38,391 nucleotides of DNA, taken from assembly GCF_000240225.1 (NCBI RefSeq), contig NZ_AGUD01000262.1, positions 1 to 38,391 on the forward strand. Direction: 5' to 3'. The translations under genes and the position numbers were made by a program. The DNA comes from Patulibacter medicamentivorans. Lineage in GTDB: Bacteria > Actinomycetota > Thermoleophilia > Solirubrobacterales > Solirubrobacteraceae. Of this stretch, positions 1 through 38,391 are shown in pieces. Each line of letters opens with the position of its first letter. Position 1 is the stretch's first letter. The notes beneath the pieces were generated by a model. It had not been told where the DNA came from. It did no database searches and saw nothing but the letters and a program-made list of their open reading frames with translations.

Positions 1-1105
1 GCGGCGCGGCATCGCCCGCCGCGCGGGGGCCCTCGCCGAGCCCGGCCGCGCGGACCGGGTCGGAGATCGCCGGGGCGACCCCGACCCCGCGCTCCTGGAG
101 CTCGGCGCAGAGGACGTCCTCGAGCTCCTGGACCGTGCCGCGCTCCTCGGGGGCGGCCGCGCAGGCGCGATCGATCGCGGCCACCAGCGTCGCCGACAGG
201 TCGGGCCGGCGGCGCCCCAGCGACGGCAGCGCGGCGTGGGTCCGGACGAGCGCGCTGGCCCGGTCCGGGGGCCCGCCCGGGTGCTCGCCGGTGAACGCCT
301 CGTGCAGCACGACGGCGAGCGCCCAGAGGTCTCCAAGCTCGTCGCCGGCGCCGCCCTCGAGCCGCTCCGGGGACATGTACGAGAGCGTGCCGACGATCTT
401 GCCGGGCACCGGCGCCTCGTCCTCGGGGCGGTGCTCGGCCCGGCCCGCCAGGCGAGCGATCCCGAAGTCGGCCAGCTTGGCGGGCGAAATCCCCGGGTCG
501 CAGGGATGCGCCTCGTCGCGACCGCGGAAGGCACCGGCCGGCACCAGGACGTTGCGTGGGGTGACGTCGCGGTGGACGATCCCGCGCCCGTGCGCGTGGC
601 GGAGCGCCCCGCAGAGCGCGATCCCGATCTGCAGCAGCTCGCTGTCGGTGTGCGTGTCCTCGGCGATCGTGCGGCGCAGCGTGTCGCCGGCGACCAGCTC
701 GGTGATCAGCCACACGCAGCCGGCCGCCGAGCCGAGCGCGTAGACGCTGACGATCGCCGGATGCCCGAGGCGCGCGGCCGCGCGGGCCTCCGCGAGCGCC
801 CGCTCGCCGCCGTCGCCCGGCAGGCACTTGATCGCGACCGGCCGGCCGAGCTGGCGGTCGATCGCCTGCCAGACGGTGCCGGCGCCGCCGCGGCCGAGGA
901 CGCGGACCAGCTCGTAGCGGCCGAGGACGGTCTCGCCGGGGACGAGGGTCGACGGAGTCGGCCGTCCGGCCGGAACCGCGGCGGGGGGCGCGAAGCCCGT
1001 CGCCGACGGCGCGAAGGAGGAGGGGGCCGGCGAGTCCGATCCGGGCGCCGAGGCCGGAGCCAGGCGTGCGGAGCGATCGGTCGCGGCAGCGGTTCCCGTG
1101 CGCAC
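1..1105 (-). CDS. Ser/Thr protein kinase (PknB-like), 3' end outside window
   Basis: Cytoplasmic eukaryotic-type Ser/Thr kinase that phosphorylates protein substrates. Translating the minus strand from a GTG at 1105 gives about 368 residues, still open at the window edge. After a Pro/Ala/Ser-rich N-terminus of about 65 residues come the glycine loop LGRGGAGTVW (about residue 72), the ATP-binding lysine in VAIK (about 90), the catalytic loop HRDVTPRN (about 177), ADFG (about 211) and GTLSYMSPERL with the APE-equivalent glutamate. All essential kinase residues are present. The catalytic loop has T where many bacterial kinases have K (HRDVTPRN rather than HRDVKPxN), which deserves attention because that lysine contacts ATP phosphate. 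Any C-terminal sensor or membrane segment lies outside the window. The GTG start is the only reasonable one downstream of a TATATC box, so it is moderately sure. Confidence 0.88.
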   Translation of the reverse strand, partial: MRTGTAAATDRSARLAPASAPGSDSPAPSSFAPSATGFAPPAAVPAGRPTPSTLVPGETVLGRYELVRVLGRGGAGTVWQAIDRQLGRPVAIKCLPGDGGERALAEARAAARLGHPAIVSVYALGSAAGCVWLITELVAGDTLRRTIAEDTHTDSELLQIGIALCGALRHAHGRGIVHRDVTPRNVLVPAGAFRGRDEAHPCDPGISPAKLADFGIARLAGRAEHRPEDEAPVPGKIVGTLSYMSPERLEGGAGDELGDLWALAVVLHEAFTGEHPGGPPDRASALVRTHAALPSLGRRRPDLSATLVAAIDRACAAAPEERGTVQELEDVLCAELQERGVGVAPAISDPVRAAGLGEGPRAAGDAAP

Positions 1106-1147
1106 GAGAGTCCGATTCGCTGTACGCAGACCGGCTCCTGCCCGTGC

Positions 1148-1155
1148 GATATACC
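1148..1155. promoter_or_regulatory. Candidate divergent -10 region
   Basis: The AT-rich octamer here reads TATATC on the minus strand (about 43 nt before the kinase GTG) and TATACC on the plus strand (towards the CARDB-like membrane protein). It is one of very few AT-rich stretches nearby. No convincing -35 is visible on either strand, so this is a weak call. Confidence 0.3.
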
Positions 1156-1267
1156 CTGACTTGCAGCAGGAACCGCCCGATCGGCGGTGAACGACGGGCA
1201 GAACCGCCGGCAGGACCACCCTGGTCCCGCTCGGCAGAGCACTGCACCCTGCCCAGGAGCGAACCCC

Positions 1268-2416
1268 GTGTCGTTCTTCGACGACGACGACTTCGACGAG
1301 CCCACGCACGTCGCCCACGAGGCGGCTCCTCGTCGCACGTCGCGGCGGCCCGGCCTCGGCGGGGGCGGCGGAGGGCTCTCGCCCGACCCGCAGCAGGCGC
1401 GCGTGCGGCAGATGGTCGCGCTGGGCGTCATCGTCCTGGTCCTGATCCTGCTGACGCTCGCCATCAACGGCTGCGTCAAGTCCGGCCGCACGAACGCGCT
1501 GAAGGACTACTCACGCGACGTCACCGCCGTGCTCCAGGAGTCCAAGAGCGAGGTGGCCGAGCCGCTCTTCGCCGCGCTCTCGTCCGGCGAGGACGCGACG
1601 GCGCTGGTACCCAAGCTCAACAGCCTGCGCGAGACGGCCGACAACGAGGCCAAGCGCGCGAAGAACTTCAGCCCGCCCGGCGACGATCGCGGCAAGGCCG
1701 CCCAGCACGACCTCGAGCTGGCGATGAACCTGCGGTCGCAGGCGATCCGGACGATCGCCGACCGGCTCCCGAGCGCGCTCGGCGACCCCGACACCAGCCA
1801 GCCGGCGATCGACGCGATCGCCGGGCAGATGCAGGCGCTGCTGGCCAGCGACGTGATCATCATCGCCCGCACCAAGCCGCTGATCGACGAGGCGTTGAAG
1901 GACGCCGGCGTCAGCGGGGCCTCGGTGCAGTACACGCGGATCGTCAGCGACGCCAGCTGGCTGACGCCCGAGACGGTGACGACGAAGCTCGGCGCCACCG
2001 GCGGCGGCGGGACCGCGTCCTCCGGGGCGGTCAAGGACCGCTCGAAGGAGACGCCGACGACGGCCGGCCGTCACGGCAACGGGATCACCGGCGCGTCCAT
2101 CGGCGGCACCACGCTGACGGCGGGCGAGGCCGCCACGGTCACCGGCCGCGACCTCAAGATCCAGGTCGCCAACCAGGGCGAGGCCGACGAGAGCAACGTC
2201 GACGTCGGCGGCACCTTCACGCCCGCGAGCGGCAAGGCGATCAGCTTCAAGACGACCGTCAAGACGATCACCCAAGGCGCATCGGTCGACGTGCCGATCA
2301 CGCTGCCGGCGACCGTCAAGGGCGAGGGCGAGCTGAAGATCCAGGTCGGGGGCGTCCCCGGCGAGGAGAACCTGACCAACAACACCCAGACGTTCACCGT
2401 GACGTTCGGCGGCTGA
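1268..2416 (+). CDS. Membrane-anchored protein with CARDB-like C-terminal domain
   Basis: Function not recognised. The start is placed at GTG 1268 because AGGAG sits 8 nt upstream; an upstream in-frame ATG at 1187 would add a sequence without family character. The 382-residue product begins with an acidic stretch (FFDDDDFDE), has a Gly/Arg-rich linker, one strongly hydrophobic helix at about residues 51-68, then a predicted helical extracytoplasmic region (about 70-250) and a low-complexity Gly/Thr/Ser linker. The last ~100 residues (VANQGEADESNV to NNTQTFTVTF) look like a CARDB/DUF11-type immunoglobulin-like domain. It is probably a single-pass protein with its adhesion-like domain outside. 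DUF4446 starts 5 nt after its stop, suggesting co-transcription. Confidence 0.75.
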   Translation: MSFFDDDDFDEPTHVAHEAAPRRTSRRPGLGGGGGGLSPDPQQARVRQMVALGVIVLVLILLTLAINGCVKSGRTNALKDYSRDVTAVLQESKSEVAEPLFAALSSGEDATALVPKLNSLRETADNEAKRAKNFSPPGDDRGKAAQHDLELAMNLRSQAIRTIADRLPSALGDPDTSQPAIDAIAGQMQALLASDVIIIARTKPLIDEALKDAGVSGASVQYTRIVSDASWLTPETVTTKLGATGGGGTASSGAVKDRSKETPTTAGRHGNGITGASIGGTTLTAGEAATVTGRDLKIQVANQGEADESNVDVGGTFTPASGKAISFKTTVKTITQGASVDVPITLPATVKGEGELKIQVGGVPGEENLTNNTQTFTVTFGG

Positions 2417-2421
2417 TCGCC

Positions 2422-2988
2422 GTGGGCGACGTCGGCGACACGTGGCACATCGTCGGCGCGGCCGGGCTCGCGGTCGCCGCGGTCGCGCTGCTGGGCCTGC
2501 TCGTGGTCAGCGTCCAGCTGCGACGGCTGCGGCGGGCGCAGTCCGCAGTGCTGGGGCCCCACGGCACCGACGACCTGGTGAGCCACGCCGCCGCCCTCGA
2601 CCTGCGCGTGACGGCGGCGACCGACGAGTGGCGCGGGCTGTCCGACCAGCTGGCGCACCGGATGGGCGGGATCGAGGGCGCGCTGCTGCGGGTCTTCTCC
2701 CGCCACGGGATGGTCCGCTACGACGCCTACGGCGAGCTGTCCGGCCAGCAGTCCTGCTCGCTGGCCCTGCTCGACGTGCGGGGCGACGGCGTGGTGATCA
2801 CCTCGATCCACCACCGCGACCAGGCCCGGCTGTACATCCGCAGGATCACCGGCGGCCGGCCGGAGCACCGCCTGGCCCCCGAGGAGGACGAGGCGCTCGC
2901 GCTCGCGCTCCGCCACGGGTCGATCGCCGCCGACGGGTCGATCGAGGGCACGCCGCCCTCGCCGCGGCCCGGCGTCGACGACGTCTGA
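2422..2988 (+). CDS. DUF4446 family protein
   Basis: A 188-residue protein of the DUF4446 family, known mainly from Firmicutes and deep actinobacteria and without an assigned function. One N-terminal membrane helix (about residues 8-30) is followed by a basic RRLRRAQ stretch and a helical region. The family core is visible: MVRYDAY, QQSCSLALLDVRGDGVVITSI, then a Pro-Glu-Glu-Asp-Glu helix (APEEDEALALAL). The GTG at 2422 lies 5 nt after the preceding stop and is the only start that keeps the membrane helix. No Shine-Dalgarno is obvious, which suggests translational coupling to the upstream gene. Confidence 0.82.
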   Translation: MGDVGDTWHIVGAAGLAVAAVALLGLLVVSVQLRRLRRAQSAVLGPHGTDDLVSHAAALDLRVTAATDEWRGLSDQLAHRMGGIEGALLRVFSRHGMVRYDAYGELSGQQSCSLALLDVRGDGVVITSIHHRDQARLYIRRITGGRPEHRLAPEEDEALALALRHGSIAADGSIEGTPPSPRPGVDDV

Positions 2989-3024
2989 TCCTGTGATCAG
3001 TCGGTGATCGCGGAAGCGACCCGA

Positions 3025-3052
3025 TGGACACCGCCTGAGGCCTGGGTATTCT
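3025..3052 (+). promoter_or_regulatory. Candidate sigma-70-type promoter for the HNH gene
   Basis: TGGACA (3025-3030), a 16-nt spacer and TATTCT (3047-3052) make a reasonable vegetative promoter. Transcription would start near 3059, about 14 nt before the GTG at 3073. GGGAG at 3060-3064 could act as ribosome-binding site. Confidence 0.45.
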
Positions 3053-3072
3053 CCTGATCGGGAGCTCCCACC

Positions 3073-3714
3073 GTGCACGCAGGCGATTCGTCAGCCACCG
3101 TCGTGACCCTGCCGCAGCGCGGTGACGGGTCCCATGCGGCTCGGCGCGGGGTGCGGGCCGGCTCCAGGGCGGTGCGCGACAGCGGCCCTCCGCCGGGCTC
3201 GGGCGGCTCCGGCGGCTCGCACGTCCTGGTCCTCAACGCGACCTACGAGCCGATCCACGTCTGCGGCGTGCGGCGCGCGACGGTCCTGCTGCTGAAGGAC
3301 AAGGCAGAGGTCATCGAGACCGGCCAAGGAGAGCTACGGGCAGAGCGGACCTCGCTTCCCAGGCCCGCCGTCATCCGTCTCAGCACCTACGCGCCCGTGC
3401 CTCGGCACGGGCGCCGTCGTTTGACGAGGCGTGCGGTCTTCGCCCGCGACGACTGGACCTGCCAGTACTGCGGCTCGCGCAGCGACCTGACGGTCGACCA
3501 CGTGATCCCGCGCTCGAAGGGCGGATCGAGCGAGTGGGAGAACATCGTCGCCTGCTGCTCGACCTGCAACCGCCGCAAGGCCGACCGGTTGCCGCACCAG
3601 GCGCGGATGTTCCCGCGCCACAGCCCGCGGCCGCCGCACCCGTCGGTCTTCATCCAGGTCGCCTGCCCGCGCATACCCGACAGCTGGCAGGCCTGGTTGC
3701 CGCAGGCGGCTTAG
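3073..3714 (+). CDS. HNH endonuclease family protein
   Basis: A 213-residue HNH nuclease-fold protein of a type common in actinobacteria and cyanobacteria. After about 50 unconserved residues comes the subfamily N-domain (VLVLNATYEPIHVC, then the LLLKDKAEVIE region). The HNH core follows: FARDDWTCQYCG, LTVDHVIPRSKGG, WENIVACCSTCNRRKADR. It contains the two zinc-binding CxxC pairs and the DH of the active site, all intact. The last 45 residues (SWQAWLP near the end) also fit the family. Nuclease activity is likely from motif integrity, but the biological role is unknown. GTG 3073 is used; GTG 3103 is an alternative that loses only unconserved residues. Confidence 0.87.
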   Translation: MHAGDSSATVVTLPQRGDGSHAARRGVRAGSRAVRDSGPPPGSGGSGGSHVLVLNATYEPIHVCGVRRATVLLLKDKAEVIETGQGELRAERTSLPRPAVIRLSTYAPVPRHGRRRLTRRAVFARDDWTCQYCGSRSDLTVDHVIPRSKGGSSEWENIVACCSTCNRRKADRLPHQARMFPRHSPRPPHPSVFIQVACPRIPDSWQAWLPQAA

Positions 3715-3784
3715 GGCTCGTCGGGCGTTCTCCTTGGGCTCGGCTGGGTCACTCGTGGGTCGGGTGGCTCGGCGGGCGTGGTCC

Positions 3785-3901
3785 GCGGGGGGGGGTGGGT
3801 GCGTCCTCGATCGCTCGCGGCCAAGGGGGCTGGGTGCTTGGGTCGGCCGGGTCTGGTTCGGCCGCGAATGGTGCGATCTGCGGCGCACCCACCCCCCCCC
3901 C
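3785..3901 (+). repeat. Long hairpin repeat R1, copy 1
   Basis: The element starts with a run of nine G followed by TGGGTGCG (3787-3803) and ends with the exact reverse complement, CGCACCCA plus ten C (3884-3901). Inside, GATCGC (3808-3813) and TCGCGGCC (3814-3821) on the left arm pair with the right-arm segments CGATCT/GCGATC and GGCCGCGA. The whole 115 bp can fold into one long interrupted hairpin with a central G-rich loop. A 42-bp block (3798-3839) is identical to 4810-4851. Homology to copy 3 also extends outside the terminal repeats. Confidence 0.75.
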
Positions 3902-4089
3902 GCTGTCTTGGCGACCGGTGCCGTGGCGGTCGCGGTCGGGCCGCCCGATGCCGCTCGGCGCTGGCCGGTGGCCGGTGGATCGCGCGTCGGGGCGACGCCG
4001 TGCTGGGCGGCCCTTGGGGGAGCGAGGCGTGATTGGGCGACCGTGGCGGGCTCTGCGTGGGGTCGTCGTCTGGGTGGCGATTACCTGTT

Positions 4090-4124
4090 GTGACCTTGCG
4101 GTCGCTGCGCGACCGGTTTGTCAC
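4090..4124. repeat. Small hairpin repeat R2, copy a
   Basis: An imperfect 35-bp palindrome bounded by GTGAC and GTCAC with core CGGTCGC-TGC-GCGACCG. It belongs to a four-member group in this spacer with the consensus GTGACGTTCCGGTC-loop-GACCG. Confidence 0.6.
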
Positions 4125-4157
4125 GCGCAAGCGCGATTTCGCCAGCCGCGATGGCGA

Positions 4158-4190
4158 GTGTCACGTTCCGGTCTACTCGCGACCGGTTCG
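4158..4190. repeat. Small hairpin repeat R2, copy b
   Basis: Contains CACGTTCCGGTC, a 7-nt loop and GACCGGTTCG. The inner arms CCGGTC and GACCGG are perfectly complementary. It lies 34 nt after copy a. Confidence 0.55.
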
Positions 4191-4283
4191 CGCCGTGGAG
4201 GCGACGGTCGGCCGGCCGCCACGGCAGGTGTGACACCCCAACCACCGGGCGCGCCGGCCGGGCCGACTCGCCGAGCACCCCTG

Positions 4284-4754
4284 CTAGCTGGCGTCGGCCA
4301 CCGCGACTGCGCGATCCAGCGAGGCCTGGGCGTAGCGTCTCCACAGCGGAGCGACCGCGCGCATCAGGAGTCCGCGGCCGCGGCGCGCGACGAAGGTGTA
4401 GGTCCAGGTGACGTCGGTGCCGCCGCCGGGCGCGTGGTCGAAGGCGAATCGGCCCTCGATGCGGGCCACGATCAGGCCGAACGGCCCCGACAGCGGACCG
4501 ACGACGTAGCTGAAGCTGCCGGGACGCTCGACGGCGACGATCTCCTCGGGCGTCCCGGAGCGGTCCGACAGCAGCACGACCCGGCGAGAGCCGGCGCGGT
4601 CCCACGGACCCTGCTGGTCGCGCGTGCCGACGACGGCCGGGAACGGCCCCCACCCGGTCATCATCGTCGTCAGGTCGATCGGCACGATCGCATCGAACGT
4701 CGCCTCGGGCGTGGCGGCCGCGGGACGGCGGACGGTGACGGGCACGCGGGGCAT
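4284..4754 (-). CDS. SRPBCC (START/Bet v1-like) family protein
   Basis: A 156-residue protein with the layout of polyketide-cyclase/SRPBCC ligand-binding folds. It starts with a beta strand (VPVTVRRPAAATPEATFDAIVPIDL) and has GTRDQQGPWDRAGSRRVVLLSDRSG in the middle. A strand pair GRFAFDHAPGGGTDVTWTYTF is followed by the long C-terminal helix (LMRAVAPLWRRYAQASLDRAVAVA) that lines the hydrophobic cavity in this fold. The ligand is unknown. A TAGGCT box ends 6 nt before the ATG and no Shine-Dalgarno is present, so a leaderless transcript is likely. It is isolated between two repeat-rich spacers. Confidence 0.82.
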   Translation of the reverse strand: MPRVPVTVRRPAAATPEATFDAIVPIDLTTMMTGWGPFPAVVGTRDQQGPWDRAGSRRVVLLSDRSGTPEEIVAVERPGSFSYVVGPLSGPFGLIVARIEGRFAFDHAPGGGTDVTWTYTFVARRGRGLLMRAVAPLWRRYAQASLDRAVAVADAS

Positions 4755-4760
4755 GGTCGG

Positions 4761-4766
4761 AGCCTA
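4761..4766 (-). promoter_or_regulatory. Candidate -10 box (TAGGCT), leaderless start
   Basis: On the minus strand TAGGCT is followed by six bases and then the ATG of the SRPBCC gene, the spacing expected when transcription begins at the start codon. Confidence 0.4.
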
Positions 4767-4797
4767 TGGGGGCGCAGTTGGGTGGCGTGGGGTGATC

Positions 4798-4868
4798 CGC
4801 GGGGGTGGGGGTGCGTCCTCGATCGCTCGCGGCCAAGGGGGCTGGGTGCTTCGGTGGGGCGTGGTCGG
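4798..4868 (+). repeat. Hairpin repeat R1, copy 2 (right arm missing)
   Basis: Same orientation as copy 1. It has the CCGCGGGGGTGGG left end and the 42-bp block 4810-4851, identical to 3798-3839. After GTGCTTCGG the sequence diverges and the right arm with the terminal inverted repeat is absent, so this copy is truncated. Confidence 0.7.
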
Positions 4869-4887
4869 GCGATGGTCCGACTTGGCT

Positions 4888-4920
4888 GTGACGTTCCGGT
4901 CCTCTACCGACCGCCTCGTC
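4888..4920. repeat. Small hairpin repeat R2, copy c
   Basis: Starts GTGACGTTCCGGTC and continues through CTCTAC to CGACCG and CCTCGTC. The inner arms CGGTC and GACCG are complementary. It follows R1 copy 2 by about 20 nt. Confidence 0.55.
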
Positions 4921-4959
4921 GCACGAGACGGCGGCGGGTCGGCCGAGCGCGGCGCGGGT

Positions 4960-4992
4960 GGGACGTTGCGGTCGCTCAGCGACCACTTCATC
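4960..4992. repeat. Small hairpin repeat R2, copy d
   Basis: GGGACGTTGCGGTCGCT, a single C, then AGCGACC and ACTTCATC. The stem GGTCGCT/AGCGACC is perfect over 7 bp. Confidence 0.55.
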
Positions 4993-5151
4993 GAAGACGC
5001 TCGCGGGGCGAGCAGGGCGACGTGGCGATCCGGAGCCGCGCGAGTCGACAGCGGCCGCAGCGCGAGTCTTCTGCCTTGCTCGCCAACGAGGAACGCCGAG
5101 CGGCACCGAGCCAACGACCGCGGGCCCCACGGCACCGGTCGTCAAGCCAGC

Positions 5152-5264
5152 GCGGGTGGGGTGCGCGCGCGAGATCGCACGATTCGCGGCCGAACCAGAC
5201 CCCGCAGAACGAAGCACCCACCCCACTTGGCCGCGAGCGATCGAGTGCGCACGCCACCCCCGCG
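5152..5264 (-). repeat. Long hairpin repeat R1, copy 3 (inverted)
   Basis: Read on the minus strand it has the same order as copy 1: GTCCGCGGGGGTGG, a TGCGC end, CTCGATCGCTCGCGGCCAAG, GGGTGCTTCG, GGTCTGGTTCGGCCGCGAAT, GTGCGATCT, and a GCGCACCCCACCC right end. The terminal repeats and internal arms are kept although several bases differ from copy 1. Homology continues beyond the right end (GACGACCGGTGCCGTGG, then GTGCCGCTCGGCG). Confidence 0.7.
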
Positions 5265-5450
5265 GACCAACGCTCGCCATCCAACTGCGCCCCCGCAACC
5301 GACCGACCCCCACAACGACGCGCGGCGCCCCGAAGGACGCCGCGCTGAGAGTGTCGGACCGGTGGCCCGGGTTGGAGCTCCACGTCGCCACGCCAGTACC
5401 GTGGGCGCGGTGCTTCCGCTGGGACGAGGGCGGAACTCCAAGGTCCGGGA

Positions 5451-5577
5451 TGACGCGCGGGGCGCGTCACCGGAGGCCGATCGAGCTGCCTCTAGGAGAC
5501 AGCCACCTCCTGGGTCCCGAAACTACTGTCGATGATTCGGACCACCTCCTTTCTCTGGTGCTGAAGGGAGATCCGAA
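5451..5577 (-). other. Possible small transcript with two strong SD motifs and a 3' hairpin
   Basis: On the minus strand AGAAAGGAGGTGGTCC (5554-5539) matches the complement of the 16S rRNA 3' tail at 15 of 16 positions. A GTG within it (5545) opens a 17-codon frame, MVRIIDSSFGTQEVAVS, ending in TAG at 5494-5492. A second GGAGGTGG lies near its end. A 7-bp stem hairpin (5469-5451) follows. TCCGAA and TTCGGA (5572-5577 and 5536-5541) could pair and sequester the SD. The peptide matches nothing I know. This may be a leader, a small RNA or chance. Confidence 0.25.
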
Positions 5578-5667
5578 CCTATCACCCGTCCGCGACGAGG
5601 TCGAACGGAAGCGGTGATCGGGGCGCTGAACCAGTCGCGGGTTCGAGTCCGACAGACCTGAACGGCG

Positions 5668-5700
5668 CCGGTCGAGCCCCCGTGGCGGGGGCTCGACCGG
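5668..5700 (-). terminator. Hairpin terminator of gyrA
   Basis: A perfect 14-bp stem (CCGGTCGAGCCCCC at 5668-5681 with its complement at 5687-5700) and a 5-nt loop lie 10 bp beyond the gyrA stop. No U-tract follows, as is common in GC-rich actinobacteria. Confidence 0.75.
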
Positions 5701-5709
5701 GCGACGACC

Positions 5710-8310
5710 TCAGGATTCGTCGGTCGCCGGAGCGTCGTCCGTGCCGGCGTCGTCGGTCGGCGCATCCGCGTCGGCGCTGGTCGGCGGCGCCGCCGGGTCG
5801 ACGGGCGGCGCCTCGCCCTCGGGCCCCTCCACGATCGCCTCGGTCGGATCGGACTCCTCGTCCTCGACGATCCGGGCGATCGCGCTGACGCGGTCGTCGT
5901 CGCGGACGTTCATGACCTTGACGCCCTGCGAGTTGCGCCCGTAGCGGTTGATGCCCTTGACGCCGGTGCGCTGGACCATGCCGGCCTCGCTGATGAACAC
6001 CAGCCCCTCGTGCTCGCGGACGACCAGTGCGCCGGCCAGGCCGCCCTTGGCCTCGGTCAGCTGGATCGTCTTGACGCCCTTGGCGCCGCGGCTGGTCTTG
6101 CGGTACTCGCGCACCAGCGTCCGCTTGCCGAACCCGTTGTCGGTCACGACCAGCAGGTCGAGGTCGTCGCGGGCGACGTCCATCGCGATCACGGAGTTCT
6201 TCGCCGGGTCGCTGCCGACGTCCATGCCGCGGACGCCGGTCGTGTCGCGGCCCATCGAGCGAGCGTCGGCCTCGCTGAAGCGGACGGCCAGGCCCGCCTT
6301 CGAGACCATCACGACCTCGTCGTCCGGGTCGACGTTGCGGACGGCGACCAGCTCGTCGTCGTCGCGGACCTTGATGGCGATGATGCCGTCGGCCTTGATC
6401 GGCGTGTTGTACGCCTGCAGCTCGGTCTTCTTCACCGTGCCGCTGCGGGTCGCGAAGATCAGGTACTTCGTCTCGGCGAACTCGCGGGTCGACAGCACCG
6501 ACTGGATTCGCTCGCCCTCGCGCAGCGGCAGGAAGTTCCGCAGGAAGCGGCCCTTCGACTGGCGCGAGGCCTCCGGCAGCTCGTAGACCTTGGACCGGTA
6601 GACCTTGCCGCGGTTGGAGAAGAACAGCAGGTAGTCGTGGCTCGAGCAGACGAAGAGGTGCTCGATGTAGTCGCCGTCCTTCATGTTCATGCCGGTCACG
6701 CCGACGCCGCCGCGGCGCTGCTGGCGGTAGGTGGCCAGCGGCAGCGACTTGATGTAGCCGTCCTGCGTGATCGTGATGACCATCTGCTGGTCGGCGATCA
6801 GGTCCTCGATGTCGATCTCGCCCTCGGCATGGGTGATGATCGTGCGCCGCTCGTCGCCGAACCGCTCGGCGATCTCGAGCATCTCCTCCTTGATCAGGTC
6901 GAGCACCATCTGCTCGTCGCCGAGCAGCTCGCGCAGCTCGCGGATCCGCTCCATCACGTCGGCGTGCTCGGCGCGGATCGCGTCGCTCTCCAGCGCGGTC
7001 AGCTGCGACAGGCGCAGGTCGAGGATCGCCTGCGACTGGATCAGCGTCAGGCCGAAGCTCGACATCAGCTCGCCACGGGCCGTCTCGCGGTCCTTCGACG
7101 AGCGGATCACCTGGATCACCGCGTCGAGGTTGTCGAGCGCGATCAGCAAGCCCTCGAGGACGTGGGCGCGCGCCTCCTTCTGCGCCAGCTCGAACTTCGC
7201 GCGGCGGACGACGACCTCGCGCTGGTGGCCGACGTAGGCGCCGATGATGTCCCGCAGCGACAGCGTCCGCGGGACGCCGTCGACCAGCGCCACGTTGTTG
7301 ACGCCGAAGGTCGTCTGCATGTTGGTGTGCTTGAACAGCTTGTTCAGCACCACCTTCGGCAGCGTGTCGCGCTTGAGCTCGATCACCAGGCGCATACCGC
7401 GCTTGTCGGACTCGTCGCGGATGTCGGAGATCTCGGGGATCTTCTTGTCGCGGACCAGGTCGGCGATCTTGACGATCAGGCCGGTCTCGCCGCCCTTCTT
7501 GACCTCGTAGGGCAGCTCGGTGACGATGATCGCCTCCTTGCCCTGGGTCAGCGGCTCGATGTGCGCCTTCGCCTGGACCCGGATCCGCCCGCGACCGGTC
7601 TCGTAGGCGTCCTTGATCCCGCCCATCCCGAGGATGATCCCGCCGGTCGGGAAGTCCGGGCCCTTCAGGTGCTCCATCAACCCCTCGACGGGGATCGACG
7701 GGTCGTCGATGTAGGCGATCACCGCCGCGATCGACTCCCGCAGGTTGTGCGGCGGCATCTTGGTCGCCATGCCGACCGCGATCCCGGAGGACCCGTTGAC
7801 CAGCAGGTTCGGGAACCGCGACGGCAGCACCGTCGGCTCCATCTTCCGGCCGTCGTAGTTCGGCTGGAAGTCGACCGTGTCCATGTCCAGGTCGCGCAGC
7901 ATCTCCAGCGCGAGCCTGGTCAGGCGGGCCTCGGTGTACCGCATGGCGGCCGGCGGATCGTCGTCGATCGAGCCGAAGTTGCCCTGCGGGTCGACGAGCT
8001 CGTTGCGCATCGAGAACGGCTGCGCCATCCGCACGAGCGTGTCGTAGATCGACGTGTCGCCGTGCGGGTGGTAGTTGCCCATCACTTCGCCGACGATGCG
8101 GGCGCACTTCGCGTACCCGCGGGTCGGGCCGACGCCGAGCTCGGACATGCCGAACAGCACGCGCCGGTGGACCGGCTTGAGGCCGTCGCGGACGTCGGGC
8201 AGCGCTCGCCCGACGATCACCGACATCGCGTAGTCCAGGTACGCGGTGCGCATCTCGTCCTCGAGCGCGCGCGGCTCGATGTTGCCGCCGCTGATCACCT
8301 CGGTGGCCAT
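5710..8310 (-). CDS. gyrA: DNA gyrase subunit A
   Basis: The breakage-reunion subunit of DNA gyrase, which with GyrB introduces negative supercoils. The 866 residues begin with [50 protein letters not shown]. The catalytic tyrosine lies in RYTEARL at about residue 125, and the GyrA box QRRGGVGV at about 529 begins the C-terminal DNA-wrapping beta-pinwheel. After the pinwheel there is an acidic Ala/Asp/Pro-rich tail of about 60 residues ([13 protein letters not shown] onward), unlikely to be folded. It lies 49 bp downstream of gyrB in the same direction with AAGGGA as a likely ribosome-binding site, so gyrB-gyrA are probably one operon, ended by the hairpin at 5668-5700. Confidence 0.98.
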
Positions 8311-8359
8311 TGATCAGTTCCCTTCGTAAACGTTCTTCGGAGAAGCGCTGGACGGCCGG

Positions 8360-12449
<4,090 letters not shown>

Positions 12450-12521
12450 CCGCAGGCGGGCCAGGTACGACAGCCGAGGCGGGGCGAGCGGGAGGTCCGT
12501 GATCGCGTCCAGGATCGAGAG

Positions 12522-13631
12522 CTAGACGTTGAGGCGGATCGGCATGATCAGGTAGAGGAAGCCCTGATCGTCGTTGGTCTGCAGCAGCCCCGGCCGGATC
12601 GGGCTCGTCAGCCGCAGCAGGACCTCGTCGGCGTCGATCGCGTCGAGCCCGTCGCGGAGGTACTCCGGGTTGAAGCCGATCTCGAACGGCTCGCCGTGGA
12701 ACGGCACCGGCAGCGACTCGCGCGCCTCGCCGACGTCCTGGGTCTGGGAGGAGACGGTCAGCTCGCCCTCGGAGAACGCCAGCCGCAGCGCGGCCGCCTT
12801 CTGCGCCAGCAGCGACACGCGCGAGACGACCTCGCGCAGCTCCGACGTCGAGACCGGCAGCTCGTGCTCGAACGAGTCGGGGATCAGCGAGCGGTACTGC
12901 GGGAAGGTCCCGTCGACCAGCCGCGAGCTGAGGACGTGGTCGCCGACGGTGAACAGCACCTGGTTCTCGCCGCGGGCGACGGTCAGGGTCTCGGCGCCGG
13001 TCGCCGGCACCAGCCGCTCCAGCTCCTGCATGACCCGGGCCGGGACGTTGGCCTCGAAGTTGCCGTCGAGCGGCGTGGCCAGCGTCGTCCGCTTCTCCGA
13101 GAGCCGGTAGGAGTCGGTGGCGACCATCGTCAGGGTGTCGCCCTCGGCCCGCACCAGCACGCAGGCCAGCAGCGGCCGCGTGTCGTCCTTGGCGGCGGAG
13201 CGCACGACCTTGGCGGTGGTGGCGACGAAGGCCTCGGCGGGAACCAGGACGCCGGTCGCGTCGGCCGGCTCGGGCAGCGGCGGGAAGTCCTCGGTCCGCA
13301 GCGTCCGCAGGTGGAAGACGGCGGACCCGGCGGTGATCTCGACGTCCTGCTCCTCCGTCCGCAGCTCGAGCGAGATCCGCGGGCCCGGCGACTGCCGGGT
13401 GATGTCGAGCAGCAGCCGCGCCGGGAGCACGATCGTCCCCGGCCGCTCGACGTCACCCTCGAGGGCGATCCGGAGCCCGACCTGCAGGTCGGTCGCCCGC
13501 AGCTCGATCCCGTCGCCGGTGGCAGCGATCTGCACGCCGGACAGCGTCGGGTTGGCCAGTCGCCCCGAAGCCACGCGGCTGAGCGACTGCAGGTGCCCCA
13601 ACAGGTCCTGTGCGTTGGTGTGCAGTTTCAC
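12522..13631 (-). CDS. dnaN: DNA polymerase III beta subunit (sliding clamp)
   Basis: Ring-shaped processivity clamp of the replicative polymerase. The 369-residue length is normal for the three-domain fold. Recognisable segments are MKLHTNAQDLLGHLQSL at the start, LPARLLLDITRQSPG, the TDSYRLS motif that forms part of the protein-binding cleft, PARVMQELERL, the FPQYRSLIP stretch and the C-terminal LYLIMPIRL. It starts at GTG 13631 with GAGGA 7 nt upstream. It lies 125 bp downstream of dnaA, the spacer containing the candidate origin. Confidence 0.97.
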   Translation of the reverse strand: MKLHTNAQDLLGHLQSLSRVASGRLANPTLSGVQIAATGDGIELRATDLQVGLRIALEGDVERPGTIVLPARLLLDITRQSPGPRISLELRTEEQDVEITAGSAVFHLRTLRTEDFPPLPEPADATGVLVPAEAFVATTAKVVRSAAKDDTRPLLACVLVRAEGDTLTMVATDSYRLSEKRTTLATPLDGNFEANVPARVMQELERLVPATGAETLTVARGENQVLFTVGDHVLSSRLVDGTFPQYRSLIPDSFEHELPVSTSELREVVSRVSLLAQKAAALRLAFSEGELTVSSQTQDVGEARESLPVPFHGEPFEIGFNPEYLRDGLDAIDADEVLLRLTSPIRPGLLQTNDDQGFLYLIMPIRLNV

Positions 13632-13865
13632 CTTGAAGTCCTCAGAGAGAAAGAGTGATCAGCAGTCGTAGGAAGCCCTGTGCGTCTTGTGCACCGCGAT
13701 GCCGATCGTGCGCTGGCAGCAGGGGACGACGCGTCCACAGGAGCCTGTGCAGTCTGTCAGTCGCGGCGGTCGTCCTGTGCGCGGATCGGCTCGGTCGTCG
13801 TGGCGGACGGCGTCTCGTGCACAGCGGCGAGCCGTGCGCGCACACGTGCGAGGTCGACCTGTGCG
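13607..13865. other. Candidate replication origin with TGTGC motif cluster
   Basis: The dnaA-dnaN spacer (13632-13756) is the usual oriC location in actinobacteria. It and its flanks contain seven plus-strand TGTGC motifs (at 13609, 13619, 13679, 13688, 13746, 13776 and 13860). Four are within exact CCTGTGCG octamers and one within CCTGTGCA. One near-canonical DnaA box, GTCCACAGG, sits at 13733-13741 inside the palindrome CACAGG-AG-CCTGTG (13736-13749). No clear AT-rich unwinding element is seen. The origin call rests on position plus motif clustering. Confidence 0.45.
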
Positions 13866-15196
13866 CTCGGATCGCGCTCGATCTGGGCGCTGACGCCGCG
13901 CACGGCGTTCATCACGGTGGTGTGGTTGCGGCCGCCGAACGCGCGCCCCAGGTTGGGGTAGCTGTCGCCGGTCTCCTCGCGCGCGACGTACATCGCCAGC
14001 TTGCGAGCCCAGGTCAGCCGCTTGTCGCTGCGACGCGACAGCAGGTCCTCCTCGCTGACCTCGAACGTCAGCGCGGTCGCGCGCAGGACCTCGACCGTCG
14101 TCGCCGGCTGGTCGGCGCGGCGCTGGCCGGGGCTGCGGTCGCGACCCGGGTAGAGCGAGTCGAGGACCTCCTGCGCGAGCCCGCGCGTGAGCGGCCGGTC
14201 GGTCAGCGACGCGAAGGCGACCACGCGGACCAGGGCGGCCTCGACCGCGCGGACGCTGCTGTTGACGTGGCGGGCGATCTCCTCGAGCGCGGCCGGCTCG
14301 GCCAGCTCGACGGCCTGGCCGGTGACCCGCTTGCGCAGCACCATCAGCCGCGTGGCCAGGTCCGGCGGGGCGACCTCGGCGACCAGGCCGGCGGCGAAGC
14401 GGTCGCGCAGGCGCTGCTCCATCCGGTCGAGGTCGTGCGGGATCCGGTCGGCCGTCAGGACCAGCTGGGCGCCGGCCTCGTGAAGGGCGTTGAAGGTGTG
14501 GAAGAACTCCTCCTCCGTCGCCTTCTTCGCCATCAGGAACTGGACGTCGTCGACCAGCAGCAGGTCGATCGAGCGGTAGCGCTGCTTGAAGCCGTCGATC
14601 CCGTGCTTGCGCAGCGCGTCGGTGAACTCGTTGGTGAAGGTCTCCGCCGTGCAGTAGCGGACCCGCATGCCGGGGTGGTGGCGGCGGGCGTAGTGGCCGA
14701 CCGCGTGCAGCAGGTGGGTCTTGCCGACGCCGGGCGGGCCGCAGAGGAACAACGGGTTGTAGGCGATCCCCGGGTTCTCGGCGACGGTCAGCGCGGCGGC
14801 GTGGGCGAAGCGGTTGGCCGGGCCGAGGACGAACTCCTCGAACCGGTAGCGCGGCGTCAGCGGCCGGTCGGCGGGCGGCGGCGGGGCGGGCTCGTCGCGG
14901 CGCGCTCCGGGGCGCCCGCGCTGACCGGCGGCGCCGGCGGCGGGAGCGGGAGCGTCGGCGAGCACGACCTCGAGCGGCCGCTCCATGACCCGCGTGGCGC
15001 TGGCGCTGAGCATCGGCAGCAGCCGGTCGGCGATCCATGACCGGGCGTGCTCGGGCGCCCGCACGCGCAGCTCGTGGTGGTCGGCGGCGACGGGGCGCAG
15101 CACCGAGAGCCACGTGTCCCACGCCTGGTCCCCGATTCGCTGGCGAGCATCCTCGACGATGGCGTTCCAGGCGCGGTCGAGGTCAGCAGCGGGCAC
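13757..15196 (-). CDS. dnaA: Chromosomal replication initiator protein DnaA
   Basis: AAA+ initiator that binds DnaA boxes and melts oriC. The start is placed at GTG 15196 ([20 protein letters not shown]), giving 479 residues. The frame is open far upstream but without family sequence. Domain I covers about residues 1-85. A short Ala/Pro-rich domain II precedes [19 protein letters not shown]. Walker [14 protein letters not shown] and Walker [11 protein letters not shown] follow. The DNA-binding helix-turn-helix at the C-terminus reads [15 protein letters not shown] ... [10 protein letters not shown]. Compared with the usual RPRQ and GRDHTTV it has W396-A397-R398-K399 and N424, in residues known from E. 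coli DnaA to be at the DNA interface. A ~90-nt leader begins at a TATATT box. Confidence 0.96.
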
Positions 15197-15292
15197 GGGC
15201 AGGACGGGGCGGCCGCTGCGAGAGCGGCGAGAAGAACAGCACGGGGCCGGGAGGGCCCGAGGAGGCCGCTGCCGGGGCAGCGGCGGGCCGCG

Positions 15293-15298
15293 AATATA
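15293..15298 (-). promoter_or_regulatory. Candidate -10 box of dnaA (TATATT)
   Basis: TATATT preceded by TGG (an extended -10 form) on the minus strand, about 97 nt before the dnaA GTG. A perfect -35 is absent. The predicted transcript would begin with the CCGCTGCC/GGCAGCGG hairpin. Confidence 0.5.
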
Positions 15299-15346
15299 CC
15301 AGCGGTCGGTGGTGCCGGCGGGCCAGTCTCGGCGCGTCCGCCCGGA

Positions 15347-15367
15347 GTTCCCGGAAAGAGCGGGAAC
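15347..15367. promoter_or_regulatory. Inverted repeat GTTCCCG-N7-CGGGAAC, possible operator
   Basis: A perfect 7-bp inverted repeat with a 7-nt spacer, centred about 60 bp upstream of the dnaA -10 box and about 95 bp upstream of the rpmH -10 box. The symmetry and position suggest a dimeric regulator site. No regulator is identified. Confidence 0.35.
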
Positions 15368-15447
15368 ATCGCGGGAGCGCCGCTGCAAGGAACCGTCCGG
15401 ATGGTGCGCTACACGGAGCCGCACGGCGCCGTCGGGGAGCGGCTGGG

Positions 15448-15453
15448 TACACT
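15448..15453 (+). promoter_or_regulatory. Candidate -10 box of the rpmH operon (TACACT)
   Basis: TACACT preceded by GGG lies about 70 nt upstream of the rpmH ATG. There is no clear -35 match. Confidence 0.35.
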
Positions 15454-15523
15454 GCGCTGCTCGTGCCCGCGCCGGGTCGCGCCTTGCTGCGCCCGCCGCT
15501 CCGCCTCGAACCGAGTCTATGAG

Positions 15524-15658
15524 ATGAAGCGCACCTACCAGCCGAAGAAGCGCAAGCGCGCCCGCACCCACGGCTTCCGCGAGCGGATGTCGACCAAGGC
15601 AGGACGCCAGGTCCTCAAGCGCCGCCGGGCCAAGGGTCGTCGGCGCCTGACCGTCTGA
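15524..15658 (+). CDS. rpmH: 50S ribosomal protein L34 (bL34)
   Basis: A 44-residue, highly basic ribosomal protein of the large subunit. The sequence [20 protein letters not shown], the [19 protein letters not shown] core and the RLTV end are the family pattern over its full length. The ATG at 15524 is the only start that fits. It is followed 4 nt later by rnpA, the near-universal rpmH-rnpA pair, and diverges from dnaA. Confidence 0.97.
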
Positions 15659-15662
15659 GTCG

Positions 15663-16067
15663 ATGTCCGATCCCCGTCCGGCCGCCAAGCGGTCGAAGCG
15701 GGGTCGGCTGACGCGCAGCGCCGACTTCGAACGGGTCTTCCGCCGTGGCCGCTCGTTCGGCAACCGGCACCTGGTGCTGCACCTCTTCCCGCGCAGCGGG
15801 CCCGACGAGGCCCGCGAGCCGCGGATCGGCCTGAGCGTCTCCCGCCGCGTCGGCGGGGCGGTCGATCGGAACCTGGTCAAGCGGCTCCTGCGGGAGGCGT
15901 TCGCCGACCAGTCGAGCCGGTTCCCGACCTCGGTCGACCTGGTGATCGTCGCGCGTCCCGACGCCCGCGAGCTGGCCGAGCGCGAGGGCCTGGCCGGGAT
16001 CTCGACGGCGCTCGAGGAGATCGTCCAGAAGGCGCTGACCGCGCTCGACAACGAGGACGCCGGCTGA
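15663..16067 (+). CDS. rnpA: Ribonuclease P protein component
   Basis: Protein cofactor of RNase P, which binds the 5' leader of pre-tRNA beside the catalytic RNA. The 134 residues include LTRSADFERVFRRGRSFGNRHLVLH, IGLSVSRRVGGAVDRN and the RNR-type signature VDRNLVKRLLREAF. The C-terminal half, LVIVARPDARELAEREG, is the usual last strand and helix. It overlaps yidD by one base (TGATG), so translation of the two is probably coupled. Confidence 0.94.
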   Translation: MSDPRPAAKRSKRGRLTRSADFERVFRRGRSFGNRHLVLHLFPRSGPDEAREPRIGLSVSRRVGGAVDRNLVKRLLREAFADQSSRFPTSVDLVIVARPDARELAEREGLAGISTALEEIVQKALTALDNEDAG

Positions 16068-16441
16068 TGGCGGACGCCGGCCACCACTGCGCCGATCACG
16101 CGCGCCCGGCGCCGTCCGGCGACGGGTCCGACGAGCCGCTGGACGAGCTCTACGTCCCGGCCGCGCCCGGTCGTGGACCGCTCGGGCTCCTGCGCGAGCT
16201 GTTCCTGGCGCCCGTCAAGGCCTACCAGCGCTTCATCAGCCCGGCACTGCCGCGCAGCTGCAAGTACGAGCCGACCTGCAGCCACTACGCGGTCGACGCG
16301 GTGCGGTCCCACGGCGTCTGCCGCGGGACGGTCCTCGCGGCGTGGCGGATCCTCAGGTGCAACCCGTGGAGCCACGGCGGCTACGATCCCGTCTCGGCGC
16401 AGCGGCTGTTCCGCTCACGCCGCCCTGCGTCACCCTCCTGA
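16067..16441 (+). CDS. yidD: Membrane protein insertion efficiency factor YidD
   Basis: Small peripheral membrane protein that aids YidC-dependent insertion. Of 124 residues, the last ~80 carry the family core: LFLAPVKAYQRFISPALPRSCKYEPTCSHYAVDAV, followed by CRGTVLAAWRILRCNPW and SHGGYDPV. The conserved cysteines (CKYEPTCS and RCNPW) are intact. The ~45-residue N-terminal extension (acidic, with YVPAAPGRG) is longer than the ~70-85-residue proteins typical of the family. It lies between rnpA and yidC in the standard order. Confidence 0.93.
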   Translation: MADAGHHCADHARPAPSGDGSDEPLDELYVPAAPGRGPLGLLRELFLAPVKAYQRFISPALPRSCKYEPTCSHYAVDAVRSHGVCRGTVLAAWRILRCNPWSHGGYDPVSAQRLFRSRRPASPS

Positions 16442-16454
16442 ACGAGCCCCCTGC

Positions 16455-17378
16455 ATGCCTGCTGCCGTCCTCGCCCCGATCCAGTGGCTGATCGACCTCT
16501 TCCTGCCGGTCCTGGAGTTCTTCCACGACACGCTGTCGATCCCGTGGGGCCTCTCGATCATCCTGCTGACGGTGCTGCTGCGGCTGGCGGTGCTGCCGCT
16601 GGGCATCAAGTCCTTCAAGTCGATGCGCGGGCTGCAGGCGATCGCGCCGCAGATGAAGGCGCTGCAGGCGAAGTACAAGGACGACCGCCAGCGTCTCCAG
16701 CAGGAGACGATGAAGCTCTACTCCGAGCACAAGGTCAACCCATTCGGGTCCTGCCTGCCGATCCTGGCGCAGATCCCGTTCCTGATCGCGTTCTTCTACA
16801 TGCTGCGGACCGATCTCAAGTTCGAGATCTGCGGCGACGGCGTCGACCGCAACCTGCCGCACGACGTCGGCTGCGGCGCGGTCCCGAACCCGGTCGGCAA
16901 CTGGATGTTCGGCCAGCCCAAGGGCAATGGGCCGCTGGGCGGCTTCGGTGAGAGCTTCATCGGCATCCACGACATCACCGCGGTCGCCACCGGCGGCCTG
17001 CTGATCCTGCTGCTGGTGCTCTACGTCGGGTCCCAGATGGCGTCGTCGCTGGTCAACATGCCGCCGACGGCCGACAAGAACCAGAAGCGCCTGATGCTGG
17101 GCCTGCCGCTGGTCTTCGTGATCTTCCTGATCCCGATCAAGCCGCCGTCGGGCCTCTTCCTCTACTGGATCACCACCAACGTCTTCACGCTCGTCCAGCA
17201 GTGGGGCCTGATCCGGGTCTTCGGCCACGTCAAGCCGGTGACCGTGGACGAGGACGAGGAGCCGGCCAAGGGCGGGGCGAAGGCGGCGACGGCCGCCGCG
17301 GGCAAGGCGCCCTCGGGCAGCGCGCCGCCGCCACCGCCGCGCAAGCGCAAGAAGAAGCGCTCGGGGCGGAGGCGCTGA
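16455..17378 (+). CDS. yidC: Membrane protein insertase YidC/OxaA
   Basis: Polytopic insertase for membrane proteins. The 307-residue product fits the short Gram-positive form without a large periplasmic domain. The first helix is at IQWLIDLFLPVLEFF. Then come IPWGLSIILLTVLLRLAVLPLGIKSFKS with the hydrophilic-groove arginine (LLRLA), a cytoplasmic coiled region (QMKALQAKYKDDRQRLQQE), and VNPFGSCLPILAQIPFLIAFF. The last helices include LPLVFVIFLIPIKPPSGLFLYWITTNVF. The C-terminus is an Ala/Pro linker ending in RKRKKKRSGRRR, a ribosome-contacting basic tail. The ATG at 16455 is 13 nt after the yidD stop. Confidence 0.95.
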   Translation: MPAAVLAPIQWLIDLFLPVLEFFHDTLSIPWGLSIILLTVLLRLAVLPLGIKSFKSMRGLQAIAPQMKALQAKYKDDRQRLQQETMKLYSEHKVNPFGSCLPILAQIPFLIAFFYMLRTDLKFEICGDGVDRNLPHDVGCGAVPNPVGNWMFGQPKGNGPLGGFGESFIGIHDITAVATGGLLILLLVLYVGSQMASSLVNMPPTADKNQKRLMLGLPLVFVIFLIPIKPPSGLFLYWITTNVFTLVQQWGLIRVFGHVKPVTVDEDEEPAKGGAKAATAAAGKAPSGSAPPPPPRKRKKKRSGRRR

Positions 17379-17379
17379 G

Positions 17380-17856
17380 ATGTCGGACGACGGGATCGGC
17401 GAGCGGATCGCCATCGAGGTCGGTGCGCTGGTCGGACGGGTGGCGCTGGGCGTCGACGCCGGCGACGACGTCGAGGTGACGCGCAAGGGCAACCGGATCA
17501 CCGCGACCCTCCACGGCGAGGGCGTGGCGCCGTTCATCGGCCGCCACGGCCAGGTGATCGACGCGGTCCAGCACCTCGCGACCCGCGTCGCGGCCAAGCA
17601 CGCGCCCGGCGGCGACTGGGTCGTGACGGTCGACGCCGGCGACTACCGCAGCCGTCGCGCGACGATCCTCGACCGGATCGCCGACGAGGCCGCCGATCGC
17701 GCGGTCGCCGGCGGCGAGGCGGTCGCGCTCGACCCGATGACGGCGAGCGAGCGTCGCTACGTGCACGAGCAGCTGCGCGAGCGGGGCGACGTCGGGACGC
17801 ACAGCGAGGGCGACGAGCCCGAGCGGCACCTGGTCGTCACGCCGAAGCGGGCGTGA
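17380..17856 (+). CDS. KhpB/Jag-like RNA-binding protein (KH and R3H domains)
   Basis: A 158-residue cytoplasmic RNA-binding protein of the Jag/KhpB/EloR family, linked in other bacteria to cell elongation and division control. The KH domain is seen in GVAPFIGRHGQVIDAVQHLATRVAAKH (a GxxG-type loop, here GRHG). The R3H domain ends the protein: YRSRRATILDRIADEAADRAV, then LDPMTASERRYVHEQL with the R-xxx-H motif, and ERHLVVTPKR. The N-terminal Jag-N domain of Firmicutes is absent, as in actinobacteria. It starts 1 nt after yidC and overlaps rsmG by 4 nt. Confidence 0.9.
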   Translation: MSDDGIGERIAIEVGALVGRVALGVDAGDDVEVTRKGNRITATLHGEGVAPFIGRHGQVIDAVQHLATRVAAKHAPGGDWVVTVDAGDYRSRRATILDRIADEAADRAVAGGEAVALDPMTASERRYVHEQLRERGDVGTHSEGDEPERHLVVTPKRA

Positions 17857-18587
17857 GCGGGAGCCCGAGCGGCGCCGGGGGCGGCTGGGCGGCGGTCGAC
17901 CGCCGGCTGGCCGAGCTGGCCGCGCGCTACGGCCTGGAGCCCACCGCCGTCGCGGCCTTGCGGACGATGCTCGAGGTCCTGGCCGACGACGAGCACGCGG
18001 CGACGACCGTCCGATCGCCGATCGAGGCGGTCGACCGGCACGTCGCCGACGGGCTCAGCGGGCTCGAGGTGGCCGCGGTCCGCGAGGCGGAGCGATTGGT
18101 CGACATCGGGACCGGGATCGGCGTTCCGGCGCTGGTGCTCGCCGCCGCGCGGCCCTCGCTGGAGGTCGTGGCGATGGACACCGTCGGCAAGAAGGTCGAT
18201 TGGGTGACGGCCTGCGCGGCGCGGATGGGCCTGGCGAACGTCGAGGGCGTCCACGGACGGGCCGAGGCGTGGCCCGCGGGCCTGGAGCGGTTCGACGTGG
18301 TCGCGGCGCGCGCGGTCGCGCCGCTCGGCGTGCTGGTCGAGTACGCGGCGCCGCTGCTGCGGGTGGGCGGGAGGCTGGTGGCCTGGAAGGGCGTGGTCGA
18401 CCCGGAGGAGGATCGGGTCGGCGCGGCGGTCGCGGGGCAGCTGGCGATGGGCGAGCCGGAGAGCGCCCCGACCCGGCCGTGGCCGGCGGCTCGCGATCGG
18501 CGGTTCGTGACCGTCGAGAAGCAGGGGCCGACGCCGCGGGGGTTCCCGCGCAAGCCGGGCATGGCGCGCAAGCGCCCGTTGGGCTGA
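17853..18587 (+). CDS. rsmG: 16S rRNA (guanine-N7)-methyltransferase RsmG
   Basis: SAM-dependent methyltransferase that makes m7G527 in 16S rRNA; its loss gives low-level streptomycin resistance in other bacteria. The 244 residues include the SAM-binding motif LVDIGTGIGVPALVLAAARP, an acidic ribose-contact region VVAMDTVGKKVDWV, the RAEAW segment and the FDVVAARAVAPLGVLVEYAAPLLRVGGRLVAWKG core. The C-terminus PRGFPRKPGMARKRPLG is the usual GxPxRxxGxPxKxPL-type end. It starts at GTG with a GTGA overlap on khpB. The parS-parA region follows. Confidence 0.94.
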   Translation: MSGSPSGAGGGWAAVDRRLAELAARYGLEPTAVAALRTMLEVLADDEHAATTVRSPIEAVDRHVADGLSGLEVAAVREAERLVDIGTGIGVPALVLAAARPSLEVVAMDTVGKKVDWVTACAARMGLANVEGVHGRAEAWPAGLERFDVVAARAVAPLGVLVEYAAPLLRVGGRLVAWKGVVDPEEDRVGAAVAGQLAMGEPESAPTRPWPAARDRRFVTVEKQGPTPRGFPRKPGMARKRPLG

Positions 18588-18662
18588 GCCCCGGGCTGGG
18601 CGATTCGGTCGTCCTTCGCCGTCGCGGGCGCGGTTCCTGCTCGGCTCGTCGACCGGATCGGT

Positions 18663-18686
18663 CGGGCGTTTCACGTGAAACGCCCG
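18663..18686. promoter_or_regulatory. parS centromere site 1
   Basis: Contains GTTTCACGTGAAAC (18668-18681), the ParB recognition palindrome, extended by complementary flanks to a perfect 24-bp palindrome. It sits between rsmG and parA, the classical location. Confidence 0.92.
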
Positions 18687-18735
18687 CTCCCGGCGGGGTG
18701 GCCGCGCGGGCCGGCCGTGGCGCCCCTCGGCTCGG

Positions 18736-18741
18736 TACCGT
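18736..18741 (+). promoter_or_regulatory. Candidate -10 box of parAB (TACCGT)
   Basis: TACCGT is followed by 9 nt and then the TTG start of parA, with no Shine-Dalgarno between. This suggests a leaderless or nearly leaderless parAB mRNA, beginning about 60 bp from parS site 1. Confidence 0.4.
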
Positions 18742-18750
18742 CCTACCCCC

Positions 18751-19509
18751 TTGGGCACGATCTACGCCATCGCCAACCAGAAGGGCGGAGTGGGCAAGAC
18801 CACGACCGCCGTCAACCTCGCCGCCTGCATCGCCGAGGCCGGCTATCCGACGCTGCTGGTCGACATCGACGCCCAGGCCAACGCGACGGTCGGGCTCGGC
18901 GTCGCCAAGACGACCGAGCCGAGCGTCTACGACGTGCTGCGCGGCGACGTGAGCGCCCTCGACGCGGTGGTGGAGACTTCGATCGAGGGCCTCTCGCTGC
19001 TCCCGGCGCACCCCGACCTGGCGGCGGCGACGGTCGAGCTGGCACGGGCCAACGGGAGCGACACGCGCCTGCGCGACGCGCTCGAGCCGGTCCGCGAGCG
19101 GTTCACGTTCGTCCTGCTCGACTGCCCGCCGTCGCTCGGGCCGCTGACGATCAACGCGCTGGTGGCCGCCGACCGGGTGATCGTCCCCGTCCAGACGGAG
19201 TACTTCGCGCTCGAGGGCCTGGCCGGCCTGCTCGACACGCTCGGCCTGGTCCAGCGGCGGCTCAACCCGCGGCTGGCGATCGCCGGGATGCTGCTGACGA
19301 TGCACGACACGCGCACCCGCCTGGCGCACGACGTCGAGCAGGAGGTGCGCCAGCACTTCCCCGACCTGGTCTTCAAGACCGTGATCCCGCGCAACGTGCG
19401 GATCAGCGAGGCGCCCAGCTACGGCGTCCCGGTGATCCACCACGACCCGCACTCGAACGGGGCGACGGCGTACTTCGAGCTGGCGAAGGAGATGGTGGCT
19501 CGTGGCTGA
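18751..19509 (+). CDS. parA: Chromosome-partitioning ATPase ParA (Soj)
   Basis: Deviant Walker-A ATPase that forms dynamic gradients on the nucleoid and moves ParB-parS complexes. 252 residues. It starts at TTG 18751 (GTIYAIANQKGGVGKTTTAVNLA); no ATG or GTG fits, since the family begins right there. Motifs include KGGVGKTT (residues 11-18), LLVDIDAQANAT with the D-D-Q of Walker A', the FVLLDCPPSLG Walker B and VPVQTEYFALEGL. The RNVRISEAPSYGVPV segment near the end is typical of Soj proteins. The 252-residue length is that of small chromosomal ParA. The stop overlaps the parB start by 8 nt. Confidence 0.95.
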   Translation: MGTIYAIANQKGGVGKTTTAVNLAACIAEAGYPTLLVDIDAQANATVGLGVAKTTEPSVYDVLRGDVSALDAVVETSIEGLSLLPAHPDLAAATVELARANGSDTRLRDALEPVRERFTFVLLDCPPSLGPLTINALVAADRVIVPVQTEYFALEGLAGLLDTLGLVQRRLNPRLAIAGMLLTMHDTRTRLAHDVEQEVRQHFPDLVFKTVIPRNVRISEAPSYGVPVIHHDPHSNGATAYFELAKEMVARG

Positions 19510-20383
19510 GCGCAAGCCGAAGCAGCGGGGGATGGGGCGCGGCCTGGCCGCGATCCTGGCCACCGACGAGACCCTCGACGGCACCAGCCCCGGCCCCGAG
19601 CTGCGGACGCTGGCCGTCGAGCTGATCACGCCCAACCCGCACCAGCCGCGCCGCGTCTTCGAGGAGGAGGCGCTGCAGGCGCTGGCCGGCTCGATCGCCG
19701 ATCGCGGGGTCCTGCAGCCGATCCTCGTCCGGCCGCTGCCGGGCGGGCACTACGAGCTGGTCGCCGGCGAGCGGCGGTGGCGGGCCAGCCAGCTGGCCGG
19801 CCTGACCGAGGTCCCGGCCCTGGTCCAGGACCAGGACGACGCGACCTCGCTGCAGTCGGCGCTGGTCGAGAACATGGCCCGGGCAGACCTGAACCCGGTC
19901 GAGGAGGCGCGGGCGGTCGCGGCGCTGGTCGAGGACCTGGGCATCACCCGCGAGGCCGTCGGCCGGATGGTGGGGCGCAGCCGGGTCGCGATCTCGAACC
20001 TGCTGCGGATCCTCGACCTGCCGGACGAGGCCCTCGACCTGATCGGCGACGGCGCGCTGAGCGAGGGCCATGGCCGGGCGCTGCTGCTGGCGGACGGCCA
20101 CGAGGCACGGCGGGCGCTGGCTCGCGACGCCGCCGACGAGGGCTGGTCGGTGCGGGTCCTGGAGCAGCGGGCGCGGGCGGCCAGCGACGGGGCGCGGGCG
20201 CGCAAGCCCGCGGTCGAGGTCCCGGCCGACCAGGCCGCGGCCGCCGACGAGCTCTCCCAGCGGCTGGCGCGGGTCCTGGGCCACGACGTCCGGGTGCGGG
20301 CGAAGGGCGACGGGTTCGTGGCCGAGATCCGGCTCGAGGACGTCGACGACGCCCGCCGGCTGACCGATCGCCTGGGCGCCTAG
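19502..20383 (+). CDS. parB: Chromosome-partitioning protein ParB (Spo0J)
   Basis: CTP-dependent clamp that loads at parS and spreads along DNA. Starts at GTG 19502 inside parA. 293 residues. The N-terminal RGMGRGLAAIL is the ParA-stimulating peptide. The CTP-binding motifs are IADRGVLQPILVRPL and GERRWRA. ENMARADLNPVEEARA is the parS-contacting conserved region. The helix-turn-helix ITREAVGRMVGRSRVAISNLLRIL follows. The C-terminal ~75 residues after an Ala/Arg linker form the dimerisation domain. Two perfect parS sites, at 18663 and 21228, are nearby. Confidence 0.95.
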   Translation: MAERKPKQRGMGRGLAAILATDETLDGTSPGPELRTLAVELITPNPHQPRRVFEEEALQALAGSIADRGVLQPILVRPLPGGHYELVAGERRWRASQLAGLTEVPALVQDQDDATSLQSALVENMARADLNPVEEARAVAALVEDLGITREAVGRMVGRSRVAISNLLRILDLPDEALDLIGDGALSEGHGRALLLADGHEARRALARDAADEGWSVRVLEQRARAASDGARARKPAVEVPADQAAAADELSQRLARVLGHDVRVRAKGDGFVAEIRLEDVDDARRLTDRLGA

Positions 20384-20470
20384 GAGCACCCGCCGGGGCC
20401 CGCGGCCGGGGTCCGAAGGGGCCTCCCGCGGGGCGACCGCGGCGACGAGGCGAGTCGCGTCGTCGTGCGC

Positions 20471-20476
20471 TACCCT
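20471..20476 (+). promoter_or_regulatory. Candidate -10 box of tRNA-Ile (TACCCT)
   Basis: TACCCT ends 11 nt before the first tRNA base. No matching -35 is evident. Confidence 0.35.
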
Positions 20477-20487
20477 TCCGTCTCCTC

Positions 20488-20561
<74 letters not shown>

Positions 20562-20565
20562 CTCG

Positions 20566-20590
20566 GAACGGCCCGCGACGCGGGCCGTTC
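20566..20590 (+). terminator. Hairpin terminator after tRNA-Ile
   Basis: A perfect 11-bp stem GAACGGCCCGC/GCGGGCCGTTC with loop GAC begins 4 nt after the tRNA. Confidence 0.75.
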
Positions 20591-20654
20591 GCCGTTTCAT
20601 GACCTACCCCACCGAGGCTTGCCGCCCCGCCACGGGCCCCGATCCGGCCGCTCC

Positions 20655-20660
20655 TATACT
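20655..20660 (+). promoter_or_regulatory. Candidate -10 box (TATACT) of the nuclease-family gene
   Basis: TATACT matches the -10 consensus at five of six positions and lies 53 nt before the ATG at 20714. No good -35 is seen at 16-18 nt. Confidence 0.45.
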
Positions 20661-20713
20661 CCAGGGACGGAGTCGCTCGGCCGCCCGGTCGAGGCCTCCC
20701 ATCCGGAGCTGAC

Positions 20714-21202
20714 ATGCAGGAGATGACGATCTACGGCGTGAGCTTCGACATGGTCGGGAAGCAGCCGATCGTGCTTCTGAAGTGCGTCGAGTCCAACCGG
20801 TTCCTCCCGATCTGGATCGGGCATCCAGAGGCGGCGGCGATCCTGATGCGCCTGCAGGGCGCGTCGACCCCGCGGCCGATGACGCACGACCTGATGGTCG
20901 ACCTGCTGGGCGAGTTCGAGGTCAAGTGCGTCCAGGTGGCGGTGACCGAGCTGCGGGACAACACCTTCTTCGCCACGATCACGCTCGAGCAGAACGGCCG
21001 CGAGGTCGAGATCGACTCGCGCCCCTCGGACGCGCTGGCCTTCGCGGTCCGCTGCGGCGCGCCGATCTACGCCGCCGACGACGTGATCGAGGAGTCGGCG
21101 ATCGAGTTCGAGCGCAACGCCGAGCAGGCGGACGACGTCGTCGATCGCTTCAAGAGCTTCCTCGACGACGTCTCGCCCGACGACTTCCGCCAGCAGGGCT
21201 GA
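20714..21202 (+). CDS. Bifunctional nuclease family protein (DUF151)
   Basis: A 162-residue protein of the DUF151/bifunctional nuclease family, named after plant proteins with DNase and RNase activity; the bacterial role is unsettled. The family features are VLLKCVESNRFLPIWIGHPEAAAI near the start, the PRPMTHDLMVDLL motif, the ELRDNTFFATITLEQNG strand pair and VEIDSRPSDALAFAVRCGAPIYA. The last 40 residues are acidic and helical, resembling the UvrB/UvrC-like tail seen in part of the family. The ATG at 20714 has GGAG about 6 nt upstream. It ends facing ddl, with parS site 2 in between. Confidence 0.9.
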   Translation: MQEMTIYGVSFDMVGKQPIVLLKCVESNRFLPIWIGHPEAAAILMRLQGASTPRPMTHDLMVDLLGEFEVKCVQVAVTELRDNTFFATITLEQNGREVEIDSRPSDALAFAVRCGAPIYAADDVIEESAIEFERNAEQADDVVDRFKSFLDDVSPDDFRQQG

Positions 21203-21227
21203 GGCCGAGCCCCCAGAGGGGCCGCGT

Positions 21228-21251
21228 GGGGCGTTTCACGTGAAACGCCCC
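21228..21251. promoter_or_regulatory. parS centromere site 2
   Basis: A second copy of GTTTCACGTGAAAC (21233-21246) inside a perfect 24-bp palindrome, in the spacer between two convergent genes. Its GC-flanked symmetry means it could also fold in RNA as a terminator hairpin. Confidence 0.9.
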
Positions 21252-21262
21252 ACCGACGAGGA

Positions 21263-22198
21263 TCAGGCGCGAGCGGTGTCCGCCAGCGCCAGCTCGAGCA
21301 GCCGCTCGACGAGCTGATCGAGGCCGATGCCCGCCGCCTCGGCGGCCACGGGCAGGTAGCTCGTGTGCGTCAGGCCGGGCACCGCGTCGACCTCGAGCAC
21401 GGTCAGCTCGTTGGTCGTGCGGTCCGCCAGCAGGTCGACCCGCGCGAAGCCCCGGGCCCCGAGCGCCTCGAACGCCCGCAGCGCCAGCGCCTCGGTGGCG
21501 CTCGCGACGGCCGGGTCGAGGTCGGCCGGGCAGGTGAACGTGGTCTGGCCGATCGTGTAGCGGGCGCTGTAGGGATCGTGATCGCGCGGGTGGACCTCGA
21601 CGATCGGCAGCGCCTCGCCGGCGAGGATCGAGACCGACAGGTCGTGGCCGTCGACGTAGCGCTCCAGGAGGGCGCGATCGTCGTAGGAGAGGGCGGCGAC
21701 CAGGGCGCCGGGCACCTCCTCGGGCCGCTGGACGATCTTGAGGCCCAGCGCCGAGCCCTGGCGCGACGGCTTGATCACCAGCGGGAAGCCGAGCCGCTCG
21801 CCGACCCGCGCCAGCGCGTCGGCCGCGCCGAGCTGCTTGAAGGCCGAGCTGGAGACGCTGACCGAGTCCGGGGTGGCGATCCCTGCCGCGGCGAGCGCGC
21901 GCTTGGCGACGACCTTGTCCCAGCAGCGCTCGCAGGCGGCCGGGGCCGAGCCGGTGTAGGGGATCTCGAGCACCTCGAGCAGCTCCTGGACGGTCCCGTC
22001 CTCGCCGTCCTCGCCGTGGAGGGCCACGAACGCGACGTCGGGGCGGAGGTCGTCGAGCGTCCGCACCAGCGAGTGGTCGACGTCGACCGCGTGGACCTCG
22101 TGACCCAGGCGCCGCAGCGCCTCGTCGACCCGCTGGCCGGACTGCAGCGAGACCTGGCGCTCCAGCGAGCGTCCGCCCATCAGCACCGCGACCCGCAT
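21263..22198 (-). CDS. ddl: D-alanine--D-alanine ligase
   Basis: ATP-grasp enzyme joining two D-alanines for peptidoglycan. The ATG at 22198 shares one base with the upstream aminotransferase stop (TGATG). 311 residues. Recognisable segments are VAVLMGGRSLERQVSLQSG, FVALHGEDGEDGTVQELLEVLEIPYTGS, FPLVIKPSRQGSALGL (ATP grasp) and ARVDLLAD. The end motif is LEVDAVPGLTHTSYLPVAAEAAG. In characterised Ddl enzymes this motif has Asn (ExNxxPG) as a magnesium ligand; here it is Asp. Asp can still bind Mg, so activity is plausible, but another ATP-grasp dipeptide-type ligase cannot be excluded. Confidence 0.88.
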   Translation of the reverse strand: MRVAVLMGGRSLERQVSLQSGQRVDEALRRLGHEVHAVDVDHSLVRTLDDLRPDVAFVALHGEDGEDGTVQELLEVLEIPYTGSAPAACERCWDKVVAKRALAAAGIATPDSVSVSSSAFKQLGAADALARVGERLGFPLVIKPSRQGSALGLKIVQRPEEVPGALVAALSYDDRALLERYVDGHDLSVSILAGEALPIVEVHPRDHDPYSARYTIGQTTFTCPADLDPAVASATEALALRAFEALGARGFARVDLLADRTTNELTVLEVDAVPGLTHTSYLPVAAEAAGIGLDQLVERLLELALADTARA

Positions 22199-23691
22199 CA
22201 GCGCGTCCCCCGGCGGCGCCCGGCCGTCCGCAACGGGACGATCGAGGCGTCGTCGGCGCCGGTCCCGCCGGTCTTGTCGGAGCCCCCGGCGTCGCTCCGG
22301 GAGCCGCCGGCCGCGCCGCCGCGGGGCCGCGGCGTGCCGGTCAGCGAGGCGTAGAGCTCCAGCTGCTCGGCGACCACGCCGCCGATCCGGCTGATGCCCT
22401 CGCGGATGTCGTCCTCGCCGACGCCGGAGAAGTTGACCCGCATCGAGTTGCCGCCGCGGCCGTCCAGGTAGGCGGCGCGCCCGGGGACGAATGCGACGTC
22501 GTTGTGCAGCGCCCGCGCCAGCAGGTCGGTGGTGTCCAGGTAGTCCGGCAGCGTGACCCAGACGAACAGGCCGCCCTGCGGACGGGTCCAGGTGGCGCCC
22601 TCGGGCATGTGGCGGTCGAGCGACTCCAGCATCACGTCCCGCCGCGACTGGTAGACGTCGGACTGGCGCTGGACGTAGTCGCGCCAGTCGCGCTCGCGGA
22701 AGTAGTAGGCGACGAACAGCTGGCTCAGCGACGCCGAGTTGAGGTCGCTGCCCTGCTTGCCGATCACCATCTTCTGGCGCACCGGGGCGGGCGCGATCGC
22801 CCAGCCGACCCGGATCCCGGGGGAGAGGATCTTCGAGAGCGTCCCGCCGTAGACGACGTAGCGCCCGCCGTCGAGGCTGTAGAGCGTCGGCAGCGGCTCG
22901 CCCTCGAACCGCAGCAGGCCGTAGGGGTTGTCCTCGAGGACGAGGATCTGACGCTCCTGGGCGATCTCGACCAGCCGCTTGCGCCGCTCCAGCGACATCG
23001 TCACGCCGCCCGGGTTCTGGAAGGTCGGGATCGTGTAGATGAACTTCGGCGACCGGCCCTCGCGCTCCAGGCGGTCGAGCGTCTCCTCGAGGAGGTCGAT
23101 CCGCATCCCGTCGTCGTCGAGCTCGATCTGGACCAGATCGGCCTCGTAGGCGCTGAAGGTCGGCACGGCGCCCGGGTAGGTCGGCCCCTCGGCGATGATC
23201 ACGTCGCCGGGATCGACGAGCGTCTTGCAGAGCAGGTCGATCACCTGCTGGCCGCCGGTGGTGACCAGGATGTCCTCGGGGTCGATCACCGTGCCCTCGG
23301 CGGCCATCACGTCCGCCAGGCAGGGACGGATGTCGGCCATGCCCTCGGTCGGGGCGTACTGCAGCGCCCGCGCGGAGTCGCCGGCGGCCATGTGCGAGAG
23401 GACCTTCGCCAGGTCCTCGGCCGGGAACAGCGTGGTGTCGGCCAGGCCGCCCGCCAGCGAGATCACCTCGGGCCGCTCGGTCAGCGCCATCAGGTCGCGC
23501 ATCGCCGAGCTCTTCATCACGCGCGTCCGGGCGGCGAAGAGCCCGGCGTAGCGCTCGAGGTCGCCGGTGGGCCGGCGAACGGCCGGATCGGCCGTCGGCG
23601 ACGGCCGATCGGCCTCGGAACCGGCGGCAGCGCCGGGGGAGGTCGTGCCCCCGCCGCCCGTGGCGGTCGAGTCCGGGTCCTCTACAGTCAT
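22198..23691 (-). CDS. PLP-dependent aminotransferase, class I/II
   Basis: A fold-type I aminotransferase of 497 residues, resembling the 2-aminoadipate/aromatic (LysN-like) group. The N-terminal ~65 residues are Gly/Pro/Ala-rich and unconserved; the enzyme proper starts near RYAGLFAARTRVMKSSAMRDLM. Motifs are EVISLAGG, LQYAPTEGMADIRPCLA, the cofactor-binding VTTGGQQVIDLLCKTLVDPGD, EDNPYGLLRFEG, and the PLP-lysine region GGTLSKILSPGIRVGWAIAP. MRVNFSGVGEDDIREGI near the end has the substrate-carboxylate arginine. The substrate cannot be fixed from sequence. A TACCGT box ends 7 nt before the ATG, so the mRNA is probably leaderless. Confidence 0.87.
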   Translation of the reverse strand: MTVEDPDSTATGGGGTTSPGAAAGSEADRPSPTADPAVRRPTGDLERYAGLFAARTRVMKSSAMRDLMALTERPEVISLAGGLADTTLFPAEDLAKVLSHMAAGDSARALQYAPTEGMADIRPCLADVMAAEGTVIDPEDILVTTGGQQVIDLLCKTLVDPGDVIIAEGPTYPGAVPTFSAYEADLVQIELDDDGMRIDLLEETLDRLEREGRSPKFIYTIPTFQNPGGVTMSLERRKRLVEIAQERQILVLEDNPYGLLRFEGEPLPTLYSLDGGRYVVYGGTLSKILSPGIRVGWAIAPAPVRQKMVIGKQGSDLNSASLSQLFVAYYFRERDWRDYVQRQSDVYQSRRDVMLESLDRHMPEGATWTRPQGGLFVWVTLPDYLDTTDLLARALHNDVAFVPGRAAYLDGRGGNSMRVNFSGVGEDDIREGISRIGGVVAEQLELYASLTGTPRPRGGAAGGSRSDAGGSDKTGGTGADDASIVPLRTAGRRRGTR

Positions 23692-23698
23692 GCGGCGA

Positions 23699-23704
23699 AC
23701 GGTA
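23699..23704 (-). promoter_or_regulatory. Candidate -10 box (TACCGT), leaderless start
   Basis: On the minus strand TACCGT is followed by seven bases and the ATG of the aminotransferase. The divergent gene's ATG (23712) is only 20 bp away, so the two promoters must overlap. TACAGT at 23683-23688 is a candidate for the plus strand. Confidence 0.4.
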
Positions 23705-23711
23705 TCGCCAC

Positions 23712-24287
23712 ATGACCTACCTCCTCGACATCCTGCAAGGCATCGGCATCGCGGCGGCGGCGGGGGTGAGTCCGTTCCTGCCGCTCGCGGCCGCCTCGCT
23801 GGCCGGCCTGGCGCGCCTCGGCGCCGACTACGACCACACGTCGCTGAGCGTCGTCGGCTCGCCCGTCGTGCTGGCGCTGTCGGTGATCCTGGCCGTGCTC
23901 GCGCTGGTCCTGCGCAAGCGGCTGGAGGAGCCGACCGCCGAGCGGGTGCTGCTCGGGCTCGGGGTCGTCGTCGGCGCGATCGTGACCGGGGCGACGGTCG
24001 CCGACCACAGCTCGACCTGGTGGCCGGGACTGATCGCCGGCGGCCTGGCCGCACTGATCGCCGGCCTCGGCGTCCGCTCGCTGCTGCGGCGCACGCGGGC
24101 GCGGCTGGACGACGAGACCCGCACGACGCTCGCGGTCGGCGCCGCCGTCGGCGCGCTGGCGGTGGCGATCCTCTCGATCGTGCTGCCGCCGGTCGGCGTG
24201 ATCGCGGTCGGCGCCGGCGTCTGGCTCTACTTCGGCGGACGACGGCAGGACACGCGCAAGCACGCCGGCCTGCGCGTCCTGCGCTGA
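23712..24287 (+). CDS. DUF4126 family membrane protein
   Basis: A 191-residue integral membrane protein of the DUF4126 family, of unknown function. The N-terminal signature GIGIAAAAGVSPFLPLAAASLAGLA is characteristic. Further hydrophobic helices are at about residues 50-66, 79-97, 104-120 and 138-172, giving about five or six membrane spans with a basic C-terminus (GRRQDTRKHAGLRVLR). It heads a plus-strand run with the phosphodiesterase (21-nt gap) and the membrane glycosyltransferase-like gene. Confidence 0.83.
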   Translation: MTYLLDILQGIGIAAAAGVSPFLPLAAASLAGLARLGADYDHTSLSVVGSPVVLALSVILAVLALVLRKRLEEPTAERVLLGLGVVVGAIVTGATVADHSSTWWPGLIAGGLAALIAGLGVRSLLRRTRARLDDETRTTLAVGAAVGALAVAILSIVLPPVGVIAVGAGVWLYFGGRRQDTRKHAGLRVLR

Positions 24288-24308
24288 GCCGGCCGGCCGC
24301 CGCTTCGG

Positions 24309-25829
24309 ATGCGCCGCCTGGTCTTCGCCGTCGTCGACGGCTGCGACCCCGGTCAGCTGCGGCAGGCGATCGCGGCAGGCGACGCGCCGATGCTGGCCCG
24401 CGCGGTCGCCGAGGGCGCGTCGCACGAGTCGGTCGCGGCCTTCCCGTCGGTGACGCCGGTCTGCGCGACGGCGCTGGCGACCGGGGTCCGGCAGGATCGC
24501 CACCGGATCCCGTCGATCAACTGGTGGGACCGCAGCCGCGAGCGCTACGTCGAGTACGGCTCGAGCTTCGCGGCGTCGCGCAAGCTGGGGATCGTCCGAC
24601 AGCTGGCGGACACCGTATACAACCTCAACGGGCGGCACCTGGCGCCCGAGGTCCCGACGGTCTTCGAATCGCTCGACGACCTCGGCGTGCGGACCGCCGG
24701 GACCACGTTCCTGGTCTACCGCGGCCGCCATCGCCACGAGCTGGCGAAGGGCACGATGATGAACCGGGTCGCGTCGACCGCCTTCCGCAAGCCGGTGCTG
24801 GGGCCGAGGGAGCTGTTCTACGCCGACCTCTTCAGCTCGCGCGAGACCGGCTGCCGGTCCCAGTTCGGGCTGCCGGGCGTCCGCGACCAGCACGCCGGCT
24901 GCGTCGGCGCCTACCTGGTCGAGCACGACCTGGTCGACTTCCTGCTGCTCTCGCTGCCGGACAACGACACCCACAGCCACAAGCACGGGCCGGACGCGCA
25001 GCAGCAGTCGATCGCCGCGGCCGACGCCCAGCTGCGACGGATCGCCGACGCCGCCGGCGGGGTCGATCGCTTCTTCTCCGAATGGGCGCTGGTCGTCGCC
25101 TCCGACCACTCCCACACCCTGGTCGAGCGGCGGGCCGACATCCGGCCCGCGTTCGAGCCGTTCGGGATCACCGGCTCCTCGGGGCCGCGGAAGGGCGATC
25201 GGATCGCGTTCTGCCCCGCGTCCCGGGCGGCGATGATCTACGTCCTGGACCCCGACCAGCGGGAGCGGCTGCTGCCCGACCTGGTCGCCGCCGGTCGCGC
25301 GGTCGACGGTGTCGAGCTGGTCGTCTGGCGCGACCACGACGGCACGGGGGTGATCTCCAGCGGCGCCGACGCGCCGACCGCCGGAGAGATCCGCTTCCGG
25401 CCCGGGGACGCTGTCGCCGACGAGCGGGGCGGGCGCTGGGAGCTGTCCGGCGACCTCGCGATCGTCGGCGCCGAGGTCCGCGACGGCGTCGTGCGCAGCG
25501 CCAGCCACCCGGACCCGCTCGGCCGCTGCTGGTCGGCGCTGCGGTGCGTCAACTCGGGCGACGTGCTGCTGTCGGCGTCGGCCGGGGTCGAGTTCCCGGA
25601 CTGGGGCGGCATCGACCACGTCGGCGGCGGAAGCCACGGATCGCTGCGGGCCGAGGACTCGGTCGGCATCCTGGTCCACTGCGGTCTCGACGGGCAGGAC
25701 GGCGGTGGCGTCGACGGTCGGGCGATCCCCCCGGGAGCGCCCGCGGCCTGGTCGATCGAGGACGCGACCCCGCTGATCCTGCGCCACTTCGCGGCCCAGC
25801 TCGCCGATGACCGGGACCGCCCGCGATGA
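24309..25829 (+). CDS. Alkaline phosphatase family protein (type I phosphodiesterase-like)
   Basis: A 506-residue metal-dependent phosphodiesterase or phosphatase of the alkaline-phosphatase superfamily. The first metal Asp is in VFAVVDGCDP, and the nucleophile threonine in FPSVTPVCATALATGVRQ. Metal ligands are in LPDNDTHSHKHGP and VASDHSHT, with the last histidine in GGSHGSLRAEDS. No signal peptide is seen, so it is probably cytoplasmic unless exported otherwise. The substrate is unknown. An insert of ~130 residues (about 310-440) between the DH and final His motifs is larger than in compact NPP enzymes. It overlaps the next gene by 4 nt (ATGA). Confidence 0.86.
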   Translation: MRRLVFAVVDGCDPGQLRQAIAAGDAPMLARAVAEGASHESVAAFPSVTPVCATALATGVRQDRHRIPSINWWDRSRERYVEYGSSFAASRKLGIVRQLADTVYNLNGRHLAPEVPTVFESLDDLGVRTAGTTFLVYRGRHRHELAKGTMMNRVASTAFRKPVLGPRELFYADLFSSRETGCRSQFGLPGVRDQHAGCVGAYLVEHDLVDFLLLSLPDNDTHSHKHGPDAQQQSIAAADAQLRRIADAAGGVDRFFSEWALVVASDHSHTLVERRADIRPAFEPFGITGSSGPRKGDRIAFCPASRAAMIYVLDPDQRERLLPDLVAAGRAVDGVELVVWRDHDGTGVISSGADAPTAGEIRFRPGDAVADERGGRWELSGDLAIVGAEVRDGVVRSASHPDPLGRCWSALRCVNSGDVLLSASAGVEFPDWGGIDHVGGGSHGSLRAEDSVGILVHCGLDGQDGGGVDGRAIPPGAPAAWSIEDATPLILRHFAAQLADDRDRPR

Positions 25830-27736
25830 CCGCCGAGCTCCAGCCCACGACGACCCTGGGCGCCCGCGCGGCCGCCCTGGTCCTCGGGCTGCTGCTGGCC
25901 CTGGCCGCGCTGCTGCCGGTCGCCGCCCGCGCGGCGCCGCCCGCCGCGACCACGACGACCACGACCACCACCACGGCCACGCCGCTGGCCGCGACCGGCC
26001 CGGCGTCGACGGCCGGCGCGCCGCTCGCCGCGGCCACGAAGGCCGGGCCGACCGACCCCAACGGCACCGAGCAGCCGGCGTCGATGGACGCGCCGCCGGC
26101 CGGCCACCGGCTGACCGCCACGCAGGCCCGGGCGATCGCGCGCCGCGACCCCAAGCTCCGCCGGACCCAGCGCGAGCACCGCGGCAGCTACGACGACATC
26201 TTCCTCAAGGGCAAGGACCGCTGGCAGCTGTCGCTCTACGCGAAGCGGCAGAAGGGCAAGCCGCTGAAGGAGCTGGCCCAGGTCCTCGTCGACGACCGGA
26301 GCGGCCGCGTCACCGAGTCGTGGGACGGCCCCTACGTCGCCTGGACGATGGCCCGCGGCTACGACGGCGCGTTCGGTCGCTCAGTCACCAGCCCCTGGCT
26401 GTGGGGCGTCCTACTGGTCCTGTTCCTGGTCCCGTTCGTCGGCCTGCGCCCGCTGCGCGGCCCGCCGCTGGCGCTGCTGCTGCTGGCCGGGTTCACGGTC
26501 CCGCTGGCGGCCTTCAACAACGCCCGCCTGGACATCGCGGTCCCGACCAGCTTCGCGCTGCTGGCGGCCCTGCTCGCCTGGGCCCTGGCGCGCGGCCTGC
26601 GGCGGCCGCGCGGTCCCTCGCGCGATCTGGTCGTGACGCTGCCGCTCGCCGGCCTGCTGGTCCTCGGGCTGGCGCTGCTGGTCTTCCGGATCGTCCTCAA
26701 CGTCACCGACGGCAACGTGATCGACGTCGGCTACGCCGGCGTGGTCGGCGCCGACCACATCGGCCACGGCCAGCCGGTCTACGGCGCGTTCCCGAAGGGG
26801 ATCGAGGCCGGCGACACCTACGGCCCGCTCAACTACCTGCTGTACGTGCCGTTCGAGCAGCTGTGGCCGTGGAGCGGCCGCTGGGACGACCTGCCCGCCG
26901 CCCACGGCGCGGCGATCGCGTTCGATCTGCTGGCCGTCGTCGCGCTGTTCGTCGTCGGCCGCCGGCAGGAGCGCGACCGCGACGCGGGCCGCGCGCGCGG
27001 CGCCCTCTACGCCTACCTCTGGCTGGCCTGCCCGTGGAGCCTCTACTGCCTCAACAGCAACGCCAACGACGCGCTGGTCGCGGTCGGCGTGGCGCTGGTC
27101 CTGGCCGTCGGTGCGCGGCCGCTCGGGCGCGGCGTGGCGGTCGGCGTGGCCGCCGCCACCAAGATCACGCCGCTGGCGCTGTTCCCGCTGCTGGCCACCC
27201 GTCGCCCGGTCGAGCCGGACGTGCGCGTCGAGCACGGGCCGCCGTCGTGGCGCCCGTCGGCGCTCGCCTGGTTCGGGCTCGGCGCGCTGCTGGTGCTCGG
27301 CATCAGCACGCTCTGGGTGCTCCACGGCGACTCCGTGCGGCTGCTCTACGACCGCACGATCGGCTACCAGGCCGGACGCCACGCGCCGTTCACGCCCTGG
27401 GGCTTCTACGACTGGGCCGAGCCGGTCCGCAGCGAGGTCCGCTACCTGGCGGTCCTGCTCGGGGTGGCGCTGGCGTTCCTGCCCCGCCGCCACGATCTGA
27501 CCGGCACCGCGGTGCTGATGGCGGCGGTCCTGATCGCGCTCCAGATGGCCGCCGAGTACTGGTTCTACCTGTACCTGACGTGGCTGGTGCCGCTGCTGCT
27601 GGTCGGGGCGCTGGGCGACCGGACGCTGCGCTGGCCGACGAACCGGCGGCCGGCGGTGACGCCGCGCGTGCTCGGCCCGCTGCCCGAGGAGGACGCGCCC
27701 TGGGCCGCTCGCGCCCGCGAGGCCGACACGGCCTGA
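25826..27736 (+). CDS. Polytopic membrane protein, GT87/GT-C glycosyltransferase-like, with PepSY-like N-domain
   Basis: 636 residues. A hydrophobic segment at about residues 13-36 precedes a Thr/Ala linker. Next is a soluble region (about 90-175: TATQARAIARRDPKLR ... DRWQLSLYAKRQKGKPLKELAQVLVDDRSGRVTESWDG) with the pattern of a PepSY-type extracytoplasmic domain. About ten transmembrane segments follow (from WLWGVLLVLFLVPFVG onward). YGPLNYLLYVPFEQLWPW and CLNSNANDALVAVGVALVLA, followed by AATKITPLALFPLLA, resemble GT87/GT-C polyprenyl-phosphate-dependent mannosyltransferases. A catalytic aspartate is not certain. It is probably involved in envelope glycan assembly, coupled to the phosphodiesterase upstream. 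The specific reaction is unknown. Confidence 0.72.
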   Translation: MTAELQPTTTLGARAAALVLGLLLALAALLPVAARAAPPAATTTTTTTTTATPLAATGPASTAGAPLAAATKAGPTDPNGTEQPASMDAPPAGHRLTATQARAIARRDPKLRRTQREHRGSYDDIFLKGKDRWQLSLYAKRQKGKPLKELAQVLVDDRSGRVTESWDGPYVAWTMARGYDGAFGRSVTSPWLWGVLLVLFLVPFVGLRPLRGPPLALLLLAGFTVPLAAFNNARLDIAVPTSFALLAALLAWALARGLRRPRGPSRDLVVTLPLAGLLVLGLALLVFRIVLNVTDGNVIDVGYAGVVGADHIGHGQPVYGAFPKGIEAGDTYGPLNYLLYVPFEQLWPWSGRWDDLPAAHGAAIAFDLLAVVALFVVGRRQERDRDAGRARGALYAYLWLACPWSLYCLNSNANDALVAVGVALVLAVGARPLGRGVAVGVAAATKITPLALFPLLATRRPVEPDVRVEHGPPSWRPSALAWFGLGALLVLGISTLWVLHGDSVRLLYDRTIGYQAGRHAPFTPWGFYDWAEPVRSEVRYLAVLLGVALAFLPRRHDLTGTAVLMAAVLIALQMAAEYWFYLYLTWLVPLLLVGALGDRTLRWPTNRRPAVTPRVLGPLPEEDAPWAARAREADTA

Positions 27737-27742
27737 CCGGGA

Positions 27743-28552
27743 TCAGTCGATCAGGCGCGGCGAGACCTGGATCGGCAGCACCTCGGTCGACCGCAGCTTC
27801 CGCTCGCCGGTCCGGATCAGCACCGCGCACAGCCACGGATCGCCGGAGGCCGGCTCGAACCGGACCGGCAGCCGGGTCCGCATCGACTCGATCGCCAGCT
27901 CCTTGCGGACGCCGATCACCGAGTCCCGCGGGCCGCACATCCCGACGTCGGTCATGTAGGCCGTGCCCCCGGGCAGGACGCGCGCGTCGGCGGTCGGCAC
28001 GTGGGTGTGGGTGCCGACGACGGCGGTCACGCGGCCGTCCAGGTACCAGCCCATCGCGACCTTCTCGCTCGTCGCCTCGGCGTGGACGTCGACCAGCAGG
28101 TGGTCGACCCCCTGGCGGATCAGCTTCTCGACCTCGACCTCCGCCTGGGCGAACATCACCCGGCCGGGATCCAGGTGCAGGTTGCCCATCAGGTTGAGGA
28201 TCCCGAGCCGGACGCCGCCGCGCTCGACCACGCAGGCGCCGTGGCCGGGGTGCGAGGCCAGGTAGTTGGCGGGCCGCACGATCGCGTCGACGTCGTCGAG
28301 GTAGGGCCACACCTCGCGCTGGCGGAAGGCGTGGTTGCCGAGCGTGATCGCGTCGACGCCGAGCGCGAACATCTCGTCGGCGATCCGCGACGTGATCCCG
28401 ACGCCGCCGGCCGCGTTCTCGCCGTTGACGACGACGAAGGTCGGGGAGTGCTCCTCGCGCAGGGCGGGCAGCGCCGCGCGCAGCGCCTTGCGACCGACCG
28501 ATCCGATCACGTCGCCGATGAAGAGGATGGAGGTCCCGCCCGGCCCGGACAT
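27743..28552 (-). CDS. YmdB/TIGR00282 family metallophosphoesterase
   Basis: A 269-residue calcineurin-like phosphoesterase. Members of the family hydrolyse 2',3'-cyclic nucleotides or cAMP in vitro, and in Bacillus YmdB affects biofilm and motility fate. The family motifs are intact: ILFIGDVIGSVGRKAL, VVNGENAAGGVGIT, LGNHAFRQREVWPY, the ANYLASHPG stretch and LVDVHAEATSEKVAMGW. GTHTHVPTADARVLPGGTAYMTDVGM ends the core. The start at ATG 28552 (MSGPGGTSILFIGD) is chosen because the family begins there; the frame-open extension to 28705 is not supported. It faces the membrane gene, with only 6 bp between the stops. Confidence 0.93.
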   Translation of the reverse strand: MSGPGGTSILFIGDVIGSVGRKALRAALPALREEHSPTFVVVNGENAAGGVGITSRIADEMFALGVDAITLGNHAFRQREVWPYLDDVDAIVRPANYLASHPGHGACVVERGGVRLGILNLMGNLHLDPGRVMFAQAEVEVEKLIRQGVDHLLVDVHAEATSEKVAMGWYLDGRVTAVVGTHTHVPTADARVLPGGTAYMTDVGMCGPRDSVIGVRKELAIESMRTRLPVRFEPASGDPWLCAVLIRTGERKLRSTEVLPIQVSPRLID

Positions 28553-28677
28553 CGGGCGAGTGTCGCAGCCCGTCGACGCCCGGCGCGGCCCGCGGTGGCG
28601 ACGGTCGGCCCGTCGCTTCACCGCGTATGAATGAATGTGCGTGCCGCGGGAGGAGAGGCCGCCCGCGCTCGCACCAC

Positions 28678-29415
28678 GTGGCTGCCACCGACCCGATCCC
28701 GTCACCGACCGGCCCGGCCCTGCGCGCCGAGGGCCTGGTCCGCCGCTACGGCTCCCGGACGGCCCTGCACGGGGTCACCGTCGCGGCGGACGCCGGCGAG
28801 GTCGTCGCGATCCTCGGTCCCAACGGCGCCGGCAAGACGACCCTGCTGTCGCTGCTGGCCGGGCTCCAGGACCCCGACGCCGGCAGCGTCGGCCGTCCCG
28901 CGCGCGAGATCGGCTGGGTCCCCCAGCAGCCCGCCGTCTACCGCCGGCTGAGCGTCCGCCAGAACCTGGAGCTGTTCGCCCGTCTCGACGACGTGCCGGA
29001 CGCGCCGGCGCGGGTCACGCGGATGCTCGAGCAGGCGGGCCTGGCCGACCGCGCCGGCGACCTGGTCGGGTCGCTCTCGGGCGGCGGCCAGCAGCGGGTC
29101 AACGTCGCCGTCGGGCTGCTGGCCGATCCCCCGGTGGTGCTGCTCGACGAGCCCTCCGCCAGCCTCGACCCGCGCCAGCGCGAGCGGATGTGGCGGTTCC
29201 TGACCGGCCTGGCGGCCGACGGCCGCGCGGTCGTCTTCTCGACCCACGACGTCGCCGAGGCCGAGCGCTACGCCGACCGCGTCGTCGTCCTGGTCGACGG
29301 CCGGATCGCCTTCGACGGCCCGCCGGCCGCGCTCGCCGAGACCGCCGACGGCGACCTGCTGCGAGCCTTCGTCGACCTGGTCGAGCGGACCGTCCCCGAC
29401 GAGGAGCCGGCGTGA
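28678..29415 (+). CDS. ABC transporter ATP-binding protein
   Basis: ATPase subunit of an ABC exporter, of the DrrA/CcmA-like single-domain type. Starting at GTG 28678 it has 245 residues; an in-frame ATG at 28627 would add 17 unconserved residues. Motifs are Walker A GPNGAGKTT, Q-loop WVPQQPAVYRRLSVRQNL, signature LSGGGQQRVNVAVGLL (extra G and Q compared with LSGGQ), Walker B VVLLDEPSASLD and the H-loop STHD. A purine-rich AGGAGAGG lies 20 nt before the GTG, too far for normal initiation, so the start is uncertain. It overlaps the permease gene by 4 nt (GTGA). Confidence 0.88.
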   Translation: MAATDPIPSPTGPALRAEGLVRRYGSRTALHGVTVAADAGEVVAILGPNGAGKTTLLSLLAGLQDPDAGSVGRPAREIGWVPQQPAVYRRLSVRQNLELFARLDDVPDAPARVTRMLEQAGLADRAGDLVGSLSGGGQQRVNVAVGLLADPPVVLLDEPSASLDPRQRERMWRFLTGLAADGRAVVFSTHDVAEAERYADRVVVLVDGRIAFDGPPAALAETADGDLLRAFVDLVERTVPDEEPA

Positions 29416-30788
29416 GCGGCTGGCGCAGCCTCGGCCCGCTGGCCGCCAAGGACGCCCGGATCCTGCGCCGCTCGCCGCTGCTGATCGGCCTGCTGGTCGT
29501 CTACCCGCTGGCGGTCGCGCTGCTGCTCGGCCTGGCGCTCTCGCGCGGGCCGGCCGAGCCGAAGGTGGCGCTGGTCAACCAGGTGCCGGCCGCCGGCAGC
29601 ACCGTCGACCTCGGCGGCGAGACGCTCGACGCGCGCACCTACGCGCTGCGGCTGATGAAGGACACGCGTCCGGTCAGCGTCGCGACCCGCGAGCAGGCCG
29701 TGCGGATGGTCCGCGACGGCGACGTGGTCGGCGCGATCGTGATCCCGCCCGACACCGTCGAGCAGCTGCGCGGCGTGCTGTCGCTCAACGGCGCCCGCAA
29801 GCTGCCGACGATCGAGGTCCTGACCAACGACGCCGACCCCGTCCGGGCCCGGGCCCTGCGCGAGCTGATCCAGGCGCGGCTGGCCGCCGCCAACGCCGAG
29901 ATCGGCAAGCGGCTGATCGGGGTCGGCGGCAGCTACCTCGGCGTCCTGCTGAACGGTGGGAACCTGCGGCTGCTGGGCCTGTCGGGCGACATCCTCGGGC
30001 TCCGGCAGGCGTCCGACATCCTCCGCCGTGCGGCGGCCGAGCTGCCGGCTGGCCGTTCGCGCAGCGACGTCGAGCGGGTCGGCAGGTTCGCCCAGCTGGC
30101 CGTCGACAACCTGGCCTTCGCGGTCCCGATCCTCGACTCGATCGCCGACCCGATCCGGATCCACCGCTCGAGCGTGACCGGCCCGGCGGTCTCGCTGGAC
30201 GTCTACGCCGCCGCCGTCGCGACCACCGTCTCGCTGCTGCTGGTGGCGACGCTGCTCGGGGCCGGGCTGGTGGCCCTCGAGCGCGAGGAGCGGACCTTCG
30301 GGCGGCTCGTCCGGGCCGCCGTCCGCCCCGGCGTCCTGCTCGGCTCCAAGACGCTGCTGGCGGGCGCGACCGGCGCCATCGTCGGCCTGCTGGTCGCGGG
30401 CGGGCTGGCGATCTTCCTCGGCCTCGACCCGGCGCGGATCCCGCTCTGGCTGGTGGCCGCCGCCGCGACCGGGATCGCCTGCGGCGGGCTCGGCGTCGCG
30501 CTCGGGGCGCTGGCGCCCGAGGTCCGCGCCGCCAGCCTGCTGGCGATCCTGCTGCTGGTGCCGGTGGTCGTGATCGGCCTGGTCCCCGAGGGGACGGTCT
30601 CGTCGCTGGTCGGGACCGTGATCGACGTCGTCTCCGGCGCGTTCCCGTTCCGGCCCGGCCTGCGGCTGGTGACCGCGGCGCTCGAGCACGGCGCGTTCTG
30701 GGCGCCGCTGCTGCACCTGCTGCTGCTGGCCGCGGCCTGGGGCGCGATCGCTCGGGTCGCGATCGTCCGCAGCGGCGCGCGCGGCTGA
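29412..30788 (+). CDS. ABC-2 type transporter permease
   Basis: Membrane subunit partnering the preceding ATPase. 458 residues. The ABC-2 exporter layout is clear: one N-terminal helix (LLIGLLVVYPLAVALLLGLAL), a large extracytoplasmic domain (about residues 45-255) and then five or six helices. These begin VATTVSLLLVATLLGAGLVALEREERTFGRLV; the ERE-E-TFG region is the conserved cytoplasmic coupling helix. Later segments are ATGAIVGLLVAGGLAIFLG and AASLLAILLLVPVVVIGLV. The large external domain before the helices is the YhgE/Pip-like arrangement found in export of lipids or polymers. The cargo is unknown. It starts at GTG by overlap. Confidence 0.84.
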   Translation: MSGWRSLGPLAAKDARILRRSPLLIGLLVVYPLAVALLLGLALSRGPAEPKVALVNQVPAAGSTVDLGGETLDARTYALRLMKDTRPVSVATREQAVRMVRDGDVVGAIVIPPDTVEQLRGVLSLNGARKLPTIEVLTNDADPVRARALRELIQARLAAANAEIGKRLIGVGGSYLGVLLNGGNLRLLGLSGDILGLRQASDILRRAAAELPAGRSRSDVERVGRFAQLAVDNLAFAVPILDSIADPIRIHRSSVTGPAVSLDVYAAAVATTVSLLLVATLLGAGLVALEREERTFGRLVRAAVRPGVLLGSKTLLAGATGAIVGLLVAGGLAIFLGLDPARIPLWLVAAAATGIACGGLGVALGALAPEVRAASLLAILLLVPVVVIGLVPEGTVSSLVGTVIDVVSGAFPFRPGLRLVTAALEHGAFWAPLLHLLLLAAAWGAIARVAIVRSGARG

Positions 30789-30814
30789 GCCCGAGCGACC
30801 GAGCGACCGACGGC

Positions 30815-30820
30815 TACGAT
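30815..30820 (+). promoter_or_regulatory. Candidate -10 box of hemB (TACGAT), leaderless start
   Basis: TACGAT, six bases, then the hemB ATG, without any Shine-Dalgarno. The spacing implies transcription starting at the ATG. Confidence 0.45.
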
Positions 30821-30826
30821 CGGTCG

Positions 30827-31800
<974 letters not shown>

Positions 31801-31804
<4 letters not shown>

Positions 31805-32580
31805 CGGCGCCGCGGCGCCAGCACCGGGCAGCTGTCGCAGCGCTCGCAGGACGCGTCGCGGTAGCTCAGGCAGCAGGTCGCGCGGTAGCCGAACGACGCG
31901 CCGTCGCGGAGCTCGAACGCGACCGGCACCCGCAGCGGGCTCGCCGGAGCCATGATCGCGGCGGCCATCCCCCAGGCCGCGTCCCGCCGTCCGGTCAGGT
32001 CGCCGACGTGGCCGAGCGCCTGGACGACCCGGTCGCCGACCGACCGCCACGCGACCCGCGCCCGCCGCAGGCCGCTCGCGTCGACGGCCGCCACCAGCGG
32101 GCCGCAGACGGCGATCAGCTCGTCGCGGGCCGCCGCCAGCAGCGCCGGCTCGTCGGCCGCCACCCGCGCGTCCGGATGCCCGGCGTCGCGATCCCCGGCC
32201 CGGCAGTGGAACGCGGTCCCGCGCGGGCGGACCGCGGCCGCCTGGCCCTCCGGCCCGATCAGGACGTCGACCGAGGCCGGGTCGAGCCGCGGCACGCGGC
32301 CGGCCAGCAGCAGCGTCGCGGCGACCAGCTCGGCGACGTACCAGGCGCGAGCCTCGATCATCCAGAGCGCGCCCGCCACCCGTCCGGGCGCGTTGCGCGA
32401 CGCCGGCTCCAGCTGCGCCGCCAGCCGCGAGCGGTCGTCGGCGATCGCGTCGGCGGGCTCCCACCCCGCCGCGTCGCCCGCGACGGGCGGCTGGCCGCCG
32501 GCGGTGATCGCGGCCGCCTGGCGGAGCGTCCGCCGCAGCGGTGGCTCGACGGCGACGGGGTTGCGGGTGATGTCCAGCAC
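31801..32580 (-). CDS. FhuF-like 2Fe-2S protein (ferric-siderophore reductase type)
   Basis: A 259-residue protein starting at GTG 32580. The C-terminal motif TCCLSYRDASCERCDSCP contains the paired CC followed by CxxC that binds the [2Fe-2S] cluster in FhuF-type reductases, which release iron from siderophores. The middle region (WYVAELVAATLLLAGRVPRLD, the glycine-rich strand region and AFHCRAGDRD) fits the FhuF/IucA-like C-terminal family. Its location among haem genes suggests iron supply for haem synthesis, which is inference. There is no signal peptide, so it is cytoplasmic. The stop codon overlaps that of hemB on the opposite strand. Confidence 0.82.
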
Positions 32581-32778
32581 GGGGTCGCAGGACGGCTCGA
32601 TCGGCCGCGCTCGCGGGCCGACCGTCCTGGGCCGGCCCCGACGTCGGGTACCCTAACTGGTGGCGGCCGAGATCCCGTCGGCGGCGCGCATCCCTACCAT
32701 GGATGGACGTGCCTCCGGTCCGTCGCGCCCTCCCCGCGCGCACGTCCTCCGACCCGCACGCCCGACGCGAGGAGCCTC

Positions 32779-33870
32779 ATGGCCACCAGTGACAAGACGG
32801 CGATCCCGAAGGTCCGCAGCCGCAAGGACGGCGCCGCGGTCCCGCTCGACGAGACCGACAAGCGCCTGCTCGACCTGCTCCAGGGCTCGTTCCCGCTGGT
32901 GCCGCGCCCCTACGCGGAGATCGCCGTCGCGGCCGGTCTCACCGAGGACGAGGTCATCGCCCGCACCGACCGCCTGGTGCAGGACCGGATCATCCGCCAG
33001 GTCACGCCGATCTACGACACCCGCGCGTTCGGCTACGGCTCGATGCTGGTGGCGGCCAAGGTCGATCCCGAGAACCCCTGGCGCTCGGCCAAGATCATCA
33101 ACGCCCATCCCGGCGTCAGCCACAACTACCTGCGCAACCACGACTTCAACATGTGGTTCACGCTGGCGGTCGAGGAGGACTCCCGCCTGGGCCTGCAGGG
33201 CACGCTCGACGTGCTCCAGGAGCTGACCGGCGCCGAGTCGATCCGCCAGCTGCCGACGCTGCAGCTGTTCAAGATCCGGATGGACCTGCAGCTGAGCGGC
33301 GACACCAAGTCGCTCGCCACCGCCGGCGAGGCGGTCGCCCCGGCCGAGACCGAGCGCCAGGCCTACGACGAGTTCGACAAGAAGGTCGTCCGCGCCACGC
33401 AGGGCGACCTGCCGGTGATCGCCGAGCCGTTCGCACCGGCGGCCGAGGAGCTGGGGATCTCGGTCGCCGCGCTGCTCGAGCACCTCGAGGGGATGACCGA
33501 GCGCAAGCTGCTGCGGCGGGTCGCCGCGATCCTCTTCCACCGTCGCGCGGGCTTCAGCGCCAACGGCATGGGGGTCTGGCAGGTCGACCCGGACCGGATC
33601 GAGGAGATCGGGATCCGGATGGCCGCCTACCGCGGGATCAGCCACTGCTACCAGCGGCCGACCTACGCGGACTGGAAGTACCAGGTCTTCACGATGGCCC
33701 ACGGCCGCTCCAAGGAGGAGTGCGACGCGATCCTCGACGCGATCGCGGACGAGGTCGACGGGATCGAGGACCGGGCGACGCTCTACAGCTCGACCGAGTT
33801 CAAGAAGATCCGGCTGCTGTACTTCACCGAGGCCTTCCGGGCCTGGGAGCACGAGCACGCCGGCGTCTAG
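32779..33870 (+). CDS. Fused siroheme decarboxylase (AhbA-AhbB-like), Lrp/AsnC fold
   Basis: 363 residues made of two consecutive Lrp/AsnC-type units. Unit 1 is about residues 20-180 (LDETDKRLLDLLQGSFPLVPRPYAEIAVAAGL, then IIRQVTPIYDTRAFGY, and HNYLRNHDFNMWFTLAVEE). Unit 2 is about 195-360 (EFDKKVVRATQGDLPVIAEPF, LLRRVAAILFHRRAGFSANG, ISHCYQRPTYADWKYQVFTMAHG, then EFKKIRLLYF). These are the signatures of AhbA/AhbB and NirDLGH proteins, which decarboxylate siroheme to didecarboxysiroheme in alternative haem or haem d1 synthesis. A separate annotation would be Lrp-like regulator, but FPLVPRPYA, HNYLRNHDFNMWF and RPTYADW favour the enzyme. ATG 32779 has GAGGAG about 5 nt upstream. hemL begins directly after its stop. 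Confidence 0.8.
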   Translation: MATSDKTAIPKVRSRKDGAAVPLDETDKRLLDLLQGSFPLVPRPYAEIAVAAGLTEDEVIARTDRLVQDRIIRQVTPIYDTRAFGYGSMLVAAKVDPENPWRSAKIINAHPGVSHNYLRNHDFNMWFTLAVEEDSRLGLQGTLDVLQELTGAESIRQLPTLQLFKIRMDLQLSGDTKSLATAGEAVAPAETERQAYDEFDKKVVRATQGDLPVIAEPFAPAAEELGISVAALLEHLEGMTERKLLRRVAAILFHRRAGFSANGMGVWQVDPDRIEEIGIRMAAYRGISHCYQRPTYADWKYQVFTMAHGRSKEECDAILDAIADEVDGIEDRATLYSSTEFKKIRLLYFTEAFRAWEHEHAGV

Positions 33871-35154
33871 ATGACCGTCTCGCTGACCGACGCGAAGTCC
33901 GCCGAGCTCTTCGCGCGCGCCAGCCGGGTGCTGCCCGGCGGCGTCAACTCGCCGGTTCGGGCGATGCGCTCGATCGGCCGCGATCCGCTGTTCGTCGAGC
34001 GCGCCGAGGGCGTCGACCTGATCGACGTCGACGGCAACCGCTTCGTCGACTGGGTCTGCTCGTGGGGGCCGCTGATCCACGGCCACGCCCACCCGCAGAT
34101 CCTGACCGCGATCCACGAGGCCGCGGCCGCCGGCACCACCTTCGGCGCGCCGACCGCGCTCGAGGTCGAGCTGGCCGAGGAGGTCGTCCGCCGCGTTCCC
34201 TCGGTCGAGATGCTGCGGATGACCTCGTCCGGCACCGAGGCCTCGATGAGCGCGATCCGGCTGGCGCGTGCCGCCACCGGCCGCGAGGTCGTCGTCAAGT
34301 TCGCCGGCGCCTACCACGGCCACGTCGACGGCCTGCTGGCCGACGCGGGCTCGGGCCTGGCGACGCAGGGCATCCCGGCCTCGGCCGGCGTCCTGGAGTC
34401 CGCGACCCGCGCCACCGTGGTCGTGCCGTGGAACGACGTCGCCGCGGTCGAGGAGGCGTTCGCGCGCCACGACGTCGCCGCGCTGATCGCCGAGCCCTAC
34501 CCCGCCAACATGGGCCTGGTGCTGCCCGAGCCGGGCTTCCTGGCCCGGCTGCGGGAGCTGACCGAGGCCCACGGCGCGCTGCTGATCTTCGACGAGGTCA
34601 TCTCCGGCTTCCGCGTCGCCCCCGGCGGCGCGCAGGAGCTCTCCGACGTGACGCCCGACCTGACCGTGATGGGCAAGGTCATCGGCGGCGGCCTGCCGGC
34701 GGCGGCGTTCGGCGGCTCGCAGGCGCTGATGGAGCGGCTGGCACCGGTCGGCGACGTCTACCAGGCCGGCACGCTGTCCGGCAATCCGCTGGCGGTCGCG
34801 GCCGGCCTCGCCTCGCTGCGGATGCTGGACGAGACCGCCTACCTGCGCCTGTCCGAGACCACCGAGGCGCTGGCTACCGGCCTCCGCGAGGCCGCCGGCG
34901 ACCGTCCGGTCCAGGTCGCCAGCGTCGGCGGCCTGGTGACGGTCTTCTTCAGCGAGCAGCCCGTCCGCGACTACGCCGACGCGCGCCGCTGCGACCACGA
35001 GGCCTACGCCCGCTGGTGCCGGGGCCTGCTCGCGCGCGGGGTCTACGCCCCGCCGTCGGGCTACGAGGCCTGGTTCGTGTCGCTGGCCCACGCGCCGGAG
35101 CACGTCGCTCGCACGCTCGAGGCCGCCGCCGCCGCCTTCGAGGTCGCCTGGTGA
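33871..35154 (+). CDS. hemL: Glutamate-1-semialdehyde 2,1-aminomutase
   Basis: PLP enzyme converting glutamate-1-semialdehyde to 5-aminolevulinate, the last step of the C5 route. The 427-residue length is normal. Visible are ARASRVLPGGVNSPVRAM, DVDGNRFVDWVCSWGPLIHGHAHP, MTSSGTEASMSAIRLARAATGR, FAGAYHGHVDGLL, IFDEVISGFRVAPGGAQEL, the PLP-lysine motif VMGKVIGGGLPAAAFGG, and GTLSGNPLAVAAGLA. The C5 route is the usual one in actinobacteria without HemA-type ALA synthase. The ATG follows the stop of the siroheme decarboxylase gene immediately, and the next gene overlaps it by GTGA. Confidence 0.97.
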   Translation: MTVSLTDAKSAELFARASRVLPGGVNSPVRAMRSIGRDPLFVERAEGVDLIDVDGNRFVDWVCSWGPLIHGHAHPQILTAIHEAAAAGTTFGAPTALEVELAEEVVRRVPSVEMLRMTSSGTEASMSAIRLARAATGREVVVKFAGAYHGHVDGLLADAGSGLATQGIPASAGVLESATRATVVVPWNDVAAVEEAFARHDVAALIAEPYPANMGLVLPEPGFLARLRELTEAHGALLIFDEVISGFRVAPGGAQELSDVTPDLTVMGKVIGGGLPAAAFGGSQALMERLAPVGDVYQAGTLSGNPLAVAAGLASLRMLDETAYLRLSETTEALATGLREAAGDRPVQVASVGGLVTVFFSEQPVRDYADARRCDHEAYARWCRGLLARGVYAPPSGYEAWFVSLAHAPEHVARTLEAAAAAFEVAW

Positions 35155-35723
35155 ACCCGCTGTCCGCGCTCGCCGCCGCTCTGCGCGACGAGGGCGGGCT
35201 GCTGGCGGCCGCGACCGTCGATCCGGCCCCGGACGCCGACCGCTTCGCCTCCGCCGACCTGCGCGGGCCGCGGGCGTCGGCGATCGGCGACGAGCTGCCG
35301 GTCGCGATCGAGGCCACCCGCGAGGCCGAGCTGCTGCACCACGCCCCCGAGCGGGCGCGGGTCGTCCGGACCGCCGACCGCGACCTGGCGCTGCTGGCCG
35401 GCGACCGCCTCTACGCCCTCGGGCTCGAGCGGCTGGCCGCCGGCGGCTGGGTCGCCGAGGTCGAGATCCTGGCCGACGTCGTCGCGCTGGTCGCGCGCTT
35501 GCACGCCGCGCCGGCGTGGGACCTGGGCCCGGACCACGACGGCGGGACCGGCGACCCGGCGGTCGCGGCCGAGCGCACGCGCGCGCTCTGGATCTGCGCC
35601 GGCGCCGCTCTGGGACAGGGCTTCGGCTCGCCCGCGGCGGTGCTCCTGCGGACGGCGCGCGAGGGTGCGACGCCCTCCGAGGCGGCGCTGCGAGCCGCCG
35701 CGGCCGCGGTCGCGACGGCCTGA
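35151..35723 (+). CDS. Unassigned protein; weak polyprenyl-synthase-like segment
   Basis: 190 residues from a GTG overlapping the hemL stop, with strong GC-codon bias; therefore a real gene. I do not recognise the family. It is helical and soluble, with no membrane segment. The segment RDLALLAGDRLYALGLERLAAGG resembles the helix of trans-isoprenyl diphosphate synthases that follows the first Asp-rich motif (xxLAGDxLxAxAFExLA), and ELLHHAPERAR could be the preceding helix. No DDxxD or GGKxxRP motif exists, so it would be non-catalytic. A true polyprenyl synthase starts at 38120, allowing the guess of an accessory subunit (HepS-like). This is inference; the protein could be unrelated. Confidence 0.7.
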   Translation: MNPLSALAAALRDEGGLLAAATVDPAPDADRFASADLRGPRASAIGDELPVAIEATREAELLHHAPERARVVRTADRDLALLAGDRLYALGLERLAAGGWVAEVEILADVVALVARLHAAPAWDLGPDHDGGTGDPAVAAERTRALWICAGAALGQGFGSPAAVLLRTAREGATPSEAALRAAAAAVATA

Positions 35724-35849
35724 GGAACCCCCGCAAAGGACGCTCGGAACGGCGTCGCGGGTCGAGGTCCCATCGCCGCAGGCTCGTGGCCGATACGATC
35801 CCCGGCGTCCCACGCGGCCCCCGTGGGTTCACGCAGGAGCCTCTCACAC

Positions 35850-36521
35850 GTGTCCGATCGCCCAGCGAAGAGCAAGTACACCCTCGACCGCGGCATTCCC
35901 GGTGCGTTCGAGGGCGAGACCGTCACCCGTCGTCGGATGATGGTGCTCGCCGCCAACGCGACCGGTGGCATCGCCATCGGCGCCGTCGCCCTCTCGGCCG
36001 CCGGCTTCGCGATCGGCCAGCCGTTCGTCGAGGTCGACACCGGCTGGCACGACATGGGCCCGCTCGACGAGATCCCGAACGACACCTACGTGCCGCGCGT
36101 GATCACGCTCGATCCGAAGACGGGCCAGGTCGGCAAGAGCACCGTCTACCTGCGGCAGCGCAACCCGGTCGTCGACAAGGAGCCGGGCGACCAGTACAAC
36201 AAGGTCGTCGCGATCAGCTCCCGCTGCATGCACATGGGCTGCCCCGCCCGTTACGTGCAGGCCGCGCAGCACTTCGTCTGCCCGTGCCACGGCGGCGTCT
36301 ACGACTTCCGCGGCGAGGTCGCCGCCGGTCCGCCGGTTCGCCCGCTGGATCGCTTCTACACCCGCATCACCTCGACCGGTCGGGTCGAGGTCGGGCGTCG
36401 CTTCTCGGTCAACTCGGAGCTCAAGCGGTTCTCGCCGCGTCCGCCCGGGCAGCCGCTGGACGGCATCGGCCAGTACCTGTATCCGTCGAACCCGTCGCAG
36501 CGCAAGCTGCCCGGCACCTGA
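35850..36521 (+). CDS. qcrA: Rieske iron-sulfur subunit of cytochrome bc complex
   Basis: 223 residues from GTG 35850, chosen because AGGAG lies 10 nt upstream. One membrane-spanning N-terminal anchor (MMVLAANATGGIAIGAVALSAAGFAIG) follows the twin-Arg-like TRRRM, consistent with Tat export. The 2Fe-2S motifs are CMHMGC and CPCHGG in the expected order, so the cluster ligands (two Cys, two His) and the disulfide cysteines are present. Between them there are ~20 residues (ARYVQAAQHFV). The extra C-terminal tail of ~40 residues, rich in Pro/Arg, is typical of QcrA-type proteins. It leads qcrA-qcrB-qcrC. Confidence 0.93.
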   Translation: MSDRPAKSKYTLDRGIPGAFEGETVTRRRMMVLAANATGGIAIGAVALSAAGFAIGQPFVEVDTGWHDMGPLDEIPNDTYVPRVITLDPKTGQVGKSTVYLRQRNPVVDKEPGDQYNKVVAISSRCMHMGCPARYVQAAQHFVCPCHGGVYDFRGEVAAGPPVRPLDRFYTRITSTGRVEVGRRFSVNSELKRFSPRPPGQPLDGIGQYLYPSNPSQRKLPGT

Positions 36522-36532
36522 TCCCTCACACC

Positions 36533-37339
36533 ATGGCGAAGATCAAGCTCCTCCCGTCGCCGCCCGCAGGGTTGCGGCCGCAGCCGAAGCGGCCCGAGGA
36601 CCCGGCGGTCGACGACCAGCCCAAGGACCTCGTCAAGGAGGCGGGCGTCAGCGCCGCCGCCTGGGTCGACGAGCGGACCTCGCTCTCGGGCACCGTCCGC
36701 TGGGTGATGTTCCGGCCGATCCCCAAGGGGACGAACTGGTTCTACACCCTGGGCACGGCGACGATGGTCGCCTTCATCAACCAGGTCATCACCGGCGTCG
36801 TGCTGGCGATGTACTACGACCCGTCGGTCACCCACGCCTACGAGTCGATGAAGTACATCAACAACGAGGTCTTCCTCGGCGAGTTCATCCACGGCATGCA
36901 CCGCTGGGGATCGACCGTGATGGTGATCCTGGTCTTCCTGCACATGGCGAGGACCTTCTTCTTCGGGGCGTACAAGTACCCGCGTGAGCTGAACTGGATC
37001 GTCGGCGTCGCGCTGCTGGTGCTGACGCTGGTGATGTCGGTCACCGGCTACCTGCTGCCGTTCGACCAGCGCGCCTACTGGGCCTCGGTCGTGGCCATGA
37101 ACATCGGCGGCAACGCGCCGCTGCTCGGGCCGTTCACCCCGCCCGCCGCGCTCGGCGGGCCGGACGTCACCACGGTCACGCTGTCACGGTTCTACGCGAT
37201 CCACATGATGATCATCCCCGGGTTGATCATCGGCCTGATCAGCGCCCACCTGTACTTGGTCATCAAGCTCGGGACGTCGGCGCCGCCGTGGGTCCGCGCG
37301 GACAAGGTCGGCGGCGACCTGAAGGAGCACGACGCATGA
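36533..37339 (+). CDS. qcrB: Cytochrome b subunit (b6-type) of bc complex
   Basis: 268 residues, a cytochrome b6-sized protein with four core helices. The N-terminal ~50 residues are soluble. Bis-histidine haem ligands are seen: FIHGMHRWGSTVMVILVFLHMAR (first pair, 13 residues between the relevant histidines) and FYAIHMMIIPGLIIGLISAHLYLV (14 between), the b6-type spacing. The position of the covalent haem c_i cysteine of b6/Bacillus QcrB (within xxFYCLGG) reads NWFYTLGTA, so that cysteine is a threonine. The arrangement qcrA-qcrB-qcrC with separate b6 and subunit IV parts is Firmicutes-like. The stop overlaps qcrC by 4 nt. Confidence 0.94.
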   Translation: MAKIKLLPSPPAGLRPQPKRPEDPAVDDQPKDLVKEAGVSAAAWVDERTSLSGTVRWVMFRPIPKGTNWFYTLGTATMVAFINQVITGVVLAMYYDPSVTHAYESMKYINNEVFLGEFIHGMHRWGSTVMVILVFLHMARTFFFGAYKYPRELNWIVGVALLVLTLVMSVTGYLLPFDQRAYWASVVAMNIGGNAPLLGPFTPPAALGGPDVTTVTLSRFYAIHMMIIPGLIIGLISAHLYLVIKLGTSAPPWVRADKVGGDLKEHDA

Positions 37340-38091
37340 ATCAGCGCGAGAAGGAGGAGTACCTCCGCGAATACTCCGTCCTGAAGGCGCAGGGGAAGCC
37401 GTTCTTCCCCTACATCATCGTCAAGGACGGCGTGATGATGATCGTCGTCATCGGGACGATCATGCTGCTGTCGATCGTCCTCGGTGGCGAGCTGACGGCG
37501 AAGGCCGACGCGACGACGACCACCTACGCCCCGCGGCCCGAGTGGTACTACTTCTGGGCCTTCGAGCTGCTGCGCGTGATCAAGCCGCCGGCCCTCGTGT
37601 CGCTCGCGACCGTCGGCGTGCCGACGATCGCGATGCTGCTGCTGTTCCTGCTGCCGTTCTACGACCGCAACCCGGAGCGGCATCCGCTGCGGCGCCCGGT
37701 CGCGACCACGGCCGGCATCTTCGTGATCGGCGCGATGTTCTTCCTCTCCTACCTCGGCGCCGAGGCGGAGCCGCCCTCGCGGGTCGACATGGAGCCGCCG
37801 CCGTCGGTCGCCACGGCCGGTGGCGCGACGCTGGAGAAGTGGGAGGCGGGCCGCAAGCTCGTCGCCCAGTCCAGTTGCGGCGGCTGCCACAAGATCGGCG
37901 CCAACGGCAACGACGGCCCCGGTCCCCAGCTGACGCAGATCGGCGACCGCCTGAAGCAGGGCGCGATCCGCGAGACGCTGATCAACCCGACGCTGCCGAT
38001 GCCGTCGTTCGCGAAGCTCGGGCCGGAGAAGCTCGACGACATCGCGTTCTTCCTGAGCACGCTGAAGAGCGGCTCGGGCGGCGGCCACTGA
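37336..38091 (+). CDS. qcrC: Subunit IV-cytochrome c fusion of bc complex
   Basis: 251 residues from ATG 37336. The N-terminal ~150 residues correspond to b6f subunit IV: a soluble start (EKEEYLREYSVLKAQGKPFFP), then VMMIVVIGTIMLLSIVLGGE, the WYYFWAFELLRVIKPP quinone-site loop and further hydrophobic segments (IAMLLLFLLPFYDRNPERHPLRRPVATTAGIFVIGAMFFLSYLG). After a linker, a mono-haem cytochrome c domain follows: CGGCH at about residues 179-183 and axial methionine in PTLPMPSFAKLG. This fused form is known from Bacillus QcrC and differs from the di-haem QcrC of mycobacteria and streptomycetes. The stop precedes the polyprenyl synthase by 28 nt. Confidence 0.92.
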   Translation: MNQREKEEYLREYSVLKAQGKPFFPYIIVKDGVMMIVVIGTIMLLSIVLGGELTAKADATTTTYAPRPEWYYFWAFELLRVIKPPALVSLATVGVPTIAMLLLFLLPFYDRNPERHPLRRPVATTAGIFVIGAMFFLSYLGAEAEPPSRVDMEPPPSVATAGGATLEKWEAGRKLVAQSSCGGCHKIGANGNDGPGPQLTQIGDRLKQGAIRETLINPTLPMPSFAKLGPEKLDDIAFFLSTLKSGSGGGH

Positions 38092-38119
38092 GCCGGCGCC
38101 GCCCGCTCGGCTCCCGGTC

Positions 38120-38391
38120 GTGAACGACGCTGCGACCGCGACGCCGGGCGGGGACGGAGGGGCCGAGGCCCCCGTCCCCGCGGTCGTCGCCCCGATCGTG
38201 GCGGCGGCCGGCGCCCACGTGCCGACGCTGCTGCGGACCATCGAGCAGCGCCTGCGCCAGGTCGCGACGCCCGGTCGCGACGCGCTCGACGCGTCCGCCG
38301 CGGCGACCGTCAGCGCCGGCGGCAAGCGGCTGCGCCCGCTGCTGGCCGTGGTGGTCGCCGGGCCGCGGGTCGCGGACGCCGCCGACGCGGA
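38120..38391 (+). CDS. Polyprenyl diphosphate synthase, 5' part only
   Basis: Starts at GTG 38120 (VNDAATATPGG) and is open to the window end, 90 complete codons. The motif SAGGKRLRPLLAVV is the conserved substrate-binding GGKRLRP of trans-isoprenyl diphosphate synthases; the Asp-rich motif must lie outside. After a bc complex such a gene most likely makes the quinone side chain. An Ala/Pro-rich N-terminal extension of ~30 residues precedes the core. The start is chosen as the first GTG after the qcrC stop; no strong Shine-Dalgarno is seen. Confidence 0.87.
   Translation, partial: MNDAATATPGGDGGAEAPVPAVVAPIVAAAGAHVPTLLRTIEQRLRQVATPGRDALDASAAATVSAGGKRLRPLLAVVVAGPRVADAADA

Follow-up and report, generated by a model that had tools for sequence, protein, structure and literature searches.

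R1, a family of long hairpin repeats between genes of Patulibacter medicamentivorans

By common view, bacterial genomes tolerate long inverted repeats badly. Among the described systems closest to the repeat studied here are the bacterial MITEs, such as RUP, NEMIS/Correia, ERIC and CIR (PMC2229807), the REP doublets or REPINs and the BIMEs (PMC3116915 and PMC3733652), and the intrastrand triplex repeats, which PMC4666352 links with genomic instability. A preliminary description of the present DNA, made from its letters, did not recognize the family of hairpins that it pointed out, and the open-access literature, as represented by titles and the openings of abstracts, showed no such family either.

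The window, by which we mean the whole stretch of 38,391 nucleotides analysed here, corresponds to C92, one of the 353 contigs of an assembly of 5.09 Mb that is 93% complete. The repeat, R1, lies there in the spacers around three genes, encoding an HNH protein (3073-3714, + strand), an SRPBCC protein (4284-4754, − strand) and GyrA (5710-8310, − strand); gene names represent a reading of the translations, the window proteins being named without a family search. As developed below, the most likely reading of R1 is that of a small DNA element, mobile or copied, and not that of a gene or an RNA.

Copies and hairpin structure of R1

Three copies of R1 were found in the window, at 3785-3901 and 4798-4868 on the + strand and at 5152-5264 on the − strand, in agreement with the preliminary description. 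With the boundaries used here, copy 1 covers 3778-3905 (+) as a complete hairpin, copy 2 (4798-4868, +) consists of the left half only, and copy 3 (5147-5270, −) is again a complete hairpin, which faces copy 2. A covariance model built from seven rows, with window copies 1 and 3 among them and copy 2 left out, scored 3781-3902 (+) at 106 bits, 5147-5270 (−) at 115 bits and 4792-4925 (+) at 27 bits. The exact run reported to be shared by copies 1 and 2 is present, though it measures 43 bases (from 3797 and 4809) and not 42. Shorter exact runs are shared by the first spacer and copy 3 (21 bases) and by copies 2 and 3 (20 bases), to be compared with 17 bases at most in dinucleotide shuffles of the two window spacers (n = 100). 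Copies 1 and 3 are 82% complementary over 108 nt, and the GC content of the three matches is 72-77%. The first spacer contains copy 1 only: with filters off, nothing further was found below E 0.05 except known copies and opposite strands.

A complete unit starts with GTGGTCCGCGGGGGTG, followed by an outer and a middle stem, and its inner stem is formed by TCGCGGCCAA/TTGGCCGCGA. Arms of about 40 nt with a G-rich loop had been proposed; the stem is indeed long, but counts 37 pairs and has a bulge of 5 nt (ATGGT or ATCGT). The loop, rich in G and T, measures about 33 nt, and the right arm is C-rich. The unit measures about 125 bp, or about 185 bp with its right tail. Thirty-five of the 37 pairs form in each of the complete copies found on contigs C157 and C33, and 32 form in copy 1. 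Copy 3 does keep its pairing to a large extent (31/37 pairs), yet the earlier statement that it does so despite base changes needs to be qualified, in that the differences between copies mostly break pairs and few compensate. For copies cut at their right end, the readable pairs formed were 29/30 (C75), 27/27 (C53) and 23/28 (C95).

The right tail of copy 1 (3906-3960, +; GCTGTCTTGGCGACCGGTGCC ... GCCGCTCGGCG) is partly common to C157, C33 and copy 3, where it occupies 5093-5146 (−). Its portion GCTGGCTTGGCGACCGGTGC is found in C157 and C33, copies 1 and 3 each having one base different, and these four readable tails agree over about 40-85 bases before they diverge. Left of R1 are units of about 53-60 bp that resemble its own left half; on C46, these units and the left half itself add up to 2.8 copies of a 60-bp unit.

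Folding was carried out with DNA parameters only, each sequence being compared with 200 shuffles. Copy 1 folded at −48.4 kcal/mol (z −5.9, 0/200 shuffles as good), and its two strands gave z scores of −5.9 and −6.5, both 0/200. No shuffle (0/200) was as good as the two strands of C157 (z −6.5 and −9.2) or of C33 (z −8.0 and −8.6). Copy 3 folded at −35.1 (z −2.0, 8/200) and at −37.9 on the opposite strand (z −4.3, 0/200), and copy 2, which lacks the right half, did not fold beyond chance (z −0.3, 79/200 shuffles as good). The shuffled controls, on which the preliminary description had made its hairpins depend, thus folded worse than the complete copies, the margin being smallest for one strand of copy 3.

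A search of the genome with copy 1 gave 29 matches at E ≤ 1 among the best 40 of 71 candidates, and these were merged into 14 copies. The proposed repeat family of long hairpins is therefore real, with at least 14 copies, some of them elsewhere in the genome: three in the window, a complete one on each of C33 and C157, and nine cut by a contig end (C75, C53, C95, C46, C57, C84, C103, C105 and C40). The exact core CGATCGCTCGCGGCCAAG is present in 12 copies, and with up to two mismatches it had 15 matches versus 3 for the reversed control. C84 and C103, which end before the core is complete, match copy 1 weakly (E 0.002 and 0.05), and their last 40 bases match the R1 of C157 at 100% and 97.5%. 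The remaining weak matches, of 16-41 bases (E 0.026 to 0.58), were put down to opposite hairpin arms, short array units or chance and not counted. Seven copies are complete or nearly so; compared with C157 or C33, they show identities of about 80-97%.

Among the species searched, R1 was found only in this one. The covariance model, run with stricter filters and with the best 35 candidates scored per genome, detected it in 1/101 genomes, the own genome alone. A DNA search that covered 100 relatives besides the own genome (best 8 candidates scored per genome) gave matches at E ≤ 0.01 in 11/101; those in the 10 other genomes were stretches of 22-65 bases with E 1.5e-4 or weaker, and the seven genomes of the same genus were not among them. 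Copies in relatives, which the preliminary description had proposed to look for, were found neither with the covariance model nor with the DNA search in these 101 genomes. R1 had no match in plasmids or phages by blastn, nor in viral contigs, which were scanned with the exact 20-mer only. The exact 20-mer was also sought in 84,980 species genomes, a set that may leave out records near the window's genome, and occurred in two stretches, both on MAG contigs of Lachnospiraceae whose available parts have 52% and 59% GC. As the best R1 matches beyond the 20-mer were just 21 and 25 bases long, both stretches were taken as chance.

Facing pairs in gene gaps

R1 is carried by 11 contig ends, namely those with the nine cut copies and those of C33 and C157, whose contigs extend 129 and 236 bases past the R1 match and then end. 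In all 11, the left end of R1 lies toward the gene. Gene order across the unassembled gaps, whose centres are unread, is deduced from the relatives: fragments of 14 proteins encoded next to R1 were sought throughout the genus (seven relatives and the own genome). By this order, the 11 ends would fall into six gaps, five of which would have R1 on both rims with the left ends outward, indicating five facing pairs in addition to the one in the window. C40 and C105 correspond to convergent neighbours in 6/7 relatives, as do C46 and C95. C57 and C103 carry the divergent genes mfd and guaB, neighbours in 5/7 relatives, and C84 and C157 correspond to co-directional neighbours in 5/7, with match identities of only 38-61%. 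C53 and C33 carry fabI and an SRAP-type gene, which are adjacent in relative G006 and less than 2 kb apart in G002 and G005. The sixth gap, between C75 and C72, has R1 on one rim only: the LOG-type gene of C75 adjoins a rhodanese gene in G002, G003 and G005 and has another neighbour in G001 and G007, and the own rhodanese gene is on C72, a contig that ends about 124 bases past the stop codon in a four-copy 22-bp array devoid of R1. The facing layout is independent of gene direction, convergent, co-directional and divergent gaps all being represented. A search of the genome with the right half of R1 disclosed no further contig end; beyond the R1 contigs it gave three weak matches (E 0.06-0.75).

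The same geometry is present within one contig in the window, where copies 2 and 3 face each other and enclose about 280 nt, copy 1 being single. The arms of this pair, at 4768-4853 (+) and 5210-5294 (−), form an inverted repeat that is 87-88% complementary and reaches about 25-30 nt beyond R1. The closest match of copy 2 is copy 3. For gap partners at large, mean identity was 0.734 versus 0.712 for random partners, and 1558/10000 random pairings were as high. Since gap partners are no more alike than random ones, the pair looks unlike a unit inserted whole, and we rejected this possibility. R1 does bracket the SRPBCC gene, as the preliminary description had put it, but this is probably incidental, since the facing pair, like the five deduced ones, lies within a single gene gap and copy 1 is single. 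In G001, the genes for the HNH protein, an SRPBCC-like protein (58% identical) and GyrA are side by side, and R1 was not found in that genome.

No R1 was found in the corresponding gaps of the relatives. There, the gaps equivalent to C40|C105 and C46|C95 (seven measured) span 37-140 nt, the fabI|SRAP gap of G006 is about 50 nt long, by reading, and the mfd|guaB gap measures several hundred bases in relatives too. Six of 40 stretches of relatives contained tandem repeats with a TRF score of at least 80 that are unrelated to R1 (L180 and L181 in G003, L174 in G007, L156 in G002, L158 in G005 and L170 in G006). At least two of these stretches, L181 and L174, belong to the C46|C95 gap, which in the own genome contains R1, and G001 has a G/T-rich patch in its C84|C157 gap (L150). 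Because the relatives have tandem repeats and a G/T-rich patch of their own in such places, some R1 gaps may be favourable ground for repeats. An Ms_IGR-5-like region was also read in six of the seven relatives.

D1 palindromes and G/T-rich flanks

Each window spacer contains two copies of another repeat, D1, a REP-like palindrome (GTGACGTTCCGGTCG...CGACCG...). All are on the + strand, at 4089-4120 and 4159-4190 in the first spacer, 70 nt apart, and at 4887-4918, in the centre between R1 copies 2 and 3, and 4959-4990, 72 nt further, in the second; this last repeat is D1-like and the weakest (66% to the reference, outside the reach of the pattern search). C157 has one D1, 153 nt from R1, and C33 had no D1 match in the 129 bases past R1. 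At up to one mismatch, D1 had 78 matches in the own genome, some of which are the two readings of one palindrome; its reversed control had none there, and no D1 was found in the seven relatives. D1 is thus commoner than R1 and mostly located on contigs without R1. The possibility that it is a module tied to R1 was rejected, as 0/20 D1 regions, chosen away from R1 contigs, held R1.

R1 is surrounded by G/T-rich, A-poor sequence. In the window, such stretches run on the + strand from the end of the HNH gene into copy 1 (3681-3880), just right of the tail of copy 1 (3961-4080) and into copy 2 (4771-4900), and on the − strand into copy 3 (5231-5360), with a polarity opposite to that of copy 2. Read toward R1, the 60 bases outside it had a G/T fraction of 0.65-0.80 and an A fraction of 0-0.10 in 14/14 copies; the comparison, seven hand-chosen gaps of relatives split in halves, gave 0.37-0.68. 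A cut for such patches (100-nt windows with G+T ≥ 0.66 and A ≤ 0.06 on either strand) was chosen once the R1 flanks were already known. Within the 38 kb analysed, 22/3830 windows passed it, and they make up four patches, each inside or beside R1. It was also passed by 11/11 R1 contig rims (L002 having a second patch away from R1), by 1/20 D1 regions and by 1/40 stretches of relatives. Four of 40 further contig starts passed it (0.66-0.70), none of them with R1; one of the four, C41 (L240), has a weak similarity, 72% over 69 bases (E 5e-5), to the sequence right of copy 1. Of 20 more contig stretches, four read N, 12 were inspected by eye and four were scanned, of which C72, C45 and C90 passed and C102 failed. 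C90 goes against the inward rule set out below, its G/T-rich strand being directed away from the end of the contig.

Origin of R1 and comparison with known systems

The preliminary description had proposed a MITE-like element or a structured repeat of RNA or DNA. The former is plausible, although neither a convincing target duplication nor a transposase partner, for which one family was sought, was found. There was no target duplication at the copy 2/3 pair. At copy 1, the flanks share an 8-bp match, GCTCGGCG, but the right tails of copy 3 and C157 end in these same eight bases, which therefore look like part of the element, so that no convincing target duplication was seen at the window copies. 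A Y1/RAYT transposase (PF01797, Y1_Tnp) was absent (0/1) from the own assembly, 93% complete, with the control found in 6/14 genomes, and a RAYT-driven REPIN was rejected on this ground. Further R1-like ends of an autonomous transposon were not found in the assembly, where the right sides of nine copies are unassembled.

We considered the possibility that R1 acts as RNA, either as a bidirectional terminator or as a stabiliser of mRNA 3' ends. R1 forms strong hairpins on both strands, and 7/11 contig rims are, by reading, at the end of a gene; yet the other 4/11 are at a gene start. Two of these belong to the gap between the divergent genes mfd and guaB, which is no place for a terminator, and the terminator reading was rejected on their account. 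In the seven complete or near-complete copies, 91.0% of cells pair, compared with a shuffle mean of 90.0% (25/500 shuffles as high), and pairing falls to 36-45% when the stem partners of R1 are slid. Both sides changed in only 1/37 pairs and the covariation score was reached by 106/500 shuffles, so that the compensatory changes expected of a structured RNA were not seen beyond chance. Rfam was searched with gathering as well as relaxed thresholds, and none of its matches overlapped R1. With covariation not above chance, an RNA role is unsupported, and so is the structured-RNA part of the earlier proposal; action as RNA is, in our estimate, very unlikely.

Tentatively, we favour the view that R1 is a species-specific, non-autonomous stem-loop element, usually in inverted pairs, that works like a MITE or a BIME. 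It occupies gene gaps, usually, by the gene order of relatives, as two inverted copies with their right ends inward and the left-half-like units outside. Copies may spread in trans within the species, as a non-autonomous element does, perhaps via a single-stranded hairpin intermediate and with mobilisation by a putative transposase or recombinase, and the left units would lengthen through slippage, or a switch of template, at the hairpin. The most economical picture would be that of a self-spreading mosaic element, tolerated between genes. Several other explanations have to be weighed against it. R1 might not be mobile at all and represent local G/T-rich arrays formed by slippage and duplication, the likeness between gaps being due to gene conversion. 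Arrays of related short units adjoin R1, the tandem repeats that relatives have in their own gaps (6/40 stretches) favour a local origin, and gap partners are no more alike than other copies. Nevertheless, an asymmetric hairpin with a specific loop and tail that is shared by separate gaps needs at least one dispersal step, and gene conversion alone cannot found an R1 copy at a new site, which makes this explanation rather unlikely. More doubtful still is the idea of a larger transposon, with a multi-copy interior that is unassembled or unbinned, for which R1 would serve as the long terminal inverted repeat. Two outward left ends per gap are the exact geometry of terminal inverted repeats, and contigs break at R1; however, the four readable right tails part after about 40-85 bases and hence have no common interior among them, and the roughly 280 nt enclosed by copies 2 and 3 leave no room for a transposase gene.

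BIMEs are said to be binding sites for gyrase or IHF. R1 and D1 could similarly constitute an architectural protein-binding site, as the R1-D1-D1-R1 modules of the window and the D1 beside R1 on C157 would suggest. Yet D1 is far commoner and mostly on contigs without R1, and no result obtained here points to a protein binding to R1 or D1, so that we give this reading a slim chance. Just as slim is the chance that the R1 gaps are head-to-head rims built strand-specifically at broken or paused DNA ends, each recording a repair event. Hairpin capping or fold-back synthesis would take place at both ends of a break, before these are joined, independently of gene direction. On both sides of the gaps, the G/T-rich, A-poor strand runs 5' to 3' inward, into the hairpin, a polarity that telomeric repeats show toward an end. 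Finally, R1 could be an assembly artefact, made of fold-back chimeras at contig ends. Nine of the 14 copies are cut by contig ends; however, five are internal to three contigs, the flanks are unlike genes and the pairs fit the gene order of relatives, and we hold an artefact to be extremely improbable.

The favoured reading, a non-autonomous stem-loop element, can be set beside the known systems. Like the MITEs of PMC2229807, R1 is a non-coding, intergenic and dispersed long stem-loop in the range of about 100-200 bp: its hairpin of about 125 bp, below 200 bp, is present in at least 14 copies that are intergenic by reading, and its 37-pair stem (0/200 shuffles for C157, C33 and copy 1) provides the terminal inverted repeats. 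Unlike most of the known ones, which are A+T-rich with TA ends, R1 is GC-rich, and inspection of its ends disclosed no TA; it also differs from them in having short units on one side and in sitting in facing pairs, and neither a convincing target duplication at the window copies nor a matching IS was found for it. With REP doublets, REPINs and BIMEs, as presented in PMC3116915 and PMC3733652, R1 has in common the doublet geometry of inverted palindromic pairs, the extragenic location, the mixing with other repeats and the restriction to a lineage. In contrast with the REP palindrome of 20-40 bp, its unit is a 37-pair hairpin of about 125 nt; the copies are about 280 nt apart in the one pair that is read through, and no RAYT-type transposase was found in the assembly. 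The REP-like module here is D1, not R1.

One species thus carries a family of long hairpins as facing pairs in gaps where its relatives showed no R1. If confirmed, this would be a hairpin element that has spread recently and independently of the REP/RAYT system. It is also a caution that R1 pairs of this kind may interrupt short-read assemblies and be under-counted there. R1 is further comparable to the intrastrand triplex repeats (PMC4666352), being like them G/C-rich, repeated and prone to form structures.

A second palindrome family and a weak match to R1-flanking sequence

Separately from the hairpin repeat R1, the window carries a REP-like palindrome, D1, of about 31–35 bases, which lies at 4089–4190 and 4887–4990. 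Genome-wide, 78 matches to D1 were counted at up to one mismatch, some of them being the two readings of one palindrome, and direct D1 pairs about 72 nt apart were found at several places in the genome. No D1 match turned up in the seven same-genus genomes searched. At the start of contig C41 of this assembly, the sequence to the right of R1 copy 1 (3785–3901) found a weak match (L240, 127–193; 72% over 69 bases, E 5e-5), which may be a remnant of the R1 tail or may be due to chance.

Other repeats at contig ends and in relatives

Contig C72 of the same assembly ends, shortly past a rhodanese gene, in four copies of the 22-bp unit GGGGGTTGCGGCTGCGGTGGTC (L219, the last 124 bases). By eye, the starts of its contigs C90 (L229) and C102 (L230) were seen to have in common the stretch GGCGACCTCCTCGGTCCACGA..CCAGGCATCCACCCGCGG, perhaps another dispersed repeat family. 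In another species (G003), a 112-nt unit without relation to R1 occurs three times in direct orientation within the HNH–gyrA gap (L180, 832–1171). The gap C46|C95, where P. medicamentivorans has R1, is occupied in G007 by a 14-nt tandem array (L174, 96–303).

An Ms_IGR-5-like region beside gyrA

Between gyrA and the HNH gene lies a conserved, transcript-like region (5388–5559, with a wider extent of about 5300–5565), whose position, as compared by eye, is kept in six same-genus stretches (L145, L152, L158, L168, L176 and L180). Features of this region are AGAAAGGAGGTG, a potential short reading frame (VVRI.DS..GTQEVAV) and, at its end, a GC-rich hairpin. The Rfam family Ms_IGR-5 (RF02471) matched 5388–5559 on the minus strand over its full length, with E 0.0012 and 26.8 bits, below the gathering score of 45. 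At E ≤ 0.5, the family also matched two of the six same-genus stretches, L168 (E 0.021) and L158 (E 0.23).
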